DNA of 64,000 nt from positions 1-64,000 of the forward strand of contig PHBZ01000006.1 in assembly GCA_002840755.1 (NCBI GenBank), given 5' to 3'. Source of the stretch: Chloroflexi bacterium HGW-Chloroflexi-10 (GTDB taxonomy: Bacteria; Chloroflexota; Anaerolineae; Anaerolineales; Anaerolineaceae). This document shows positions 1-64,000 of the stretch, piece after piece. Both the position numbers and the translations under genes were made by a program. Position 1 is the first letter of the stretch; the number at the start of each line of letters is the position of its first letter. Under the pieces are notes generated by a model. That model was not told where the DNA came from, did not search any database, and was given only the letters and a program-made list of their open reading frames with translations.

Positions 1-12
1 AAAGTGTTTCAT
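1..12 (-). CDS. Start of a downstream ABC permease gene (cut by window edge)
   Basis: On the minus strand an ATG at 12-10 overlaps the TGA stop of the ABC ATPase gene (11-9) in an ATGA arrangement, and the readable codons give M-K-H-F. Such overlap usually means translational coupling. A MacB/FtsX-type permease is the expected partner of this ATPase class, but only four codons are visible, so the identity is inferred from context alone. Confidence 0.4.
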
Positions 13-695
13 TGCCGCGCACTCCCCAAATCAGTGACGATTCCGTCTTCAACGCTCAATACCCGGTCGGCGTAGGATGCCAAACTATGGTTGTGAGTAA
101 TCATGATCGCCGTTTGCTGAAACTGCTCTACCGAGAGTTTGAGCAGGTTAATCACTTCCCGGCTGTTCTTACTGTCCAGATTGCCGGTGGGTTCATCCGC
201 CAGGATAATAGCCGGCCGGGCTGCCAGGGCGCGCCCAATCGCCACGCGCTGCTGCTGGCCGCCTGAAAGCTGGTTAGGCAAATGATGTCTGCGATCCGCC
301 AGCCCCAGAATGTTCAGCAATTCATTAATATAGGCTTTATCCGGCTGTTGATAATCCAGTAACAGCGGCAAAATCAAATTCTCTTCCACGTTTAATTCCG
401 GCACAAGGTTATAAGCCTGAAAAATAAAACCGATATTCCTGCGTCGAAAAACGGACAATTCATCTTCTTTCATGCAAAAAATATCGCGGTTATCGAGAAA
501 CACCTGGCCGGAAGAGGGGTAATCCAATGCACCGAGCATATTGAGCAGCGTACTCTTTCCCGACCCGGAAGGGCCAACTATGGCAATAAATTCCCCTTTG
601 GAAACCGAAAAAGACACGTCTTTTAAAGCTTCTACTTTTACATCATCTTTTCCATAGGTTTTACATAGATTCTTCGTTGTTAAAATCTCTAACAT
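9..695 (-). CDS. ABC transporter ATP-binding protein (MacB/LolD-type)
   Basis: This 228-residue ATPase energises an ABC exporter or a MacB-like mechanotransmission system at the inner face of the membrane. It has Walker [10 protein letters not shown] (residues 41-49), the signature LSGGQQQR, Walker B with [12 protein letters not shown], and an H-loop in MITHNH. The PTGNLDS form is typical of the LolD/MacB/BceA branch. The start has a GAGG Shine-Dalgarno just upstream. It lies downstream of a response regulator and kinase on the same strand and overlaps the next gene by ATGA, so this is a sensor-regulated transporter operon. The substrate cannot be read; antimicrobial peptides or lipoproteins are family-level possibilities. 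Confidence 0.93.
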
Positions 696-764
696 ATATA
701 CCTCATTGTGTTTTATTTTAAAGAGATGATAACAATCTCATCTTACGGTCCAGTGGCTTTTATC

Positions 765-2009
765 TTACGAGTTCGTAAGCTTGGGGAAGAGCAGGCGAAA
801 GACAGTGCCCTTCGCCAATTCGCTCTCTACCAGAATAGAACCGCCGTGTTTTTCAATCATGGTTTTGGAGAGCGTCAGGCCGATGCCGGTTCCCTGGCGG
901 TTTTGTGAAAACCGGCTGCGGTAAAAGCGTTTAAACACAGAGGGGAGATCTTGCGGATGGATTCCCGATCCATTGTCTTTGATCGAGAGGGTGATCATCA
1001 GCGGTGTTTCTTCGCATAAAACTTCAATCCGGTTTCCCGCAGCGGTATGCTCGAAGGCATTTTTGATGATATTGCTGATGGCCTCCAAAAGCCAATCCCC
1101 ATCAGCATCCAGCCATGTTGAATCCGGGCAAACCAGGCTGAGGGTCTTGTTTTCCAATTCAGCGCGTGTATAAAACTCTTCGGCCAATTCTTCCAGAAGC
1201 TTTTTTAAATTGAGCTTCTTCTTCTCCAGCGGAATAGCGTCTGCATCCAGCCGGGCCAGTTTTAACAGGTTGCGGATCAGATTTTCCATGCGCTTTAATT
1301 CGTTTTCACTTTTCAGAGTAAATTTCTGTACCACCACATTGTCGGTTTTTTCTTCACGAATGATCTCGGTGTACATTTGCAACGCTGCCAACGGGGTCTT
1401 TAATTGATGGGATATATCCGAGATGGTATCTTTGAGAAATTCCTTGTTTTGTTTTTCCTTCAACATGTGTGTGGTCAGCGAGGTTGCCATTCCATTAATG
1501 GTGGTGAATAACTGAGACAGGCTGTCTTCGCTGGTATCCTCCAGGCGGATTTGCGTTTCTCCATGCATAAAACGCTGTAAAGCCTGGTTGGCCTGAACCA
1601 TTCTTTTTTCGTGGCTGCGGATGGATATCAGTAAAGTGGCCGCGATCACAGCCGAAAAAGCAATGAAAATCAGCAGGATCACCAAAAAATATTTCTGGCG
1701 AAAGCTCTGGGCCTCGGGAATCAGGCTGTAGTGAATGTTCTGATGAAAGCCCGCCGCTTGCAGAATTTTTTCCCCTATGTTGAATTCATCTGTGGATTTT
1801 TCTGCACTAAAAGTCGCGGCAATCTGGTTGGAACTAACCCCATTTTGGGAAAGCGCACCGGCCAGCGCCGTATCGTGCGAAAGCAAATTGCGTTTGTAGT
1901 CTTCGGTGATGGACTGAATCAGGAGCAGTCCAATCACAATTGAGCCGAATAACACGGCCGACATGAGCATCACAACCCGGCGCGCCTCCTGGCTGCGAAA
2001 GATGATCAT
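765..2009 (-). CDS. Sensor histidine kinase (HAMP-HisKA-HATPase)
   Basis: This 414-residue membrane kinase has a first TM segment near residues 13-32, an extracytoplasmic loop of about 75 residues, a second TM near 110-130, a HAMP linker, the HisKA box ISDISHQLKTPLAAL (phospho-His near 200), and an ATPase domain with the N box (IIKNAFEHT), DNGSGI and GTGIGLTLSK. The sizeable extracytoplasmic loop separates it from the intramembrane-sensing BceS type. It starts 7 nt after the stop of the response regulator gene and precedes the ABC ATPase, so all three are probably cotranscribed. The stimulus is unknown. Confidence 0.93.
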   Translation of the reverse strand: MIIFRSQEARRVVMLMSAVLFGSIVIGLLLIQSITEDYKRNLLSHDTALAGALSQNGVSSNQIAATFSAEKSTDEFNIGEKILQAAGFHQNIHYSLIPEAQSFRQKYFLVILLIFIAFSAVIAATLLISIRSHEKRMVQANQALQRFMHGETQIRLEDTSEDSLSQLFTTINGMATSLTTHMLKEKQNKEFLKDTISDISHQLKTPLAALQMYTEIIREEKTDNVVVQKFTLKSENELKRMENLIRNLLKLARLDADAIPLEKKKLNLKKLLEELAEEFYTRAELENKTLSLVCPDSTWLDADGDWLLEAISNIIKNAFEHTAAGNRIEVLCEETPLMITLSIKDNGSGIHPQDLPSVFKRFYRSRFSQNRQGTGIGLTLSKTMIEKHGGSILVESELAKGTVFRLLFPKLTNS

Positions 2010-2016
2010 TGTTCTT

Positions 2017-2703
2017 TCACCGGATAATATTCCATTTGTACCCCATCCCGCGAATGGTTAATAAAAAAGCGGGGTTTTCAGGGTCATCTTCAATTTTTCT
2101 TCTTAACCGGCGTACGTGGACTGAAAGGGTGTTGTCATCAATAAAATTACCGCCATTATCCCAGAGCTGATTCAAAATGACTTCCCGGGTTAAAACCTGG
2201 TTGGCATGTTTCATCAGCAGGCATAATAAACGATACTCCACCGGGGTGAGGGTGATCTCGAGTCCGTTTTTTAACACCCGGCTTTCCAATAGTCTCACAA
2301 GAATACCGTTGGATTGCAGGTCGTTTTTGTCTGTTTCCAGGCGGTTGGCGCGGCGCAGCAAGGCTTTGATACGCGAAATCAATTCGTTTAATTTAAATGG
2401 TTTGGTAATATAATCATCGCCGCCGAGATCCAACCCCATCACCACGTTGACTTCTTCATCCGCGGCGGTTAAAAAAATAATTGGTGTATCCGCGGTTTGC
2501 CTTACCCGCTTACAAATATCAAACCCACTGCCGTCGGGCAGCGCCAGGTCTAAAATCAACAAGTCGTATGGCTGAACTTGAAGCGTCCCCAGTGCGACCT
2601 GGACGGTTCTGGCGATATCGACTTGAAAACCATTTTTTTGGAGTGAGAATTCGAGCCCATCAATCAGGCTGAGGTCATCTTCGACCAGGAGAATGTGGTT
2701 CAT
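2017..2703 (-). CDS. OmpR/PhoB-family response regulator
   Basis: This 228-residue regulator has an N-terminal receiver domain (acidic pair EDD near residue 8, phospho-acceptor Asp in LILDLALPDG near residue 52, conserved Lys in YITKPF) and a C-terminal winged helix ending in TIRGMGYKW, typical of Trans_reg_C. It is the first gene of the minus-strand operon with the kinase and ABC ATPase, and is the obvious partner of that kinase. The ATG is preceded by only a weak ribosome-binding site. It is likely to control the ABC transporter genes, which is an inference from position. Confidence 0.94.
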   Translation of the reverse strand: MNHILLVEDDLSLIDGLEFSLQKNGFQVDIARTVQVALGTLQVQPYDLLILDLALPDGSGFDICKRVRQTADTPIIFLTAADEEVNVVMGLDLGGDDYITKPFKLNELISRIKALLRRANRLETDKNDLQSNGILVRLLESRVLKNGLEITLTPVEYRLLCLLMKHANQVLTREVILNQLWDNGGNFIDDNTLSVHVRRLRRKIEDDPENPAFLLTIRGMGYKWNIIR

Positions 2704-2932
2704 GGATGTGAGTCTCTACTCAGCGAACTCTATAAAATCATCAATGCAAAGCTGCGATCTCATTCTAACATTTCCCAGGTAATTCGCAAAGACACCCTAA
2801 GAAAAAACCTGTTTTTTTGGATATAATAATTCCATACAATTTTTGCCTGGTAATCGGCATACGCCTTTCAGACTGCAAAAAAATGATAAAACGCGGGTAT
2901 TCGTCAGTAATACATGTAAAGGAGAAAACACC

Positions 2933-3274
2933 ATGTTTATGATTATGTTTGTTTTGGATGACATTTCGCACCTGGATCAGATTCTGGATGCCTGGTCCAA
3001 ACAAGGCATATCCGGGGCAACCATTATTGAGAGTACCGGGCTTTACCGCCGCCAGCTTAAACGCATTCCGATGCGCTATGCCTATGGCGGCGCACCCATG
3101 GAAGAAAAGGGAAACATCACGCTGTTGGTGATTGTGGAAAATGAACAAAAAGTTCAGTTATGCTTAAAGGAGATTGAACAGATTGTTGGTGATTTAGATG
3201 GCCCGAATACCGGTGTGTTTTCTGCCTGGCCATTAACCATTACCAAAGGAATCCCATTGGGTGGAACTGTCTGA
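2933..3274 (+). CDS. PII-like small signalling protein
   Basis: The start at 2933 is chosen because an AAAGGAGAAAACACC leader precedes it, giving 113 residues; an upstream in-frame start lacks a good site. The protein has a PII-like ferredoxin-fold pattern: beta strand MFMIMFVLD, a helix, a second strand GATIIESTGL, a T-loop-like middle and a closing strand TLLVIVENEQ with helix. It ends 11 nt before a CaCA-family exchanger gene, so the two are likely cotranscribed. PII-like proteins often bind nucleotides and gate a neighbouring transporter; that role is inferred. No typical PII uridylylation Tyr motif is obvious. Family assignment rests on fold pattern and size. Confidence 0.6.
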   Translation: MFMIMFVLDDISHLDQILDAWSKQGISGATIIESTGLYRRQLKRIPMRYAYGGAPMEEKGNITLLVIVENEQKVQLCLKEIEQIVGDLDGPNTGVFSAWPLTITKGIPLGGTV

Positions 3275-3285
3275 GAGGTGTATGA

Positions 3286-4275
3286 ATGGTCTGGATTAAA
3301 TTTATCATCACAGCTGTGCTGATTGTCTTAGCGGCCAATCAACTTGCCAAGCACGGTGACATTATTGCAGTGCGTACCCGCCTGGGGGGCATGTTTATCG
3401 GGGTGTTACTCATGGCCGGGGCTACCTCGCTCCCTGAAGTGCTTACATCGATCAGCTCACTTAATCAAAATGCACCTAACCTGGCCGCGGGTAACCTTTT
3501 GGGAAGCAACACATTTAACATGTTTCTGCTGGCCATCATTGATATTACCAGAAGAAACCAACGCATTTTGCGAAAAGCGGCGCTTAAGCATGCATTAACC
3601 GGCAGTCTGGCCGTTTTTATGATCGGGTTTGTGGTCTTTTTTATGCTGGCCGATATTGATGTGCAAATTGGCTGGATTGGTCTGGATAGTTTACTGATTC
3701 TTGCCATTTATTTTATTGCTGTCTGGCTGATTCAGAATAATGCAGCGCCAGTTACGCATGCTGCGCATGCAAACATAGAGCCGGACATCCCGGAAGGAAC
3801 AGCCAGTTTACGCAGAGGGATTATTGGATTTTTACTCGCTGCCGGCGCCCTGGTTGTGGTGACCCCGATTATGGTTGAGAGCGCAAACGAGATCGCGGTA
3901 ATCACTGCTTTAGGCACGACCTTTGTAGGAACCACGCTGGTTGCCCTGGTTACTTCGCTTCCCGAATTGGTTACAACACTGGCGGCAATTAAAATTGGCG
4001 CGGATGATATGGCGATAGGCAACCTGTTTGGCAGTAACATGTTCAACATGTTCGCCATTGGTTTAACGGATGTGTTCTTTACGCAGGGACGTTTCCTATC
4101 CGTGATTGATCCTTCGTTTTTACTGGTGGGAATGATTGGCTTGTTAATGACCGGGATGGGACTGATCGGCAACCTGGCAAAACTTGAAAAGAGAATCTGG
4201 TTTATCGAGATCGATGCTCTGGCGTTGATTGTGTTTTACTTTGCAAGTCTCTGGCTGCTTTTTATTCGCAGTTAA
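3286..4275 (+). CDS. CaCA-family sodium/calcium exchanger-like membrane protein
   Basis: This 329-residue integral membrane protein has about ten hydrophobic segments and two inverted-topology repeats. The alpha repeats carry the family signatures GATSLPEVLTSISSL with GNLLGSNTFNMF (first half) and LVTSLPELVTTLAAI with GNLFGSNMFNMF (second half). The acidic residue in SLPE is the expected cation ligand. Members exchange Ca2+ or other cations for Na+, K+ or H+; which ions are used here cannot be read. It follows the PII-like gene by 11 nt and has a GAGAGGTG ribosome-binding site. An ATG at 3282 is out of frame and is not the start. Confidence 0.88.
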   Translation: MVWIKFIITAVLIVLAANQLAKHGDIIAVRTRLGGMFIGVLLMAGATSLPEVLTSISSLNQNAPNLAAGNLLGSNTFNMFLLAIIDITRRNQRILRKAALKHALTGSLAVFMIGFVVFFMLADIDVQIGWIGLDSLLILAIYFIAVWLIQNNAAPVTHAAHANIEPDIPEGTASLRRGIIGFLLAAGALVVVTPIMVESANEIAVITALGTTFVGTTLVALVTSLPELVTTLAAIKIGADDMAIGNLFGSNMFNMFAIGLTDVFFTQGRFLSVIDPSFLLVGMIGLLMTGMGLIGNLAKLEKRIWFIEIDALALIVFYFASLWLLFIRS

Positions 4276-4512
4276 AATGCTTCACTTACTCAGGAAATTA
4301 AAGAACAGCACGTAACAAATACTGGCAACCAGGGATTACCGGTAAACCGCGTTTGTTCCGGATTTTCGGTGTAATCGGACATTTACCGATTTTCATCAGA
4401 CTCCTCATAACAATTTTTATATCAGAGATACCCAATAAGATCACGATCCATTATTATCCAAACCCATCGTGTCTTCATCGGTAGTGTTAAACCTCAAACA
4501 AGCAGTTCCCGG

Positions 4513-6108
4513 TTATATCTTTGCGTCAAATTGAAGCTGAGGGAATTTCTCCATGGTGAGCCGCAGGTAGAATTTCTCACGGAAGAGGGTAACGTATTGA
4601 TCATCCGAATCTTTGGCCAGGAGCACATCGCTGCGGCTGGCAACATTCAATATGATCTCTTCGGGACCGGTAACCCAGCGAGCCATACTCATTGAAAGCG
4701 GTTCGACCACCGTAATAACGTTGTATTCGCTTGCCAGGCGCGCCTGAACAACATCAAATTGCAATTCTCCCACAACCGCCAGAATTGGTTCGCGCTTGAA
4801 GGCATCCATGTTGTAGAGAACCTGCATAGCGCCTTCTACTTCCAACTGTCTGAGCCCTTTGAGAAATTGCTTTTGCTTGCTCACATCTTTATTATGCAGC
4901 AGAGCGAAGTATTCCGGCTGAAAACGAGGAATCGAAGAAAATTTTAATACTTTTCCATCGCACAGGGTATCCCCGATGGTGAAATCCCCGGTGTTGGGCA
5001 GCCCCAACACATCACCCGGGTAGGCCTCGTCGATGACCAGGCGTTCACTGGCAAAGAGCTTGTATGGGCGTGCCAGATGAAAAATTTTACCTGTCTGCGC
5101 ATGGGTTACGGCCATTCCGCGTTCGAAATGCCCTGAACAAATCCGAACAAAGGCAATACTATCGCGGTGTTTCGGATTCATATTGGCCTGAATCTTAAAC
5201 ACAAAACCGGAAAAGGATTCATCTCCAGGGTGTACCATACCTTTATCACTTTCGTATGGCTGCGGAATCGGGGCCATTTCCACAAAAGCATCAAGAAAGA
5301 GACGAACCCCAAAATTCGTGAGTGCGCTTCCGAAGAAGACCGGTGTTTGTTGCCCTGCAAGGACAAGCCCTTGATCAAAGGTTATTCCAAGCCCTTCCAG
5401 CAGATCAATTTCCGATTGAAGCTGGTCGATATGCGTTTTTGTTAATATCCCGGCAGATTCCAGAGAATCGAGCCCCATGAAGATTTCCGGTGACATGCGT
5501 TCGTTGCGTTCCGTGCGTTCGTATATATATACGCCTTTTTTTTGGCGGTCATATACCCCTTTAAAGTACGGGCCATCGCCAATCGGCCAGTTCATCGGTA
5601 CAGGCTGCATTCCCAGGATATTCTCAATTTCATCCAGCAGTTCCAGGGGCGGGCGTGCGGTGCGATCCATCTTATTAATAAAGGTGAAAACCGGGATACC
5701 GCGTTTACGGCAGACTTCAAACAAGCGACGCGTTTGCGGTTCAATGCCTTTAGCGGCATCCAGCACCATCACGGCGCTATCCACGGCTGTCAACGTTCGG
5801 AATGTATCTTCCGAAAAGTCCTGATGGCCGGGTGTATCCAGCAGGTTAATCACGCAATCCTGATAAGGAAACTGCAATACGGTAGATGTGATCGAAATAC
5901 CGCGCTCGCGCTCCATCTCCATCCAGTCGGAGGTTGTGGTGCGCTGGTTACGCCGGGCGCGCACATTTCCGGCCAGGTCGATGGCATTTCCATACAACAA
6001 AAGCTTTTCCGTCAGTGTTGTTTTGCCTGCATCAGGATGAGAAATAATCGCAAAAGTGCGCCGATTAATATATGTGTTTTCCAGAACGGGAGTAGGTGTT
6101 AATTCCAT
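4513..6108 (-). CDS. prfC: Peptide chain release factor 3
   Basis: RF3 is a translational GTPase that removes RF1/RF2 from the ribosome after peptide release. The 531-residue product has full family length, with G1 SHPDAGKTT (residues 24-32), the switch region RERGISITSTV, G3 DTPGHQDF, G4 NKMD, and the RF3-type C-terminal domains with FKRE and VVGELQFDVVQARL. It is a single gene on the minus strand with no cotranscribed neighbour visible. Nothing unusual is seen in its motifs. Confidence 0.97.
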   Translation of the reverse strand: MELTPTPVLENTYINRRTFAIISHPDAGKTTLTEKLLLYGNAIDLAGNVRARRNQRTTTSDWMEMERERGISITSTVLQFPYQDCVINLLDTPGHQDFSEDTFRTLTAVDSAVMVLDAAKGIEPQTRRLFEVCRKRGIPVFTFINKMDRTARPPLELLDEIENILGMQPVPMNWPIGDGPYFKGVYDRQKKGVYIYERTERNERMSPEIFMGLDSLESAGILTKTHIDQLQSEIDLLEGLGITFDQGLVLAGQQTPVFFGSALTNFGVRLFLDAFVEMAPIPQPYESDKGMVHPGDESFSGFVFKIQANMNPKHRDSIAFVRICSGHFERGMAVTHAQTGKIFHLARPYKLFASERLVIDEAYPGDVLGLPNTGDFTIGDTLCDGKVLKFSSIPRFQPEYFALLHNKDVSKQKQFLKGLRQLEVEGAMQVLYNMDAFKREPILAVVGELQFDVVQARLASEYNVITVVEPLSMSMARWVTGPEEIILNVASRSDVLLAKDSDDQYVTLFREKFYLRLTMEKFPQLQFDAKI

Positions 6109-6609
6109 TATTGTTACCTTTTACTTTGCTAAATAATTAATTGGGAATCCCGGAAAGGGACTCAACCACCGATTTTATAATTATTGAGAGTCTGGTCAGC
6201 TACCAGTGCTGGCTTATTATAGATGGGTATTTGGCTTCAATTTCAAGTTCTACAAACATTTTCGATCTCTTTTTTGTTAGCGTACACAATTTTTGATACT
6301 CTTCCTGCAGATGAAGCAGGAAAGATTTCTCCGATTAAGCAGTGTTATTGGCTGGTCTGAGTGCCAGAAACAATGCGTGATTAATTTTTTTTACAGTATC
6401 TGCCCCGCAAGAAACAGGGAAAGCTTTAAAAAAAAGCCATTCAACGGTTTGGTCCCCCAACCTTCCGCATGACAGATCCCTGTGAAATCTTCAATCTATT
6501 CTTTCATCATAGCGTTTATTTTACCAAATAATGGATCAAATGACCAAGCGATTTCAGGAAGTGCAATTCGCAATTGGTTAACAACAGGGTATTTCACAAA
6601 AATGTAAAA
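6109..6609. other. Intergenic region upstream of prfC
   Basis: About 500 bases without a credible gene on either strand. It must hold the prfC promoter on the minus strand, but no convincing -35/-10 pair was picked out. No RNA gene or mobile-element relic was recognised. Confidence 0.5.
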
Positions 6610-6640
6610 AAGCGGATGATTTTCATCATCCGCTTTTTTC
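6610..6640. terminator. Bidirectional intrinsic terminator
   Basis: An inverted repeat (AGCGGATGA / TCATCCGCT, short loop) is flanked by A-rich sequence on the left and a T run on the right, so it can end transcripts from either side. The stop codon of the chemoreceptor-like gene lies inside the stem. Confidence 0.8.
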
Positions 6641-7294
6641 TTTCAAAATCGATTCCAGTTCCTGCGTAATTTCCTTCATTTCCCTGGCACTTGTTGTTAC
6701 TTTAATGCCCAGGGCGCTGATTGCATCTGCCAATACGCCAAAAACTGTACCTACTTCTGCCTGATACTGAGATATTGTTTCCGCCCGATAACCGATTTGC
6801 ACAATCCCAGGTTCATCGATACGAGATACACCGACAAATTTATACATCGCATTATCTAAATCCCGAGCCTGGATTGACTGAGTAACCACACCATCTTTTG
6901 TTTCAATCAAAGACCTGAATACATAAGCCTGGGCATTCGGGTCATCGGGAAAACGCCAGCCGTAGGCTTCCGGATAGTTCGAGCCAATGGTAACACCATC
7001 CCCATCTGTCACAAAAATATCATCAACGCCAATCCAGCCAGCGAATTTTATTATTTCCGAGGAGTCCATCAATAATCCCCCCGCCTCAATTATCCTGGCT
7101 AGCATTCGGCAGTTCGTAGTCATTTGAACATCCAGAACTTTTTCCATGAGGGTTTTTATACCAGAAGCCGCATGTGCAGCTTCAATGGCCGCGTTGATGG
7201 ATATCATTTTTATTTCTGAAGCTACCTCTTTGATGATTAAACCAGCTTCTTTATGTTTGACGATATAACCTTGTAGTTTTTCGTGGTCTTCCAT
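6626..7294 (-). CDS. Soluble chemoreceptor-like protein with Cache-like domain
   Basis: Start at 7294 is chosen for its TTAGGAGAATCA leader, giving 222 residues. Residues near 25-40 hold a fragment of the MCP signalling tip (ISINAAIEAAHA), which in full receptors contacts CheA/CheW. A globular stretch follows (about 60-185) with FVTDGDGVTIGSNYPEAYGWRFPDD and IEPG-like strands that resemble a Cache sensor domain. There is no transmembrane segment and the usual long signalling coiled coil is missing. It could be a cytoplasmic sensor adaptor or a rearranged chemoreceptor. The order (tip motif before sensor) is unusual. The gene ends in a strong terminator and stands alone. Confidence 0.6.
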   Translation of the reverse strand: MEDHEKLQGYIVKHKEAGLIIKEVASEIKMISINAAIEAAHAASGIKTLMEKVLDVQMTTNCRMLARIIEAGGLLMDSSEIIKFAGWIGVDDIFVTDGDGVTIGSNYPEAYGWRFPDDPNAQAYVFRSLIETKDGVVTQSIQARDLDNAMYKFVGVSRIDEPGIVQIGYRAETISQYQAEVGTVFGVLADAISALGIKVTTSAREMKEITQELESILKEKSG

Positions 7295-7521
7295 TGATTC
7301 TCCTAATATTATTAAGTTTCTATTGTTTACCACATCAGAAGATTTTATGATGATATCTTTTTATTTTAATCATGGCAAGCATTTTAGCCTTTGGTATTTT
7401 TCCGATGGGATTGATAAATAGAACAGACCGGGCAATATATACCAAATCTATACCCGGTTCCTCCTCTATTTTCATACAATGAAGAAGATAAAAACAGTCA
7501 AATTTTTACAGGAGAACGATT

Positions 7522-9402
7522 TTGAAAAAAATTATAACCATTTTAATGACTTTGGTTCTGGTATTCGCGCTGGCGGCCTGTTCGGTGAGTCCGGCAGCGA
7601 CCACCGCTGAATTGCAAGCAACCTCTGGCAGCAGTACAGCTGTGAGTGAGACGACCAGCGCCAGCGCACAGACAGACACAATCGTCGACACAACCGCTAT
7701 AGCAGAGGCTGCGGCGGCTTCGGTAAGTGAGGCGCAGTCTGAAAACCAGGACACTCACGAAGATGCGGATGATTACGATTGGGACGAAGCCGAAGAAGTA
7801 GCCATCACGTTGAACGGTGATTCGATCAGCACAAGCGGCGATGGCGTGACGGTGGAAGGCGGCAAGGTGACTATCACCAGCGCCGGAACCTACCGCATCA
7901 GTGGATCGTTGACGGACGGGCAAATCAGGGTGGACAGCAGCGACGAGAAGGTGGTCCGGCTGATTTTGGATGGCGTGGATATTGCCAATTCCAGCAGCGC
8001 CCCGATTTATATTGTCAGCGCCGAAGAAGTGATTCTGGTTCTGGCGGATAACAGCATGAACAACATCAGCGACAGCAATCCCTATATATATGAAGACACC
8101 GAAGCTGAAGAGCCAAATGCGGCCGTCTTCAGTAAAGCCGACCTGACAATATACGGCAGCGGCGCGCTGACGGTGAATGCCAGTTTTAATGACGGCATCT
8201 CCAGCAAAGACGGCCTGGTGATCAACAGCGGCAACATCACCGTCAATGCAGCCGATGATGCTATCCGCGGCAAAGATTATATTATGGTCGAAAGCGGGCA
8301 GATTTCCGTCAATGCCCAGGGTGACGGGTTAAAATCCGACAATGAGGAAGAAGCTGAGCGCGGCTATATTCTGGTGCAAAACGGCACACTCAACATTACG
8401 GCTGGCGGCGATGCGATCACGGCACAGACCGATGTAATGATCACAGGCGGCGACATTACCCTGACCTCCGGCGGCGGCAGCGGCGCAAAAATCGATGAAA
8501 CCACCTCAGCCAAGGGAATTAAGGGTGTGGTAAACGTGAATATCGACGGCGGCACCTTCAACATCAATTCAGCCGATGACGCTTTACATTCCAACGGCAG
8601 CCTGGTGGTTAATAACGGCAGCTTTGTAATTGCCTCCGGCGATGACGGCATGCATGCCGACGCCACCCTGGAGATTAACGGCGGCGTGATTGATATTACC
8701 GAATCTTACGAAGGCATTGAAAGTTCTGTGATCACCATCAACGACGGCCAGATCGAGCTGGTCTCCAGCGACGACGGCATCAACGTTGCCAGCGGTGTGG
8801 ACGGCTCAGGTGCGAATGCCGGCATGGGCGGACGCGGCGGCGGCAGACCGGGAATGGACTCCTTCACCTACAGCGGCAGTAATTATCTCTACATTAACGG
8901 TGGTAACATCACGGTAGATGCAGGCGGCGATGGGATCGATGCGAACGGCGCGATCGAGATGACTGGTGGGGTTGTGCTGGTCAACGGCCCAACCGAGAAC
9001 ATGAACGGTGCATTGGATTATGACGGCGGCTTCAAGATCACCGGTGGAACCTTTGTGGCCAGCGGCAGCGCGGGAATGGCGCAGGCTCCCGACCAAACCT
9101 CCGGCCAGAATTCGCTGCTGATCAACTTCGACGGAATGATCCAGGCCGGTACGATCATCAACATTCAGGACAGCCAGGGTAACAGTATTCTGACCTACGC
9201 ACCCATCAAAGCATTCCAGTCGCTAGCCTTCTCATCCGCCCAACTTACCCAGGGCAGCACGTACACAGTCCATCTGGGTGGCAGCGCGAATGGCAGCATG
9301 AACGGCAGCCTGTATCAGGACGGCAGCTACACTCCTGGAACGCAGTACACCACCTTTACTGTCTCCGGTGTGGTAACCCAGATGGGCGGACGGACGCGGT
9401 AA
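7522..9402 (+). CDS. Carbohydrate-binding-domain lipoprotein, DUF4353 beta-helix
   Basis: This 626-residue exported protein starts at a TTG with AGGAG 8 nt upstream. It has a lipoprotein signal peptide with lipobox LAACS (Cys 20), then a Ser/Thr/Ala-rich linker and an acidic stretch. The body is a right-handed beta-helix of repeats of the type GGDITLTSGGD and INGGNITVDAGGDGID, with many DDG turns that probably bind Ca2+. The pattern matches the family typified by Clostridium thermocellum Cthe_2159, a polygalacturonate-binding protein. A Gly-rich insertion (GMGGRGGGRPG) lies near residue 435. It is followed by an intrinsic terminator, so it is monocistronic. Cell-surface polysaccharide binding is inferred. 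Confidence 0.83.
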   Translation: MKKIITILMTLVLVFALAACSVSPAATTAELQATSGSSTAVSETTSASAQTDTIVDTTAIAEAAAASVSEAQSENQDTHEDADDYDWDEAEEVAITLNGDSISTSGDGVTVEGGKVTITSAGTYRISGSLTDGQIRVDSSDEKVVRLILDGVDIANSSSAPIYIVSAEEVILVLADNSMNNISDSNPYIYEDTEAEEPNAAVFSKADLTIYGSGALTVNASFNDGISSKDGLVINSGNITVNAADDAIRGKDYIMVESGQISVNAQGDGLKSDNEEEAERGYILVQNGTLNITAGGDAITAQTDVMITGGDITLTSGGGSGAKIDETTSAKGIKGVVNVNIDGGTFNINSADDALHSNGSLVVNNGSFVIASGDDGMHADATLEINGGVIDITESYEGIESSVITINDGQIELVSSDDGINVASGVDGSGANAGMGGRGGGRPGMDSFTYSGSNYLYINGGNITVDAGGDGIDANGAIEMTGGVVLVNGPTENMNGALDYDGGFKITGGTFVASGSAGMAQAPDQTSGQNSLLINFDGMIQAGTIINIQDSQGNSILTYAPIKAFQSLAFSSAQLTQGSTYTVHLGGSANGSMNGSLYQDGSYTPGTQYTTFTVSGVVTQMGGRTR

Positions 9403-9425
9403 TCCAGGTAAATTCTGAATACGTA

Positions 9426-9462
9426 CTGGTTGGTAGGTTGAACCTACCAACCAGTTTTTTTT
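9426..9462 (+). terminator. Intrinsic terminator after the beta-helix lipoprotein
   Basis: A 14-bp perfect inverted repeat (CTGGTTGGTAGGTT and its complement) with almost no loop is followed by eight T residues. It lies 24 bases after the stop codon. Confidence 0.9.
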
Positions 9463-9494
9463 GTTTCTCTGACCTTAATTTGCCCCTTTTTTAC

Positions 9495-9698
9495 TCAGTC
9501 GTCCATCACGCGGGTGGACCGCGAAAGCGCCATTTTCATTTGCTCGATTTCAACAGCGGAATCCAGGTTGTTAAAATCACCCCGGTGCTTTTCCAGCACG
9601 TGTTCCAGTGCTTGCTTATCCACTTCTTCCTGTGTCTTACCTGTCACCAAAAAGGAGCAGCTTAGCCCCATATCTCGGCATGAATATCTGTATAACAT
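9495..9698 (-). CDS. DUF1059-like small protein
   Basis: Start at 9698 is chosen because GTGAGGGAACA precedes it, giving 67 residues. The opening YRYSCRDMGLSCSFLVTGKTQEEV fits the DUF1059 family of small proteins with conserved Cys residues (predicted metal binding). The remainder is a helical stretch ending LSRSTRVMDD. Function of the family is not established. It is encoded opposite to the preceding lipoprotein gene and has no cotranscribed partner. Confidence 0.75.
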   Translation of the reverse strand: MLYRYSCRDMGLSCSFLVTGKTQEEVDKQALEHVLEKHRGDFNNLDSAVEIEQMKMALSRSTRVMDD

Positions 9699-9937
9699 TG
9701 TTCCCTCACCAGGTATTCCCATTTTCTCAACCCGCGCACTCAGGAAATACCGAATGATTCAATGCGCGCATTTCATTATCTCTCTACTACCATCTTACTC
9801 AGTAAAGCGTGTTTTTACAAACATCAGTATGGAGAGGACTTCACAGGGAGTATAATCATGCCTTGATTTACGCTGCGCTGTAACAGGCAGTGTGGCAATG
9901 GCTTTATTATAGTATGTTTTTGGATAGGATAAGCAGA

Positions 9938-10738
9938 ATGAAAAATAAAAAATTATTGGTCCAAATTGTGGCAGGCGCCGTGGGATTGTGCATTATCGGT
10001 TTTCTGCTCTCCGCGCTGAACGGCATATTTGGCAACCCGCTTTCTGCCGCGCTGGCAAGAAATAAGATCCGCGTTTATGTGGCAGAGAACTACGCGGAAG
10101 AAAACTTCCAGGTGCCCCGGGCCACCTATAATTTTAAGGATCAATCGTACATGACGATAATCCAATCCGAAACCAGCGCGGATACCCGTTTCAGTATTTC
10201 GGTATTACGCGACGGTGAAATCTACGACAGTTATGAATTTGATGTAACAGAAAAATTTAACACATTTCGGCGTTTGGAAGATGCTTTGGATGATGCTGTA
10301 GAAGACCTGATCAATGCGGAATTCCCCTATGAGACCCGTTTGATTCTTGCCACCATGAAAGATAACAGCCCGGATATGTTTAAAAGTCTTTCACTGGACA
10401 TGCCCTTTGACTTATACAACCTGCCTTTGCCCGTGGAAGTGATTGTGTGGACCAGCGCAGAACAACCCGATTATGAAATTGCCGCGCAGCGCATGCTGGA
10501 ACTGAAAGCGCTAATGGAAGCGAATCAGGTGGCTGTCAGCACTTATTCGCTCAGCCTGGAATATCCCTATCACGAGGAAAATGGTGAACTGCGACCGGAT
10601 AACTTTGAGAGTATCTCGATTAACGATTTCCCGGCAGAGCTGCTTATTAACAGCCCGGACCTGCCGGCGATTCTGGAAGAACACCAGCAGGCCTGGGAAA
10701 TTGAAGGGAACAAGGAAAAACAGGCGGAGATGGATTGA
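9938..10738 (+). CDS. Membrane-anchored protein of unknown function
   Basis: The start at 9938 (MKNKKLL) gives 266 residues with a positively charged N terminus and one TM segment (about residues 8-28), followed by an extracytoplasmic domain of about 230 residues. No known family was recognised. A decayed second copy of its middle part lies at 18407-18727, so the gene belongs to a local paralogous family. No strong ribosome-binding site is seen. Confidence 0.7.
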   Translation: MKNKKLLVQIVAGAVGLCIIGFLLSALNGIFGNPLSAALARNKIRVYVAENYAEENFQVPRATYNFKDQSYMTIIQSETSADTRFSISVLRDGEIYDSYEFDVTEKFNTFRRLEDALDDAVEDLINAEFPYETRLILATMKDNSPDMFKSLSLDMPFDLYNLPLPVEVIVWTSAEQPDYEIAAQRMLELKALMEANQVAVSTYSLSLEYPYHEENGELRPDNFESISINDFPAELLINSPDLPAILEEHQQAWEIEGNKEKQAEMD

Positions 10739-10876
10739 TGAACTGAGGGCTAGATGGCTGAGAGATTGGCAAATAAACCTTGAACGGTCTCGCCATTTTC
10801 CAGTTATAGTATTCGATGGAAGATCATTCATCATCTATGCCCAAGTGTCCTATCTGAGTAGTGACTGTGGATAATC

Positions 10877-11902
10877 TCACCCATGCGATCTCTTCCATGC
10901 GAGAACGAGCAATAAAATCGCTCCTATGGAAAAAACACTATTTCCAATAAGGTCAATCAACGGACTTGTATCACCTACTGAGGGTACCTGAACGAATCCA
11001 TACCAGCAATATGTGAGGATTAACCCACTGACCAAAGCCAAACGATGCTTTTCAGACCAACCCGATCGATTGGACCAATTCCAAAATATTAAGCTGCCTG
11101 CTGTCATTAACCCCAACATGCCTGAAACATTTAAAATAGCCGGGATAGATTGGTGAACGATGCCAGCCAGAGCCATAAATACAGAGCTAAGAATAAAGGC
11201 TACGCCAGCAACGATGCTTCCACTGGGTGCAGCTTTTGATTTGGATTGAGGTCTGGTTTGGATACGACCAATTCCAATAGCAACAACAACCAGCAGCGCC
11301 ACGGCTAACAGGCTTGCTATCAGTTGAATACCAGAAATTACAAAGGAACCATCCTGTTGAAATGTGTATGTAACGAAACACCCGCCTGCAAATACCATTG
11401 CAGTGATGACGAGCGCCAGCGGACTTAGCCAGGGTGTGCTGCGGGAGTCCGGGGTAAAGCTCTCTACCAAAGCAATTGGCACTGCGATGCTCCAAATGGT
11501 GTGAATTCCCAAGACAAAAACTGTCCACCATGAACCAATACCAAAAAAACTTATGTACCCGTAATCCAGTAAACGCAATCCCAGATAGTTGGGATTGAAT
11601 AGCGTTTGGGTAACCAGCGCCTCTTCAACAAGAGCATAAGCAATACCCAATATAAACATACCCGGCCAACCCAGTTTCAAACGGCGGGCCGATTCACGGA
11701 TCAACAATGCGCCACCACCATATAGCGGCGCCATTGTCATCAATACCCATAACCATGTAATCGGCAGGTTACCGAGCAGGAATTCCCCAATTAATGGGGC
11801 CAACAAGAATAGACCCAGAGCGGGAGCGAGGCGTATTTTATTTGATTGAGATTTGATCCTGTCTTTTTCAATCCGGTTGAGTTTTTTTGTTTGCCAATAC
11901 AT
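10877..11902 (-). CDS. Polytopic membrane protein of unknown function
   Basis: The 341-residue product has about nine or ten hydrophobic segments after a charged N terminus. A cluster of conserved-looking residues (YALVEEALVTQTLFNP) in the third or fourth segment resembles the EExxx motif of CPBP-type membrane proteases, but the pairing motifs were not found. The ATG has a perfect GGAGGT site. It is divergent from the MarR gene starting at 12099, and MarR regulators commonly control a divergent membrane gene. Function is not assigned. Confidence 0.75.
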   Translation of the reverse strand: MYWQTKKLNRIEKDRIKSQSNKIRLAPALGLFLLAPLIGEFLLGNLPITWLWVLMTMAPLYGGGALLIRESARRLKLGWPGMFILGIAYALVEEALVTQTLFNPNYLGLRLLDYGYISFFGIGSWWTVFVLGIHTIWSIAVPIALVESFTPDSRSTPWLSPLALVITAMVFAGGCFVTYTFQQDGSFVISGIQLIASLLAVALLVVVAIGIGRIQTRPQSKSKAAPSGSIVAGVAFILSSVFMALAGIVHQSIPAILNVSGMLGLMTAGSLIFWNWSNRSGWSEKHRLALVSGLILTYCWYGFVQVPSVGDTSPLIDLIGNSVFSIGAILLLVLAWKRSHG

Positions 11903-12027
11903 GAATTGATACCTCCTGTCTGATATCCAATAGTGATATTATTTAACGCAGGGATGAAAAGGCAGGTTATTCTTTACGGATTTTGGAAAGTTTTCACGGA
12001 ACAATCCTTCCATCTCTGGTGTAACAA

Positions 12028-12062
12028 TATCTTCCATGGTAAAATACTTCCACAGGAAGATA
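12028..12062. promoter_or_regulatory. Inverted repeat in the MarR divergent promoter region
   Basis: TATCTTCC (12028-12035) and GGAAGATA (12055-12062) form an 8-bp inverted repeat with a 19-base spacer just upstream of the marR-like gene. It could be an operator for that regulator. The spacing is longer than usual for MarR dimers, so the call is weak. Confidence 0.3.
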
Positions 12063-12098
12063 TAATAGCTATTTTTATAATGCTTGTCAAGAGGACAC

Positions 12099-12560
12099 AT
12101 GGAACAGGGTAATAAGAATCAGGAAATCGGCCAGGAAGTAGGGCGTGAGCTGAGTACGCGGATGGTAATGTTCCATCAGGCAGTTGCCGAACGGTTTGGC
12201 CTGACTTCGACCGAACATAAATGTTTGGATTTGCTGTACAGAAATGGTTCGATGATGGCCGGCCAGTTGGCTGAATTGGCTGGATTAACCACCGGAGCCA
12301 TTACGAAGATCGCTGATCGTCTGGAGAAAGCTGGTTTTGTGGTACGGGAAAGGAGCGAGAAAGACAGACGCCAGGTTATTCTCCACGCTGATCCTGAACG
12401 GGCTAAAGAAATCGGGGAAATTTTCATCACTCTTTCCCAGGCGATGTATGCTGTGACATCACGCTACACCGAAGAGGAGCGCAGAGTGATTCATAAGTAT
12501 TTAATGGAAATGACTGCGATCCTGAAAGAGGAAACCCGAATTTTGCAAAGGAAACAATAA
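12099..12560 (+). CDS. MarR-family transcriptional regulator
   Basis: This 153-residue DNA-binding protein has a winged helix: helices around FGLTSTEHKCLDLLYRNGSM, recognition helix AELAGLTTGAITKIADRLEKAG, and wing with VRERSEKDRRQVILH. The wing motif is characteristic of MarR. ATG at 12099 with AAGAGGA upstream is preferred to a TTG 15 bases earlier. It is divergent from the membrane protein gene at 10877-11902 and may repress it; the ligand is unknown. Confidence 0.9.
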   Translation: MEQGNKNQEIGQEVGRELSTRMVMFHQAVAERFGLTSTEHKCLDLLYRNGSMMAGQLAELAGLTTGAITKIADRLEKAGFVVRERSEKDRRQVILHADPERAKEIGEIFITLSQAMYAVTSRYTEEERRVIHKYLMEMTAILKEETRILQRKQ

Positions 12561-12653
12561 AGTCAGTAGCCTACGAAAATTCGGCATTCGGCACGGGGGT
12601 CTGGTAAGGGCGAAAGGTAGTTTTTTATTGTTACAGCAGCCCACCCTTGTCTG

Positions 12654-13076
12654 CTACAGCAGCGCTTGCAGCTCGTCCAGCACCCTGGCCCAGCGCTGAC
12701 GCATTTGCTCACGTTCTAATGGACCAGCTAACTGTTCCTGGTGAAAACCGATAACGGTTTTGTTGCGGCTGGGAATCACACGCACCTGGATGGTGGAAGC
12801 CTGTGACCATTGCGGTGGCTGCCAGGTAAGGCGGATATTCTCACGGAAGTTGACCACGCCGACTTTGCCGCTTGCACCATCCCGGGTTTGATAGATGTGC
12901 CCTTTTACCAGATAAAAATCATCCACATCACCCAGCCAAAGCCTGATTCCTTCGGGTGAAACGATCAATTTCCAGGCCTGTTCCAGCGAGATGGGGAATG
13001 TCTTGCGCACACCAATTTGGAACCCCCTGTCTTTGGTTTTTCCAACAATATGCTGCTCTTCCATCGTATTTTGCAT
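12654..13076 (-). CDS. SRPBCC (AHSA1-like) domain protein
   Basis: The 140-residue product has the opening VRKTFPISLEQAWKLIVSPEGIRLWLG and closing EREQMRQRWARVLDELQALL typical of the Aha1-C/START-like fold, which forms a hydrophobic ligand cavity. Two in-frame ATGs (13076 and 13064) are possible; the second has better spacing to an AAAAGG site. It is followed on the same strand by other small enzymes of unrelated families, with no clear pathway link. Confidence 0.82.
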   Translation of the reverse strand: MQNTMEEQHIVGKTKDRGFQIGVRKTFPISLEQAWKLIVSPEGIRLWLGDVDDFYLVKGHIYQTRDGASGKVGVVNFRENIRLTWQPPQWSQASTIQVRVIPSRNKTVIGFHQEQLAGPLEREQMRQRWARVLDELQALL

Positions 13077-13156
13077 CCTTTTACCCTATTCTACATTGCC
13101 AAAAGTTTATTTGTTACAAGTTGAAGATAGTTTTCTTGCGGCCACAAAATGAACCA

Positions 13157-13651
13157 TCAGGTACCCATACGGGAGAAGTCCATGATCCAGTTTATCTCCC
13201 AGGTTGTTCCATTATCAGCAGAGAATGCCTGCTCCCAGCACGGTGACGGCGATTGTGTATTCATCCATTGGAAACGTACACGAATTGGTTGGCAGGCCAG
13301 GGTATCCTCCGCATAGAATGTACCCACACCATCAACGAATTTCCCGACGACAGGTGGGTCAAGACGGTTTGGGGTGCGGCTATCGAGCCACCAAATTGAC
13401 CATAGCTGCTTCTGCGGATCATAGCACCGCAGCGAGATTGCGCGATAGATCTCTTGCGGAAAATTGAGCACATTGTCATCCACATTAACCTGACCATCCA
13501 GAAGCTTGTCCGCCACAGTTATTCCATCAAATTCAACCCATTCCGTGCTGCCGTTCAAGCGTTCTTTCAGGCGGCGATGTCGGACCACCCACTTACCCAT
13601 TAGGAAATCGAAATCTCGCGAACCATCTCCTTGTAACAGTGTTTTATTCAT
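13157..13651 (-). CDS. DUF1579-like protein
   Basis: This 164-residue protein begins GSRDFDFLMGKWVVRHRRLKERL and has an alternating strand pattern with WSIWWLDSRTP and WEINWIMDFSR, consistent with the DUF1579/lipocalin-like group of small beta-barrel proteins. No catalytic residues are recognised. It lies upstream of the SRPBCC gene on the same strand, separated by 80 bases. Confidence 0.65.
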   Translation of the reverse strand: MNKTLLQGDGSRDFDFLMGKWVVRHRRLKERLNGSTEWVEFDGITVADKLLDGQVNVDDNVLNFPQEIYRAISLRCYDPQKQLWSIWWLDSRTPNRLDPPVVGKFVDGVGTFYAEDTLACQPIRVRFQWMNTQSPSPCWEQAFSADNGTTWEINWIMDFSRMGT

Positions 13652-13787
13652 GTATATCTCCCTTTTTATAAACTGATATTCCTTACCACCTCATAAATCC
13701 TGGAAAAATACAAGACTGTGTAGTGAAAACCTGCAAAAGAATTTATGGATAAGTGGACGATTAAAAAATTAGTCAAAAATAGAAAAC

Positions 13788-14180
13788 CTAATCCAGCCGG
13801 TGAATGAGCTCGTATTTATTGCCGCATGGATCTTCAAAAAAGACAGCATAGTAACTCTGGCTGATGGGGAACAAGCGGGGACCGTCGATTATTTTTCCGC
13901 CAATCAACTGTACCAGCTGCGCGATCCGGTCAACCTCTTCGCGGCTCGCTGCCCAAAATCCGATGAGGTTGTCATTGGGGGAATGGGCGGGGTTTTCCGT
14001 TATGGCAAAGTACGCGGCGCTGGGCAGCTCACCTTCCGCAGCAAATACTTTCCAGAGCGGGGTGTGAAAGACGCGCGTAAATCCCAGGGTGGGCAAGAGT
14101 TTTTCGTAAAAAGGCAACGCATTTTCCAGATTGGGAACGCGCACATCCACGTGGCTAAAGGGGTTTTTATAGATTGTCAT
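13788..14180 (-). CDS. VOC-superfamily protein (glyoxalase/bleomycin-resistance fold)
   Basis: The 130-residue product has two beta-alpha-beta-beta-beta modules: FSHVDVRVPNLENALPFYEKLLPTLGF and the C-terminal YYAVFFEDPCGNKYELIHR. His near residue 9 and Glu near 125 are at the usual metal-ligand positions. Substrate is not predictable. It is divergent from the WYL regulator at 14270, with a palindrome between the two. Confidence 0.85.
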   Translation of the reverse strand: MTIYKNPFSHVDVRVPNLENALPFYEKLLPTLGFTRVFHTPLWKVFAAEGELPSAAYFAITENPAHSPNDNLIGFWAASREEVDRIAQLVQLIGGKIIDGPRLFPISQSYYAVFFEDPCGNKYELIHRLD

Positions 14181-14225
14181 AGAACACCTCCATTTTTAAA
14201 TTGATTTGTCTAAAGTTTAAGTCTA

Positions 14226-14250
14226 AAATAGGACGATAACCGCCCTATTT
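14226..14250. promoter_or_regulatory. Palindrome between VOC gene and WYL regulator
   Basis: AAATAGG (14226-14232) and CCTATTT (14244-14250) form an inverted repeat in the 89-base divergent intergenic space. It is a candidate operator for the adjacent YafY/WYL regulator. Supported by position and symmetry only. Confidence 0.4.
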
Positions 14251-14269
14251 AAAAATTATAATTAAAATT

Positions 14270-15214
14270 ATGTATCACCCTACTACTCGTGTTCTGGCAG
14301 TGCTGGAATTATTGCAAACTCACCGGCGCCTGACCGGCATAGAAATGGCGCAGCGACTGGAAGTAAATATCCGCACCCTGCGGCGCTATATCACCATATT
14401 ACAGGACCTGGGCATTCCCATTATCGCCCAGCGTGGACGGTATGGCGCATATGAACTGGGGATTGGCCACAAACTGCCGCCAATGATGTTCACCAATTCG
14501 GAGGCCTTATCGCTGGCGCTGGGACTTCTTTCCGTTCAACATTTGGGCGTGCCTGAAATTGCGCCTTCAATTGAAAGCGCGCGGGCCAAACTTGAACGTG
14601 TTCTGCCGTTGGAGTTACGCGACCCATTCCGGGCGTTGGCAAAAGCGGTCACCCTGGATTGGAGTAAAGGCCAGATGCCCTTATCCAGCGAACTCATCCT
14701 GACCTTAAGCAGCGCTGTTCAACTGCGGCGGCGTACCCATTTGGTTTATCTATCGGGTGAAGGTGAAGAAACCGAGCGTGATTTTGATCCGTATGGCCTG
14801 GCGTATCATCAGGGGAAGTGGTATGCCGTTGGGTGGTGTGGCCTGCGTCAGGATTTGCGTTCTTTTCGGTTGGATCGGATAAAACAGGTAAATTTGACCG
14901 AAGCGGTTTTTGATCCTCCTGAAGCGTTTGATGCCATGGCATATGTTGTACAGGCGATTGCCATCCTGCCGCGCCAATATCCATTTGAAATTCTATTACA
15001 GACAGATCTCGCTTCAACCGAGGAAGAAATCCTGGATGTGCTCGGTGTTGTTGAACCCATTCAAGATGGTGTAGTGTTACGCGGGAGCACAGATGATCTA
15101 GAGTGGTTAGCCCGTCAACTGGCGAGATTCTCTTTCGACTTTGTTGTACGTGAACCGGAAGGGCTGCGTGTTGCTCTGCGTAATCTGGCCGAAAAACTGA
15201 TAAGTCATCTGTAG
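14270..15214 (+). CDS. HTH-WYL transcriptional regulator (YafY-like)
   Basis: This 314-residue protein has an N-terminal winged helix of the HTH_11 type (VLAVLELLQTHRRLTGIEMAQRLEVNIRTLRRYITILQDLGIPI), a central WYL ligand-binding domain (RDFDPYGLAYHQGKWYAVGWC and FRLDRIKQV) and a C-terminal WCX-like extension. WYL domains sense nucleotides or other small ligands and control DNA-binding output. It is divergent from the VOC gene and probably acts on that promoter, which contains a palindrome. Confidence 0.92.
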   Translation: MYHPTTRVLAVLELLQTHRRLTGIEMAQRLEVNIRTLRRYITILQDLGIPIIAQRGRYGAYELGIGHKLPPMMFTNSEALSLALGLLSVQHLGVPEIAPSIESARAKLERVLPLELRDPFRALAKAVTLDWSKGQMPLSSELILTLSSAVQLRRRTHLVYLSGEGEETERDFDPYGLAYHQGKWYAVGWCGLRQDLRSFRLDRIKQVNLTEAVFDPPEAFDAMAYVVQAIAILPRQYPFEILLQTDLASTEEEILDVLGVVEPIQDGVVLRGSTDDLEWLARQLARFSFDFVVREPEGLRVALRNLAEKLISHL

Positions 15215-15289
15215 AAATCAATAAGAAGGGATTGTCTCCTTTACGACAGGATGACCTTGATTCTGACAAAAAACTGCATATATTTCTTC

Positions 15290-15318
15290 TTGACAAAACA
15301 GAAAATACGTTCTATTAT
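15290..15318 (+). promoter_or_regulatory. Sigma-70-type promoter
   Basis: TTGACA (15290-15295) and TATTAT (15313-15318) are separated by exactly 17 bases, about 100 bases upstream of the VOC gene at 15419. This is one of the clearest consensus promoters in the window. Confidence 0.75.
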
Positions 15319-15418
15319 AAATCTACTATTTGTATAAAATTTGTCGTAAAATACAAATCATAAAGTTAAAACCAGAACGCTTTATTGGTTTGCAGTTTAA
15401 TCCAAAAGGAGAATTCTC

Positions 15419-15871
15419 ATGCAAAAAATTACCACGTACCTGACATTCAATGATCAGGCCGAAGAGGCGATGAAGTTTTACACCTCCATCTTTAAAAATT
15501 CAAGTATTGTAAACACAATGCGCATCGGAGATAACGTGTTAAGCGGCACATTCCAAATAGATGGACAGGAATTTGTCGTATTGAATGGCGGCCCGCATTT
15601 TACTTTCGCGGAGGGCATGTCTCTCTTCGTAAGCTGCGAAGATCAGGAAGAAATTGATGAGCTCTATGAAAAACTATCCGCGGGCGGGGAAAAACAACCC
15701 TGCGGCTGGCTCAAAGACAAATTCGGTGTTTCCTGGCAAATTGTTCCACCTGTTTTAGGTGAGCTGTTGAGTGATCCCGACCCCGTAAAATCCCAAAGGG
15801 TTATGGATGCGATGCTAAAAATGTATAAAATCGATATACAAGCATTAAAGCAAGCATACGAACAAAGCTAA
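15419..15871 (+). CDS. PhnB-like VOC-family protein
   Basis: The 150-residue product opens MQKITTYLTFNDQAEEAMKFYTSIFKNS and has GQEFVVLNGGPHFTFAEGMSLFVSC and CGWLKDKFGVSWQIVP, the pattern of the PhnB / 3-demethylubiquinone methyltransferase-like branch of the VOC superfamily. Family members are mostly of unknown function. It has an AAAGGAG site and a consensus promoter upstream, and is followed after 20 bases by an AlkD-like gene, so the two may be cotranscribed. Confidence 0.87.
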   Translation: MQKITTYLTFNDQAEEAMKFYTSIFKNSSIVNTMRIGDNVLSGTFQIDGQEFVVLNGGPHFTFAEGMSLFVSCEDQEEIDELYEKLSAGGEKQPCGWLKDKFGVSWQIVPPVLGELLSDPDPVKSQRVMDAMLKMYKIDIQALKQAYEQS

Positions 15872-15891
15872 ATTGGCAATAACCCAATCTA

Positions 15892-16650
15892 ATGGCAAAC
15901 AACAACAGGACCAAACTTATAGCCAGGCCAGATAAACAAGCGCTTACTGAAAAGCACTTTGTTGATAGATTAATGGCTTTGCGATCGCCAGAGGAACTTA
16001 AGAAGCAACAGCGTTTTTTTAAGTTTAGTGACGAGCAACCTCTCAAGAATGACGAATTTATTGGCGTACGCATGGGGCAGGTATTTGCACTTGCCAAGGA
16101 ATTTATGGATACGGCGCCAGATGAAATTGAAAAAATCCTTGAAAACCGGATTCATGAGGCGAGGGTTGGCGCGGTTAGCATGATGGATTTTCAGGCTCGC
16201 AGCAAAAAAACGCTTGAAGAACGCAAAAAAGAACTTTTCGATCTTTATATAAGACGGCACGACAGAATAAACAGTTGGGATCTGGTTGACCGCAGCGCGC
16301 CTTATGTTGTTGGCAGTTACTTACTGGATAAACCGCGCGATATTTTATACACATTGGCTCATTCTAAAAGCACTTGGGAACGCCGGACGGCTATTGTCAG
16401 TACGCTGTATTTTATTGGAAAGGGTGAGGTAGAAGACACATTCAAAATCGCCGAAATTTTGCTTAACGATAACGAGGATTTAATTCATAAAGCAACCGGA
16501 TGGGCATTACGCTATGCCGGAGATAAAGAGCGTGCACAACTGGAAAGATTTTTAGACACCTATGCTGCGGCGATGCCGCGCACTGCTTTGCGCTACGCAC
16601 TGGAACACTTTGACAAAGAACAAAGAAATGCCTATTTGAAGCGTAAGTGA
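15892..16650 (+). CDS. AlkD-like DNA alkylation repair protein
   Basis: AlkD enzymes are HEAT-like-repeat DNA glycosylases that remove alkylated purines without base flipping. The 252-residue product is mostly alpha-helical with the diagnostic motif RINSWDLVDRSAPYVVGSYL near residues 122-142, which includes the conserved Trp and Asp. The C-terminal helices (HKATGWALRYAGDKERAQLERFL) match the family. No strong ribosome-binding site precedes the ATG, so translation may be coupled to the upstream VOC gene 20 bases away. Its stop overlaps an ATG of a decayed amidase fragment. Confidence 0.87.
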   Translation: MANNNRTKLIARPDKQALTEKHFVDRLMALRSPEELKKQQRFFKFSDEQPLKNDEFIGVRMGQVFALAKEFMDTAPDEIEKILENRIHEARVGAVSMMDFQARSKKTLEERKKELFDLYIRRHDRINSWDLVDRSAPYVVGSYLLDKPRDILYTLAHSKSTWERRTAIVSTLYFIGKGEVEDTFKIAEILLNDNEDLIHKATGWALRYAGDKERAQLERFLDTYAAAMPRTALRYALEHFDKEQRNAYLKRK

Positions 16651-16808
16651 TGGCAACAACAGTCTCTCCGGATAATACATTTTTTTGCAAATCCTATCCT
16701 TTAAGGGTTATAAACAGACCATGCGGATTTAGTAAGCGTGGGTTGCCCCTGAGTTTACAAATCATCGGACTGAGAGGGGAGAAGACAATGTTTTGGTATC
16801 GCGCATAA
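16650..16808 (+). pseudogene. Amidase C-terminal relic
   Basis: The 52-codon reading frame from ATG 16650 includes NRPCGFSKRGLPLSLQIIG, which matches the conserved C-terminal segment of amidase-signature enzymes (PCGFs.GLPiGLQIIG). The catalytic Ser-Ser-Lys core is absent and the frame stops soon after, so this is a remnant. The remaining bases up to 16881 hold the promoter region of the next gene and nothing else recognised. Confidence 0.6.
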
Positions 16809-16881
16809 ATTCCAATGGGCAGCCCAGCAACTATGCAACACCCAATATGTATCTGATGTACTTTAGACAAGGAGAAGTATT

Positions 16882-18285
16882 ATGATATTGAAAGAACGTT
16901 CAGAAGTAAATAAGATCACCACAAACCTTTCCATTGCAGAACTGCGCGCCTCGCTCAAAGGCCGGGTGATCGTACCGGGCGATGCCGATTACGACGAAGC
17001 ACGAATGGTTTTCAGCGGCACTATTGATAGCCGCCCAGCAGTTATCGTAAGGGTGGCAAATACGGACGATATCTCCCGGGTTGTATCATTGGCGCATGAA
17101 ACCGGTTTGGAACTGGCCATCCGCAGCGGCGGTCATAGCGGCGCCGGGCACGGTGTCTGTGAAGGCGGAATTGTGTTGGACCTTGCGGATATGCGTGCTT
17201 TAGAAATTGATGTTAAAGGGCGTACCGCCTGGGCTGAAACAGGCTTAACCGCCGGTGAATACACCGCCGCCGTAGGTGCGCATGGGCTGGCGACCGGGTT
17301 TGGTGATACGGGTTCGGTTGGGATTGGTGGAATCACATTGGGTGGCGGCATCGGTTTTCTCTCCCGCAAGTATGGAATGACAATTGACAGCCTGCTGGCT
17401 GCCGAGGTTGTAACGGCGGATGGTCAGCTTGTGTATGCAGATGCCAATACCAACCCGGATCTCTTCTGGGCTGTTCGCGGAGGCGGCGGCAACTTTGGCG
17501 TCGCATCCCGTTTTAAATTCCAATTGGTTGAAGTCGATATGGTTGTGGGCGGCATGTTAATTCTCCCGGCCACTGCGGATGTTATTGCCGATTTCGTTGC
17601 CGCAGCAGAAGCGGCGCCGGAGGAACTTTCGACGATTGCGAATGTGATGATCGCACCGCCGATGCCGTTCCTGCCCCCTGAAGCGCACGGCAAGCTGATC
17701 GTGATGGCATTAATAGTTTATGCAGGTGATACCGAGGCGGGTGAGCGTGCTCTTGCTCCCTTCCGGGCTATCGCCACACCGATTGCCGACATGCTGCACC
17801 CGATGCACTACCCTGAATTATTCCCACCGGAACAGGCTGGTTACCACCCAAAGGCGGCAGCGCGCATGCTATTTGTTAATGATATCGAGCGCTCCGTGGC
17901 TGAAACAATTCTCGACCATCTTAAGGCCTCAAAAGCTTCGATGGCTGTGACGCAGATTCGTGTCCTCGGCGGTGCCATATCCCGCGTACCCGCAGACGCT
18001 ACTGCGTTTGCGCATCGCACCTCACGGATCATGATGAGCGTGGCGGCGATGTATCAGGACTCTGCAGAAAATGCAATTCACGAAGCCTGGGTCACCAACC
18101 TCGCATCTATTCTGCAACAGAATGATAGTGGTACATACGTTAACTTTCTCGGCGATGAAGGTGAGGCGCGCGTTCGCGCGGCGTATCCGGGCCAGACCTG
18201 GGAACGGCTCACGGCTATTAAAACGCGCTATGACCCAACCAATCTCTTCCGGCTTAACCAGAATATTCCGCCAGTGGGAGATTGA
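16882..18285 (+). CDS. FAD-linked oxidoreductase of the BBE family
   Basis: The 467-residue enzyme has a PCMH-type FAD domain with RSGGHSGAGHG near residue 80 (His for covalent FAD attachment), GSVGIGGITLGGGIGFLSRKYG, and a C-terminal berberine-bridge segment ending RYDPTNLFRLNQNIPP. The second, Cys-type flavin linkage of bicovalent members is not seen. Members oxidise alcohols, sugars or alkaloids using O2 or other acceptors; the substrate here is unknown. A clear AAGGAGAAGTATT site fixes the start. No signal peptide is seen. Confidence 0.9.
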   Translation: MILKERSEVNKITTNLSIAELRASLKGRVIVPGDADYDEARMVFSGTIDSRPAVIVRVANTDDISRVVSLAHETGLELAIRSGGHSGAGHGVCEGGIVLDLADMRALEIDVKGRTAWAETGLTAGEYTAAVGAHGLATGFGDTGSVGIGGITLGGGIGFLSRKYGMTIDSLLAAEVVTADGQLVYADANTNPDLFWAVRGGGGNFGVASRFKFQLVEVDMVVGGMLILPATADVIADFVAAAEAAPEELSTIANVMIAPPMPFLPPEAHGKLIVMALIVYAGDTEAGERALAPFRAIATPIADMLHPMHYPELFPPEQAGYHPKAAARMLFVNDIERSVAETILDHLKASKASMAVTQIRVLGGAISRVPADATAFAHRTSRIMMSVAAMYQDSAENAIHEAWVTNLASILQQNDSGTYVNFLGDEGEARVRAAYPGQTWERLTAIKTRYDPTNLFRLNQNIPPVGD

Positions 18286-18350
18286 AAAGAACTCAGAAAA
18301 ACAACGTTCATCGTTTTATATGAACGGTTCACCAGGATTTGTTAGTAAAT

Positions 18351-18390
18351 TATGCCAGCCGCAGGTCACCCGACTTGCGGCTGGCGCATA
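18351..18390. repeat. Palindromic repeat (copy 1)
   Basis: A long hairpin with arms TATGCCAGCCGCAGGTC and its near-complement around ACCC lies about 65 bases after the BBE gene. Its core (CCGCAGGTC / GACTTGCGG) recurs at 20732-20757. It could act as a terminator, but no T run follows. Confidence 0.6.
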
Positions 18391-18406
18391 AGTGCGCTTG
18401 GAGTTC

Positions 18407-18727
18407 TCATCAGCCGTTGATAGCAATTTCAGCGTTTCAGTATTATGCAATAGCGAAATCTACGAAAGTTTTGAACTTGATGTAACAGAAAAATTTAACA
18501 CATTTTGACGTTTGGAAGAAGCGTTGCATGATGCTGTGGATGACCAGACAAATACGGAATTCCAGTATGAGTTCCGTTTGATTCTTGCCCCCTTGATAGA
18601 TAATAGCCCGGATATGTTTAATAGTCTCTCTCTGGGGACATACCTTTTGACATATACAACCTGCCTCTGCCCGTGGAACTGGTTGTATAGCCCAGCGCAG
18701 AACAACCCTATCCCAATTATTATCTAA
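18407..18727 (+). pseudogene. Decayed paralog of the membrane-anchored protein at 9938
   Basis: This stretch aligns base by base with 10174-10490 of the intact gene. Shared runs include GATGTAACAGAAAAATTTAA, GATAATAGCCCGGATATGTTTA (one base different) and CAGCGCAGAACAACC. It contains stops in the matching frame (a CGG of the intact gene is read TGA at about 18507, and a TAG lies near 18689) plus small indels. Neither end of the gene is present. Confidence 0.85.
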
Positions 18728-18743
18728 ATTTCATTGTAGGATA

Positions 18744-18773
18744 TTGCCCATAGCATAATTATCGTGCTATAGT
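18744..18773 (+). promoter_or_regulatory. Promoter of the NarL-type kinase gene, with overlapping palindrome
   Basis: TTGCCC (18744-18749) and TATAGT (18768-18773) are separated by 18 bases, 50 bases upstream of the kinase start. The spacer and -10 overlap an inverted repeat ATAGCA/TGCTAT (18750-18770), a candidate operator. Confidence 0.5.
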
Positions 18774-18822
18774 ATTTTTGCGGGCCTGCTTCGGTTTCAG
18801 CGAACGGGATTAGGAGAAAGAC

Positions 18823-20058
18823 ATGATGCGGAGTCCAACCCCCAACAGGTGGACAGTGATTGATACTCTCAGTTACTTGATAATCGGCTCCGTTGCCGGC
18901 CGCATGCTACCGTATTACATACCAACCGCAGATCGTTGGGTGGTGATCAGTCTTTTGGTTCTTTATCTACTCCTACTTACAACTGCACGATTTATTTCTC
19001 CCTCAAAAAAGATTCTTTTTTATCCTTATTTTGTCATTCAATTAAGCATTTCGATGTTTCTATGCCTGGGAATATTCAGTTATGACGGACCGCAGGATTA
19101 TTTTGCGATGCTGTTGTTACCTTTGTGCATTCAGGCTATGTGGCAATTGCCGCGAAAGATGGGGACGATATGGGTGGTAATTTTCGCAACCGTGATAGCG
19201 ACCAGCATGATCTTTTATTATCAAAAGTATGAAAACAGCTGGGAAGGTGTCGGTTATGGGTTAACCTATGTGGCTGGTTGCATTTTAATTTCGGCTTTCA
19301 GCTCGATTACCTTGCGGGCAGAAGAGACACGCCGGGAAACTCAGGCGTTAAATGCAGAACTTGAGATTGCCAACCAAAAATTACAGGTATACGCCCAACA
19401 GGTTGAGCAACTGGCTGCCGCTGAAGAACGTGCCCGCCTGGCACGTGATCTGCACGACTCGGTTTCCCAAACGATTTTTAGTATGACGCTGACCGCTCAG
19501 GCTGCCCGCATTTTGCTGGAGCGTGATCCGACCCGGGTTGCCGGTCAGCTGGATCACCTGCAAGCCCTCGCAAAAAATGCTCTCATTGAAATGCGCTCAC
19601 TGATCCAACACATGCGCACCGATCCCCTGGCGGAGGAAGGGTTGGCAGCTTGTTTACATCGTTACCTACTGGAACGCAAATTTCAGGACGGTCTGGTGGT
19701 TGAATTGAAGGTTACTGGCGAGCGCCGCCTGCCCTTTGCATTGGAAGAAGGCCTGTTCCGTGTGGTACAGGAGGCGCTCAATAATGTAGTCAAACACTCT
19801 GGAGTGAATTCGGCAAATGTGATACTGCATCTCAACCCAGACCCTATAAGCCTGTGTATTGAAGATCATGGTGCAGGGTTTAACCCTACTGAAATTCATT
19901 CAACCCGCGGCAGTAATGGTAACCACCTGGGATTGGCTGGCATGATGGAACGGGTGCAATCGCTGGGTGGAAAACTGGAAATTGAAACGGCTCCCGGTGC
20001 CGGAACACGCATCTGGGTAAAGGATCTGATAGTAAAAGAAGGTTCTTATGACGAATGA
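18823..20058 (+). CDS. NarL-family sensor histidine kinase (HisKA_3)
   Basis: The 411-residue kinase has about five or six N-terminal TM segments (residues 15-165), a coiled-coil linker, and the HisKA_3 dimerisation/phospho-acceptor box RARLARDLHDSVSQTIFSMTLTAQ (His near 215). The HATPase domain has VVQEALNNVVKHS and EDHGAGF. Short extracytoplasmic loops suggest it senses a membrane or intramembrane cue. It overlaps the response regulator gene by 11 bases, so the two form an operon and a cognate pair. The AGGAGAAAGAC site supports the start. Confidence 0.94.
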   Translation: MMRSPTPNRWTVIDTLSYLIIGSVAGRMLPYYIPTADRWVVISLLVLYLLLLTTARFISPSKKILFYPYFVIQLSISMFLCLGIFSYDGPQDYFAMLLLPLCIQAMWQLPRKMGTIWVVIFATVIATSMIFYYQKYENSWEGVGYGLTYVAGCILISAFSSITLRAEETRRETQALNAELEIANQKLQVYAQQVEQLAAAEERARLARDLHDSVSQTIFSMTLTAQAARILLERDPTRVAGQLDHLQALAKNALIEMRSLIQHMRTDPLAEEGLAACLHRYLLERKFQDGLVVELKVTGERRLPFALEEGLFRVVQEALNNVVKHSGVNSANVILHLNPDPISLCIEDHGAGFNPTEIHSTRGSNGNHLGLAGMMERVQSLGGKLEIETAPGAGTRIWVKDLIVKEGSYDE

Positions 20059-20710
20059 GCAGCAAACAATGATATCTGTTTTGATTGTGGATGATCACAT
20101 GATCGTACGTCAGGGATTGAGAACCCTGCTTGAGCTGATGGATGATATTCGGATTGTTGGCGAGGCTTCGAACGGGAAAACGGCCGTTGAGTTGACGGCA
20201 CGCAACCAACCAGATGTTGTTTTGATGGACCTGGTGATGCCACTTCTGGATGGGATTGAGGCCACCCGGCAAATTTGTGCACTCGGCATAGGAACGAAAG
20301 TAATTGCACTGACCAGTTTTCTGGAAGATGAAAAAATTATCCCAGCCATTCAGGCCGGGGCAACCAGTTTTTTGCTCAAGGATGTTTCTCCCAACGATTT
20401 GGTGGAAGCGATTCGGGCGGCTCAACGTGGTGAAGCGCGCCTGCATCCCACCGTGGCCCGCCGATTGATGGACCAGGTTACTGTTCGTCCGATAAGTCAC
20501 CTAGGTTCTGAAGATCTGACTGCGCGTGAGTTGGAAGTACTGCGCCTGGTGGCACAAGGTATGAGTAACCGCGAAATTGGGCAAGAATTGATTATTAGTG
20601 AGAAGACGGTCAAGACCCATATCAGCAATTTACTGAGCAAATTAGCCCTGAATGATCGCACCCAACTGGCCATATATGCTTTAAAGAATGGGATGGTGAA
20701 GAAAGACTAA
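20048..20710 (+). CDS. NarL/LuxR-family response regulator
   Basis: The 220-residue regulator has a receiver domain (VDDHMIVRQGL, phospho-Asp in VVLMDLVMP, Lys in FLLKDVSP) and a C-terminal LuxR helix-turn-helix (LTARELEVLRLVAQGMSNREIGQELIISEKTVKTHISNLLSKL). It overlaps the upstream kinase gene and is its expected partner. Its receiver shows notable similarity to the N-terminal domain of the fusion gene at 21141 (LRTLLELMDDIRIVGEASNG versus LRTMLELMDNIEVVSEASSG), suggesting a local duplication. Confidence 0.95.
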   Translation: MTNEQQTMISVLIVDDHMIVRQGLRTLLELMDDIRIVGEASNGKTAVELTARNQPDVVLMDLVMPLLDGIEATRQICALGIGTKVIALTSFLEDEKIIPAIQAGATSFLLKDVSPNDLVEAIRAAQRGEARLHPTVARRLMDQVTVRPISHLGSEDLTARELEVLRLVAQGMSNREIGQELIISEKTVKTHISNLLSKLALNDRTQLAIYALKNGMVKKD

Positions 20711-20731
20711 AAATACAATACCATTGACTCC

Positions 20732-20757
20732 GCCGCAGGTCTTAAGACTTGCGGTGG
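20732..20757. repeat. Palindromic repeat (copy 2)
   Basis: GCCGCAGGTCTTAAGACTTGCGGTGG repeats the core of the hairpin at 18351-18390 with a different loop. It lies just after the response regulator gene and before a terminator. Confidence 0.6.
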
Positions 20758-20774
20758 ATCCTCTACTACGCAAA

Positions 20775-20798
20775 GCCGGTTAAAAAACCGGTCTTTTT
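20775..20798 (+). terminator. Intrinsic terminator of the kinase/regulator operon
   Basis: GCCGGTT and AACCGGT form a stem around AAAA, followed by CTTTTTG. It lies about 65 bases after the response regulator stop. Confidence 0.8.
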
Positions 20799-20897
20799 GT
20801 ATATCCGTGTTCCATTCCTCAGCCTGATGTTGTCGTTTATCTGCAGTGCTATTCTATTGTTGCGTTGAAAAAAAGTTCGTTAGAAAGGTTTTTTGAG

Positions 20898-21128
20898 ATG
20901 ACTATTCAGAAGTATCAAAAAGTATATTCCGTTAATAGCACATTGCAAGCCATGCATGTTCAAAATGTTCTTGAGCAAGCTGGGCTTCCGGTAACGATTG
21001 TACATGCCAGCAATGCAACATACCTGGATGTGCTTGTTCCGGCTGCGTGGATTGAGCAGGCTCAGCAAATGCTTTATCCGTCACATCCCTGTGGCGAAAT
21101 CTATTTTCCACCTCAGAAAGCAATCTAA
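20898..21128 (+). CDS. DUF2007-like small protein
   Basis: Start at 20898 is chosen for the GAAAGG site nine bases upstream, giving 76 residues. The pattern YQKVYSVNSTLQAMHVQNVLEQAGLPVTIVHAS and LDVLVPAAWIEQAQQML fits the DUF2007 'putative signal transducing' fold, a small ferredoxin-like domain. It ends 12 bases before the receiver-acyltransferase fusion gene and is probably cotranscribed with it. The function of the family is not established. Confidence 0.6.
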   Translation: MTIQKYQKVYSVNSTLQAMHVQNVLEQAGLPVTIVHASNATYLDVLVPAAWIEQAQQMLYPSHPCGEIYFPPQKAI

Positions 21129-21140
21129 ACGAGGTTAACG

Positions 21141-22754
21141 GTGGAACAAAAAATCAGGGTCATGATTGTCAACGATTACCCGGCTGTGCGGGCGGACCTG
21201 CGGACGATGCTGGAATTAATGGACAACATTGAAGTTGTCAGCGAGGCTTCCAGCGGGAGCCTGGCCCTCCAACTGGCACAGTCTATCCATCCTGATCTGA
21301 TCCTGTTAGACCTGGATAGAGACCAGCGCCAAACCGAGCGGATAGATGACAGTAATTTTCTCCAACAAATCAAAGATAACTCACCACGATCGACCATTTT
21401 TGTTTTTTCAGTCGTGGGTTGTGATACTCAACCAATAAAGCTGCCAACCGGGTTGGATGCCTATTTTATCAAGGGAGCTGATACGGATCATTTGTTCGAC
21501 CAAATCCGAAATTTTCGGAATCAAGAAGAAAGGAATATTGAAATGCAACAAACAAGTAATTTGCAGGTGCGAGCCGTGGAGCAGGTGAAACCAGCAGCGG
21601 CCATCCAGGCAATGGTGGGTACCCGCCTGGCTTATATTGATATTTTACGTACGATCCTGATCATTCTGGTGATCCTGGTGCATGCCGCCGTCACCTATGG
21701 GGCAATAGGCTCATGGACATATGAGGACCCGGTACAGGATGAAATCGCCGCCATCTCACTGAGCTTCTTTGTTATCGCGTGCCAGTCGTTTTTTATGGGG
21801 TTGTATTTCTTCTTTGCCGGTTTTTTTACACCCGGCGCTTATGACCGCAAAGGACTGGGACGGTTCTGGAAAGAACGCCTGCTGCGCCTGGGCATCCCAA
21901 TGGTCTTGTATACCTGGTTTCTTTCAAAGATACCAAACTACCTGGATGCGGTAGCCAATCAGGGGATGACACTTAGCTTTGGACAATTTTTTGTCCGCAC
22001 TTTCTGGTCAGATGCCGATGAAGGTCCAACCTGGTTCCTTTTCGCCCTGCTGATATTCAGCGCCGGGTATACCCTCTGGCGTCTCGCGACTCGCAATGCT
22101 GGGCTCAAGCAGCGTCTCAGTAAGGTGCCGGTTCCTTCCACACGTGTGTTGCTGCTCGCTTCCTTGCTGATGGCCATCTTAACCTTTGCGGTCAGCCAGG
22201 TATGGCCTCTGGGTAAGATGACGGATATCTTCGAAATTTTCTCTCTGCAACTCCAATTCTTCCCAACTTACATCATTCTGTTCACAGCAGGTGCAGTGGC
22301 GTATCGCAGCAATTGGCTCGCCAATCTCCCTGATAAATCACTCCGCTTTTGGACCTGGTGCTCGGCTGTGCTGCTTATTACACTGCCGACCCTCTTCTTC
22401 CTGGGTGGCGCGACGGATGGTTACCTGGATGCTTTCATGGGTGGTCTAAACTGGCGCTGTGTGTCCTTTAGCCTGTGGTTAGGGCTGGCCTGCATCGCTT
22501 TCAGCATGACCCTGACCCTCTGGGTTCGAAAACGAGTGGGATCCAACAGCCGCCTGGCAGCTTTTACCGGGCCGAACAACTTTGCCGTCTACCTGATCCA
22601 CCCGCTGATTCTGGTTCCCATTACGATCAGTCTCAGTTACCTCGCCATCCCTTCTCTGGCTAAATTCGGGCTGGCCTCCGTGCCTAGCGTCATTCTATGT
22701 TTTTCAATCGCTGAAGTACTGCGGCGAATACCAGGAGTAAAAGAAATTCTATGA
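21141..22754 (+). CDS. Receiver domain fused to acyltransferase-3 membrane protein
   Basis: The 537-residue product starts at GTG with ACGAGG upstream. Residues 1-125 form a NarL-type receiver domain: IVNDYPAVR (one of the usual two acidic residues is Asn), LILLDLDRD with the phospho-acceptor Asp, and a Lys in YFIKGADTDH. Residues from about 160 form a ten-TM acyltransferase-3 (OafA/YrhL-type) domain starting TRLAYIDILRTILIILVILVHAAVTYG, with the conserved His. Such enzymes O-acylate surface glycans. A second ATG at 21543 with GAAAGGAATATTGAA upstream could give the acyltransferase alone. The fusion is unusual; it could also arise from a lost stop between two genes. Confidence 0.8.
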   Translation: MEQKIRVMIVNDYPAVRADLRTMLELMDNIEVVSEASSGSLALQLAQSIHPDLILLDLDRDQRQTERIDDSNFLQQIKDNSPRSTIFVFSVVGCDTQPIKLPTGLDAYFIKGADTDHLFDQIRNFRNQEERNIEMQQTSNLQVRAVEQVKPAAAIQAMVGTRLAYIDILRTILIILVILVHAAVTYGAIGSWTYEDPVQDEIAAISLSFFVIACQSFFMGLYFFFAGFFTPGAYDRKGLGRFWKERLLRLGIPMVLYTWFLSKIPNYLDAVANQGMTLSFGQFFVRTFWSDADEGPTWFLFALLIFSAGYTLWRLATRNAGLKQRLSKVPVPSTRVLLLASLLMAILTFAVSQVWPLGKMTDIFEIFSLQLQFFPTYIILFTAGAVAYRSNWLANLPDKSLRFWTWCSAVLLITLPTLFFLGGATDGYLDAFMGGLNWRCVSFSLWLGLACIAFSMTLTLWVRKRVGSNSRLAAFTGPNNFAVYLIHPLILVPITISLSYLAIPSLAKFGLASVPSVILCFSIAEVLRRIPGVKEIL

Positions 22755-22788
22755 ACCATTAAGACTCTGTTTCCAACAAGGCAGTCAA

Positions 22789-22825
22789 CCACCGCTCAAA
22801 GATATCCTTGAGCGGTGGTTTTTTC
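22789..22825 (+). terminator. Intrinsic terminator after the fusion gene
   Basis: AACCACCGCTCAA and TTGAGCGGTGGTT pair around an 8-base loop and are followed by a T run. Confidence 0.9.
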
Positions 22826-23026
22826 ATCTATAATTTCACCAACCTCCAGAGTTCTGCACGGGTGACCTCTGCGCTAGAAAACAAAAAAATTCCGATTCAA
22901 AACCGGTTTCTCCGGAATTTTTTTAATTTTCGCTCCGCGAGAAATCGCATCATTTTGTGAATCATCCTCCCAAGAAATTATCAAAAAGTTGACCAACCAC
23001 AGTATCAAGATTATTATTGTTAACGT

Positions 23027-25720
23027 ATGAGCGAAGCACAACTCACACCCTCTCCAAACACCCATGAATTGCTCCATACCAAGTTAATGGTGCCGCGTTT
23101 GCATACAACCGTTATCGAACGCAGAGATTTGCTAACACAACTGAACCTGGCTTTATCCAAAAAACTAACCGTTGTCAGTGCGCCTACCGGGTTTGGTAAG
23201 ACAACCCTGGTGAGTACATGGATAGCCAACCACAAATTTGCATGCGCCTGGGTAACCCTGGATGTGAACGACAACGACCCATATCGCTTTTGGGCTTATG
23301 TTGTTTCAGCGTTACGGACGATTGATGCTTCCATTGGCAAAACCACCCTGGCGGCACTTTCCACCTCCCAGTTACCATCTTTTCAATCGCTGCTTACACC
23401 ATTAATCAACGACTTTGCGCAGGTTACACGGCCCTGCGTGCTGGTGTTGGATGACTACCATGTAATTACATCAACCAAGATTACTGAAAGCCTTTCCTTT
23501 TTTCTTCAACACCTGCCTGAATGCCTGCACATTGTGCTAACCACCCGAAATGATCCTGATTTACCTTTGCCCATCCTGCGCGTCCGCGAAGAACTGGTAG
23601 AAATCAATACAAAAAATCTTCGTTTTAACCAACAAGAAGCAGAACTGCTCCTGAGTAAATCCTTACCGGCGAACCTATCCGCTGCGGCTCTGGCACAATT
23701 AATTCAAAAAACGGAAGGTTGGGCAGCCGGTTTGCGCCTTGTAGCATTGTCACTTCAAAATAGCAGCCCCGGTAATATTGAAAAACTGGTGGGAACCTTT
23801 TCCGGGAGTGATCGAACCGTAGCCGATTATTTAATCAAAGAAGTTTTTGAAAGCCAGCCCGGGCTCATTCAAAATTTTTTGTTAAAGACCTGTTTCCTCA
23901 ATCGTCTTACCGGGGAATTATGTGATGCGATTACCGGTTTAACCGATGGAGAGACGCTTCTTGCCCAACTTGAAAGGGAAAATCTTTTCCTTATGCAATT
24001 GGAGCACGGGCGGGGACGCGCCTGGTATCGCTATAATCCCCTGTTTGCTGAATCAATACAAGCGCTCGCCCAACAACGTTTGGGCAAAGCCGGTGTTCAG
24101 TCCATTTTTGAAAAGGCGAGCCTTTGGTTTGAGTACCAAAAACTTCTGGATGACGCCATTGAAGCCGCCCTGACTGCAAAACTCTTTGAACGATCGATCA
24201 GCCTGATTGAAAAATTTATTGATATTTACAACCTGAATGAAATACATACACTGCTGCGCTGGATGGAAAATATTCCCCAGCCGATATTACTACAACGGCC
24301 GGCAGCATGCATGATCTATGCGCAGGTGATTCTGTTTACCTCAGATCGCTACGCACCCACGACGATGGGGCGGATGCAGCCTTACTTGCAGGCAGCCGAA
24401 GAAATCTGGAAGACGCAAGGAAATGATGAAAATGTCGGCACCGTGCTGGCATTACGGGGGATGACCCTCTTATGGCAGGGTGAGTTTCAGAAATCGCTTG
24501 AGCTGGTTTATCAGGCGCTCGAAAAAATGCCTGAGAGTGAAATTTTTTGGCGTGGGGTAAGTTTATTGAATGCAGCCGGCGGTGAATTATACGCCGGGTG
24601 CATCCTGAGCGCCCAAGATAAAATTCTGGAGGCGCGGGCGCTTTTGGGCGCCTCCCAGAATGTTTATGGGATGCTGGCAGCGACCGGATTGTTGAGTGAA
24701 ATCTTTCTTGCGCAAGGTGACCTGGCGTTGTGCGTTCATCTCAATCAGCAAATAATACTCGAGGCCGTGGGTGATGAAGCCATGCTGGATGACCAGGGCA
24801 ATGCGCACCTCAACCTGGCACACGTTGCTTATGAACAAAACGAGCTTAAGCTGGCTGAGCAACATGCCCGCACCGCGTTCGATATGGGGAAGCAGCGGGC
24901 CAACGAACTGCTACAAAGCCAGGCAGCCGGGCGTTTGGCTTTGGTTCGGGTTGCAAAAGACCAGCCGCTGCAGGCACTGGAGGAATTAAAAACATTGGCA
25001 GCAGAATTGCAGAACCCGTTGGCGCTGCAAGAACTCCACACTACACAGGCGCTCATCACCGTTCGCACCGGCCTTACGGATATCCCGGGCGATTGGCAAC
25101 CAGCGCCAACGGAAAGCCTGTCAGCCCGGAATGAACGCGAAACCTTCATTCTGGTACGCTGGCATATTGCAAAAGGCAAACCTGCCACAGCGCTGGAAAT
25201 GCTGCAACCCTACCTGGTAGAAACCGCTGAATCCGGGCGTGTGCGCAGCCAGGTAGAAGCATTGCTGCTCGAAGCGCAGGCTTATTTTGCCCAATCCAAT
25301 TTGACCCAGGCCATAAAACCACTGATTGATGCCCTCACCCTGGGAAACACGAAAGGTCTTCGCAGATCTTTTTTGGATGAGGGCGCGTATCTGGCAACGC
25401 TGCTCCAGGCGGCCGTCCCCAGGCTGCCGAATCGGGTGCTTAGCTTGTTTGCCACAAGCCTGATTCATTTGTTCTCGCCCGGAAAGGGAGCAACAAATGA
25501 CGCCCATTCCAATTCTATTGTGTTGGTTGAACCTTTGAGCCAGCAGGAGATCCGCGTACTTAAACTGCTGGTAAGCGGTTTATCGAATGGAGAAATCGCA
25601 GCCGAACTGGTGGTTTCGACCAATACGGTTAAGACGCACGTCAAAAGTGTGTACCGCAAGCTGGATATCAACTCGCGAGAGGAAGCGCGGATAATTGCAA
25701 AGGAATTAAAACTCTATTAA
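23027..25720 (+). CDS. MalT-like LuxR-family ATP-dependent regulator
   Basis: This 897-residue regulator of the STAND/LAL type has a P-loop SAPTGFGKTTLVSTW near residues 52-66, Walker B LVLDDYHVI, a winged-helix region, about 400 residues of TPR-like helices, and a C-terminal LuxR helix-turn-helix (LSQQEIRVLKLLVSGLSNGEIAAELVVSTNTVKTHVKSVYRKL). The family multimerises on DNA after inducer and ATP binding, as MalT does with maltotriose. The inducer here is unknown. No good ribosome-binding site is visible. The next gene, 25827, lies about 100 bases downstream on the same strand and is a candidate target. Confidence 0.93.
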   Translation: MSEAQLTPSPNTHELLHTKLMVPRLHTTVIERRDLLTQLNLALSKKLTVVSAPTGFGKTTLVSTWIANHKFACAWVTLDVNDNDPYRFWAYVVSALRTIDASIGKTTLAALSTSQLPSFQSLLTPLINDFAQVTRPCVLVLDDYHVITSTKITESLSFFLQHLPECLHIVLTTRNDPDLPLPILRVREELVEINTKNLRFNQQEAELLLSKSLPANLSAAALAQLIQKTEGWAAGLRLVALSLQNSSPGNIEKLVGTFSGSDRTVADYLIKEVFESQPGLIQNFLLKTCFLNRLTGELCDAITGLTDGETLLAQLERENLFLMQLEHGRGRAWYRYNPLFAESIQALAQQRLGKAGVQSIFEKASLWFEYQKLLDDAIEAALTAKLFERSISLIEKFIDIYNLNEIHTLLRWMENIPQPILLQRPAACMIYAQVILFTSDRYAPTTMGRMQPYLQAAEEIWKTQGNDENVGTVLALRGMTLLWQGEFQKSLELVYQALEKMPESEIFWRGVSLLNAAGGELYAGCILSAQDKILEARALLGASQNVYGMLAATGLLSEIFLAQGDLALCVHLNQQIILEAVGDEAMLDDQGNAHLNLAHVAYEQNELKLAEQHARTAFDMGKQRANELLQSQAAGRLALVRVAKDQPLQALEELKTLAAELQNPLALQELHTTQALITVRTGLTDIPGDWQPAPTESLSARNERETFILVRWHIAKGKPATALEMLQPYLVETAESGRVRSQVEALLLEAQAYFAQSNLTQAIKPLIDALTLGNTKGLRRSFLDEGAYLATLLQAAVPRLPNRVLSLFATSLIHLFSPGKGATNDAHSNSIVLVEPLSQQEIRVLKLLVSGLSNGEIAAELVVSTNTVKTHVKSVYRKLDINSREEARIIAKELKLY

Positions 25721-25826
25721 ATCCTTAAATATCACCCTTCCAATCACCCAAAACAGGTGAAGCAGAATCCTTTTGCAGAGAATAGAATAAGTGAAAATCA
25801 AGCAAATGAAACAAGGAACTTTTGAT

Positions 25827-26513
25827 ATGACTCAACGAAATATTCTTGCAGGTAGCATGCCCACTGTAATCATCAAAGCCGGGGGAAGCGTAAATGTGAA
25901 AGGACATGACAGTGAGATGGTCACTGTCGAATCTTTGGATAAATGGGGTTTGAGCGTTGAAAAACGCAGCGAAGCTGAGATTGCACGCGCGCGCGCCGCT
26001 GTTGGCGAACATGTGCTTTTTGATATTCGGGTCAAGAAACCCGATTTTCGAAAGACAGATCAGCCTGAGGATGTTATTGTGGTTCAATTAAGCGGAAGCG
26101 GTGATGTATGGGTTCCCATGGCATCCACCATCAAAGTCTACGCCGGAAAAAATATTGATATACAAACATTTCAAGGAAAGGTAGACGCTTATGCAGGCGC
26201 GAATCTGAACCTGGAAAATGTATATTGCCTTGGGAATGCCTCCGCAGGCCGGGCAATGAATCTCGATTGTCAGACCATGCCTGGAAATAAAGTCGAATTT
26301 AAGGCGGGCAATGACTTGCGTTTCCATGTTCGCGATTTGATCAGTTGCCATGTTCAGGTAAGGGATATCGGAGGCTATTGGGAAGCAAAAATCGGTACCG
26401 GCGAGAAATCCGTTTCCCTCAAATGCGGTGGGGATGTTACCCTTATTACAGACCAAAAAGTGGAACCGCTGCCGCCTCATTATATTCTGGGAAGGATCGA
26501 AAAACCCCAGTAA
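25827..26513 (+). CDS. DUF4097-like adhesin-fold protein, function unknown
   Basis: Start at 25827 (MTQRNILAG) is preferred because AAGGAAC lies seven bases upstream, giving 228 residues. The second half alternates short strands (IKVYAGKNIDIQTFQGKVDAYAGANLNLENV) as in DUF4097-type beta-solenoid proteins. No signal peptide or TM segment is seen. It lies after the MalT-like regulator and ends in a strong terminator. Function is not assigned; similar solenoids occur in cell-surface and cytoplasmic proteins. Confidence 0.65.
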   Translation: MTQRNILAGSMPTVIIKAGGSVNVKGHDSEMVTVESLDKWGLSVEKRSEAEIARARAAVGEHVLFDIRVKKPDFRKTDQPEDVIVVQLSGSGDVWVPMASTIKVYAGKNIDIQTFQGKVDAYAGANLNLENVYCLGNASAGRAMNLDCQTMPGNKVEFKAGNDLRFHVRDLISCHVQVRDIGGYWEAKIGTGEKSVSLKCGGDVTLITDQKVEPLPPHYILGRIEKPQ

Positions 26514-26538
26514 CACAAAACATGCTCTTCAGACAGCC

Positions 26539-26572
26539 ACACACGCCCCGCAAATGCGGGGCGTGTGTTTTT
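26539..26572 (+). terminator. Intrinsic terminator
   Basis: ACACACGCCCCGC and GCGGGGCGTGTGT pair around AAAT and are followed by TTTT, 25 bases after the stop of the preceding gene. Confidence 0.88.
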
Positions 26573-26670
26573 GTGTAATCTCACCCAGCTAATCACCCGG
26601 GGTGGGTGAAGCGTATTGATGCTGGTACAGCTATCATTATCAAAATTCAAAAAAAGGAGAAACGAAAAAC

Positions 26671-27891
26671 ATGAAATCAACAAACAAAAAAGCGCTAAGC
26701 GTGATTTTCTTTATCATGTTGATGGACATTATTGGTCTATCCATCCTAGGGCCGGTTGCGCCCTACATCGTTAAACAGTACAGCGGAAATGCCTTAACGG
26801 TTACCATGCTATCCGCCATCTACGCTGGGGCCATGTTCTTTGCTGCGCCGATCATGGGTAAGATCAGTGACCGGATTGGCCGCCGTCAGGTCTTATTGGC
26901 AAGTGTGTTTGGTTCAGCCATCGGATATTTCATCTTTGGCATTGGCGGGGCCTTGTGGGTGTTATTTCTCTCACGCCTGATTGATGGTGTGACGGGCGGA
27001 AACATGTCCACAGCTGCCGCTTATATTGCTGATGTTTCCAAGCCTGAAGAGCGTGCGAAGAACTTTACTTTGATTGGTATGGCTTATGGGATCGGCTTTA
27101 TTCTCGGCCCGGCTTTAGGCGGAGCTTTGGGACAAATCAACATCAATCTGCCTCTATTTGCCGCCGGAATCATTGCCCTCATCAGCGTTAGCCTGATCTA
27201 CTTCCTGCTGCCCGAATCGCTGCCCGTAGAAAAACGTGAAACGGCTCCACTGAAACTGAAAGACTTCAATCCATTTGTAGCCATTTATACTATGGCGCGC
27301 AAGCCGGGTATTGGTTTGCTGCTGCTGGTTACGGCGCTTTTCTACTTTGTCTTTGACGGAATCAACAGCACAATGGGTGTGTTCATTATCGATAAATTCA
27401 GCGCACTGCCATGGACCATTGGATTGTTTTTCGTTATATCCGGCATCGCAACTGCCATTATGCAAGCCACCCTGGTGCGGACAATGGTACCGAAGTATGG
27501 CGAGAAACGCATGGCAATTGCGGCTCTTCTTGGGGAGGGTCTTGGCGCACTATTCATATTTTTAACGCCTGTTTTCTGGATGCTCTTCCCAATTGCATTC
27601 TTCCAAAGCGCTGTGGTTAGTTTCATCTTTTCAACTTTGAGCACACTGACGGCAAACCGTGTTTCAGAGCGAGAACAGGGACAACTCGCCGGTGTTAACG
27701 TGGCAATCAGTGGATTGATGGCGGCACTCGGACCATTATGGGCAGGTGCAGTGTACGACTACGTAATTCCAGGCGCTCCATTCTGGATGGGCGCCATCCT
27801 GTTAGGTATTGCCTGTATGTTAATGGCAATGGTCAAAGTAAAGGCTTATAGACAACACAGCGTACCGGGTATTTCACCGGCCGCAGACTAA
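26671..27891 (+). CDS. MFS transporter, TetA/multidrug-like
   Basis: This 406-residue, 12-TM major facilitator has the DHA1 motif A GKISDRIGRRQ between TM2 and TM3 and the antiporter-type motif C in TM5 (GIGFILGPALGGALG). It resembles the TCR/Tet group of proton-coupled drug exporters, but specificity cannot be read. AAAAAAAGGAGAAACG precedes the start. A methyltransferase gene follows after 20 bases; a transporter-methyltransferase pair could be a resistance or detoxification operon, which is an inference. Confidence 0.9.
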   Translation: MKSTNKKALSVIFFIMLMDIIGLSILGPVAPYIVKQYSGNALTVTMLSAIYAGAMFFAAPIMGKISDRIGRRQVLLASVFGSAIGYFIFGIGGALWVLFLSRLIDGVTGGNMSTAAAYIADVSKPEERAKNFTLIGMAYGIGFILGPALGGALGQININLPLFAAGIIALISVSLIYFLLPESLPVEKRETAPLKLKDFNPFVAIYTMARKPGIGLLLLVTALFYFVFDGINSTMGVFIIDKFSALPWTIGLFFVISGIATAIMQATLVRTMVPKYGEKRMAIAALLGEGLGALFIFLTPVFWMLFPIAFFQSAVVSFIFSTLSTLTANRVSEREQGQLAGVNVAISGLMAALGPLWAGAVYDYVIPGAPFWMGAILLGIACMLMAMVKVKAYRQHSVPGISPAAD

Positions 27892-27911
27892 TCAAAGATA
27901 GGAGAAATATT

Positions 27912-28574
27912 ATGACAACTACAAAAGCTTACAAAGGTCTTCCAATGGAAGGGATAGTCGCCTCATGGTATGCCAGAACGACTCTCAAAGATTTGAAACG
28001 GCACAAATTTATGGCGAAACAACAAGTTGAGAACATACCGAAAAACGGCCAGGTATTGGAAATTGCGCCAGGACCAGGTTACTTTTGTATTGAATTGGCC
28101 AGGCTGGGTAAATATCAAATCACTGGTCTGGACATCAGTAAATCCTTTGTGGAGATCGCGCGTAAGAATGCGGTTAAAGCCGGATTGAATATTGATTTTC
28201 GGCAGGGGAATGTGTCTGCCATGCCCTTCGCCAACGAAACATTCGACTACACATTTTGTCAGGCTGCCTTCAAGAATTTCTCTGAGCCGGTCAAGGCCAT
28301 CGCTGAGATGTACCGTGTGCTGAAGCCACACGGGGTTGCCGTCATCGTCGATCTGAACCGGGGTGCATCACCTGAAGGGATTGAACAGGAAATCAAGGAT
28401 ATGGGGCTTGGTCGTATCAATGAAAGCATGGTCCGATGGACGTTTAAGCAAATGCTGTTAAAAAGCGCCTATAACATGGAAGAAATGAAAACGCTTGTTT
28501 CACAGACCCCTTTTGCTCGTTGTAAGATTGAGGCAGACGGTATTAGTTTCCAGGTTTTGCTGAAAAAGAATTAA
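27912..28574 (+). CDS. Class I SAM-dependent methyltransferase
   Basis: The 220-residue enzyme has the SAM-binding motif I VLEIAPGPGYFCIELA near residue 45, the acidic strand-2 end (TGLDIS), and motif IV-like FDYTFCQAAFKNF, as in the Methyltransf_11 family. Substrate is unknown. It has a GGAGAAATATT leader and lies 20 bases downstream of the MFS gene, followed by a terminator, so the two form a bicistronic unit. Confidence 0.9.
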   Translation: MTTTKAYKGLPMEGIVASWYARTTLKDLKRHKFMAKQQVENIPKNGQVLEIAPGPGYFCIELARLGKYQITGLDISKSFVEIARKNAVKAGLNIDFRQGNVSAMPFANETFDYTFCQAAFKNFSEPVKAIAEMYRVLKPHGVAVIVDLNRGASPEGIEQEIKDMGLGRINESMVRWTFKQMLLKSAYNMEEMKTLVSQTPFARCKIEADGISFQVLLKKN

Positions 28575-28619
28575 TTCGCTTCACGAATATGATTCTATGA
28601 ATAACCAGAATCGTATCGA

Positions 28620-28653
28620 GACTTCCGCAGTTACAAAGACTACGGAAGTCTTC
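28620..28653 (+). terminator. Intrinsic terminator of the MFS/methyltransferase operon
   Basis: GACTTCCG and CGGAAGTC pair around a 15-base loop and are followed by TTCTT. The long loop and short T run make it moderate in strength. Confidence 0.6.
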
Positions 28654-28765
28654 TTATAATTTACTTCTTTTTTATCCCGATATTAATTTATTCTTTACGG
28701 ACTCTTAGACTTTCTTCGCCATACTAAAAATAGGGTATGTATTTATTGTTTTTGGAGGAGTTTTT

Positions 28766-30868
28766 ATGTTTAAAAAACTTTCTTACTGGGTACAAAGCAG
28801 TTTAAGGCGGCGGGCAACTCTGCTCATCATCTCTGTAATGACGGTCATGCTGAGTGTATTTTTTGTATATGATATACAGGCCCAACGCAATGTCATGGAA
28901 GAAGCTTTGTTAGCCAAGGGCAAGAGCATGGCGACAACTGGCGCCAGCGCTGCTCAACACATCCTGGAAGATGCCATTGCCAGTGGCCGGCTAACCGAAG
29001 CTGAAGTTTTTGATACCAATTATGTACCCATTTCCGGAACAAACCCACAAAAATACACTACTACCTATGATGCCTTTACTGATGAAAATTTTCAGGACAT
29101 TGAAGATGCCTACCTGAAAGACCTTGATGTTGTCTTTGCTGCGGCTGTAGATATCAACGGCTACCTCCCCACGCACAATTCAATATTTTCCAAACCGCTT
29201 ACCGGTAATACGGAAAAAGACACCAACGATAGCCGCACAAAGCGAATATTTAATGATCCTACCGGGATTGCCGCGGCACAAAACACCTCAGAATATTTAC
29301 ACCAAATCTATAAACGCGATACCGGTGAAACCATGTGGGATATCTCGGCACCTATTACCGTTAACGGTAAACATTGGGGTGGTTTTCGAATTGGTTTTTC
29401 GTTGGTACGGGTTTCTGCTCAATTACAGCAAATCACCATTCGCATATTAATCGGTGGTACTCTGCTCTTGCTCGGCACAATGCTGGCCGCATATTTGGTT
29501 ACCAGTCCGATGAAACTGGTATCCAAAATGAGCCGGATTGCCGATCGGTTGGTGTTAGGAGATGTAGATCAGAAAATCGAAGTTAAACGTGTGGATGAGG
29601 TTGGTGTATTGGCTGATGCTTTTCGGAGAATTATTGTCTATAATCGCGAAACAGCCTCAGTGATGGAAGGCCTGTCCAATGGTGATCTCACCGTTGAAGC
29701 GCAGCCCAAATCCGATATCGACGTTATGGGTAAAGCCTTTCAAAAAATGATTCATTCCCTGAATGAAATGATGACAAAAATTGCGGAAAATGCGCAACAA
29801 CTCGAAAATGCAGCCGGGATGCTGGCTGTTACCAGTCAGCAAGCCGGAGCTGCCACCAATCAAATTTCCTTAACCATTCAACAAGTCGCTATGGGTGTCA
29901 CACAAGAAGCTGCCGCCATTACCCGTTCTGCGGCCAATGTAGACCAACTCAACCGAGCCATTGATGGTCTGGCAAAAGGCGCTCAGGAACAGGCGGATGC
30001 TGCCGGTAAAGCTGCGGTTATCACATCCGAAATCAGTCGTGACATCCAAAAGGTTGCCGATAATGCCCAGGGTGTCACCACGGGATCGATCAACGCTGCT
30101 AATGCAGCGCATGATGGAAGCGAAACTGTTCAGGAAACCATCCAGGGAATGCAGTCCATTAAGGAAAAAGTTGGCCTCTCTGCCCAAAAAGTGCGCGAAA
30201 TGGGAAGTCGTTCTGAAGAAATTGGTGAAATTGTAGAAACCATTGCAGAGATTGCCGCACAAACCAATTTATTGGCTTTGAACGCCGCCATTGAAGCAGC
30301 TCGTGCCGGTGAACATGGAAAAGGATTCTCTGTAGTTGCCGACGAAGTACGCAAACTGGCTGAACGCTCCGCAAATGCCACCAAAGAAATTACCGTTTTG
30401 GTGAAAAATATTCAAAACACGGTTCAAGACGCAACGCAAGCCATGGAAATTGGCGCAAAGGAAGTGGAAAATGGGGTCAGCCGCGCCCAATCTGCCGGCG
30501 CAGTCCTGGGTCACATCCTGAAATCTGTTGAAGACGTCAAACAACAAGCCGAGCATGCCGCCGAATCAGCCAGGCAAATCAGTCTTTCCACTGAGAGTCT
30601 GGTCTTGTCTGTCGATTCCGTCTCAGCGGTGATTGAAGAAAACACCGCGGCCACCGAAGAAATGGCCGCCAGTTCCGATGATGTCAACCAATCCATAATG
30701 ACCATCGCCAGTATCAGCGAGGAAAATAGTGCTTCCGTTGAACAGGTTTCTGCCTCCACCCAGGAAATGAACGACAAAGTGGATGAAGTCAACCTGGCCG
30801 CTCAGGATCTGGCAAAAATGGCCATCGCCATGAAAAGAATTGTTGAACAGTTCAAACTGCGTCCGTAG
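28766..30868 (+). CDS. Methyl-accepting chemotaxis protein
   Basis: This 700-residue transmembrane chemoreceptor has TM1 at about residues 18-36, an extracytoplasmic Cache-like ligand domain of about 190 residues, TM2 near 230-250, a HAMP domain, and a long signalling coiled coil. The tip sequence [41 protein letters not shown] is intact, so it can contact CheA/CheW. A GGAGGAGTTTTT site supports the start. The ligand is unknown, and no other chemotaxis gene lies next to it. Confidence 0.95.
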
Positions 30869-31215
30869 AGCGAAGTCAACAGGATTAGAGCGACTTAATT
30901 CCGCCACATCATTCTTTTTCCCTGCAATTTTCCCGACTTGTTCAATGGCGTTTTTCACGCTATCCGTGACGAAGGTATACAATGATAAGGGCAACTATTC
31001 GAAAGATGACACACCAAAAAGTGTCAACTCTTTACTTGAACTGCTAACACAATGGGGTAGCGTTTTTGACAAGAAAATGATCTGCTCCCTGTAAGGTTTT
31101 TACCCGATTTGTGGTGTGTGTACAAAAAAATTATACATATGGCTACTATTCGAACTGCGTGCGATTTTCTACCATTGTCTTATTTACGGAAAGCATTTCG
31201 AAACGGATAACCAAA
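30869..31215. other. Intergenic region after the chemoreceptor
   Basis: About 350 bases with no credible gene. A small inverted repeat (TGACAC / GTGTCA) lies near 31007-31026. A short reverse-strand open stretch (SVKNAIEQVGKIAG) near 30910-30970 could be a relic but is not identifiable. Confidence 0.4.
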
Positions 31216-32004
31216 ATGGAAACATTGAAAACGAAACAAAAAATAGGATTAATCATTGGCTCCATCCTGTTTGTGGCCGGGCTTGTATTGGGATTTTTCT
31301 TTAATATCCGGCTGGTGTGGAGCTTTATTGAAGGTATGTCTTTTTGGGGGTATCCTGAGGTCATTGATTTTGATCCTTCTCTGCCAAAAGAAGGCATGAT
31401 CACTCAAATAAAATGCCCGCTATTGATCACACCGTATGAATCGAAAGAAATTCGCTTCCGGATAAAGAATCCAAAAGAGTATGAAATAAAACCATTGCTG
31501 GAGATTTTAGACAGCAATCCGGGCATGGAAGGTAACATTACGCGGAGTTATGAGGAATTTGTTATTGAACCAGGTGAGACAATAGAAACATCTTATGCGT
31601 TTTCTTCAAGAAATATCACCCCTAATAGCGTCTTTTTTGTAAGAGCGCTACTTCACCAGACAGGCTATTATCCTGCATCCACAACCAAACATTGTGGTGT
31701 GCTTGTCTATCAAGTGGGACGTTTACCGGGAATAGCGATTATTAGTCTTGTGATTGGTATATTTCTGGCATTGCTGCTTTCCGGGATATGGATATGGTGG
31801 AAAAACAGCACAGCTTACATGCGGCGTTCCAATCGAATATTGAATGGGATGATCTCGCTCAGTGTTTTTTTGGTTGCGAACATGGTAACAATTGTATTAG
31901 GCTGGAAAATCCCTGCCATCATTTTGCTGGTTGTAACAATTCTGGCGTTCTTTGCCATTTTACAGCACATCCTGACCGGGTCAGGTCTTAATTCGGAAAT
32001 GTAA
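31216..32004 (+). CDS. Membrane protein of unknown function
   Basis: The start at 31216 (METLKTKQKIG) gives 262 residues; an upstream in-frame GTG lacks support. One TM segment lies at about residues 8-28. An extracytoplasmic domain of about 150 residues follows, with a beta-rich Ig-like pattern (KCPLLITPYESKEIRFRIKNPKEYEIKPLLEI). Three C-terminal TM segments close the protein. No family was recognised. A strong shared terminator follows. Confidence 0.7.
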   Translation: METLKTKQKIGLIIGSILFVAGLVLGFFFNIRLVWSFIEGMSFWGYPEVIDFDPSLPKEGMITQIKCPLLITPYESKEIRFRIKNPKEYEIKPLLEILDSNPGMEGNITRSYEEFVIEPGETIETSYAFSSRNITPNSVFFVRALLHQTGYYPASTTKHCGVLVYQVGRLPGIAIISLVIGIFLALLLSGIWIWWKNSTAYMRRSNRILNGMISLSVFLVANMVTIVLGWKIPAIILLVVTILAFFAILQHILTGSGLNSEM

Positions 32005-32015
32005 CTGTAAAACAA

Positions 32016-32059
32016 AACTGCCTCCTCTTTGTAACGGTTTTACAAAGAGGAGGCAGTTT
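32016..32059. terminator. Bidirectional hairpin terminator between convergent genes
   Basis: AAACTGCCTCCTCTTTGTAA and its complement pair around a 4-base loop, ending in TTTG. It separates the plus-strand gene ending at 32004 from the minus-strand gene ending at 32075. Confidence 0.8.
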
Positions 32060-32074
32060 GAATTTATTGCTTGT

Positions 32075-32593
32075 TTATTGCGGTTCGCCGATCCATTGGC
32101 TTGAGTTGGTAACCTCGTCAATTTGAATTTCCAGGTCACATAATGCTTGCGGCGCCCGAACGGGTGATTCTTCCATACATCCACCGTAGTTAACCACTGT
32201 CTTTGTCTGACCATCTGTGGTGAAAGATGTAATCACTGTTGGAATATCTGTTACCGGCGCTTCATATTTATCTTCCAGGTTGAAGTAATCAGCATTTTCA
32301 AAGGCATTCACCAGCTCCTGTACCTGTTCGGTGGTGATGCTGCCGGTTTGCTTTCCGGTCATTTCCACAAAATCGGTGCCATCAAATTCCACACGGCCAT
32401 CTGCATAAATAGTCAGGGTATATATCGGGCAAAAGCCAAAACAGGCGGTACGTTCGAGAGTCATAATAGTGCTTGGGTTTACCTCCGGTTGGGTTGGCTG
32501 GGGGTCAGATGCGTTAACATCAGTCAATGGGGAACACGCGCTTAAGGCCAAAGCCAGCGTAAGCAATATAAGTGATAATAGTTTGGTTCTCAT
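32075..32593 (-). CDS. DUF6438-like lipoprotein
   Basis: Start at 32593 (MRTKLL) has AAAGG seven bases upstream and gives 172 residues. A lipoprotein signal peptide ends at LALSAC. The mature part has RTACFGFCPIYTLTIYADGRVEFDG, the Cys-containing signature of DUF6438, and a C-terminal ILE-type alpha/beta stretch with two further Cys (GGCMEES, ALCDLE). Function is unknown. It is the last of a run of minus-strand genes. Confidence 0.78.
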   Translation of the reverse strand: MRTKLLSLILLTLALALSACSPLTDVNASDPQPTQPEVNPSTIMTLERTACFGFCPIYTLTIYADGRVEFDGTDFVEMTGKQTGSITTEQVQELVNAFENADYFNLEDKYEAPVTDIPTVITSFTTDGQTKTVVNYGGCMEESPVRAPQALCDLEIQIDEVTNSSQWIGEPQ

Positions 32594-32756
32594 AGTTATA
32601 CCTTTCATAACAATAATCAGGCTTCTTTTTCATCAGCAGCCTGTGAAAATATTCAGCTGCTCCATTTTTTGTGAAGCTCCCTTTATGACGATGACTAGTA
32701 TGAAAAAGTTCCAGAAAATCCTCCAAAATTGTCTTTTGATTTAAATTACCTTTCAT
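32520..32756 (-). CDS. Doubtful 78-residue ORF coupled to the gene upstream
   Basis: Its ATG overlaps the TGA stop of the gene at 32753-33097 (ATGA), which suggests coupling. However, its last 25 codons run into the start of the DUF6438 lipoprotein gene in another frame, so either the C terminus is a frameshifted artefact or the ORF is not real. The N-terminal part (ILEDFLELFHTSHRHKGSFTKNGAAEYF) looks protein-like. No family was recognised. Confidence 0.3.
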   Translation of the reverse strand: MKGNLNQKTILEDFLELFHTSHRHKGSFTKNGAAEYFHRLLMKKKPDYCYERYNYENQTIITYIAYAGFGLKRVFPID

Positions 32757-33097
32757 GCTTGCTCCCTTTTATTCCCCTCTAGCCTATCAGAATCTGCGTA
32801 AAGATAGACCTCGATTTCGTGCCGGGTTTCTGTCTTCTCCCGCTCCAAGAGAAAGAACCCCCAGGCTAATTGCCCCACATTCTTTCGGGAATCCTTCCTT
32901 AAAAATACACTTACGTGAAGGTTAGCTGGTTTCTGCTCTTTCCAAAGTGTTGTTCCTGATTCATTCAACTTGGCCCGAACCTGGGCGGAAAATGCTTCCG
33001 GCAGGTTCAGGCCAAACACCGCTTCACTGAATAGTTCTGATAAGCTATTGTTTTCCGGAACGATTATCTCAGCAAGGAAGTGCCAATGATCACTCAT
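32753..33097 (-). CDS. Hypothetical protein, 114 residues
   Basis: The product begins MSDHWHFLAEIIVPENNSLSELFSEAVFGLNLPEAF and has an alpha/beta pattern with a strand-rich C-terminal half (LHVSVFLRKDSR, GFFLLEREKTETRHEIEVYLY). It has no TM segment or signal peptide. No family was recognised. It lies 23 bases downstream of the cytochrome c gene on the same strand. Confidence 0.55.
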   Translation of the reverse strand: MSDHWHFLAEIIVPENNSLSELFSEAVFGLNLPEAFSAQVRAKLNESGTTLWKEQKPANLHVSVFLRKDSRKNVGQLAWGFFLLEREKTETRHEIEVYLYADSDRLEGNKREQA

Positions 33098-33120
33098 GCT
33101 ATGAATACTGCTTCTTACGT

Positions 33121-34080
33121 TTACTGTAAGTTAGACAGGTATAACAGCATGGCTTTCAATTCAATATCGTCCATGCGTCCGATATTTTTCCAGGGCATCA
33201 CCTCGTTGTTAAGTTCGTGGCCGTAGGGATCCACACCCGTGCGCATGGTGCTGATAAATTGTTCCTCGGTCCAACCTTTCAATATAACCAGACTTGGCCC
33301 AAGCGGCGCCAACTGCCCGGATGCTCCGCCCTTAAGGTTCTGACCATGGCATTCGCGGCAGTCCTGGTAGTTAAGAATGTATTCGCCATATTCGCTATTC
33401 GCCGCTTTTTCCGGAGCAATGATAACGCCTTCAAGCGGTGCTGTCCCCATCGGGATCACTCCGGCGCCAAGCAAAACTAGACCTAAAATGGATGGTTGAT
33501 CCGGATGGTTTGCAGTTGAGTCCCCAGCCGCAGGTTGGCTGCGCAGGTAAGCAATAATCGACTGGATATCTTCGTCGCTCAAATTTCGTCCACGTGCGGA
33601 CGACATAACGACCAATTTTCGTCCATCTTTATCGATACCGTTGCGAATCGCCCGAAAAATCTCGCCATCGCTCCATCCACCGATGCGGCCATTCGGCGTG
33701 AGGTTCGAAGAGACGAATGATCCCAATGGCATTGGAAAATCAGTTCCCAGGTCCCTGCCGCCGGTTAGGGGCAATTCATTGGTAACCGAATGGCAGCTTG
33801 CGCAAAAGAAATTGGCAATATCCTCTCCGCGCGCGACCTGCTCCGGCGTTTTAGCCACCTGAATATCCGGTACAGTCACAGCATGGCGCGCTAAAACTTT
33901 TGAAAACCCAACCACTCCTAAAACGGATACGGCTGCGAATACTAACGCCGCCAAACTAAAAAACGTTCCTCCAATTAATTTCAGAGCAAGTTTTTTATTG
34001 CGCCAGGCACGTACAGCTAACCAGGCAAATGCTATACACAAAGCCACGATGATGATCAAAAATAAAATTGTAGTGTTCAT
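33121..34080 (-). CDS. Membrane-anchored diheme cytochrome c
   Basis: Start at 34080 (MNTTILF) has GAGGAGAA upstream, giving 319 residues. An N-terminal TM segment and a second one near residues 45-70 anchor two cytochrome c domains outside the membrane. The heme sites are CASCH in the first domain and CRECH in the second, with likely distal Met ligands (PMPLGSF and NEVMPWKN). The pattern resembles Chloroflexota c-type cytochromes that pass electrons between respiratory complexes. No oxidase or dehydrogenase gene is adjacent, so the partner is unknown. Confidence 0.9.
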   Translation of the reverse strand: MNTTILFLIIIVALCIAFAWLAVRAWRNKKLALKLIGGTFFSLAALVFAAVSVLGVVGFSKVLARHAVTVPDIQVAKTPEQVARGEDIANFFCASCHSVTNELPLTGGRDLGTDFPMPLGSFVSSNLTPNGRIGGWSDGEIFRAIRNGIDKDGRKLVVMSSARGRNLSDEDIQSIIAYLRSQPAAGDSTANHPDQPSILGLVLLGAGVIPMGTAPLEGVIIAPEKAANSEYGEYILNYQDCRECHGQNLKGGASGQLAPLGPSLVILKGWTEEQFISTMRTGVDPYGHELNNEVMPWKNIGRMDDIELKAMLLYLSNLQ

Positions 34081-34121
34081 TTCTCCTCTTTCAAAACTAA
34101 ATAAAATATGCAAATTAACCG

Positions 34122-34304
34122 TTAGCGAATGGTTAGCGCCAGGAATACCTTGTATGGATAATCAATGACCACCTCGCCTGCAACACTGATTTTCGCAATA
34201 AAGAATTCTGCTCCCGGCCCAGCGTTAGGTTGAATCACGCCATTAGTCGACGGAAAATCGATGAAATAACTGTAACCAGTCACAAAAATGCTATTGCATC
34301 TCAT
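34122..34304 (-). pseudogene. SBBP beta-propeller repeat fragment
   Basis: The 60-codon frame contains FVTGYSYFIDFPSTNGVIQPN followed by FFIAKIS, which is one blade of an SBBP-type beta-propeller (VTGxTxSxdFPtT). Surface proteins normally carry many such blades; here a single one remains with no signal peptide. The rest of the 34114-34415 gap holds the promoter region of the next gene. Confidence 0.55.
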
Positions 34305-34415
34305 ATTTAACTACAATAAGAGGCTCGTTTGGTATCTCGTGGGTATACAAATAGGAGTACAAACAGCGTACAATGTGGATAATAGGGGGTATATGTTATA
34401 AGTGTCAGGGAAAAA

Positions 34416-37031
34416 ATGAATATTGAAGTAATTACAACATTTGGCCATTGGGTTAAGTCACGGCGCAAAATTCTGGATCTGACCCAGGAAATGCTTGCAC
34501 AGCAAGTGGGCTGTTCTTTGGCTGCCATAAAAAAAATTGAATCCGGCGAACGCCACCCCTCGCGACAAATTGCCGGTTTAATGGCTGATCACTTGAAAGT
34601 TCCCACCAAACTGCGTGCTACGTTTATCAGCGCAGCGCGGGGAGAGTACGCTGCCTATGCCCTCCCTCCACCTACCCAGGATTTTTTCGTACCTGACAAA
34701 ATCTTTCCCGATAGCTTGCAGAGCACCATCATCCGGACTAGCTTGCCTACTCCAGTTGCACCGCTGATTGGCCGCGAACACGAGCTTACGGAAATTATGG
34801 GCCTGATGCAAGATCCACGCTGCCGCTTGTTGACTCTTACAGGGCTGGGCGGTATCGGAAAAACCCGGTTGGCTCTGGAAAGCGCTCACCGGCTGCAAAC
34901 AATCTTTCCGGACGGCGCAGGGTATGTTTCGCTAATTGGGGTTAGTTCTCCCGAGTTCATCATCCCAACCATTGCTGATGAACTGGGCATAACTTTCTCC
35001 GGACCAACCAGCCCGAAAGCGCAGCTTTTTAAATACTTAAAAATGAAACATTACCTGTTGGTACTTGATAATCTTGAACACTTAATTGCCGGCGTCGAGA
35101 TATTAGGCGAGCTCCTTCTCCAGGCCCCTAAAATCAGACTGCTCACCACGTCCCGCGAACAGTTACATCTTCAGGCGGAATGGGTCTTAGAAATACAGGG
35201 GCTGCCTGTTCCCCAAAGTACACAGGTTGAGGATTTGGAGAATGTCAGCTCTGTGGCATTGTTCCTTCAGCGCGCCCGACAGGCCAATGTTGGGTTTACC
35301 TTTTCCTCCATCGATCGCCCGGCCCTGGTGCGGATTTGCCAATTGGTCAAAGGCTTACCCTTAGCCATCGAGCTGGCAGCAGCCTGGACAAGAATGCTAA
35401 CCTGTCAGGAAATCGTCCAGGAAATCGAATGCTGTCTGGATTTTCTATCAGGTAATACATTTGATGTTCCGGAGCGCCATCGCTCCATTACAGCGGTTTT
35501 CGACCATTCCTGGAAACTGCTTTCACCCGATGAACAAAATACGTTGAAGCGCCTGTCGGTATTTCAAGGTGGCTTTAGCCGCGAGGCTGCAGAACAGATT
35601 GCTGGCGCCACACTACAGATGCTCGCAGTCCTTGTGGATAAATCCTTGGTCCGGCGAAGCGGCACAGGGCGTTATGATATTCACGAACTGATCAGCCAAT
35701 ATTTGCTGGTACAACTGAACAATAATGAAGAGGAAGAACGGGTTACCCGCGAGCAGCACAGCCGTTACTACTTGACCCTGCTTCTGGACCGCGAAGTAAT
35801 CCTCAAGAGTCAGCGTCAAAAGGCAGCGGTTACAGAGCTGATGGCGGATATTGACAACATTCGTCTTGCCTGGAATGAAGCTATAGAAAATGGAATGGTC
35901 GATGTGTTGGTCCAGGCTTCCGGACCGCTATATTTTTTTTACGAACTAAACCAGTATTTTATCGAAGGGGCAACATGCTTCAAGGTTTGCGCAAAAATGA
36001 TTCAGGGTCGCCTTACTGTCTTGCGCAATAAGAACGAGACCCCCGATAAAAAGAATTTGGAAATTGCCCTGGGTAATATGTTGAATTATCAAGCGTTTTT
36101 CACGCTGCGCCCGGGAAATTATCGTGAAGCGCTGCTGCTGTTCCAGGACAGCCTGGCCCTTCTGCGGCCGCACGGCAGTTCCAGTATTCTGGCCTTTGGC
36201 CTCATTCATAAAGGCGCCGTGCACATGGCGCTTGGAGAACTGGAAGCAGCTTCAGAGCTTTTCAATGAAGGCTTGACAGTCAGCTACATAACAAAGGATT
36301 CCTGGTTGCAGGCAATGGCGTTTGGTCTGTTGGGCGGCGTATTGCACAATCAGGGAAAGTATCAGGAAGCATATCGCTCTATAAGCGAGTCAATTTCTCT
36401 TTGCCAATCCATTGGAGATCCATATCTTACTATATTAATGGGAGCTTACTACAGCCATACAGCTCAGGTGGTAGGGCATCTATTGGAAACACAGGATCTT
36501 TTCAGCGAAAGCTTAAGAATTGCACGGGAAAGCGGTAACCGCTGGGGGATTGGAACCGGATTGATGATTATGTCCACCATTGCCCGGTTGCAAGGGAATG
36601 ATTTAGAGGCGCGCAGCCTGCTCGAAGAAAGTGTCGTGCTCAATCGTGAAGTCGGCGACCTTTGGAGCCTTGCCTGGGCACTCAATGATCTCAGTTTTCT
36701 TAGCCTCAAACAAGGTGATCTCCAAACCGCTGAACGCTGTGTATTAGAAGCTTTTACGAGCATGGTAGAAGCTGGTAACCCGGTGGTCGCGCTTGAAGCA
36801 CTCGTCATTCTGGCATCCATCCGCTCACAGTCGGGAATGAACCTAGATGCGTTCGAGATCACTGTGTACATCCTCCAAAATCCATCGATCACAACAGAAT
36901 CCAGGAATCGTGCGGAAAAACTTCAAGCGGAAATCGCAGCCATGTTAACCGCATCAGAGATCGAAACAGCGCGAGCATGCGCCCAAGCCAGAAGTATTCA
37001 TGATCTGATTGGTGAACCCCAGACGGGTTAG
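34416..37031 (+). CDS. XRE-family regulator with STAND ATPase and TPR repeats
   Basis: The 871-residue protein has an N-terminal XRE helix-turn-helix (FGHWVKSRRKILDLTQEMLAQQVGCSLAAIKKIESGER), an NB-ARC/STAND ATPase with P-loop GLGGIGKTRLALE near residues 145-157 and Walker B YLLVLDNLEHL, and about 400 residues of TPR helices (RLQGNDLEARSLLEESVVLNREVGDLWSLAWALNDL). This architecture is common in Chloroflexota and related to AfsR-type regulators. A CAGGGAAAAA leader precedes the start. Targets and inducer are unknown. It converges on the beta-helix gene at 37047. Confidence 0.9.
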   Translation: MNIEVITTFGHWVKSRRKILDLTQEMLAQQVGCSLAAIKKIESGERHPSRQIAGLMADHLKVPTKLRATFISAARGEYAAYALPPPTQDFFVPDKIFPDSLQSTIIRTSLPTPVAPLIGREHELTEIMGLMQDPRCRLLTLTGLGGIGKTRLALESAHRLQTIFPDGAGYVSLIGVSSPEFIIPTIADELGITFSGPTSPKAQLFKYLKMKHYLLVLDNLEHLIAGVEILGELLLQAPKIRLLTTSREQLHLQAEWVLEIQGLPVPQSTQVEDLENVSSVALFLQRARQANVGFTFSSIDRPALVRICQLVKGLPLAIELAAAWTRMLTCQEIVQEIECCLDFLSGNTFDVPERHRSITAVFDHSWKLLSPDEQNTLKRLSVFQGGFSREAAEQIAGATLQMLAVLVDKSLVRRSGTGRYDIHELISQYLLVQLNNNEEEERVTREQHSRYYLTLLLDREVILKSQRQKAAVTELMADIDNIRLAWNEAIENGMVDVLVQASGPLYFFYELNQYFIEGATCFKVCAKMIQGRLTVLRNKNETPDKKNLEIALGNMLNYQAFFTLRPGNYREALLLFQDSLALLRPHGSSSILAFGLIHKGAVHMALGELEAASELFNEGLTVSYITKDSWLQAMAFGLLGGVLHNQGKYQEAYRSISESISLCQSIGDPYLTILMGAYYSHTAQVVGHLLETQDLFSESLRIARESGNRWGIGTGLMIMSTIARLQGNDLEARSLLEESVVLNREVGDLWSLAWALNDLSFLSLKQGDLQTAERCVLEAFTSMVEAGNPVVALEALVILASIRSQSGMNLDAFEITVYILQNPSITTESRNRAEKLQAEIAAMLTASEIETARACAQARSIHDLIGEPQTG

Positions 37032-37045
37032 TTTGACTGTCTGGG
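37018..37045. terminator. Weak hairpin between convergent genes
   Basis: CCCAGAC and GTCTGGG pair around a 14-base loop between genes ending at 37031 and 37047. There is no T run, so terminator function is uncertain. Confidence 0.35.
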
Positions 37046-37046
37046 C

Positions 37047-38642
37047 TTAGCGCAAGAGTAGCGGCAGGTAAGAGTAGTTCGGACCCACTTCATATGCACC
37101 GATGTCGCAATGTGCACCTTGGGGACGGGTTATACCACGCTGGTCCGTGGCGGCGCAAGTGGCGTTATTCCCCGTGTCAATGGCCGATGAGCCTGGAAGT
37201 AGCGGAATGGTCTGGGTGTAGCCACCGTAATTGCCAAGAACGCCGAGTACAGGGTCGGTTTCAATGATGTCCACGCATGAGCTACCAGCAGGACACCCAC
37301 CCTGGATTACGCTGTCATTCACGCTGGGGGTACTGTTGTAATTGAGTATTTGGTCCCCACTGGAAAGCGCCGTATTTCCCCAGAAAATTGAATTCGTGAT
37401 CTGTGAATTGCTATCTAACGCATTGTATAAGCCACCACCTTCATCTGCTGAATTGTTGCTAAAGGTCACATTGGACAAAATCAGGTTGCTGTTGTTTTGG
37501 TTAAATATTCCGCCGCCATTCCACCTTGCATTGTTGCCACTGAAGGTCACATTCGTCAGCAATGGAATACTGTGTTCATTGTACATTCCACCACCAAGGG
37601 CGTTTGCTGTATTCCCACTGAAGGTCACATTTGTTAATTCAGGATCGCTTTCATAGTTATCCATTCCACCGCCACCAGAGGTAGCCAAGTTGTTATTGAA
37701 TGCCGTATCTGTAATCACCGGGTTGCTTTTATTGTTTCTTATCCCGCCTCCTCCGATTGCCGAATTATTTGAGAAAAACACACTCACCAAAGCAGGGTTG
37801 CTGTTGTAATTGTACATTCCGCCGCCAAAATCTGCAGTATTGTAAATAAAGGTTATATTCGTTATCGCCGGACTGCTGTTGGTATTGTAAATTCCACCAC
37901 CTAGCTCTTTCGCGAAATTCTCACTGAATGTAACATCTAACATAACCGGGTTGCTTCCGGTTGTGTTATACATACCACCACCATCATATTCCCCCAAATT
38001 ATTACTAAAAATCACATTTGTTATTATTGGACTACTGGAATCGTTACACATTCCACCACCGAAATTTGCTAAATTACCCCTGAATATTACATTTGTTACT
38101 ACAGGGCTGCTGGTTTTGTTATACATTCCACCACCATATTCGGTACCATATTCGTCTGTATATCCAGCGGTGATGGTGAAGCCATCCAGGGTTGCGTCGT
38201 TTGCACCGGTAACCACATGGTAACTGTTGGTGGTGTTACCGGTTACTGTCGTTATATCCGTAATAACCGGTGTCTTGCTGTCGTTGTTATCAATATCCCC
38301 ACTCAAAATAGTAGGGTTAGTTACCGGGTCGCGTGTCGTTCCCGTCCCGGCGAACCCGCCATAGAGCGCCACCCCAACTTTGAGTTGGAAGGTGGCAGTA
38401 CGGTCTTTCGTTAATGTGGTTGGTTTGTGCACCCCGGCTGCCACCCAGATCTCGTCGCCGCTTAAAGCGCCAATCAGCGCAGTTTGCAAGGTGCAGGCAT
38501 TATCCCAACTGGAGCAGTTGCCGCTGCCGTTGGCTGTAGGCATGGCATAACGGATAACAGCAGCATGAACGTTTGTAGTGGGTATGAATATCCCACTAAC
38601 CAATACAACCGATATAAGAAAACGAAAAACTTTGGACTTCAT
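37047..38642 (-). CDS. Secreted POMP-like parallel beta-helix protein
   Basis: The 531-residue product has a Sec signal peptide (SKVFRFLISVVLVSGIFIPTTNVHA), then a right-handed beta-helix with about twelve 23-25-residue repeats of the type NVTFSGNTANxxGGGMYN (residues about 150-430). A choice-of-anchor-Q-like C-terminal part follows (IDTGNNATCAATDQRGITRPQGAHCDIGAYE). It ends GPNYSYLPLLLR, matching the short hydrophobic-basic tail seen on many Chloroflexota secreted proteins, possibly a sorting signal. GGAGAATCATCT precedes the ATG. Likely a cell-surface or released protein; the ligand is unknown. Confidence 0.85.
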   Translation of the reverse strand: MKSKVFRFLISVVLVSGIFIPTTNVHAAVIRYAMPTANGSGNCSSWDNACTLQTALIGALSGDEIWVAAGVHKPTTLTKDRTATFQLKVGVALYGGFAGTGTTRDPVTNPTILSGDIDNNDSKTPVITDITTVTGNTTNSYHVVTGANDATLDGFTITAGYTDEYGTEYGGGMYNKTSSPVVTNVIFRGNLANFGGGMCNDSSSPIITNVIFSNNLGEYDGGGMYNTTGSNPVMLDVTFSENFAKELGGGIYNTNSSPAITNITFIYNTADFGGGMYNYNSNPALVSVFFSNNSAIGGGGIRNNKSNPVITDTAFNNNLATSGGGGMDNYESDPELTNVTFSGNTANALGGGMYNEHSIPLLTNVTFSGNNARWNGGGIFNQNNSNLILSNVTFSNNSADEGGGLYNALDSNSQITNSIFWGNTALSSGDQILNYNSTPSVNDSVIQGGCPAGSSCVDIIETDPVLGVLGNYGGYTQTIPLLPGSSAIDTGNNATCAATDQRGITRPQGAHCDIGAYEVGPNYSYLPLLLR

Positions 38643-38784
38643 AGATGATTCTCCGTTGAAAAAGTCCCAACGATGGAAAAAGTTGAATTGTCATCCGGTG
38701 GTGTAAGCCGGGTTTTGATTGCTTTTAGGGATATGCACCCCATTTGTAAACAATAAAGGATATAGTATTGATTATACAATAAAA

Positions 38785-39075
38785 AAAAGACTCTTTTGCG
38801 AGGGACTATATTCCAAACTTTTGGACACCATTGATCATGTTGCGGTTGTTTTTCCGCGGGCAATTGGAACCAATATTGCCGTTAATTCAGGTGACATGAC
38901 TCCATCGAGTGCATCCAACACAAAAACAACATTGAAAATGACCCCGCCGCAAGTAGCTGCAGATCAAATCCTCAAAGGCATCGAAAACAACAACTTCCGT
39001 GTATTGGTTGGGAACGACGCCAAAATGATGGATTTCTTTTACCGTCAATTCGGGCATATCGCTGTACGACGATGA
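38785..39075 (+). pseudogene. C-terminal relic of a short-chain dehydrogenase (SDR)
   Basis: The open frame contains GLYSKLLDTIDHVAVVFPRAIGTNIAVNSGD and MTPPQVAADQILKGIENNNFRVLVGNDAKMMDFFYR, which match the C-terminal third of SDR oxidoreductases. The Rossmann glycine motif and YxxxK catalytic site are absent and no start codon with a ribosome-binding site precedes it. The 142 bases on its left back to the beta-helix gene show nothing recognisable. Confidence 0.75.
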
Positions 39076-39090
39076 ATCAAAAAAGATGGG

Positions 39091-39210
39091 ATGTTCTGGT
39101 TTGAGCTGGCGCTAGAGAATGGCAGCGCCACTGCCGTCGACGAAACCATTGAGCGCACCAGGCATGAAGTGGTTAACGGCGAATTGACCATTAAGCTGAT
39201 ACACAAATAA
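39091..39210 (+). pseudogene. 39-codon ORF fragment
   Basis: ATG 39091 to TAA 39210 reads MFWFELALENGSATAVDET and continues to KLIHK, with codon use like a real gene. It follows the SDR relic and has no clear ribosome-binding site. It is probably the tail of a lost gene; the family was not recognised. Confidence 0.3.
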
Positions 39211-39242
39211 TTCCGAGGCAGACACAGCAATACAGGCCGTGA

Positions 39243-40100
39243 TTATTCCTTTAATCCGAATTTTGCGAGCGCGATAGCCCCAAACAGAGCGGTTTCATAG
39301 CCCAATTTGCTTAAGCCAACCTGTGGCGGCGGAACCAGGCGTAATTGATCACGCATCACTTGTGCTGCGGTTTGCAAAAACGCTTCTCCACCACCAACCG
39401 CAACACCCCCGCCAATGCGAATTATATCCGGAGCATATAAAGCAGCGATATTGCGCAGTCCCAGGCCCAGGTTGTAAGCTACCTCATTCCACTCTTCAGG
39501 AGAAAGTTTTTCCGCGGGTTTCTGATAGATTCGACGAATGCCGTTGCCGGAAATAAGGGCTTCAAGACAATCGGATAAACCGCATTCACAGGCTACGTTT
39601 TCCGGAAATTTACACTTGTAAGGTATGGCCTGGTGGGCCAATTCCGGATGGGCACCCCCCAGACCACGGTCAATTTTGCCATCCACAATCAAACCACCAC
39701 CCATACCAGTGCTAATAGTGATGTAAACAAATTTGTGTACATTCAGATTGGTGAAGTGATATTCACCCAATGCAGCAACATTGGTATCCACGTCCACATA
39801 AAACGGGCACTTCCAATGGTTTTGCATGATCTCTTTTAACGGAATATTGCGCCAGGCAGGTTGGTGAAGCGGAGAAACAATCCCTTTCTGCCAATCCAAC
39901 GGGCCGCCAACTGCCGCCCCCATTCCGGCAATCTTCTCTCCCTGGGACACCACTTCAATCATCCGGTGCAGCGCGTGCAGGTCCTCTTCCAGGCTGGCAG
40001 CAGTATTGGTCCGCACCTGTTGCAAAATATTGCCATCTGCATCCGCACTGGCTACCAGAATTTTCGTACCGCCAATATCCAAGCCAATATAAATTGTCAT
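39243..40100 (-). CDS. ROK-family sugar kinase (glucokinase-like)
   Basis: The 285-residue protein has the ROK ATP-binding motif GLDIGGTKILVA at the N terminus, DVDTNVAALGEY, the catalytic-region TGMGGGLIVDGKIDRGLGGAHPELAHQ, and the zinc motif CECGLSDCLEAL. These support phosphorylation of a hexose such as glucose, N-acetylglucosamine or mannose. There is no helix-turn-helix, so it is an enzyme and not a NagC-type repressor. A decayed alpha-mannosidase lies 285 bases away on the other strand, hinting at a former glycan-use locus. Confidence 0.9.
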   Translation of the reverse strand: MTIYIGLDIGGTKILVASADADGNILQQVRTNTAASLEEDLHALHRMIEVVSQGEKIAGMGAAVGGPLDWQKGIVSPLHQPAWRNIPLKEIMQNHWKCPFYVDVDTNVAALGEYHFTNLNVHKFVYITISTGMGGGLIVDGKIDRGLGGAHPELAHQAIPYKCKFPENVACECGLSDCLEALISGNGIRRIYQKPAEKLSPEEWNEVAYNLGLGLRNIAALYAPDIIRIGGGVAVGGGEAFLQTAAQVMRDQLRLVPPPQVGLSKLGYETALFGAIALAKFGLKE

Positions 40101-40384
40101 AACATTCTCAAAATTTCAGATAATCAGAGTTAAGCGTTTTTGCTAAAATTGCCGGTTCACTGCGGTGGCCGCCATAAATTATAATAACATGATCACAAGA
40201 AACATGTTCAAAGAAGCCGGACAGGTCTTTTAGTTTCAGAAAAAGAATGAATTCGCAAAACGGTATATTCTCATGGCGTGGGTTTCCCCTGGAAACCACT
40301 AAATGCCAGGCAATTCCAATTTACGATCCATCCAGATAAAAACACGACCTTTAAATTCTGATTTAATAAAAACCATTTGCTTTG

Positions 40385-40738
40385 CGTGCCTGGAGTGGTG
40401 TTCTGAATGTTCCCGCACGCCGGCAGTTCAACCAGGCCCAGCTGATTCGCGTTGACCCACATGCCGAACAACTGGCCTTTATCACCGATACATTGGTGCG
40501 TACACACAAAGAAATGAGTGAAACCGATTTACGCCGAGTGCAGACACTGAATACTATAAATCGGCCTACCTCATGGTCGATTTTTCCAAACCAGGATCAG
40601 AATAATTCTATGAGCAGCAAGTTTTGCTCAAGGTGGCTTTTCCTGTGGATATCCGCTCCACCCGCGTCACCGATGAAATTCAATACGGTAATGTGGAACG
40701 ACCTACTCACTGGAATACCAGTTGGGTCTGGGCGCGCT
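40385..40738 (+). pseudogene. Decayed GH38 alpha-mannosidase
   Basis: Two frames carry parts of one protein. The first (about 40385-40560) reads LNVPARRQFNQAQLIRVDPHAEQLAF and on to RRVQTLNTINR. After a frameshift near 40563 the second reads YLMVDFSKPGSE, a TAA stop at 40603-40605, then FYEQQVLLKVAFPVDIRS and IQYGNVERPTHWNTSW, the highly conserved C-terminal core of GH38 alpha-mannosidases. Most of the gene, including the catalytic domain, is missing. The reading direction is opposite to the ROK gene. The 40101-40384 stretch to its left shows nothing else recognisable. Confidence 0.8.
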
Positions 40739-40816
40739 CTTCTGGGTGCTGACTGTGGCCGTGAAATTTGCCTGGGCTATTCCGGTGAAACCAGCTGTGG
40801 TTGGGTATTTTTAACT

Positions 40817-42757
40817 TTATTTTCCGTGATCATTTATACCTGTCTCATTGGGTAATGAGATCACGAACTCAGTTCCTCTTCCAATAACACTGTTGACATT
40901 GATTTGGCCATGGAGTGCAGAAATCACATCCTTTGAAATTGAAAGTCCCAAACCACTCGACGTGTTGCCTTCATTACGATAACTATAATAGCGTGCGAAT
41001 ATTTGTTGAACAACATTTTCTGACATGCCCTCACCATTATCTTTCACCGAAATCTGAACTTCTTGTTCTGAATCAGTTAATTTTAATTCGATTTCCCCTC
41101 CAGTTGGAGTATGCCTGACAGCGTTATCAGCAATATTTTGAATCGCAAGTGTCAGGTAATATAAATCGCACTCGATAAATAAAGGCCTTTCAGGGATTTC
41201 CAGGTGAAAACGAATATCTTTACTTTTAGTCTGGGGTAACGTTGTAATATAGATTTGTTCCATAATCTTACAAAGGTCCATTTTTTCAATCATAAAGGTG
41301 ACTTTATTGTTTTCTAACCTTAGGGCAAGAAAAAGGTTATCAACCAGTTTTACGATAAAATCTGCATTTGTGTTTATTAAGTTTATGAAATAAGCAACTT
41401 TATCTGGTGTTGATTGTAATGCTTCTTGAGCCATATCTGCAAAACCAGTTATTGAAAACAAAGGCGTTTTAAGGCTATGAACCATGTTTGTAGTAAATAT
41501 ATCTTTTTGCTGTTGTTCTTTTTCTAAACTTTCATACGCTAATTTTAAAGAATTTGTTCTTTCGTTAACCACTTTTTGTAAATTTTGATTTAAATTGTCC
41601 AATTTTTCGGATAATATCTCGGATTCAGCATATTTTCGAGCGAAAATTCCATTGATTGCAATTGTCATAGCGATTGCATAAAATGAAGCATATACACCTC
41701 CAATGCGGAAAAGGAGATCCACATCACCATGAGGGATGAAATCCATAATAATACCGGTAATAAAAATATTCAAAGACGTTGTCCCGATGGACCCTACCAA
41801 TAAAACAATGGTATCGTTTTTATTTGCATAGTTCCCCTTTATGATCACAATACTTTCCAATAAATGGATAAAAATTCTAAAAATTTGCGGTAGGAAAGCG
41901 TATTGCAAATTTCCGATAAAAAGACCCATTATCAGAGCAATTGCACTTACATAATAATAATAATCAATTTTAAAAATTTTTACTGAAACAAAATTTTTAA
42001 TTAATAAAAAATTAAGATAACCTACTAAAAAAGGAAAACCTAGCAGATATATAGAATTACTGGTTTCAGCCGAAAAGAAAGGTAATTTAGTAGAACCTAT
42101 TAATAATAGGTTTGTCCAGAAATTTTCCTGTAATGAGGGAAAGACACTTAATAAAATATACCCCAGTGTAGAATAAGCCAACAAAGCTAATGACAGCAAG
42201 TATTTTTCACTAGGCTTTTGGATATATAAGCTGATCGATAAAAGAATAATCGTAAACGACAAACCAACAATGAAAAGCCGCAAATTGCTTTGTCTATGGC
42301 TTGCGGCTAACATTGAATCAATTTTACCAATATACAGTTCAACCGCGCTCCATACATCAGTAGATTCTAGTGGAGTACGAATCTCAATTAATATTCTTTG
42401 GTCTTTTGCCTGTGGCATAATCAAGTAAATAAAGTGAGATTGATCATTAAGAATATTTTCTGTTGAACTATTTATAAAAAATTCCACGTTTCTGGTATAC
42501 GGTAGATAAATACCCGAATTCGCTTGGGATGTTGAGACAAGTAATTCTGTCGAGTAGACCTTTTGATCTCTTGTTGTTTCAATTTGCCAATCGGGAACCA
42601 ATAGACTTAGTTGATCATTCTGCTTGTCAAGTTCAATCAAACTGGTTTGGGAAACATATATTCGCTTTGTATTTATGTTCCGCATGGTTAATAGAAAAAC
42701 TATAAATACAACACCAAAAATAAAAAGAATAATTCGTGCCCATTTTTTTGTTGTCAT
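40817..42757 (-). CDS. Membrane sensor histidine kinase (7TM-DISM-like)
   Basis: The 646-residue kinase has TM1 near residues 10-25, an extracytoplasmic domain of about 130 residues, seven TM segments between about 155 and 385, a coiled coil, HisKA (FTTNMVHSLKTPLFSITGFADMA, phospho-His near 435), and HATPase (IADNAVRHT, DNGEGM, GLGLSISKDV). The layout resembles 7TMR-DISM sensors of small molecules. The DNA is visibly AT-rich compared with flanking genes. The divergent OmpR-type regulator at 42948 is its likely partner. Confidence 0.9.
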   Translation of the reverse strand: MTTKKWARIILFIFGVVFIVFLLTMRNINTKRIYVSQTSLIELDKQNDQLSLLVPDWQIETTRDQKVYSTELLVSTSQANSGIYLPYTRNVEFFINSSTENILNDQSHFIYLIMPQAKDQRILIEIRTPLESTDVWSAVELYIGKIDSMLAASHRQSNLRLFIVGLSFTIILLSISLYIQKPSEKYLLSLALLAYSTLGYILLSVFPSLQENFWTNLLLIGSTKLPFFSAETSNSIYLLGFPFLVGYLNFLLIKNFVSVKIFKIDYYYYVSAIALIMGLFIGNLQYAFLPQIFRIFIHLLESIVIIKGNYANKNDTIVLLVGSIGTTSLNIFITGIIMDFIPHGDVDLLFRIGGVYASFYAIAMTIAINGIFARKYAESEILSEKLDNLNQNLQKVVNERTNSLKLAYESLEKEQQQKDIFTTNMVHSLKTPLFSITGFADMAQEALQSTPDKVAYFINLINTNADFIVKLVDNLFLALRLENNKVTFMIEKMDLCKIMEQIYITTLPQTKSKDIRFHLEIPERPLFIECDLYYLTLAIQNIADNAVRHTPTGGEIELKLTDSEQEVQISVKDNGEGMSENVVQQIFARYYSYRNEGNTSSGLGLSISKDVISALHGQINVNSVIGRGTEFVISLPNETGINDHGK

Positions 42758-42947
42758 TTAGTTTAAACCTGAGAGCAAATTAGTAATCAATAATAATTCC
42801 GTTATAATTCATTATATCAGTGCCATTATAATGAAAAACACTGAGTCTAATTACGACTAAAATGATAAAATTCAAATGGTTTACATACCAAATTTTCGTT
42901 AAGGCAAATTACTAAATTTGTTTTAAATTAGTTTTATGGATTGAAAC

Positions 42948-43625
42948 ATGAATAAAATACTCCTTGTAGAAAACAATAAGGAAATAAGCGAAATTATCCA
43001 GTTTTATTTAAAAGATGAATATAAAACATCAAGTGTCCAAAGTGCTGAAGATGCGCTTATGCTGGTTGAACACACGTTATTTGATGTAATCTTATTGGAC
43101 ATACTACTTCCAGGAATTGATGGGATTGAATTTTGTTCTCAAATCCGCCAAAAGGTGTATTGCCCTATCATATTTATCAGCTGCCTGGGTGAAGACAATA
43201 CAATTGTCAAAGCACTTAATATGGGTGGAGATGATTATATTGTAAAACCATTCAAAGGCCCTTTGCTGCGAGCTCGCATTGAAGCTAATTTGCGGAGGAG
43301 CCGGGTATTTCGAGATGAAATACTCATTCAAGCAAATGATTTAATACTCAATCAAAATACTCATACGGTGAAAAAAGGTGATGAAAACATCTTGCTTTCA
43401 CCAACAGAATATGAAATTCTGTACTACATGATGAAAAACCGGGGACGTTTAATCACATTTGACGATCTATATACTGCGGTTTGGAATCAGAGCAGTATTG
43501 GAGATGTTCGTACCGTTTTTGTTCACATTTACAATTTGCGAAGAAAAATTGAAACAGACCCAACAAAACCTGAATTTATCATCACACAACGGCATGATGG
43601 ATATATTTTTTCTGCAACCAATTGA
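42948..43625 (+). CDS. OmpR/PhoB-family response regulator
   Basis: The 225-residue regulator has a receiver (LLVENNKEISE; phospho-Asp in VILLDILLPG; Lys in YIVKPF) and a winged helix (LSPTEYEILYYMMKNRGRLITFDDL, RRKIETDPTKPEFIITQRHDGYIF). The usual acidic pair before the first strand is partly Asn (ENN). It is divergent from the kinase gene across a 190-base AT-rich space and upstream of, but opposite to, the cytochrome/flavoprotein genes. Control of that reductase is the simplest reading of the context. Confidence 0.92.
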   Translation: MNKILLVENNKEISEIIQFYLKDEYKTSSVQSAEDALMLVEHTLFDVILLDILLPGIDGIEFCSQIRQKVYCPIIFISCLGEDNTIVKALNMGGDDYIVKPFKGPLLRARIEANLRRSRVFRDEILIQANDLILNQNTHTVKKGDENILLSPTEYEILYYMMKNRGRLITFDDLYTAVWNQSSIGDVRTVFVHIYNLRRKIETDPTKPEFIITQRHDGYIFSATN

Positions 43626-43721
43626 GTATTAACCAGATTCAGAAAAACACTCTTCGTTTATTTGAACCCTTCTTTCTTTTCTGCCCTCATAAAAAGGTGC
43701 GACTGGGTATGGTAGTGAGCA

Positions 43722-44318
43722 TCACTTTTTAGCAATATTACCACGATCCACTATCGGAGCTCCCGTCATTCGTTGACCGCCGTTTTCATGGCAACCAGAA
43801 CAGTAATCAATTTGTTCTCCATGCGATAAATGACAATCACTGCAAGGCAAATATCCCCAATGACTGAGGTGTGGGTTCCTGAATAAAAAATCCGTTGTAG
43901 TAGCAAGGTACTTTTCGCTGATATGACAATCGAGACACATCTCATTTGAATATGTACGCTTGATCATCGTACCTTTTTCATTCACTTCGTAGTTACCTAT
44001 AAGAAAATTTACCCCGGAGCTAATTTCTGCGCTCACAGGATAGTCATGGCAATCTTTACACTCTATACCAGCCTGTTCATGAACATGATCCAGGTTATTG
44101 CTGGTAAGGTATGAGGTAACGTTAGGTTGCATGATATGACATGTAGCACAAAGGTTCGGATTTGTATCTGATTGGTGAATCACCTCCATACTGCCCAGGC
44201 CAACAAAAATCAAAATCACAAGACTAATATTGGATATCAATAAGACTTTATTCCAGTTGATATTTTTACGTGGTTTGTCTAGCTTTTCTGTTTTTTCACG
44301 TTTCAAATTAAGTTTCAT
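43722..44318 (-). CDS. Pentaheme NapC/NrfH-type membrane cytochrome c
   Basis: Start at 44318 has GAAGAGAG eight bases upstream, giving 198 residues. One TM segment lies near residues 25-45. Five CxxCH heme sites follow: CATCH, CKDCH, CLDCH, CSDCH and CSGCH. NapC/NrfH proteins take electrons from menaquinol and hand them to an extracytoplasmic reductase. Here the partner is clearly the Tat flavoprotein encoded upstream on the same strand. A fifth heme is one more than the usual four. Confidence 0.92.
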   Translation of the reverse strand: MKLNLKREKTEKLDKPRKNINWNKVLLISNISLVILIFVGLGSMEVIHQSDTNPNLCATCHIMQPNVTSYLTSNNLDHVHEQAGIECKDCHDYPVSAEISSGVNFLIGNYEVNEKGTMIKRTYSNEMCLDCHISEKYLATTTDFLFRNPHLSHWGYLPCSDCHLSHGEQIDYCSGCHENGGQRMTGAPIVDRGNIAKK

Positions 44319-44380
44319 TTTATTTACTCTCTTCACATAAGATAACGGCTTAAAATGTGTTTACAAGTAATTATGGGTCA

Positions 44381-44418
44381 GGTGTTTTTGTGAGGCCTGT
44401 AGGCCTCACAAAAACACC
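44381..44418. repeat. 18-bp perfect inverted repeat
   Basis: GGTGTTTTTGTGAGGCCT and its exact complement with only two bases between them, in the space between the flavoprotein and cytochrome genes. It can form a very stable hairpin in the mRNA, possibly a terminator or a transcript-stability element. Confidence 0.75.
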
Positions 44419-44464
44419 CCACTACCCCAACTTATTGAGATGATGCAAAATTTTCCTATAGTAG

Positions 44465-44504
44465 TAGGTAAAACCACCTTCTACATAAATGGTGGTTTTA
44501 CCTA
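44465..44504. repeat. 14-bp perfect inverted repeat
   Basis: TAGGTAAAACCACC and its exact complement flank a 12-base loop, 56 bases after the flavoprotein stop. Together with the hairpin at 44381 it separates the flavoprotein and cytochrome messages. Confidence 0.75.
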
Positions 44505-44559
44505 AATTTTCTGCAACTAATTTTTACAAAATACAGTATCTGAATTAAGGTTCAAATAC

Positions 44560-46182
44560 TTATTTCGCAGCCAAAGTTTTACCTAAAACGTATCCGGATG
44601 TCACACAGCGTCCAAGAGAAAGTCCGGGGAGATTCAACGGATAATCCGGACTGCCATAAAATGCTCCGGAAACATTCCCAATCGCATAAAGTTGTTCAAT
44701 TGGTTTTCGTTCCGAATCCAAAACTTCAAAATTTTCATTAATCACAATACCGGAGCAGAGTGCAGAAACGCGAAGATTTTTGCGAATACCGTAAAATGGC
44801 GCTTTCTCAATTTTTTTCATGTATTTGAATTTTTTACCAAAGTCAGCATCCCAACCCTTATCTACCAGTTCGTTATATCGTTTCACAGTAGCTTTGAGCT
44901 CATCCGCCGGGATTTGTAGTATTGTTGCAAGTTCATCCAATGTATCTGCTTTATGGGTATCAATTCGATCTACTAATACACCTTTTCGATCTTCCATTTC
45001 TACGTCAGGCATATACATTAGCAATGCTTCTTCATCTGTCGGTCTGCCACCCCATGAGGTCACCTGCTCAACGTAATTTCCATCGAAGATTTGACAATAT
45101 TTTCCTGCCATTTCCGGGCCATAATTACGCAAATAATTGTTAACTACACTCAGATCCATATCTTCGTTGCTAAACCTTTTACCATACATATCTACGCGTA
45201 AAAATCTTTCATCAAACATGGGGCCAGAGTCAAAATCGTGGATCATTTTTGTGTGTCCAAGTGGTTCCATCTCAGCGCCAATCATCATACCGAGGAGTTG
45301 TCCATCACCTGTTTTATTAAATTGTTTCTTCTCAAAATCTAATACATCGGGGCAGTATTTTGCGACCATTGCATCATTATTCTGATAGTCGCCAGTTGCA
45401 ATTACAACGCCTTTGGTAGCATTAAACTTATAGTAAGCGCCATCTATGTCTTTAGCATATACGCCAGTTACTTTATTGCCTTCTTTGATCAATTGTACAG
45501 CAGGGGTGTTGTATCGTACGTCAATCTTATCTTCGTAAGCAGCCATGATTGATTTCATTGAAGTGGAGGTATTATCTGGCTTCGAAGTAACTACCCAAAT
45601 CGTTTTAAGCTGACCAAAATCTTCTCCGTAGTCCACACCCCACTCACGAACACCGATGTTATAACCAGATCCAACAGCTTCATCATAATACCAATGGACA
45701 GCTTCACCAGAGTTATAAGCAAAAACTTTGGTTTGTTCGCGATCATTACGGTATGTACATTGCTTGGTAGTTTCTTGGATAAAATTTAAAATCGCTGAAG
45801 GATCTGACGTATCGGCTTCAATCCCATTACAATTACCTCCCTGGGATACAACAGTAGCTTCCTTCTGTAAAACCAGAACTTTTGCTCCTTCCTGGTATGC
45901 TTTTACAGCACATGGAACACCTGAAGCACCAGCGCCGATCACAATGATATCGTATTCGCCCCCATCAGTACTGTTTTTAATTTCTTCTTGTTCAGCAGCA
46001 GATGCTGTAAAAAAAGAAGAAAAATCACTGACACAAGCTTCCCCGGAATTTGACCCAATGACACCAGCTTCACTTTCATTGGCTGTATTTACTACTTTCG
46101 GACTACATCCAGCTAATCCTATAGCAGCAACGCTTACCGCAGCCCCTTTTAAAAAACCTCTTCGACTTAGATCTTTTTCCAT
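44560..46182 (-). CDS. Tat-exported FAD-dependent respiratory reductase
   Basis: The 540-residue protein has a Tat signal (DLSRRGFLKGAAVSVAAIGLAGC, with a lipobox-like Cys), then an FAD_binding_2 domain with the dinucleotide motif IIVIGAGASGVPCAVKA near residue 80, and a C-terminal flavin segment YPLNLPGLSLGRCVTSGYVLGK. It has no FMN_bind or own heme domain, so electrons must come from the adjacent NapC-type cytochrome. The C-terminal segment is closer to the steroid- or aryl-type reductases of the superfamily than to fumarate reductase, whose GGNSLTDC motif is absent. The electron acceptor is unknown. AAGGAGAATTAGA precedes the ATG. Confidence 0.88.
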   Translation of the reverse strand: MEKDLSRRGFLKGAAVSVAAIGLAGCSPKVVNTANESEAGVIGSNSGEACVSDFSSFFTASAAEQEEIKNSTDGGEYDIIVIGAGASGVPCAVKAYQEGAKVLVLQKEATVVSQGGNCNGIEADTSDPSAILNFIQETTKQCTYRNDREQTKVFAYNSGEAVHWYYDEAVGSGYNIGVREWGVDYGEDFGQLKTIWVVTSKPDNTSTSMKSIMAAYEDKIDVRYNTPAVQLIKEGNKVTGVYAKDIDGAYYKFNATKGVVIATGDYQNNDAMVAKYCPDVLDFEKKQFNKTGDGQLLGMMIGAEMEPLGHTKMIHDFDSGPMFDERFLRVDMYGKRFSNEDMDLSVVNNYLRNYGPEMAGKYCQIFDGNYVEQVTSWGGRPTDEEALLMYMPDVEMEDRKGVLVDRIDTHKADTLDELATILQIPADELKATVKRYNELVDKGWDADFGKKFKYMKKIEKAPFYGIRKNLRVSALCSGIVINENFEVLDSERKPIEQLYAIGNVSGAFYGSPDYPLNLPGLSLGRCVTSGYVLGKTLAAK

Positions 46183-46264
46183 TCTAATTCTCCTTTTTGA
46201 TTGTGAATGGCAATTGTGAAAAATAGCATTTATAAAAATATATCATCAACAAGGATCTTTCTCG

Positions 46265-46299
46265 TTTAATTTCTAATTAAGCCAATTAAGGTTTAATTA
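46265..46299 (-). promoter_or_regulatory. Short direct repeats upstream of the reductase gene
   Basis: Four AATT-containing half-sites (TTTAATT, CTAATTAA, CCAATTAA, TTTAATTA) are spaced about 9 bases apart, 80-115 bases upstream of the flavoprotein start. This is the arrangement typical for OmpR-family regulator binding. The AT-rich background weakens the call. The rest of 46183-46472 shows nothing else. Confidence 0.4.
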
Positions 46300-46472
46300 A
46301 TATTTTCTATATCAGAATCAAATCATTCCAGAATAAAATTTCCCCTTTGAGTTTCTGCGACAGATTTTATATTTAATCACTTCATTAAAATTGGAGTAAA
46401 GACTGGATATTAAACGAAAGCCATTATTTATGCATCACTAAGGTGTGTTTATAACCACCGGTGTTGTTTAAA

Positions 46473-47663
46473 CTAATCTTTGTAAAGTTCTACAATATTT
46501 GCCGGTGCCTGTCGGGCACGGACTAAATTTGCCATTAATCGCATGGGCCGGTCAATATGAGTAAAAAAAGCTTTATATCCCGAACAAAGAGTATTTAAAC
46601 CAGCCTCACCATCCGGTGTTCTTCGGATTCTGTCTTTGGGACAGCCCCCATTACAAATAAATCGGACATCACATTCCATACAGTACTTCGGCAATGAGTC
46701 CAATTTGGTTGTCCCGAAAGCGATTTGCTGAGCTGTTCTCACCATCTGATCCAGGGAAGTATGCTGAATATTGCCCAAGAGATATTCTGGTTCCACATAA
46801 TGATCACAAGAATAAATATCGCCATTATGTTCAATGACAAGTGCGTTTCCGCAAGTTTCCTCAAAAACACATAAACCGGGACTCTGCCCCAACCATGCCG
46901 CTAACGCAGCATCAAATATCTGAACAAATGTTTTGCCTACATCATATTTTACCCATTCATCAAAAATCGAATTGAGAAAATTTCCATAGGCCTTTCCTGA
47001 TACGGACCGTTTTGAAATTTGATAACCTTCCTGATTACCGGTAGTATTCACTCGTTCCACAATCGGAATAAATTGGATAAATTGAGCACCAACATCATCC
47101 CGGAGAAAGCGATAAACCTCTATTGGGGATGAAACGTTGGCTTTGTGAACAGTTGTCAGAACGTTGTAATCCACATGGTGTTGTTTTAAATGAAGCAAAC
47201 CAGCCATCACCCGCTCAAAAGAAGGTTCTCCAACCTTATCCACCCGATAGGCATTGTGAAGATGTGCGGGGCCATCCAAACTCAAACCGACCAGAAAATT
47301 ATTCTCCTTGAAGAACTGGCACCAGGCATCATCCAACGTAACGCCATTGGTTTGGATGGTGTTCAAAATTCGCATTCCCGGTTTTCGATATTTTTCTTGC
47401 AGTTCAATCACATTTTGAAAAAAAGAAAGACCCATTAAGGTCGGTTCTCCGCCATGCCAGGAAAAAACAAGTTCGGGTACTTTTTGTGCATCAATATACT
47501 GCTGGATAAAAGACTCTAATGTGTTCTGATTCATCCGAAAATCATCATCCTGGAAAAGGCCCTGCTTTTTCAGGTAATAACAATAACGGCAATCCAGGTT
47601 GCATAAGGGTCCGCAAGGCTTTGCCATCATAACTAAGGAGTCATGAGAATTCCAGGGTTTCAT
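46473..47663 (-). CDS. anSME-type radical SAM/SPASM maturase
   Basis: Start at 47663 (MKPWNSHD) has AAGAAGG five bases upstream; a start 27 bases earlier is also possible. The 396-residue protein has the radical SAM cluster motif CNLDCRYCYY near residue 20 and a SPASM C-terminal region with CMECDVRFICNGGCPKDR. Anaerobic sulfatase-maturating enzymes convert a Cys or Ser of a target sulfatase to formylglycine. No sulfatase is in this window, so the target lies elsewhere or is a different protein. It is upstream of the reductase gene on the same strand, separated by a 290-base AT-rich gap. Confidence 0.87.
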   Translation of the reverse strand: MKPWNSHDSLVMMAKPCGPLCNLDCRYCYYLKKQGLFQDDDFRMNQNTLESFIQQYIDAQKVPELVFSWHGGEPTLMGLSFFQNVIELQEKYRKPGMRILNTIQTNGVTLDDAWCQFFKENNFLVGLSLDGPAHLHNAYRVDKVGEPSFERVMAGLLHLKQHHVDYNVLTTVHKANVSSPIEVYRFLRDDVGAQFIQFIPIVERVNTTGNQEGYQISKRSVSGKAYGNFLNSIFDEWVKYDVGKTFVQIFDAALAAWLGQSPGLCVFEETCGNALVIEHNGDIYSCDHYVEPEYLLGNIQHTSLDQMVRTAQQIAFGTTKLDSLPKYCMECDVRFICNGGCPKDRIRRTPDGEAGLNTLCSGYKAFFTHIDRPMRLMANLVRARQAPANIVELYKD

Positions 47664-47813
47664 ATTGACCTTCTTATTTTGATTCTTCATCGCTTACTTT
47701 TTAATAAAGGGCAATGGGTATTATAATTGGCCTTGTGACAACCCGGAATAACCATGTGACACCTTAACGACAATAAAAACGAACAAAAAAACAGGCTAGA
47801 CCTTTTTTACAGG

Positions 47814-47905
47814 CTAATGACGCTTTCTTGGATCACGCGTTACCCTTATTGGGCGTCCTGGAGATTTACCACGAGGTTTGGGCTCAGAAGCAGGGTTAGT
47901 AGGAT
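47814..47905 (-). pseudogene. C-terminal tail of a transposase
   Basis: On the minus strand the frame reads NPASEPKPRGKSPGRPIRV and TRDPRKRH then stop. This basic PRGKSPGRP-type tail is typical of the C-terminus of a DDE transposase family. Nothing of the catalytic domain remains. The rest of 47691-47813 shows no gene. Confidence 0.5.
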
Positions 47906-47916
47906 ATTGACAACAT

Positions 47917-48077
47917 AAAAGACCCTCGTGCGAAGGTCTTTTAACACTGGAGGGAAGCGATAGCGCAGCATCCTGTAAGGACGGGCACGTATCTACGTCC
48001 TACAACATTATTTTTATCCCGCCCCAATCAAGTGTACAAGAAGCTTTGCATATAATTAAACAAGGCTATGAGAATGG
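47917..48077. repeat. Long intergenic direct repeat, copy A
   Basis: This segment is nearly identical to 49670-49808. Shared parts are a hairpin AAAAGACC/GGTCTTTT (47917-47942) and a block of about 90 bases containing GGGCACGTATCTACGTCC, TACAACATTATTTTTATCCC, AAGAAGCTTTGCATAT and AAACAAGGCTATGAGAATGG. Copy A carries about 21 extra bases (AGCGCAGCATCCTGTAAGG) which also occur at about 49607-49626, next to copy B. Confidence 0.85.
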
Positions 48078-48093
48078 AAATTCTTTATGATAT

Positions 48094-48124
48094 AACCAGG
48101 CGAATAAAAATTATTCGCCTGGTT
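48094..48124 (-). terminator. Hairpin downstream of the PIN toxin gene
   Basis: AACCAGGCGAATAA and TTATTCGCCTGGTT pair perfectly around AAA, about 40 bases after the stop of the minus-strand toxin gene. The T run is short. Confidence 0.6.
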
Positions 48125-48165
48125 AATCTCTAATATGTTAAGCGATCCATGATAGAGTCTGAAAT

Positions 48166-48585
48166 TTATATAGTATGAGGGTATTGTGCTAAGAATTCGT
48201 CTGGCAAAAGCACCTTGAAACTTGCATTTCTCAAAAGGCCAAAATGCTTCATGTTCCCAGTAACGAGAACCTCGGCGTGGCTGCAGATGGCTATCTCAGC
48301 AAAGGGAATATCCCCTGGATCGTTAATCAACTCCTGCTGAAATTCAACGGGGTAACTTTTGGCCCATAAAGCTGAAAATGCGATAAATCTGAGAATCGCA
48401 TCGGCTTTATCCGCGGGGATATTCAATTTCGGCCGATGAAGCACGTCGGTGTATTCGGTAAAAATCCGTTCATCAATTGCTAATTGGATCTTGCCCTCTA
48501 AAATGGCGTTCATGATCAAAGCGGGCTTGCTGTTGCGCTTAAGCAGCGCAGAAACGAGCACGTTTGTATCCAGGACAATCAGCAT
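48166..48585 (-). CDS. PIN-domain ribonuclease toxin (VapC-like)
   Basis: Start at 48585 (MLIVLDTNVLVSALL) lies one base after the antitoxin stop, giving 139 residues. PIN acidic residues appear in LDTNV (first Asp), in the FTEYTDVL region, and near the C terminus in NDPGDIPFAEIA. It belongs to the 'putative toxin component, PIN family' group. Toxins of this type cleave RNA until neutralised by the antitoxin encoded just upstream. Tight coupling supports a type II toxin-antitoxin operon. Confidence 0.9.
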   Translation of the reverse strand: MLIVLDTNVLVSALLKRNSKPALIMNAILEGKIQLAIDERIFTEYTDVLHRPKLNIPADKADAILRFIAFSALWAKSYPVEFQQELINDPGDIPFAEIAICSHAEVLVTGNMKHFGLLRNASFKVLLPDEFLAQYPHTI

Positions 48586-48586
48586 A

Positions 48587-49006
48587 TTAGGATTTCTTCC
48601 TCGTTTCCTGAATTTCCGCCTCGATGTCATCCTCGGTCAATTCGGAAGAGGAATCCGATTCCACTGCTGTGCGAATCGCTTCAACTGCAGCCTGAGCTTT
48701 GAGCTGCAGGGCCTGGAAAAGCATGTTCCGTTCATCGCTGCGCAGGTTGAATTCTCGGACTAAGGTATCGGCGCCCACTTTTTGTGAGCGAGATAATACC
48801 TCAGCAATTTGAATTCCTCTTGCCTGTAAAGTTTTCGCCAATACCACTAGCAGATCATCGGCCGCCAGGTCCAGCGTTTTGATCACCACACCGTTTTCTG
48901 TACTGACAAAAGTGACCAAATCCCCTTTTTTTAGATTTAACTGCCGGCGAATACTGCGAGGAATGGTTACCTGCCCTTTTTCTTGAACACGCACTGTGCT
49001 AATCAT
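48587..49006 (-). CDS. AbrB/SpoVT-family antitoxin
   Basis: Start at 49006 has GGAGG five bases upstream, giving 139 residues. The N-terminal swapped-hairpin DNA-binding domain reads STVRVQEKGQVTIPRSIRRQLNLKKGDLVTF. The C-terminal 95 residues are helical and acidic (SSSELTEDDIEAEIQETRKKS), longer than a minimal AbrB antitoxin, and probably wrap the PIN toxin. It is the first gene of the toxin-antitoxin operon and likely autorepresses it. Confidence 0.9.
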   Translation of the reverse strand: MISTVRVQEKGQVTIPRSIRRQLNLKKGDLVTFVSTENGVVIKTLDLAADDLLVVLAKTLQARGIQIAEVLSRSQKVGADTLVREFNLRSDERNMLFQALQLKAQAAVEAIRTAVESDSSSELTEDDIEAEIQETRKKS

Positions 49007-49124
49007 CTTTACCTCCAAAAAGTCATACTGTCATACTTTATTATAGCACAGGCTTATTGCTATGGTTCGGAGTCTTTTCTCAGTCACTTATGACCCGGAC
49101 AGTTCTCATATTGCAAGCGGCGTG

Positions 49125-49534
49125 CTATTTTGCCAGCATCTTCCAGGATAATCCTTCCACAACATTCCACCAGAAGAACGGCACTTCATACCATTCAGCG
49201 CCAACCATATCCTTTGGAATTAACCTGTCCGGTGCTGTTACTCTTGCCAGAAAACCTTCTGGATTAACCGCCACCGTTGTATAAACGACAGAATAGACCG
49301 GTTCCAATAATCCCAGGGACAAGAACATTCCCCCACCACAGCGGGAGGGTTGGACTGTTTGAGTTCCATCAATCCGGTCTGCCATGAATTGCCAATAGGT
49401 TATTATGTACCACTAACCTGCATTGGCTGGCTGCCTTTGTACGCCACAAAAATAGCCGAAGCGCGCAAGCAAAGGATGATCAAGACGCAGACGCTATTAC
49501 GGATAATCACCAGGATAGCATTAACGATTTTCAT
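49125..49534 (-). pseudogene. Probable frameshifted gene for a small membrane-anchored protein
   Basis: From ATG 49534 (with CGGAGAACA upstream) the frame gives a hydrophobic N terminus KIVNAILVIIRNSVCVLIIL and stops at 49403. In another frame a continuous second part follows (YWQFMADRIDG, PSRCGGGMFLSLGLLEPVYS, GFLARVTAPDRLIPKDMVGAEWYEVPFFWWN) to 49125. The two together would make one protein of about 135 residues, so a frameshift near 49400 is likely. The family was not recognised. Confidence 0.4.
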
Positions 49535-49669
49535 TGTTCTCCGTTTCGTTTGGGTTTGTTGTGTATCTTTGCTGCGGGTCAATCTGCTCGCGTATTGCAC
49601 GATTGAAGCGCAGCATCCTGTAAGGACGGGGTTCGACCCCGTGTTCAACAGCCGATTTTAAGCAACAAA

Positions 49670-49808
49670 AAAAGACCCTCTTGCGAAGGTCTTTTCATAC
49701 TGGCGGGAGCGACGGGCACGTATCTACGTCCTACAACATTATTTTTATCCCGCCCCTATCAAGTGTAAAAGAAGCTTTGCATATGATTAAACAAGGCTAT
49801 GAGAATGG
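49670..49808. repeat. Long intergenic direct repeat, copy B
   Basis: Second copy of the repeat at 47917-48077, in the same orientation. It starts with the same terminator-like hairpin (49670-49695). The two copies bracket the PIN/AbrB operon and the frameshifted gene, like the ends of a duplicated or inserted segment. Confidence 0.85.
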
Positions 49809-49870
49809 TAATGGTGATCAATAAGCGGTGATAATGTTACTGATATAAAACTGTTTTAGGAAAATACAAC

Positions 49871-49918
49871 AACTACCTCCTTCGTTTGGTTGGAAAAAAA
49901 CCAAAAAAGGAGGTAGTT
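49871..49918 (+). promoter_or_regulatory. Long hairpin covering the ribosome-binding site of the island's first gene
   Basis: AACTACCTCCTT (49871-49882) pairs with AAGGAGGTAGTT (49907-49918), continued inward by TTTGGTT/AACCAAA. The right arm contains the AAGGAGGT Shine-Dalgarno and the first base of the TTG start at 49918. It may sequester translation, or act as a terminator for upstream transcription, since a similar GGAGG-containing hairpin at 32016-32059 lies between convergent genes. Confidence 0.6.
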
Positions 49919-50298
49919 TGCATTTAATTGATCTTGATTCTTTGGACTGGCTTTTTGAAATAAAAATAAATTCAAAACCCCTTCCGCCCGGATATGTTTG
50001 GAGGGTTATTCACGACCCAACCAGAACTGCTGAAGATCCAGGGTTGTTTTTTGGCGCGTACTTCCGCTTTATTGATATTGTTCATGGCAAACGAGAAAAT
50101 TGTGCATGGCCTGAAGGGACCATTTTTGAGAATAAAGAAACACAAGAAGTCCTGACAATATATCAAGGGCGTATCCAATACCCACAACAAATATTGGTGC
50201 AAGAAAATAATATCACTCGTGCTCCAGTAAATAACATAGAAAGCACTTTTTTTACTGAAAAGAGAAGTTCCCTTAAGGATGCAGGTGAGCGGCTATGA
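49918..50298 (+). CDS. Island protein of unknown function, 126 residues
   Basis: The frame starts at TTG with AAGGAGGT upstream, at a spacing of only four bases and inside a hairpin. The protein reads IDLDSLDWLFEIKINSKPLP, then GYVWRVIHDPTRTAEDPGLFFGAYFRF, with no TM segment and no recognised family. It overlaps the next gene by ATGA, so the two are coupled. It is the first gene of the plasmid-like island. Confidence 0.6.
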   Translation: MHLIDLDSLDWLFEIKINSKPLPPGYVWRVIHDPTRTAEDPGLFFGAYFRFIDIVHGKRENCAWPEGTIFENKETQEVLTIYQGRIQYPQQILVQENNITRAPVNNIESTFFTEKRSSLKDAGERL

Positions 50299-50528
50299 GG
50301 AACTTTCTATTAATCCGAATGAAGGATATATCCGGATGTTCCGGTACGGGCATTGTTGCTGAAGGGGTTGTCTTTTCTGATGGATCAGCCATTTTAAAAT
50401 GGCTGCGCAGACCGTACTCTTTGGGTATTTACAAGTCCATCACCCATTTGCTTGATTTGCATGGACACAACGGCAACACCAAAATTCAATTTATCGATAC
50501 CCCGGTTTATGTAACCAACCGGCGGTAA
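50295..50528 (+). CDS. Island protein of unknown function, 77 residues
   Basis: The start overlaps the previous stop (ATGA). The product has MKDISGCSGTGIVAEGVVFSDGSAILKWLRR and IYKSITHLLDLHGHNGNTKIQF, a small beta-rich pattern seen in conserved hypothetical proteins of phages and mobile elements of several phyla. No catalytic motif is seen. It lies 25 bases before parA. Confidence 0.7.
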   Translation: MRNFLLIRMKDISGCSGTGIVAEGVVFSDGSAILKWLRRPYSLGIYKSITHLLDLHGHNGNTKIQFIDTPVYVTNRR

Positions 50529-50553
50529 TTTTTGCTTTTCAAAGGAGGATCAT

Positions 50554-51315
50554 ATGACAGCAAAGGTGATAACAATTAGCAATCAAAAAGGCGGGGTAGG
50601 TAAAACAACCACCGCCGTCAGCCTGGCACATTACCTGGCGCGAAAAAACAAAGTCTTATTGATCGATCTTGACCCTCAAGGTCAATGCGCAACGAATTTG
50701 GGGATCAAGCAAGAACAAGGAGCGTTTTATTTATTGGTCATCTCTCAGGTATCTGCCAGGGATATCGATTTTATCCATACCCTCACCAGAGAAACCGGCC
50801 GTGAAAACCTGCAAATTATTCCGGGCGATCAAATGACCGGATCAGCTCAAACCACCATCATGGATAAACCGGTAAATCATGTTCGCGAAATTCTCAAGCC
50901 TTTTCAGAATCAGGTTGACTTTATCATCTTCGATACCTCGCCATCATTAGGTGGTTTACAGGAGCGTGCAATCTGGGCAGCTGATGCGGTCATTGTTCCA
51001 TGTGCTACCGAATTTGCATCACTAGAATCGGCTGCCAAAACTGTAAAAACCATGCAAGGGCTGCGTTTAGAAAAAGCCTGGAAGGGTGGCTTATTGGGTA
51101 TTTTGCCCACCTTTTTTGACGATAAAACCCGGGAATCCCGTAACTCAATGAAAGATCTCAAAGAGCAATTCGGAGAAAAAGTAATGCAGCCAATTCATGC
51201 TGCCACCGTACTGCGGGAATGCTGGTCGACCGGTCAAACCATTTTTGAATATGCACCCGACTCTCGCTCTGCTCAGGAGTATGAATTGTTTGCCCAGCAA
51301 GTAAAGAATTATTAG
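50554..51315 (+). CDS. parA: ParA-family partition ATPase
   Basis: The 253-residue ATPase has the deviant Walker A KGGVGKTTTA at residues 11-20, Walker A' LLIDLDPQGQCATNLG, and Walker B IIFDTSPSLG. It lacks an N-terminal helix-turn-helix, so it is the short type Ib-like/Soj-like form. ParA forms dynamic assemblies on DNA to segregate plasmids or chromosomes. An AAAGGAGGATCAT site precedes it. The next gene, 9 bases downstream, is the expected adaptor. Confidence 0.94.
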   Translation: MTAKVITISNQKGGVGKTTTAVSLAHYLARKNKVLLIDLDPQGQCATNLGIKQEQGAFYLLVISQVSARDIDFIHTLTRETGRENLQIIPGDQMTGSAQTTIMDKPVNHVREILKPFQNQVDFIIFDTSPSLGGLQERAIWAADAVIVPCATEFASLESAAKTVKTMQGLRLEKAWKGGLLGILPTFFDDKTRESRNSMKDLKEQFGEKVMQPIHAATVLRECWSTGQTIFEYAPDSRSAQEYELFAQQVKNY

Positions 51316-51324
51316 GTGGGTCCT

Positions 51325-51984
51325 ATGCGTCGAAATGCATTTGCCAGTTTACAAGAAAATGAAATAAACAATTCCATTGCTTCGATTAACTCCCAGGTTC
51401 CAACAATGAACACTATTCAAAAACCAATGAGTGCTTTGGACTTCATTCCATCGGCTGTACCGAAGAAAAAGCGGGATCGAAAATGGGAAAGAGAGAATAA
51501 GGATCAGGTAGCTACGTATCGGGGGATCACGCCGGAGGTTCGTCAATCAATCATTTTGTTGGCTGAAAAACTGAATGTTTCGACTGATGATGTGGCTCGA
51601 GCATTTCTGGAAAATGGGATTGGCCTTTACCAATCTGGTCAAATTGTGCTGAATCCATATCCGAAAGCACAACGCATGACTCTCTTCCCTTCCGAAAAAA
51701 GATCGAAAGGGAAAGAAAACAATGGCTGGCTGCAGGAAGCAGTTCAGATTAGCAAACAAAACGGTAAGCGCAAAAAGAAACAGGATCAAAAAAATTGGGA
51801 ATATCGCGTTTCATATCGCATACCACCCGCCGTTAAAGAAAGCATCAAAACAATTGCCGAAAGGCATACTGTGCCAATCGGCGAAGTCGTTCTCTATTTC
51901 TTTCAGCATGCCTTTGCAGCTTATCAAACTGGAAAATTGGTTCTTTCTCCGCAACCTAAAAACTCGGGAAACACACTTTATTAA
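51325..51984 (+). CDS. ParA partner protein with a duplicated DNA-binding-like domain
   Basis: Start at ATG 51325 has AGGTGGG upstream; a GTG at 51316 is also possible. The 219-residue basic protein contains two similar segments: YRGITPEVRQSIILLAEKLNVSTDDVARAFLENGIGLYQSGQIVLNPYPKA (about 75-125) and YRIPPAVKESIKTIAERHTVPIGEVVLYFFQHAFAAYQTGKLVLSPQPK (about 165-215). Each looks like a strand followed by two helices, as in ribbon-helix-helix proteins, so one chain could carry two halves of the usual dimer. It probably binds a centromere-like site and recruits ParA. Family assignment is inferred. Confidence 0.65.
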   Translation: MRRNAFASLQENEINNSIASINSQVPTMNTIQKPMSALDFIPSAVPKKKRDRKWERENKDQVATYRGITPEVRQSIILLAEKLNVSTDDVARAFLENGIGLYQSGQIVLNPYPKAQRMTLFPSEKRSKGKENNGWLQEAVQISKQNGKRKKKQDQKNWEYRVSYRIPPAVKESIKTIAERHTVPIGEVVLYFFQHAFAAYQTGKLVLSPQPKNSGNTLY

Positions 51985-52061
51985 AAGGAAGAGAATGTTG
52001 TATTCCAGGGTCCAGACAAAATTTTACATCTCAATTTTGGCAATTGGCACTCCGTCAGCGG

Positions 52062-52132
52062 CATTGCAGACGTGCCGCAGACGTATTGTAGACGTTGCCG
52101 CTGACCTTCCCGCTGACGTTGCCGTAGACGTT
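52062..52132 (+). repeat. Tandem ~12-bp repeats between the par and rep genes
   Basis: Six imperfect units with consensus GCCGYWGACGTT run head to tail (CATTGCAGACGT, GCCGCAGACGTA, TTGTAGACGTT, GCCGCTGACCTT, CCCGCTGACGTT, GCCGTAGACGTT). They lie in the 271-base gap upstream of the initiator gene. They could be iterons of an origin or a centromere for the ParA partner. Confidence 0.75.
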
Positions 52133-52255
52133 GGGCGCAAAAAAGACCCTGAATTCTGTTTTCTGATTGAGAAACAGTGTAGTTACCCTTCTACATCCAA
52201 ACAGACCTGAATTGACAAATTATCGTTTGATTTTTTATAAAGCACTGGAGACGAA

Positions 52256-54364
52256 ATGGTCGTTGAAACAAAACAGGAATGGTCAATAGAGAAAATTTGG
52301 GAACACGTTTTATTACAACTTCAATTGGAAATGTCCCGTGTAAATTTCGAGACCTGGGTTAAATCAACCCAGGTAATGTCTTTTGATGGTGAAACTTTAC
52401 AGATAGGCTGTCATAACGCTTATGCTCGTGATTGGCTGGAAAGCCGGATCAAATCCACGGTCCAACGGTTAATCTGCGGAATGGTTAACCAATCCATTAC
52501 CGTTGAATTTTCTGTAATCCATTCTTCCTTGAATGACCAACAGGATAACCCTTCAGGACAGAAAAAACAGAAATCTTTCTGCGACGACAGCCTGATTGAA
52601 TTAGAACCGAAATACGTTTCCTTGCGTGATGCCCTGATTGAACCGGACCGGGTGGTTAAGCTGCCTGCTTATTTTCTTCGCTGGCTGCCGTATGTGGGTG
52701 CAAAAACGATTTTCGAATTGATTGGTTTCTGGCAAGAGTATTATCTGGCCAGCAAGGGCAAACAACCAGCTGGCGGCGAAAAAGTCTCGACAAGGGTTGA
52801 ACGAGTATGTAGTTGGGCTGGTGTGAGTCGCGCACAACTGTTCCGCGACCTGGCATATGGCCAACCATTAGCCTGGTTTCTCAAGAAAATAGAGACCGAT
52901 TTTGAGAAGGACCGCCAAACCGGGCGGGCTAAAAAATCAGCCAATAAATATGCGCTGTATGGAATCCCATTGACACCTGGAGATGCCGAAGACTTAAAAA
53001 CCTACCTCCAACAGAACAACTTCCTGGATGATCCACACCAGGTTCTTCAAACAGCACTCACCCTACAACCCAATAAAATCTTGCAGTATCCGTTTCGTGA
53101 ACCCCCCAATGATTTTTGGAAAATAACTCCTCGGTGGATCACTGTTCACAGTGTTATTGCGGAATTAATTGGACGTCAACCAGCTAGTCAATTGACCGAC
53201 CTGGCTGATCAATTGGCCGACCGGTTATTGGGCCGTGGAGAATTTGTATTGATCCGTTGGTATTTTCTCAACCAATGGTTGCCCATCCTAGGGCATAACC
53301 CGGCAATGTTGGTGATCTTGCTGCGTAACCTGTGCTACTTCAACGATGAGCTGGGAGAAATCCGCGATGATGTCTGGATCGAGAAAGGATACACAGAGAT
53401 CGCCGCTCGACTGGGATTGGAAAACCCGCGCCAGATTCACCAGTGGTTTCCAGCCATGTTTGAACGCGGCGGTCAAACTGAGAGTCACACTGAAAAGACG
53501 GATCGAGAAATTCAACGACGTCAGCGAATCAGAACAGCTTTGCAGAATTTTCTGGAGCGTATTGATTATCGATCCACCAACCAACTTTCGTATGGCTGGC
53601 ATTTCCGGGTGCAACGCATGGATCCGTTAATCCCCGAACATCTGCTGATCAAACAAGCAGCAACCCAACTTCTAGTCCGGGCTGAAGAAGAATTCGTGTT
53701 GGAACAATTGAATGTTTTCTTGGAATGGTTACCGAATGATTGTATTGAGACTCTCAAAATGGACACAATGATTGTTTTGAGACGGTCAAATATCGACAAT
53801 GCTTGTTTTGAGACTCTCGAAAGGCTACTCAATGATTGTTTTGAGATGGTCAAAACACTGCCGAATGGTTGTATTGAGACTCTTTTAAAGACTCTTAAGG
53901 GCTTTAAAGATTCCATTATCAATAAAGATACCATCACCAACCAAGATTCATCTAGAAATCCGCAGGCATTACCAAAAACCGGTTCTGGTGGAGGGGATCA
54001 ATATTTTGATTGGCGGCTGGAAACTTTACTGGCCAATATAAACCCTCAGGCACGCAAGAGTTTACTGCAACAAGAAACCACATCTACCCCTTACCTTTCC
54101 TGGATCCTCTATGGAATCGCAACAGTCACCATTCAGAATCCGGTAAGTTTAGCAATCTCGAAACTTAAAATCCAACCTGGTCGTGGGCCGGGAGGAGCGT
54201 ATGATCGGATCGCCGGTTTGCCTGCTGCGCAATTCATTCAGAACTTGCAAAGTGAGCTGCGCTTTGGGTATGGTTCCGACCTGGACTGGCAAACTGTGTT
54301 TCGCTCTATCCCGTTTGAACGAAAAAGAATGTTGTTTGACATTCTTGGAATCCCGATGAATTGA
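52256..54364 (+). CDS. DnaA_N-domain replication initiator-like protein
   Basis: Residues 1-85 of this 702-residue protein are a DnaA N-terminal domain (IWEHVLLQLQLEMSRVNFETWVKSTQVMSFDGETLQIGCHNAYARDWLESRI), used in DnaA to contact helicase and other initiator molecules. The rest lacks AAA+ motifs. It has helix-turn-helix-like segments VCSWAGVSRAQLFRDL (near 185) and YTEIAARLGLENPRQIHQW (near 385), then a repeat-encoded region (near 493-545) and a basic C-terminal part. Its position after parA, its partner and a repeat array suggests a replication initiator for the island. The exact family is not known to me. Confidence 0.7.
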   Translation: MVVETKQEWSIEKIWEHVLLQLQLEMSRVNFETWVKSTQVMSFDGETLQIGCHNAYARDWLESRIKSTVQRLICGMVNQSITVEFSVIHSSLNDQQDNPSGQKKQKSFCDDSLIELEPKYVSLRDALIEPDRVVKLPAYFLRWLPYVGAKTIFELIGFWQEYYLASKGKQPAGGEKVSTRVERVCSWAGVSRAQLFRDLAYGQPLAWFLKKIETDFEKDRQTGRAKKSANKYALYGIPLTPGDAEDLKTYLQQNNFLDDPHQVLQTALTLQPNKILQYPFREPPNDFWKITPRWITVHSVIAELIGRQPASQLTDLADQLADRLLGRGEFVLIRWYFLNQWLPILGHNPAMLVILLRNLCYFNDELGEIRDDVWIEKGYTEIAARLGLENPRQIHQWFPAMFERGGQTESHTEKTDREIQRRQRIRTALQNFLERIDYRSTNQLSYGWHFRVQRMDPLIPEHLLIKQAATQLLVRAEEEFVLEQLNVFLEWLPNDCIETLKMDTMIVLRRSNIDNACFETLERLLNDCFEMVKTLPNGCIETLLKTLKGFKDSIINKDTITNQDSSRNPQALPKTGSGGGDQYFDWRLETLLANINPQARKSLLQQETTSTPYLSWILYGIATVTIQNPVSLAISKLKIQPGRGPGGAYDRIAGLPAAQFIQNLQSELRFGYGSDLDWQTVFRSIPFERKRMLFDILGIPMN
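53734..53886 (+). repeat. Five ~25-bp direct repeats inside the initiator gene
   Basis: The motif AATGATTGTWTTGAGACTCTC recurs at 53735, 53767, 53798, 53831 and 53864, so the spacing is 32, 31, 33 and 33 bases, about three helix turns. The second copy is out of frame with the other four (read TMIVLRRS instead of NDCIETLK), so the DNA sequence and not the protein is conserved. This is the pattern of an intragenic iteron origin. Confidence 0.8.
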
Positions 54365-54452
54365 AACACAGCGGAACACATGAAAAAAGAAAACTGAAGT
54401 AGATCGTTTAATCATCACACTAACTCTATAGCGAAAAAGGAAGGAATTAAAA

Positions 54453-54911
54453 ATGGCAATTGGAAATATGACATGGAACCGGGGTGATATCACCAACGAT
54501 ATCTATTACGACTTGATTCGGAAAGAGGGGAAACCCGATTTACCGGTAGTGCGATTGATACTAATGATCAATGGATTGGGAGAAGTAAAACCGGTCTATG
54601 GATTGCGTATTGTTGCCTATGGTGCACTGGCTGAATTGGCTTATGGTCACCTTCAAAAGAGCAGCCGGATTGGTATCGAAGGCCATATCCAGATCCGCGA
54701 CCGAGAGGAAGCGGGGTCATTCGCATTTGAAGTTGTCGCAAATCACATTGAATTCATCCGTAATATTAATTACGAACGTGGTAATCAGGTGGTTGCTTCC
54801 CTGCGTAACCGCAACATGGTGCAACCTGCGCCTGGAAAAGAATGGGTATCTATTTCACAAATCACCAGTGCATCCATGCTGGGAGCCAGAAAACCGATAG
54901 TTGTTGAGTGA
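54453..54911 (+). CDS. Single-stranded DNA-binding protein-like (OB fold)
   Basis: The 152-residue product has an SSB-like OB fold: PVVRLILMINGLG, YGLRIVAYGALAELAYGHLQKSSRIGIEGHIQIR and FEVVANHIEFI. The usual acidic C-terminal tip of bacterial SSB (DDDIPF) is missing, so it may not recruit the host SSB interactome. An AAGGAAGGAATTAAAA leader precedes the ATG. It lies between the initiator and a membrane protein in the island operon, and probably protects ssDNA during replication or transfer of the element. Confidence 0.78.
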   Translation: MAIGNMTWNRGDITNDIYYDLIRKEGKPDLPVVRLILMINGLGEVKPVYGLRIVAYGALAELAYGHLQKSSRIGIEGHIQIRDREEAGSFAFEVVANHIEFIRNINYERGNQVVASLRNRNMVQPAPGKEWVSISQITSASMLGARKPIVVE

Positions 54912-54915
54912 GTGA

Positions 54916-55446
54916 ATGGAAAACAACGATGAAATTTTTATCTCAACAAGGCTGGCGTATTTGTCCGGAAAGTTGTTGCTTGTCTTATTGACCATGTTTA
55001 TTGTGATTGGTCTTGTGGTATCCCCACATGATCAGAATGGACAACCGGTCCTTTTATTGTTGGAAGTCAAAGCTTATGAAGATTACCGGCACACTGCTCA
55101 AAATTTCTTGTTGGAGTTCAATACCCTGGATCGTGAAATCTCAGACATTTTGTCTGGGATTCACCGGGGAGATTTGTTTTCGCAATCGCATCAAACTCTA
55201 AAAACATTCCAAAAAGCTTATGACCTGACGATGAAAATAGATCGGATGAATGTACCCATTGCCGCTACCGGCGTTCATGATCAGATATATTCAATCTCAA
55301 TGCGATACCTGGAAATTGCTCGCCTGGTGATGCAATGGATTAGTACACCGGAAGCAAGTATCCAAGAACAGATCGATCTTGAACTTGCTCAAGCACGCAG
55401 TGAGAAGACCACCCTGGAGAAAAGCCAATGGATGAATCATCCATAA
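54916..55446 (+). CDS. Island membrane protein of unknown function
   Basis: The 176-residue product has one TM segment near residues 16-38 (YLSGKLLLVLLTMFIVIGLVV) and a long helical extracytoplasmic or cytoplasmic tail. It starts four bases after the SSB-like gene and its end overlaps the next gene by 19 bases, so it is translated as part of one operon. No family was recognised. Confidence 0.7.
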   Translation: MENNDEIFISTRLAYLSGKLLLVLLTMFIVIGLVVSPHDQNGQPVLLLLEVKAYEDYRHTAQNFLLEFNTLDREISDILSGIHRGDLFSQSHQTLKTFQKAYDLTMKIDRMNVPIAATGVHDQIYSISMRYLEIARLVMQWISTPEASIQEQIDLELAQARSEKTTLEKSQWMNHP

Positions 55447-56747
55447 GCGAAGTTCAACGCCAGCAGGCAGACGCACTGGCCAATGCTTACCAGCAAGATA
55501 TACACAAAGAAAGCACATCGTATCAGCGAGACCTGGCTGACGCGTATGCCATAGCACATCATGCTCTCATCTCCTTGATGCCATTGTTAAACCAAGAAGA
55601 AGTGGAAAAATACCAGAAATCCGGCAAGTCGATTTATCGAATGGATGACCGCGAGGCACAACAGTTAATAACAAGCTGGATTAAGAAACTGAGAGAAAAA
55701 GCCGCTGCCGGGGCCATCACAACTGAAAAAATTTCCGGTTTGGTATTGCAACTTAAGGCATTGGAAAAAGAAAAAGAGCGCCTGCAGAATGAACTGTCTC
55801 AACAAAAGATTATGAACCAGGATCTACGGCAAACTATCTCTGTACAGAAAGTACAGACTTCGACCCTGGAACAAACGGTAACGAAAATAAAAGATAAGAA
55901 TAAAGAAACTGATCCATTACAGCAACCCAATCCTTCCCCACAGCAGCCGGTAATTCAGGGAATGGTTGAGCCGGGTTGGATGAAGGATTGGCGCAAGAAA
56001 ACCACATTTGAAAAAGATGCAGAAATTCTTCGGGTGATTGGTGAGACCGGTTTTTCAAGAAGACCGGAGATCATTCAAATTGCTGCCAAGAGATTGGGAA
56101 AAAATCCCAATAATACCGCATTGGTGGATGCCATCAATCGTCTTGATGGCGGAGAAGAAGAAAAAGGGTTAAAATTGGTGGAACGCGTGGAGGGTTTTGA
56201 AAAGCAAGGCTTTGATCTGGGTGGAGCATTACCTATTATTTTGCGTTTGACTGAAAAAGGAAAACAAGCCTATTGGATGTTGACGGGTACTAACCCACAA
56301 GAATGTGAATTTGACCGGCTTATTAAACACCATAAGACACCCGAACACACCCTGCTCAATTTAATTGTACGGGATCAGCTTGCCGATATTGGCGGTTATG
56401 AAGTGTTGTTGGATGCACCTGATCTCACTCTTCCCAATGGTGAGAAGTTTGTTCCGGATATTGTGGCTGTAGATTCCAATTCAGATGATTTACTTTTTAT
56501 CGAAGTTGAAAGATACACGGATAAAGACGCGGAATATCGGGTTCAAAAGTGGCAGAAGATTTATGCGGCCACACATGGAAAAATTTATGTTTATTGTGAT
56601 CGTAGTTCATTTATGAAGAAATTGATTGGAGAAATTAATCAGGCGTTGAAAGATTTTCACTATTCTTCATGCTTTAGTAATTATGAGGATGTGAAGAATG
56701 GTAAACGCGGAACAGATGGCAGTATGTGGATTCAGAAACGTGTTTGA
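55428..56747 (+). CDS. Coiled-coil, winged-helix and nuclease-like protein (replication-relaxation-like)
   Basis: The 439-residue protein has an N-terminal helical region, a coiled coil (about 95-160), a Pro-rich linker, a winged-helix-like part (DAEILRVIGETGFSRRPEIIQIAAKRL, near 200-290), and a C-terminal domain with HTLLNLIVRDQL, KFVPDIVAVDS, LLFIEVERYTDKDAEYRVQKWQKIY and GKIYVYCD. The spaced Asp, Glu-x-Glu and Lys/Gln are those of a PD-(D/E)xK-like fold, as in replication-relaxation family proteins found on integrative elements. Nuclease activity is not proven by motif alone. It is the last gene of the island and is followed by a hairpin. Confidence 0.7.
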   Translation: MDESSISEVQRQQADALANAYQQDIHKESTSYQRDLADAYAIAHHALISLMPLLNQEEVEKYQKSGKSIYRMDDREAQQLITSWIKKLREKAAAGAITTEKISGLVLQLKALEKEKERLQNELSQQKIMNQDLRQTISVQKVQTSTLEQTVTKIKDKNKETDPLQQPNPSPQQPVIQGMVEPGWMKDWRKKTTFEKDAEILRVIGETGFSRRPEIIQIAAKRLGKNPNNTALVDAINRLDGGEEEKGLKLVERVEGFEKQGFDLGGALPIILRLTEKGKQAYWMLTGTNPQECEFDRLIKHHKTPEHTLLNLIVRDQLADIGGYEVLLDAPDLTLPNGEKFVPDIVAVDSNSDDLLFIEVERYTDKDAEYRVQKWQKIYAATHGKIYVYCDRSSFMKKLIGEINQALKDFHYSSCFSNYEDVKNGKRGTDGSMWIQKRV

Positions 56748-56770
56748 GCCGGTTCTGTACCCAAAATCAT

Positions 56771-56805
56771 CGAAACTACCCCGCCGAAAATAAGGGGTAG
56801 TTTCG
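56771..56805 (+). terminator. Hairpin at the right end of the island operon
   Basis: CGAAACTACCCC and GGGGTAGTTTCG pair around an 11-base loop, 24 bases after the last island gene. The stem sequence resembles the ACTACC/GGTAGT stem of the left-end hairpin at 49871. Confidence 0.65.
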
Positions 56806-57066
56806 GTGAAAATACCCGGTGGAATCTATAGAAGGAAGAAACGGATTTGGGAATCGAAAATTAGGTGTAAGTCAAATTTATGTAAACATTCATACGGAGA
56901 GCAAATTTTTACCAATCAGTCTTTTGTTGGTTTTAGTCCCTTCGTCGTCCCTGAACGTAGTGAACAGGAGGTCAGAGCTTTGTTTTTTAAAGGCGAGTAG
57001 CATATAAGTACAGATAGTCCTAATAAGGGAGTTTCGATCCCCTTCTCAAAATAAAGCCTCAACGGG

Positions 57067-57360
57067 CATCCATTGACCGGGTTTTATATTCGATGAGAAT
57101 TCACAGAAATAGCACGATGTGAAATTGGACGAGTACAAAGGTTCCCGCGTCCATTATCAATATTGTTTCTTGATTTGGATCATTTTAAAGTGGTAAATGA
57201 TACCTATTGGCTTAGTGTGGGGGACCAAGTTTTAGCAGAAATGGGCAATCGATACAGCAACGAACTGAGAAACATAGATGGTATTTGCAGGTATAGGTGT
57301 AAGAATTTGTTGTTTTGCTTCTGGGGAGTAATTCAAAGCTGCGATGAAGAATGCCGATAA
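57067..57360 (+). pseudogene. Decayed GGDEF (diguanylate cyclase) domain
   Basis: The frame reads HPLTGFYIR, a TGA stop at 57094-57096, then EFTEIARCEIGRVQRF, LSILFLDLDHFKVVNDTY and GDQVLAEMGNR, which are the N-terminal signatures of a GGDEF domain. The catalytic GG(D/E)EF loop is lost: after GICRY the sequence runs RCKNLL and stops. It lies next to an intact HD-GYP gene. The 56806-57066 stretch to the left shows no credible gene. Confidence 0.8.
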
Positions 57361-57424
57361 CCATAACGTTAAACGGAGTGGATGATTATGAACAATTGAC
57401 TGGATAAATGAGTAAGAGTTCCGT

Positions 57425-57580
57425 TTACTGCCGATTTTCATAATCTAAGAGCAACATATGAACAATAAAAAGAGGTATGCCCAACAAAATAGCCCAGCCT
57501 AAAGCCACGAAGGAATCTTTTAATAATCTGATTAAAATTTTTAGATAGCTTGTTTTTGATTGCAGTGATATTTGATTCAT
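57425..57580 (-). CDS. Small membrane protein, 51 residues
   Basis: ATG at 57580 has AGGAAAAA upstream. The product begins MNQISLQSKTSYLKILIRLL and has one TM segment (FVALGWAILLGIPLFIVHMLLL) with a charged tail DYENRQ. It starts 36 bases after the stop of the HD-GYP gene on the same strand and is probably cotranscribed. No family was recognised; short coding sequences are hard to confirm. Confidence 0.5.
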   Translation of the reverse strand: MNQISLQSKTSYLKILIRLLKDSFVALGWAILLGIPLFIVHMLLLDYENRQ

Positions 57581-57616
57581 TTTTTCCTGAAAGGTAAGGA
57601 ATTGGATGGTTTCAAA

Positions 57617-58759
57617 TCAATCTGTTTTTTGAGAATGTGGGTTTAATTCCCATCCTTGATTGAACACTTTTATGAATGCTAAGACAACCTCCGGATCAAA
57701 TTGCTTCTTCGAACATTGTTGTATTTCCATAATTGCCTCTTCTTGGGAGAATGCTTTTCTGTAAGGCCGATCGTTTGTCATTGCGTCAAAAGTATCAGCC
57801 ACAGAAAATATTCGCGCCGCGAGAGGAATATTTTCACCCACTAACCCCAAAGGATATCCGGAGCCATCAAATCTTTCATGGTGATACATAACCACATTCA
57901 ATGCGGGTTGGACGAAAGGGATTTCCTTGAGCATGTCATATCCAATTTGCGGGTGGGAGCGCATTATTTTCCACTCCTCCTCGGTCAATGATCCTGGTTT
58001 TCGCAAGATTTGGTCCGGAATTCCAATTTTACCGACGTCGTGAAGAAGCGCTCCCCAATGTATTTGTTGGATCAGTTTTTTCTCTAATTTCATGTGATGG
58101 GCAATCGACAAAGCTATTGATGTTACTCTTTCCGAATGACCACCTGTTTCGCTATCTCTGGTATCTAATGCAGCAACCAATGCTCGTAAAGTTTCAATAT
58201 AAGTTTGGTTCAACTCCTCGTTCATTTTGGTACGGGCTTTCAGAGCTGCTTCTCTCTGGGAGGTGAGCGTTCCGACGATAAAAGCTGAAGCAATAAAAAA
58301 CCCCCCAATGGCGAAAATTTCAAAAGCAAGTCCTTCTTTTTCCCAAAATATCACCAACAATCCATTGCTCATTGTTGCCAGAAGAGCTGTAAAAAAACCT
58401 TCTCGTGCTCCCCAACGAGCAGTAACACCAATAACAACCAAAGTAAATACAATTTCGGTGTGAATAAAGAAGGAGTTTAATCGGAAATAGCCTATAACAG
58501 CGATCATAGTAGCGGCGATTCCAATAAAATAACCTTGATATTTGGTATTGGAAAGCACCCTTGCAAGCAAAACCAACATTATGGTGAGCCCACTAACCAA
58601 AGCAAGATTAATAATATGGTTCGCCCCATTCTCCATAAAAGTCATTAGGGCAATAAACCATAACGCGAGTAGCCCGATTCCTATGGATATTGAATATTCG
58701 ATTGATAAATGGTTTTCTTTTCCGCTTAAACGATTCATTCGTTGTAGAATCTGCATCAT
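57617..58759 (-). CDS. Membrane HD-GYP phosphodiesterase
   Basis: The 380-residue protein has about six N-terminal TM segments (residues 20-175) and a C-terminal HD-GYP domain with HSERV, HDVGKIGIPDQIL (the HD pair), HPQIGYDML, HHERFDGSGYP (GYP variant) and ADTFDAMTNDRPYRKAF. HD-GYP enzymes hydrolyse cyclic di-GMP (some cGAMP). All metal-ligand motifs look intact. A decayed GGDEF gene lies nearby, so the two may once have been paired. The membrane part may sense an unknown signal. Confidence 0.93.
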   Translation of the reverse strand: MMQILQRMNRLSGKENHLSIEYSISIGIGLLALWFIALMTFMENGANHIINLALVSGLTIMLVLLARVLSNTKYQGYFIGIAATMIAVIGYFRLNSFFIHTEIVFTLVVIGVTARWGAREGFFTALLATMSNGLLVIFWEKEGLAFEIFAIGGFFIASAFIVGTLTSQREAALKARTKMNEELNQTYIETLRALVAALDTRDSETGGHSERVTSIALSIAHHMKLEKKLIQQIHWGALLHDVGKIGIPDQILRKPGSLTEEEWKIMRSHPQIGYDMLKEIPFVQPALNVVMYHHERFDGSGYPLGLVGENIPLAARIFSVADTFDAMTNDRPYRKAFSQEEAIMEIQQCSKKQFDPEVVLAFIKVFNQGWELNPHSQKTD

Positions 58760-58866
58760 GCACTTTTATCCCATATATGAAAATTTTTATAACGATCCTT
58801 ACCAGTCTTTTCAATAAGAAGGGAAGGATCGCTTTATTCGTATAGGTTCTTTAAAAAATCAAAATT

Positions 58867-59244
58867 CTATTCGACGACTAATTTTCCTCGCAACATACCC
58901 ATCTGACATTGGAATCCATACTCTCCAGGTTTTTCAGGAGTAAACTCAATCATTACCTCCTGACCTTCCGGCAACTTAGCGTTTTGGTTGAAATCCGGAA
59001 ATAGAACCATTTCTGAACAGGCTGCACTTTCTTGGCGTGTAAAGCGCATTCGCAGCGGTTGGCCGACTTTAACTACAATAATATCCGGTGTATAACCACC
59101 TTTTACAGTTATTGCTACTTCCTGAACTCCACTGGTATCGAAAGCAACTCGTGTTTGTTGTTTCGGAGCCAACCAGAAGAACCAGATTATGAATAAGCTG
59201 AGAGCAATTCCTCCGATTGTAACTGCAATTTGAATGGCATTCAT
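58867..59244 (-). CDS. Membrane-anchored cupredoxin-like protein
   Basis: The 125-residue product has one N-terminal TM helix and a cupredoxin domain with TPDIIVVKVGQPLRMRF and the copper site residues in ACSEMVLFP and GEYGFQCQMGMLRGKLVVE (Cys and Met ligands). It lacks the usual His of the C-terminal site, so the copper site would be atypical. It is the last gene of the copper operon, five bases after the thioredoxin-like gene. It probably binds or buffers copper outside the membrane. Confidence 0.88.
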   Translation of the reverse strand: MNAIQIAVTIGGIALSLFIIWFFWLAPKQQTRVAFDTSGVQEVAITVKGGYTPDIIVVKVGQPLRMRFTRQESAACSEMVLFPDFNQNAKLPEGQEVMIEFTPEKPGEYGFQCQMGMLRGKLVVE

Positions 59245-59249
59245 TTCAT

Positions 59250-59567
59250 TTACTCCTTATTCTTTAAAATTTTCAGCAATTTTTCACGAAGCATCTCTGT
59301 GGATGGCCAACCCTTTAAACCCTCTTGTGTTTTATATACACGGCAGTTCGTCGAGTAAGATTGCCGGGTTTCAGGCCAAAAATCTTCACCATTGATTTGA
59401 AAGGACGGTGATCCTAAAAATTTCATTTCAGTTGCTTTTTGGTCTGATTTCACCTCAATCAGATTAATCGACATAGCCAAACCTTCATTTCTTAAAACGG
59501 TTTGTAAGTTTTTTAGTGCATTTTGCCAGGATGGGCAGCCCTCAAAATAAAGCAAATTGATTTCCAT
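59250..59567 (-). CDS. Thioredoxin-like protein of a metal operon
   Basis: The 105-residue product has INLLYFEGCPSWQNALKNLQTVL and FLGSPSFQINGEDFWPET, the thioredoxin-fold pattern with one Cys in FEGCPSW and a second in CRVY, and no CxxC pair. Similar proteins accompany heavy-metal exporters. It starts seven bases after the P-type ATPase stop and ends five bases before the cupredoxin start, so all three are one operon. Its role in metal delivery is inferred. Confidence 0.8.
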   Translation of the reverse strand: MEINLLYFEGCPSWQNALKNLQTVLRNEGLAMSINLIEVKSDQKATEMKFLGSPSFQINGEDFWPETRQSYSTNCRVYKTQEGLKGWPSTEMLREKLLKILKNKE

Positions 59568-59574
59568 AGTTATC

Positions 59575-62232
59575 TCATTTCACACTAAACTTCGGGTGAA
59601 AACCGCGCAACCGGTTAGCATTGCTGACAACGGTTACGGAAGAGAATGCCATCGCCGCACCGGCCAACAATGGACTGAGCAATAGGCCAAAAAAGGGGAA
59701 CAGCACACCCATAGCTACCGGTACTCCTAATGCGTTATAGATAAAGGCACCTACCAGATTTTGTTTAATGTTGCGCATGGTTGCCCGGCTAACTTCAATT
59801 GCGGTTACTACACCTTTCAGGCTACCCTTGATCAAGGTAATATCCGAGGCTTCAATCGCCACATCCGTACCGGTGCCAATTGCCAGGCCAACATCTGCCT
59901 GTGCCAGTGCTGGTGCATCGTTAATGCCATCCCCGACCATAGCAACTTTTTTGCCTTCTGCCTGAAGCAGATGGATATTGTGTGCTTTATCTTCAGGCAA
60001 TACTTCGGCCAGGACGCGATCAATGCCTACCAGACGAGCTATGGCTTCTGCCGTGCGACGATTATCGCCAGTGATCATTACGACCTCAATACCCATTTGA
60101 TGTAAGGCTGCAATCGCTTCTTTTGAATCTTCCTTGACGGTATCCGCTACAGCAATAATGCCAGCTGCTTCACCATCCACAGCAATAAACATAGGTGTCT
60201 TACCATCATTAGCCAGTATTTCAGATTTCGTTTCAAGATCACCTAAGTCGACTTTTTGGCGCTCCATCATTTTCAAGTTACCGAGAATTACCTGTCGTCC
60301 ATCCACTTTGGCAATTACACCGTGACCAGGAATAGCCTCGAAATCTTCCGGCTTACCAAGTGATAAACCTTTTACTTTCGCGCCTTCAACGATCGCTTCT
60401 GCCAGAGGATGTTCACTGACCGTTTCTACCGCAGCGGCTAATTTCAGCAGATCTTCTTCATTTACTATATTTTGATCGGTGAGCACAATATCAGTTAATT
60501 CCGGCTTACCTTTAGTAATCGTACCAGTTTTATCTAATACGACGATTTTGATTGCCTGGGCAGTTTGCAATGCTTCACCGGACCTGATCAGGATACCATT
60601 TTCTGCGCCCTTGCCTATTCCGACCATCAAGCTCATTGGAGTGGCCAGGCCTAAGGCACATGGACAAGCGATGATCAAAACAGATACCGAAGTGACCAGT
60701 CCATAAACGAGCTGTGGTTGAGGGCCAAAGTCGAACCAGATCACAAAAGTTACAATTGCTAATATCATCACAATTGGTACGAAAAAACCCGAAATGGTGT
60801 CTGCCAGGCGTGCAATGGGAGCCTTACTGTTCTGAGCATCCTGGACCATTTTGACAATCTGTGCCAGGGCGGTATCTTTACCAACCTTTGTTGTGCGAAA
60901 CTTGAATGCTCCGGTCTTATTGAGGGTAGAACCAATAATTTCATCCCCAACCTTCTTGGATGCCGGCAGGCTTTCACCGGTTAGCATTGATTCATCTACT
61001 GCCGAGCTGCCTTCCAGAATAATACCATCTACCGGGATTTTTTCACCTGGTCGTACCTGAACGATATCGCCAACCAGTACTTCTTCTACCGGAATATCCA
61101 TTTCTACGTCATTTCGAATGACGCGGGCTGTTTTGGCTTGTAAACCCATCAGTTTCTTGATAGCTTCACTGGTGCGACCTTTGGCACGCAGTTCCAACGC
61201 CTGACCAAGAACGACTAATGCGATGACGACTGAAACCACATCAAAAAACGGCTCAGACGTACCTTCCGGAAACACTTGAGGAAAAAGAATGGCGAAAGCC
61301 GAGTAAATCCAGGCTGCGCCTGTACCCAACGCAATCAAAGTGTTCATATTTGCAGCCCGGTGTTTCAACGCTGCCCACGCACCTACGAAGAAATCGCTGC
61401 CTGACCAGAATAGTACCGGCAAAGTAAATATTGCGGCTCCAAACCAGGTCATTCGCAATGTTTCCATTGACCATTCTTTTATGATGGGGATGAATTGCGG
61501 ATACGCGGTAACCAAAACTGGAATGGAGATGATTGCGGCGAACCAGAAACGCCGCATCAGACGCTTATATTCTTTTTCGTGAGCAGCTTGCTGTTGTTCA
61601 ACCGGCTCGTCGCTAACTGCAGGGCCGGTTTTGTAACCCCAGTTTTCGATTGCTTCATTCAATTGATTGAGTGAAGTTTGTTCTGGTAGGTATTCGACTG
61701 TGGCTTCCTGTGTGGCTACATTAACTGATGCATTCAATACGCCCGAGGTAGTTTTTAACTCATTTTCGATAAAATTCACACAAGAAGCGCAACGAATATT
61801 ATCTATTCCTATACGCTTTTGTGCACCGCCAACTTGATAACCGACTTTTTTAATTACTTGAACGATATCCAGAATCTGGATTACCTTGGGGGCGTAATCC
61901 ACAACGACAAGTCCACCAATGGGGTTTGTGATGACCCTTTCGATACCAGGTGTTTTTTCGAGGGCAGTGCGAATCAATAATGCCCCAGGTTGTCCATCCT
62001 TTGAAAAACCAAGAATTGGAAGTTCAACCTGTAGCAAACTTGAATCGGGATTGAATCCGGTATTTGTAGAGCCGGTTGGTTCAACTGATATAGGGACATG
62101 TTGATGTGGATTTACATCAAATTGCTTGACGCAGATGTCCGAACAAAAATAAAATACCTGTCCCGTGTGTTCCCGAGTGGCAAAAGCTGAATCCGGATTA
62201 ATTTCCATACCGCAAATTGGATCTCGTACCAT
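59575..62232 (-). CDS. YHS-HMA P1B-type copper-transporting ATPase
   Basis: The 885-residue pump exports a soft metal, probably Cu+. It has an N-terminal YHS domain ([31 protein letters not shown]), a first HMA-like domain without a CxxC ([14 protein letters not shown]), and a second HMA with CASC. The P-type core has the TM metal site CPC ([12 protein letters not shown]), the phosphorylation site [18 protein letters not shown] and [10 protein letters not shown]. The CPC and SEHP motifs fit a CopA-type pump. AAAGAGGTATTTT precedes the ATG. It leads a three-gene operon. The first HMA without its ligand pair is unusual and may be regulatory. Confidence 0.96.
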
Positions 62233-62280
62233 AAAATACCTCTTTCAATAACCCCTTGTTTATTTATAGTTTTATCATAG

Positions 62281-62292
62281 CACCTACAGGGG
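62281..62292. promoter_or_regulatory. Candidate copper-regulator operator
   Basis: CACCTACAGGGG lies about 50 bases upstream of the pump start and is an imperfect palindrome (CCT/AGG) with the C-tract and G-tract layout of CsoR-type operators. No CsoR gene is in the window, so this is weak. The rest of 62233-62433 shows no gene. Confidence 0.25.
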
Positions 62293-62433
62293 TAATCTTT
62301 AACCGTCAAACAGCCAGGGTATCAATAGGCTGAAACCCTCGCTTGAAAATAGGCCATTTTGCTTAGTTTTTAACCATAAAAGGTTTAGATGAAGAAAATT
62401 TTTCCCGCGCGATCAAAACAATCTATGGATTCC

Positions 62434-63138
62434 TTATATATCGAAAGTGATCGTGTTTTCATTCGATTCTTCCGGTATATGAATTAAGCCTAAGGATATT
62501 CCTCTCATAACCGCCTCTGTTCGACTACTGGCCTGTAATTTTCCAAAGATACGGGCAATATGCCCTTGAACGGTCCGATCACTGATCTGTAAATTGATAC
62601 CAATTACTTTATTTGTCAGTCCTTTGGCAACCAATGATAAAATCTCAATTTCACGATCTGAAAGAGGCTCGAATATGGAAGTTGGAGTGGGATTTATGGT
62701 CTGCGCAAACACTTTAGATAAGATGTTGGTATCCAGAACAGATTTGCCCTGATAAACATCTCGAACTGCGTTAATAATCTCATCTGGCGAAGCGGTCTTG
62801 AGCACATAACCGTTGGCTCCAGTTTTTAATACTGCAGAGATGTAAGGCCCGTCATCATAAGAAGTTAGGATAAGAATCCCAATTGGCCAGCGGTGAGCAC
62901 GGACTTCACGCGAGACTTCAATTCCAGTGGCTTTTGGCATTTGAATGTCCAGGACGGCAACATCGGGAACAATACGACCGATAATTTCTAATGCCATTTC
63001 TCCGTCGGAAGCTTCTCCTACCACTTCGATATCGCTGGCTTCCTCTAGAATTTGGCGAACGCCGGCACGAACAACCACATGGTCATCTGCTAAAACCACT
63101 CGAATCGTTGGTTTTATTTTCTCATTTTCTACCGTCAT
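62434..63138 (-). CDS. NarL/LuxR-family response regulator
   Basis: The 234-residue regulator has a receiver (LADDHVVVRAGVRQIL; phospho-Asp in VAVLDIQMP; Lys in YVLKTASP) and a LuxR helix-turn-helix (LSDREIEILSLVAKGLTNKVIGINLQISDRTVQGHIARIFGKL). Its start overlaps the end of the DUF2085 gene by 17 bases, so the two are cotranscribed. A partner kinase is not in the window and is probably upstream. It may control the copper operon, which starts 200 bases downstream on the same strand. Confidence 0.93.
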   Translation of the reverse strand: MTVENEKIKPTIRVVLADDHVVVRAGVRQILEEASDIEVVGEASDGEMALEIIGRIVPDVAVLDIQMPKATGIEVSREVRAHRWPIGILILTSYDDGPYISAVLKTGANGYVLKTASPDEIINAVRDVYQGKSVLDTNILSKVFAQTINPTPTSIFEPLSDREIEILSLVAKGLTNKVIGINLQISDRTVQGHIARIFGKLQASSRTEAVMRGISLGLIHIPEESNENTITFDI

Positions 63139-63982
63139 TATTACCTACTTGCCCAAATTTCATAACTACGTCAGATTTATCATTTCGTGAAACCCCGACT
63201 GAGAATAAATGTAATAGACGTTCTTTTTCTTGATTTAACAAAGATCGAGATTGAATCTTATATTGTGCTATCTCAGATGAATTGGAGAATACCTCATTAA
63301 TATAAGAGAAACCAAACCAGACAATTCCCAATCCGAACAATACTCCGGAAATTAAACGCATCCAGGCATTAAAGGAACCCCAAGCATCTCCAGAATAGAA
63401 TGTATTAACAAAGCGATAGTTGGTTAGGACAGCGAGCCAGGTATTTGAATCACGGAAACCTTGTCCAATTCCGGCCAGATCACTGATGAAATGTGTTGTA
63501 CCATCAACGGCCATTGGTAGAATCAACAGCGCAAGCCCCCACCAAGGCAATGCTTTAATCTTTTTCTTTACCAACCCCCAAAAAACCCCAAATAACCAAA
63601 TGCTGGTAAACATGGAAACCATTCGGTCAGACCAGGCAACTTTCCAACCCATTTGCTCGTTACCCACAAACTGGCGAAGAATAACGATATTATTTGTATT
63701 TTGCCAAGCAGACTGAATCTCAGGAAGGGAGTAAGAGATTTTGGGGCCGAATATGAAATAAGAGCGTTCCGGTAATTGGTGACAGAGGAATGAGTAGACC
63801 CAATATATCGCCTTAGCTGGAATAGTCCAGCCTATAGCCATAAACGCAGGTGCCAGGAACGGAGTCAAAATGTACCCCCCAAATAGAAAACTGAACACTA
63901 AGATCCAGTGCCGGCTCAACCAAAGTACAAATTGATCAGCGTTATTTACAGAAATTGGCGATGTTGCATTGAATGAAGTCAT
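63122..63982 (-). CDS. DUF2085-type membrane protein
   Basis: The 286-residue protein has about seven TM segments. The motif YSFLCHQLPERSYF near residue 85, with the CHQ core, identifies DUF2085, a family of unknown function common in Chloroflexota. A soluble C-terminal tail of about 50 residues follows. It is coupled to the NarL-type regulator by overlap. The gene is near the right edge of the window and appears complete, with a start at 63982. Confidence 0.85.
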   Translation of the reverse strand: MTSFNATSPISVNNADQFVLWLSRHWILVFSFLFGGYILTPFLAPAFMAIGWTIPAKAIYWVYSFLCHQLPERSYFIFGPKISYSLPEIQSAWQNTNNIVILRQFVGNEQMGWKVAWSDRMVSMFTSIWLFGVFWGLVKKKIKALPWWGLALLILPMAVDGTTHFISDLAGIGQGFRDSNTWLAVLTNYRFVNTFYSGDAWGSFNAWMRLISGVLFGLGIVWFGFSYINEVFSNSSEIAQYKIQSRSLLNQEKERLLHLFSVGVSRNDKSDVVMKFGQVGNNDGRK

Positions 63983-64000
63983 TTCAGGTTACTCCAGTCA

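Follow-up and report, generated by a model that had tools for sequence, protein, structure and literature searches.

Why are five copies of a short repeat kept at near-regular spacing inside a protein-coding gene when one of them lies in a different reading frame, and what would they do there? The question arises from a window of 64,000 nt, the whole stretch of DNA analysed here, which covers positions 1-64,000 (forward strand) of contig PHBZ01000006.1 of Chloroflexi bacterium HGW-Chloroflexi-10 (GCA_002840755.1). Comparison with homologous genes reveals that the array is under selection at the DNA level, and we propose that it is very probably a replication origin, composed of iterons and a melting element, embedded in the linker-coding part of its own initiator gene.

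A repeat array inside a candidate initiator gene

Within the coding region of rep, five 21-base copies span positions 53735-53884, with start-to-start distances of 32, 31, 33, and 33 bp (Table 1). This confirms what had been noticed from the letters alone, except that the array had been started one base too early. The copies differ from each other: copies 2 and 4 end in GACGGTC and GATGGTC, copy 3 carries AATGCTTG, and copy 5 carries AATGGTTG and has GACTCTT at its end. Copy 2 is translated into TMIVLRRS and copy 3, in the other frame, into NACFETLE. With no mismatch allowed, the 6.57-Mb assembly contains the sequence ATGNTTGTWTTGAGA at five sites, all of them within the array, and none of 40 synonymous-codon shuffles of the rep gene reached the observed arrangement.

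Table 1 Features of the rep locus in the window
Feature	Positions	Strand	Frame or basis
ParA-type ATPase	50554-51315	+	Pfam AAA_31, E 4.7e-36
ParB-like partner (putative), 222 aa, two ribbon-helix-helix units by eye, no Pfam match	51316-51984	+	Neighbourhood comparison
Second array of half-sites resembling GCWGACG/CGTCWGC, mostly spaced by 11-13 bp; candidate operator or partition site	52053-52130		Half-site counts
rep, 702-aa initiator candidate with DnaA domain I, a predicted pair of winged-helix-like regions, a linker modelled at low confidence, and a helical C-terminal domain	52256-54364	+	ORF, DnaA_N, structure model, homologues
DnaA_N (domain I) coding part, residues 12-67	52289-52456	+	Pfam PF11638, E 1.8e-9; Foldseek 4tps, E 3.4e-6
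Core (residues 118-470) comprising two similar winged-helix-like regions; presumed to bind the iterons	52607-53665	+	Alignment; model, pLDDT 85
Putative iteron, copy 1	53735-53755	+	Frame 0
Putative iteron, copy 2	53767-53787	+	Out of frame
Putative iteron, copy 3	53798-53818	+	Frame 0
Putative iteron, copy 4	53831-53851	+	Frame 0
Putative iteron, copy 5	53864-53884	+	Frame 0
AT-rich tail containing TTTAAAGA-type repeats; putative DNA unwinding element	53885-53945	+	AT profile and word counts in 71 genes; silent sites conserved
C-terminal helical domain, residues 584-702	54005-54361	+	Alignment, model
SSB-like protein	54453-54911	+	Pfam SSB, E 1.4e-5, 25.5 bits, just under the 26-bit cut-off

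The DnaA_N-type domain ascribed to the host gene in the sequence-only reading is present, and it is the sole Pfam domain of the window protein at both E<=0.1 and E<=1. A model of the full-length Rep reached a pLDDT of 72 and the core modelled alone one of 85; the array maps to the low-confidence linker of the full model. Foldseek comparison of the core model with the PDB and viral models gave no significant fold match (16 matches, best E 1.2), and the assignment of the core as a winged-helix, DNA-binding unit is a prediction from the model. Among 26 aligned members of the family, 22 match DnaA_N at E<=1 and four, including L036 and L039, do not; domain I can thus not be required in every member. 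In nine of the 26 (L042, L044, L045, L046, L053, L059-L062) the DnaA_N-like domain is C-terminal instead of N-terminal and the array is still found mid-gene. This C-terminal placement is based on Pfam for L045 (two stretches), L053, L062, and weakly L046 (E 0.13), on PHROGs for L044 and L061, and on the alignment alone for L042, L059, and L060.

Conservation of the array among relatives

Homologue searches gave matches in 27 of 396 genomes of a class-wide sample, in 73 of 147 genomes of the family, and in 86 of 301 genomes covering part of the order. From these matches 72 homologues were fetched, and the gene set analysed consists of the window gene and 70 others, i.e., 71 genes of at least 400 aa, from which two 232-aa fragments (L064, L065) were left out and in which L056 and L063 are short or cut at contig ends. 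Many of the 71 genes are close kin and not independent (L107 and L108 share an identical array sequence), and the array finder returns the best motif only, so that copies may be missed. Named relatives, at 28 loci in the genome collection, include Longilinea arvoryzae, Levilinea saccharolytica, Leptolinea tardivitalis, Flexilinea flocculi, and the chromosome of Leptolinea sp. HRD-7. Some rep copies are thus chromosomal (3.57 Mb in Leptolinea sp. HRD-7), and such copies are not expected to act as an active second origin.

At least four clustered mid-gene copies that beat all 40 codon-preserving shuffles were found in 61 of the 71 genes; in 52 of these the copies are spread over two or more reading frames, and in nine they all share one. 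Among control ORFs of at least 400 aa from the first locus set, four of 68 had four clustered matches and none had more. Homologues with the same protein and no repeats had been named beforehand as evidence against selection on the DNA. No clear case occurs among the 71 genes, but ten of them fail the array test (L123, L035, L136, L132, L135, L137, L059, L044, L060, L043) and shorter relatives with one winged-helix region have no convincing array. Six relatives from other classes (L193-L198) seem to be of this kind, and four of them do not beat the shuffles. The remaining two beat 40 of 40, L196 with low-complexity DNA at spacings of 57, 45, 96, and 93 and L197 with four copies at 66, 33, and 26.

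The out-of-frame position of copy 2, from which selection on the DNA had originally been argued, is borne out in the close group of 22 genes (window included): none of the 22 has copy 2 in frame, in 21 of them this copy agrees with at least 13 of 21 consensus bases, and repeats 2 to 5 are kept at 31, 33, and 33 bp throughout. The full pattern of 32, 31, 33, and 33 is seen in 18 of the 22, the first interval being 83, 53, and 92 in L114, L120, and L124, respectively. Shuffles are beaten by 21 of the 22 arrays; the array of L123, in which four copies (31, 33, 33) were found, does not pass (10 of 40). Copy 1, and sometimes copy 2, is split by inserts in nine genes (L114-L120, L123, L124). These inserts are in-frame and about 30 nt long (21 nt in copy 2 of L120, both types in L114), are located between AATGATTG and TGAGAC, and have lengths that preserve the frame and are near two or three helix turns. 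We considered the 30-nt inserts as a mobile repeat and rejected this, because a 25-base insert pattern was present once, inside rep, in each of seven out of nine genomes and absent from two, and is therefore not a genome-wide repeat.

More distant groups have other motifs and periods, namely 24/24/23/22/24, 23/22 alternating, 21 and 45 mixed, 33 throughout, 42-45, and 23/31 alternating. The position of the array is conserved: as judged by eye in the 26 aligned members, it follows the second winged-helix region and precedes the C-terminal part, in a segment where the alignment is poor. Of 148 spacings, 60 are not multiples of three (26 distinct spacing patterns, partly from related genes). Across the same 26 patterns the spacings tend to be multiples of about 11 bp (R 0.73; 95% of the null at 0.23-0.24). 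Helical phasing, proposed for the window repeats from their period close to three helix turns with all sites on one face of the DNA, is thus seen across the family.

Silent sites provide further evidence for selection on the nucleotide sequence. We measured pairwise third-base identity at codons with the same amino acid, separately for 4-fold and 2-fold sites. In the close 22, the array had a 4-fold identity of 0.834 and the AT-rich tail one of 0.811. Values for the folded domains and the segment preceding the array were 0.49-0.56, and those for two linkers 0.699 and 0.612. Identity at 2-fold sites was 0.950 in the array and 0.965 in the tail, compared to 0.835 and 0.848 in the two linkers and 0.68-0.75 elsewhere. 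Codon identity alone, the alternative set against DNA-level selection in the sequence-only reading, thus does not account for the array of the close group. Two further groups agree at 4-fold sites (array 0.825 versus 0.634 before and 0.724 after it; array 0.785 versus 0.57), as does a three-member group with few sites (array 0.559, n=34, versus 0.33-0.36). In the group with all copies in frame at 33 bp, 4-fold identity was not clearly raised (0.405 versus 0.384 and 0.359) and 2-fold identity was (0.836 versus 0.550 and 0.522).

AT-rich tail and GC skew

An AT-rich unwinding segment or a skew switch had been suggested as something to look for nearby; an AT-rich segment follows the array, and the skew minimum of one closed plasmid is beside it. 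In 70 of the 71 genes the AT content of the 50 nt past the last 14-base motif is above the gene mean, by 22 points on average, and the words TTAAAGA, TTAAAAA, and CTTTAAA reach 9.1 per kb in the 120 nt past the array versus 0.12 per kb elsewhere in the genes. Low-complexity linker codons may add to this AT signal.

Of 72,556 plasmid records searched, three matched. The only closed plasmid found with a full-length homologue is plas-ZRK (CP069395; 179,736 bp), in which JR338_12790 is located beside parA/parB and contains five copies at 33 bp (106,986-107,146), an array that was reached by none of 100 shuffles. The minimum of the detrended cumulative GC skew of this plasmid is at 107,238, i.e., 92 bp past the array; a random place would be within 300 bp of the array centre with a chance of 0.3%, but the minimum has a bootstrap 5-95% spread from -1782 to +1181 bp and, without detrending, is found at 106,513. 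No other initiator is named in the CP069395 gene table, which may be incomplete, and no other direct-repeat family with more than two copies was found in the 4.2 kb around rep.

Seven open contigs of 56-129 kb, chosen by size and not established as plasmids, had a skew minimum at rep in two cases: at 69,121 in G471:C14, which is 95 bp beyond the rep 3' end with the array about 0.6 kb away, and at 52,535 in G485:C44, within rep and about 1.2 kb before the array. The minimum was away from rep in the other five (G334:C22, G202:C6, G466:C11, G392:C12, G450:C165). The GC skew of the window itself is uninformative; its minimum is at 63,671 in the raw curve and at 7,477 after detrending.

Origin, partition site, or copy control

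It is attractive to interpret the repeats as iterons, i.e., as binding sites for the initiator encoded by the same gene, which together with the AT-rich tail downstream would form a theta-type origin in the stretch that encodes the linker joining the winged-helix core to the C-terminal domain. Briefly, the winged-helix core is predicted to bind the helically phased iterons, and iteron-bound Rep would then open the AT-rich tail. DnaA domain I, N-terminal here and C-terminal in other lineages, might help to recruit the replicative helicase, and replication would initiate at this site.

Partition sites are often direct repeats, and genes for ParA and a ParB-like protein are located directly upstream of rep in the window; the array could thus be a centromere bound by the adjacent ParB-like protein instead of a Rep-bound origin. 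We regard this as very unlikely. In-gene arrays that beat the shuffles also occur where no ParB-like relative adjoins rep at E<=1e-4 (e.g., L037, L140, L036, L038), an origin explains the constant AT-rich tail better than a partition site does, and all 22 close members have a separate array of GCWGACG half-sites upstream of rep. Exact half-sites upstream of rep number 111 in the 22 close loci, with three to seven in each, compared to 2.1 expected from shuffles, and looser ones start at 52053, 52066, 52077, 52088, 52100, 52112, and 52124 in the window. The upstream array is therefore the better candidate for a partition site. It was detected in the 22 close loci by half-site counting; a search for strict periodicity missed it in most loci, with z >4 only for L040, L041, and L135, of which L135 looks coding.

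Iterons that serve copy control exist in known plasmids, and the in-gene array could likewise be an incompatibility locus that titrates or handcuffs Rep, with replication starting elsewhere. The AT-rich tail behind the array in 70 of 71 genes speaks against this, as do the skew minimum beside the CP069395 array and the lack of comparable direct repeats around its rep, and we give it a very low probability. Hardly credible is the explanation that the linker contains tandem repeats at the protein level and that the likeness of the DNA follows from the amino acids. Four of the five window copies and all copies of the 33-bp group are indeed in frame and result in short peptide repeats (NDCFETL), but copies 2 and 3 encode different residues with near-identical DNA (peptides of 11 of the 22 genes; copy 2 is broken by an insert in L120 and L123), frames alternate in L040, L041, and L039, and silent sites are conserved. 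For the window group, the frame and silent-site tests both oppose the protein-repeat explanation; for the 33-bp group with all copies in frame, the evidence against it is less complete. An origin embedded in the initiator gene remains our preferred interpretation of the array.

Relation to known initiators

The four Rep boxes of the RepA_N plasmid pSK41 are located centrally in rep, in DNA that encodes the linker between the N-terminal winged-helix domain and the C-terminal domain, and pSK41 Rep without the linker still rescues replication, i.e., the linker is dispensable as protein (PMC5703833). The window repeats are likewise central in rep and in linker-coding DNA, and a role as origin is proposed by analogy. 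Unlike RepA_N (PF06970), the window family has DnaA domain I, two winged-helix-like regions, and a length of about 700 aa versus 319. The RepA_N domain was absent from the window protein at E<=1 and was not among the families listed (25 of 27) for the 26 homologues at the same threshold. RepA_N entries were also not among the 16 Foldseek matches of the core model, and a shared winged-helix fold may still escape Foldseek. DnaD-like traits of the C-terminus are weak (DnaB_2 at 0.0091 in one of 26 members; DnaD-like phrog_186 at 0.00051 in residues 456-522 of L062) and absent from the window protein.

In the origin of phage lambda, an AT-rich element adjoins the iterons. The window repeats resemble this arrangement in being mid initiator gene and beside an AT-rich element. 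Lambda has four 19-bp iterons, an origin located midway within the initiator gene O, and a separate protein P that brings DnaB (PMC3985674). Helicase delivery by this separate P differs from the window initiator, to which DnaA domain I is fused, and neither Pfam nor PHROGs matched the window protein to a phage O family.

Rep_3 plasmids generally have their iterons outside the rep coding region. The window array shares with iteron plasmids of this kind (F, P1, RK2, R6K class) a small number of iterons in the range of 17-22 bp, but its copies are inside rep and the protein has no Rep_3 Pfam match. For Rep_3 itself, RepE is described with two winged-helix domains (PMC4980987), and the iterons of pSK639 are predicted upstream of the rep coding region (PMC5703833). 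Domain I of E. coli DnaA functions in helicase loading and oligomerisation (PMC4980987). The window protein has this domain in common with DnaA and with phage initiators of phrog_26369 (by Pfam and PHROGs), the latter matched over its last ~80 positions only, and, unlike DnaA, is without Pfam matches to AAA+ domain III and the DnaA-box-binding domain IV. The best reading of these sequence comparisons is that the window family would work like RepA_N of pSK41 and lambda O and falls under neither sequence definition.

The literature covered, largely without subscription journals and partly in excerpt, contained no description of this initiator family, of Anaerolineae iterons, or of the two closed plasmids. 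It is rather probable that the genes represent an undescribed one-gene replicon family of Anaerolineae in which initiator and origin are one reading frame, iteron sequence and period evolve per lineage, and a single gene contains the same iteron DNA in two reading frames. In such a family the helicase-recruiting DnaA domain I would have moved between N- and C-terminus and the embedded origin would have stayed in place, the whole having arisen independently of RepA_N and lambda O. The embedding of an origin in the linker of its initiator would thereby extend to a lineage outside these two. Bacteria of the Anaerolineae group have few genetic tools. Origins of plasmids and integrated elements in this group would become predictable from sequence alone, and a minimal replicon consisting of about 2.1 kb and the upstream region is thus directly testable. 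The family moreover supplies many natural initiator-iteron pairs for studying recognition, and the relocation of domain I amounts to a natural experiment on its function.

Genomic context and shorter relatives

The gene order ParA, ParB-like, rep, SSB-like, orf54916, orf55428 is present in 20 of the 22 close loci. In L112 and L122, the last two or one of orf54916/orf55428 are missing within the fetched stretch; the SSB-like gene has the same position in all 22. Other half-sites were noticed by eye upstream of rep in L125 (GCTTACG), L047 (CCTACGT), and L040/L041 (CGTTCAG).

Relatives of about 300 aa are encoded in 35 of the 73 genomes that gave a match in the family search (e.g., G523:C1:173515 and G404:C97:1563) and match one short stretch only, around window residues 327-390 (query 219-282). 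Only one of them was fetched, the sole relative on AP024711, the closed 212-kb plasmid of Leptolinea sp. HRD-7. It is 295 aa long (L174:7956-8843) and has DnaA_N and, by eye, one winged-helix region; a repeat search of the gene found no repeat family inside. Elsewhere on AP024711, repeats spaced by 50 nt (L174:2388-2562) follow right behind a Soj gene and its following small gene.

Viral contigs scanned with a single protein contained no relative. A close homologue (47%) occurs in a record of a Candidatus Micrarchaeota archaeon (L164), probably on a misplaced contig of a metagenome bin. The TraG-D_C family, searched for as a sign of conjugation, had a match in one of six genomes, on the same contig as rep and 0.8 Mb away. 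Two genomes (G427:C3:1107470, G457:C39:18265) encode a tyrosine integrase upstream of rep, at a distance of about 3.3 kb, and in G427, G455, and G456 about 70-120 kb separate rep from pairs of divergent integrases; rep loci with integrases are possibly integrated elements.
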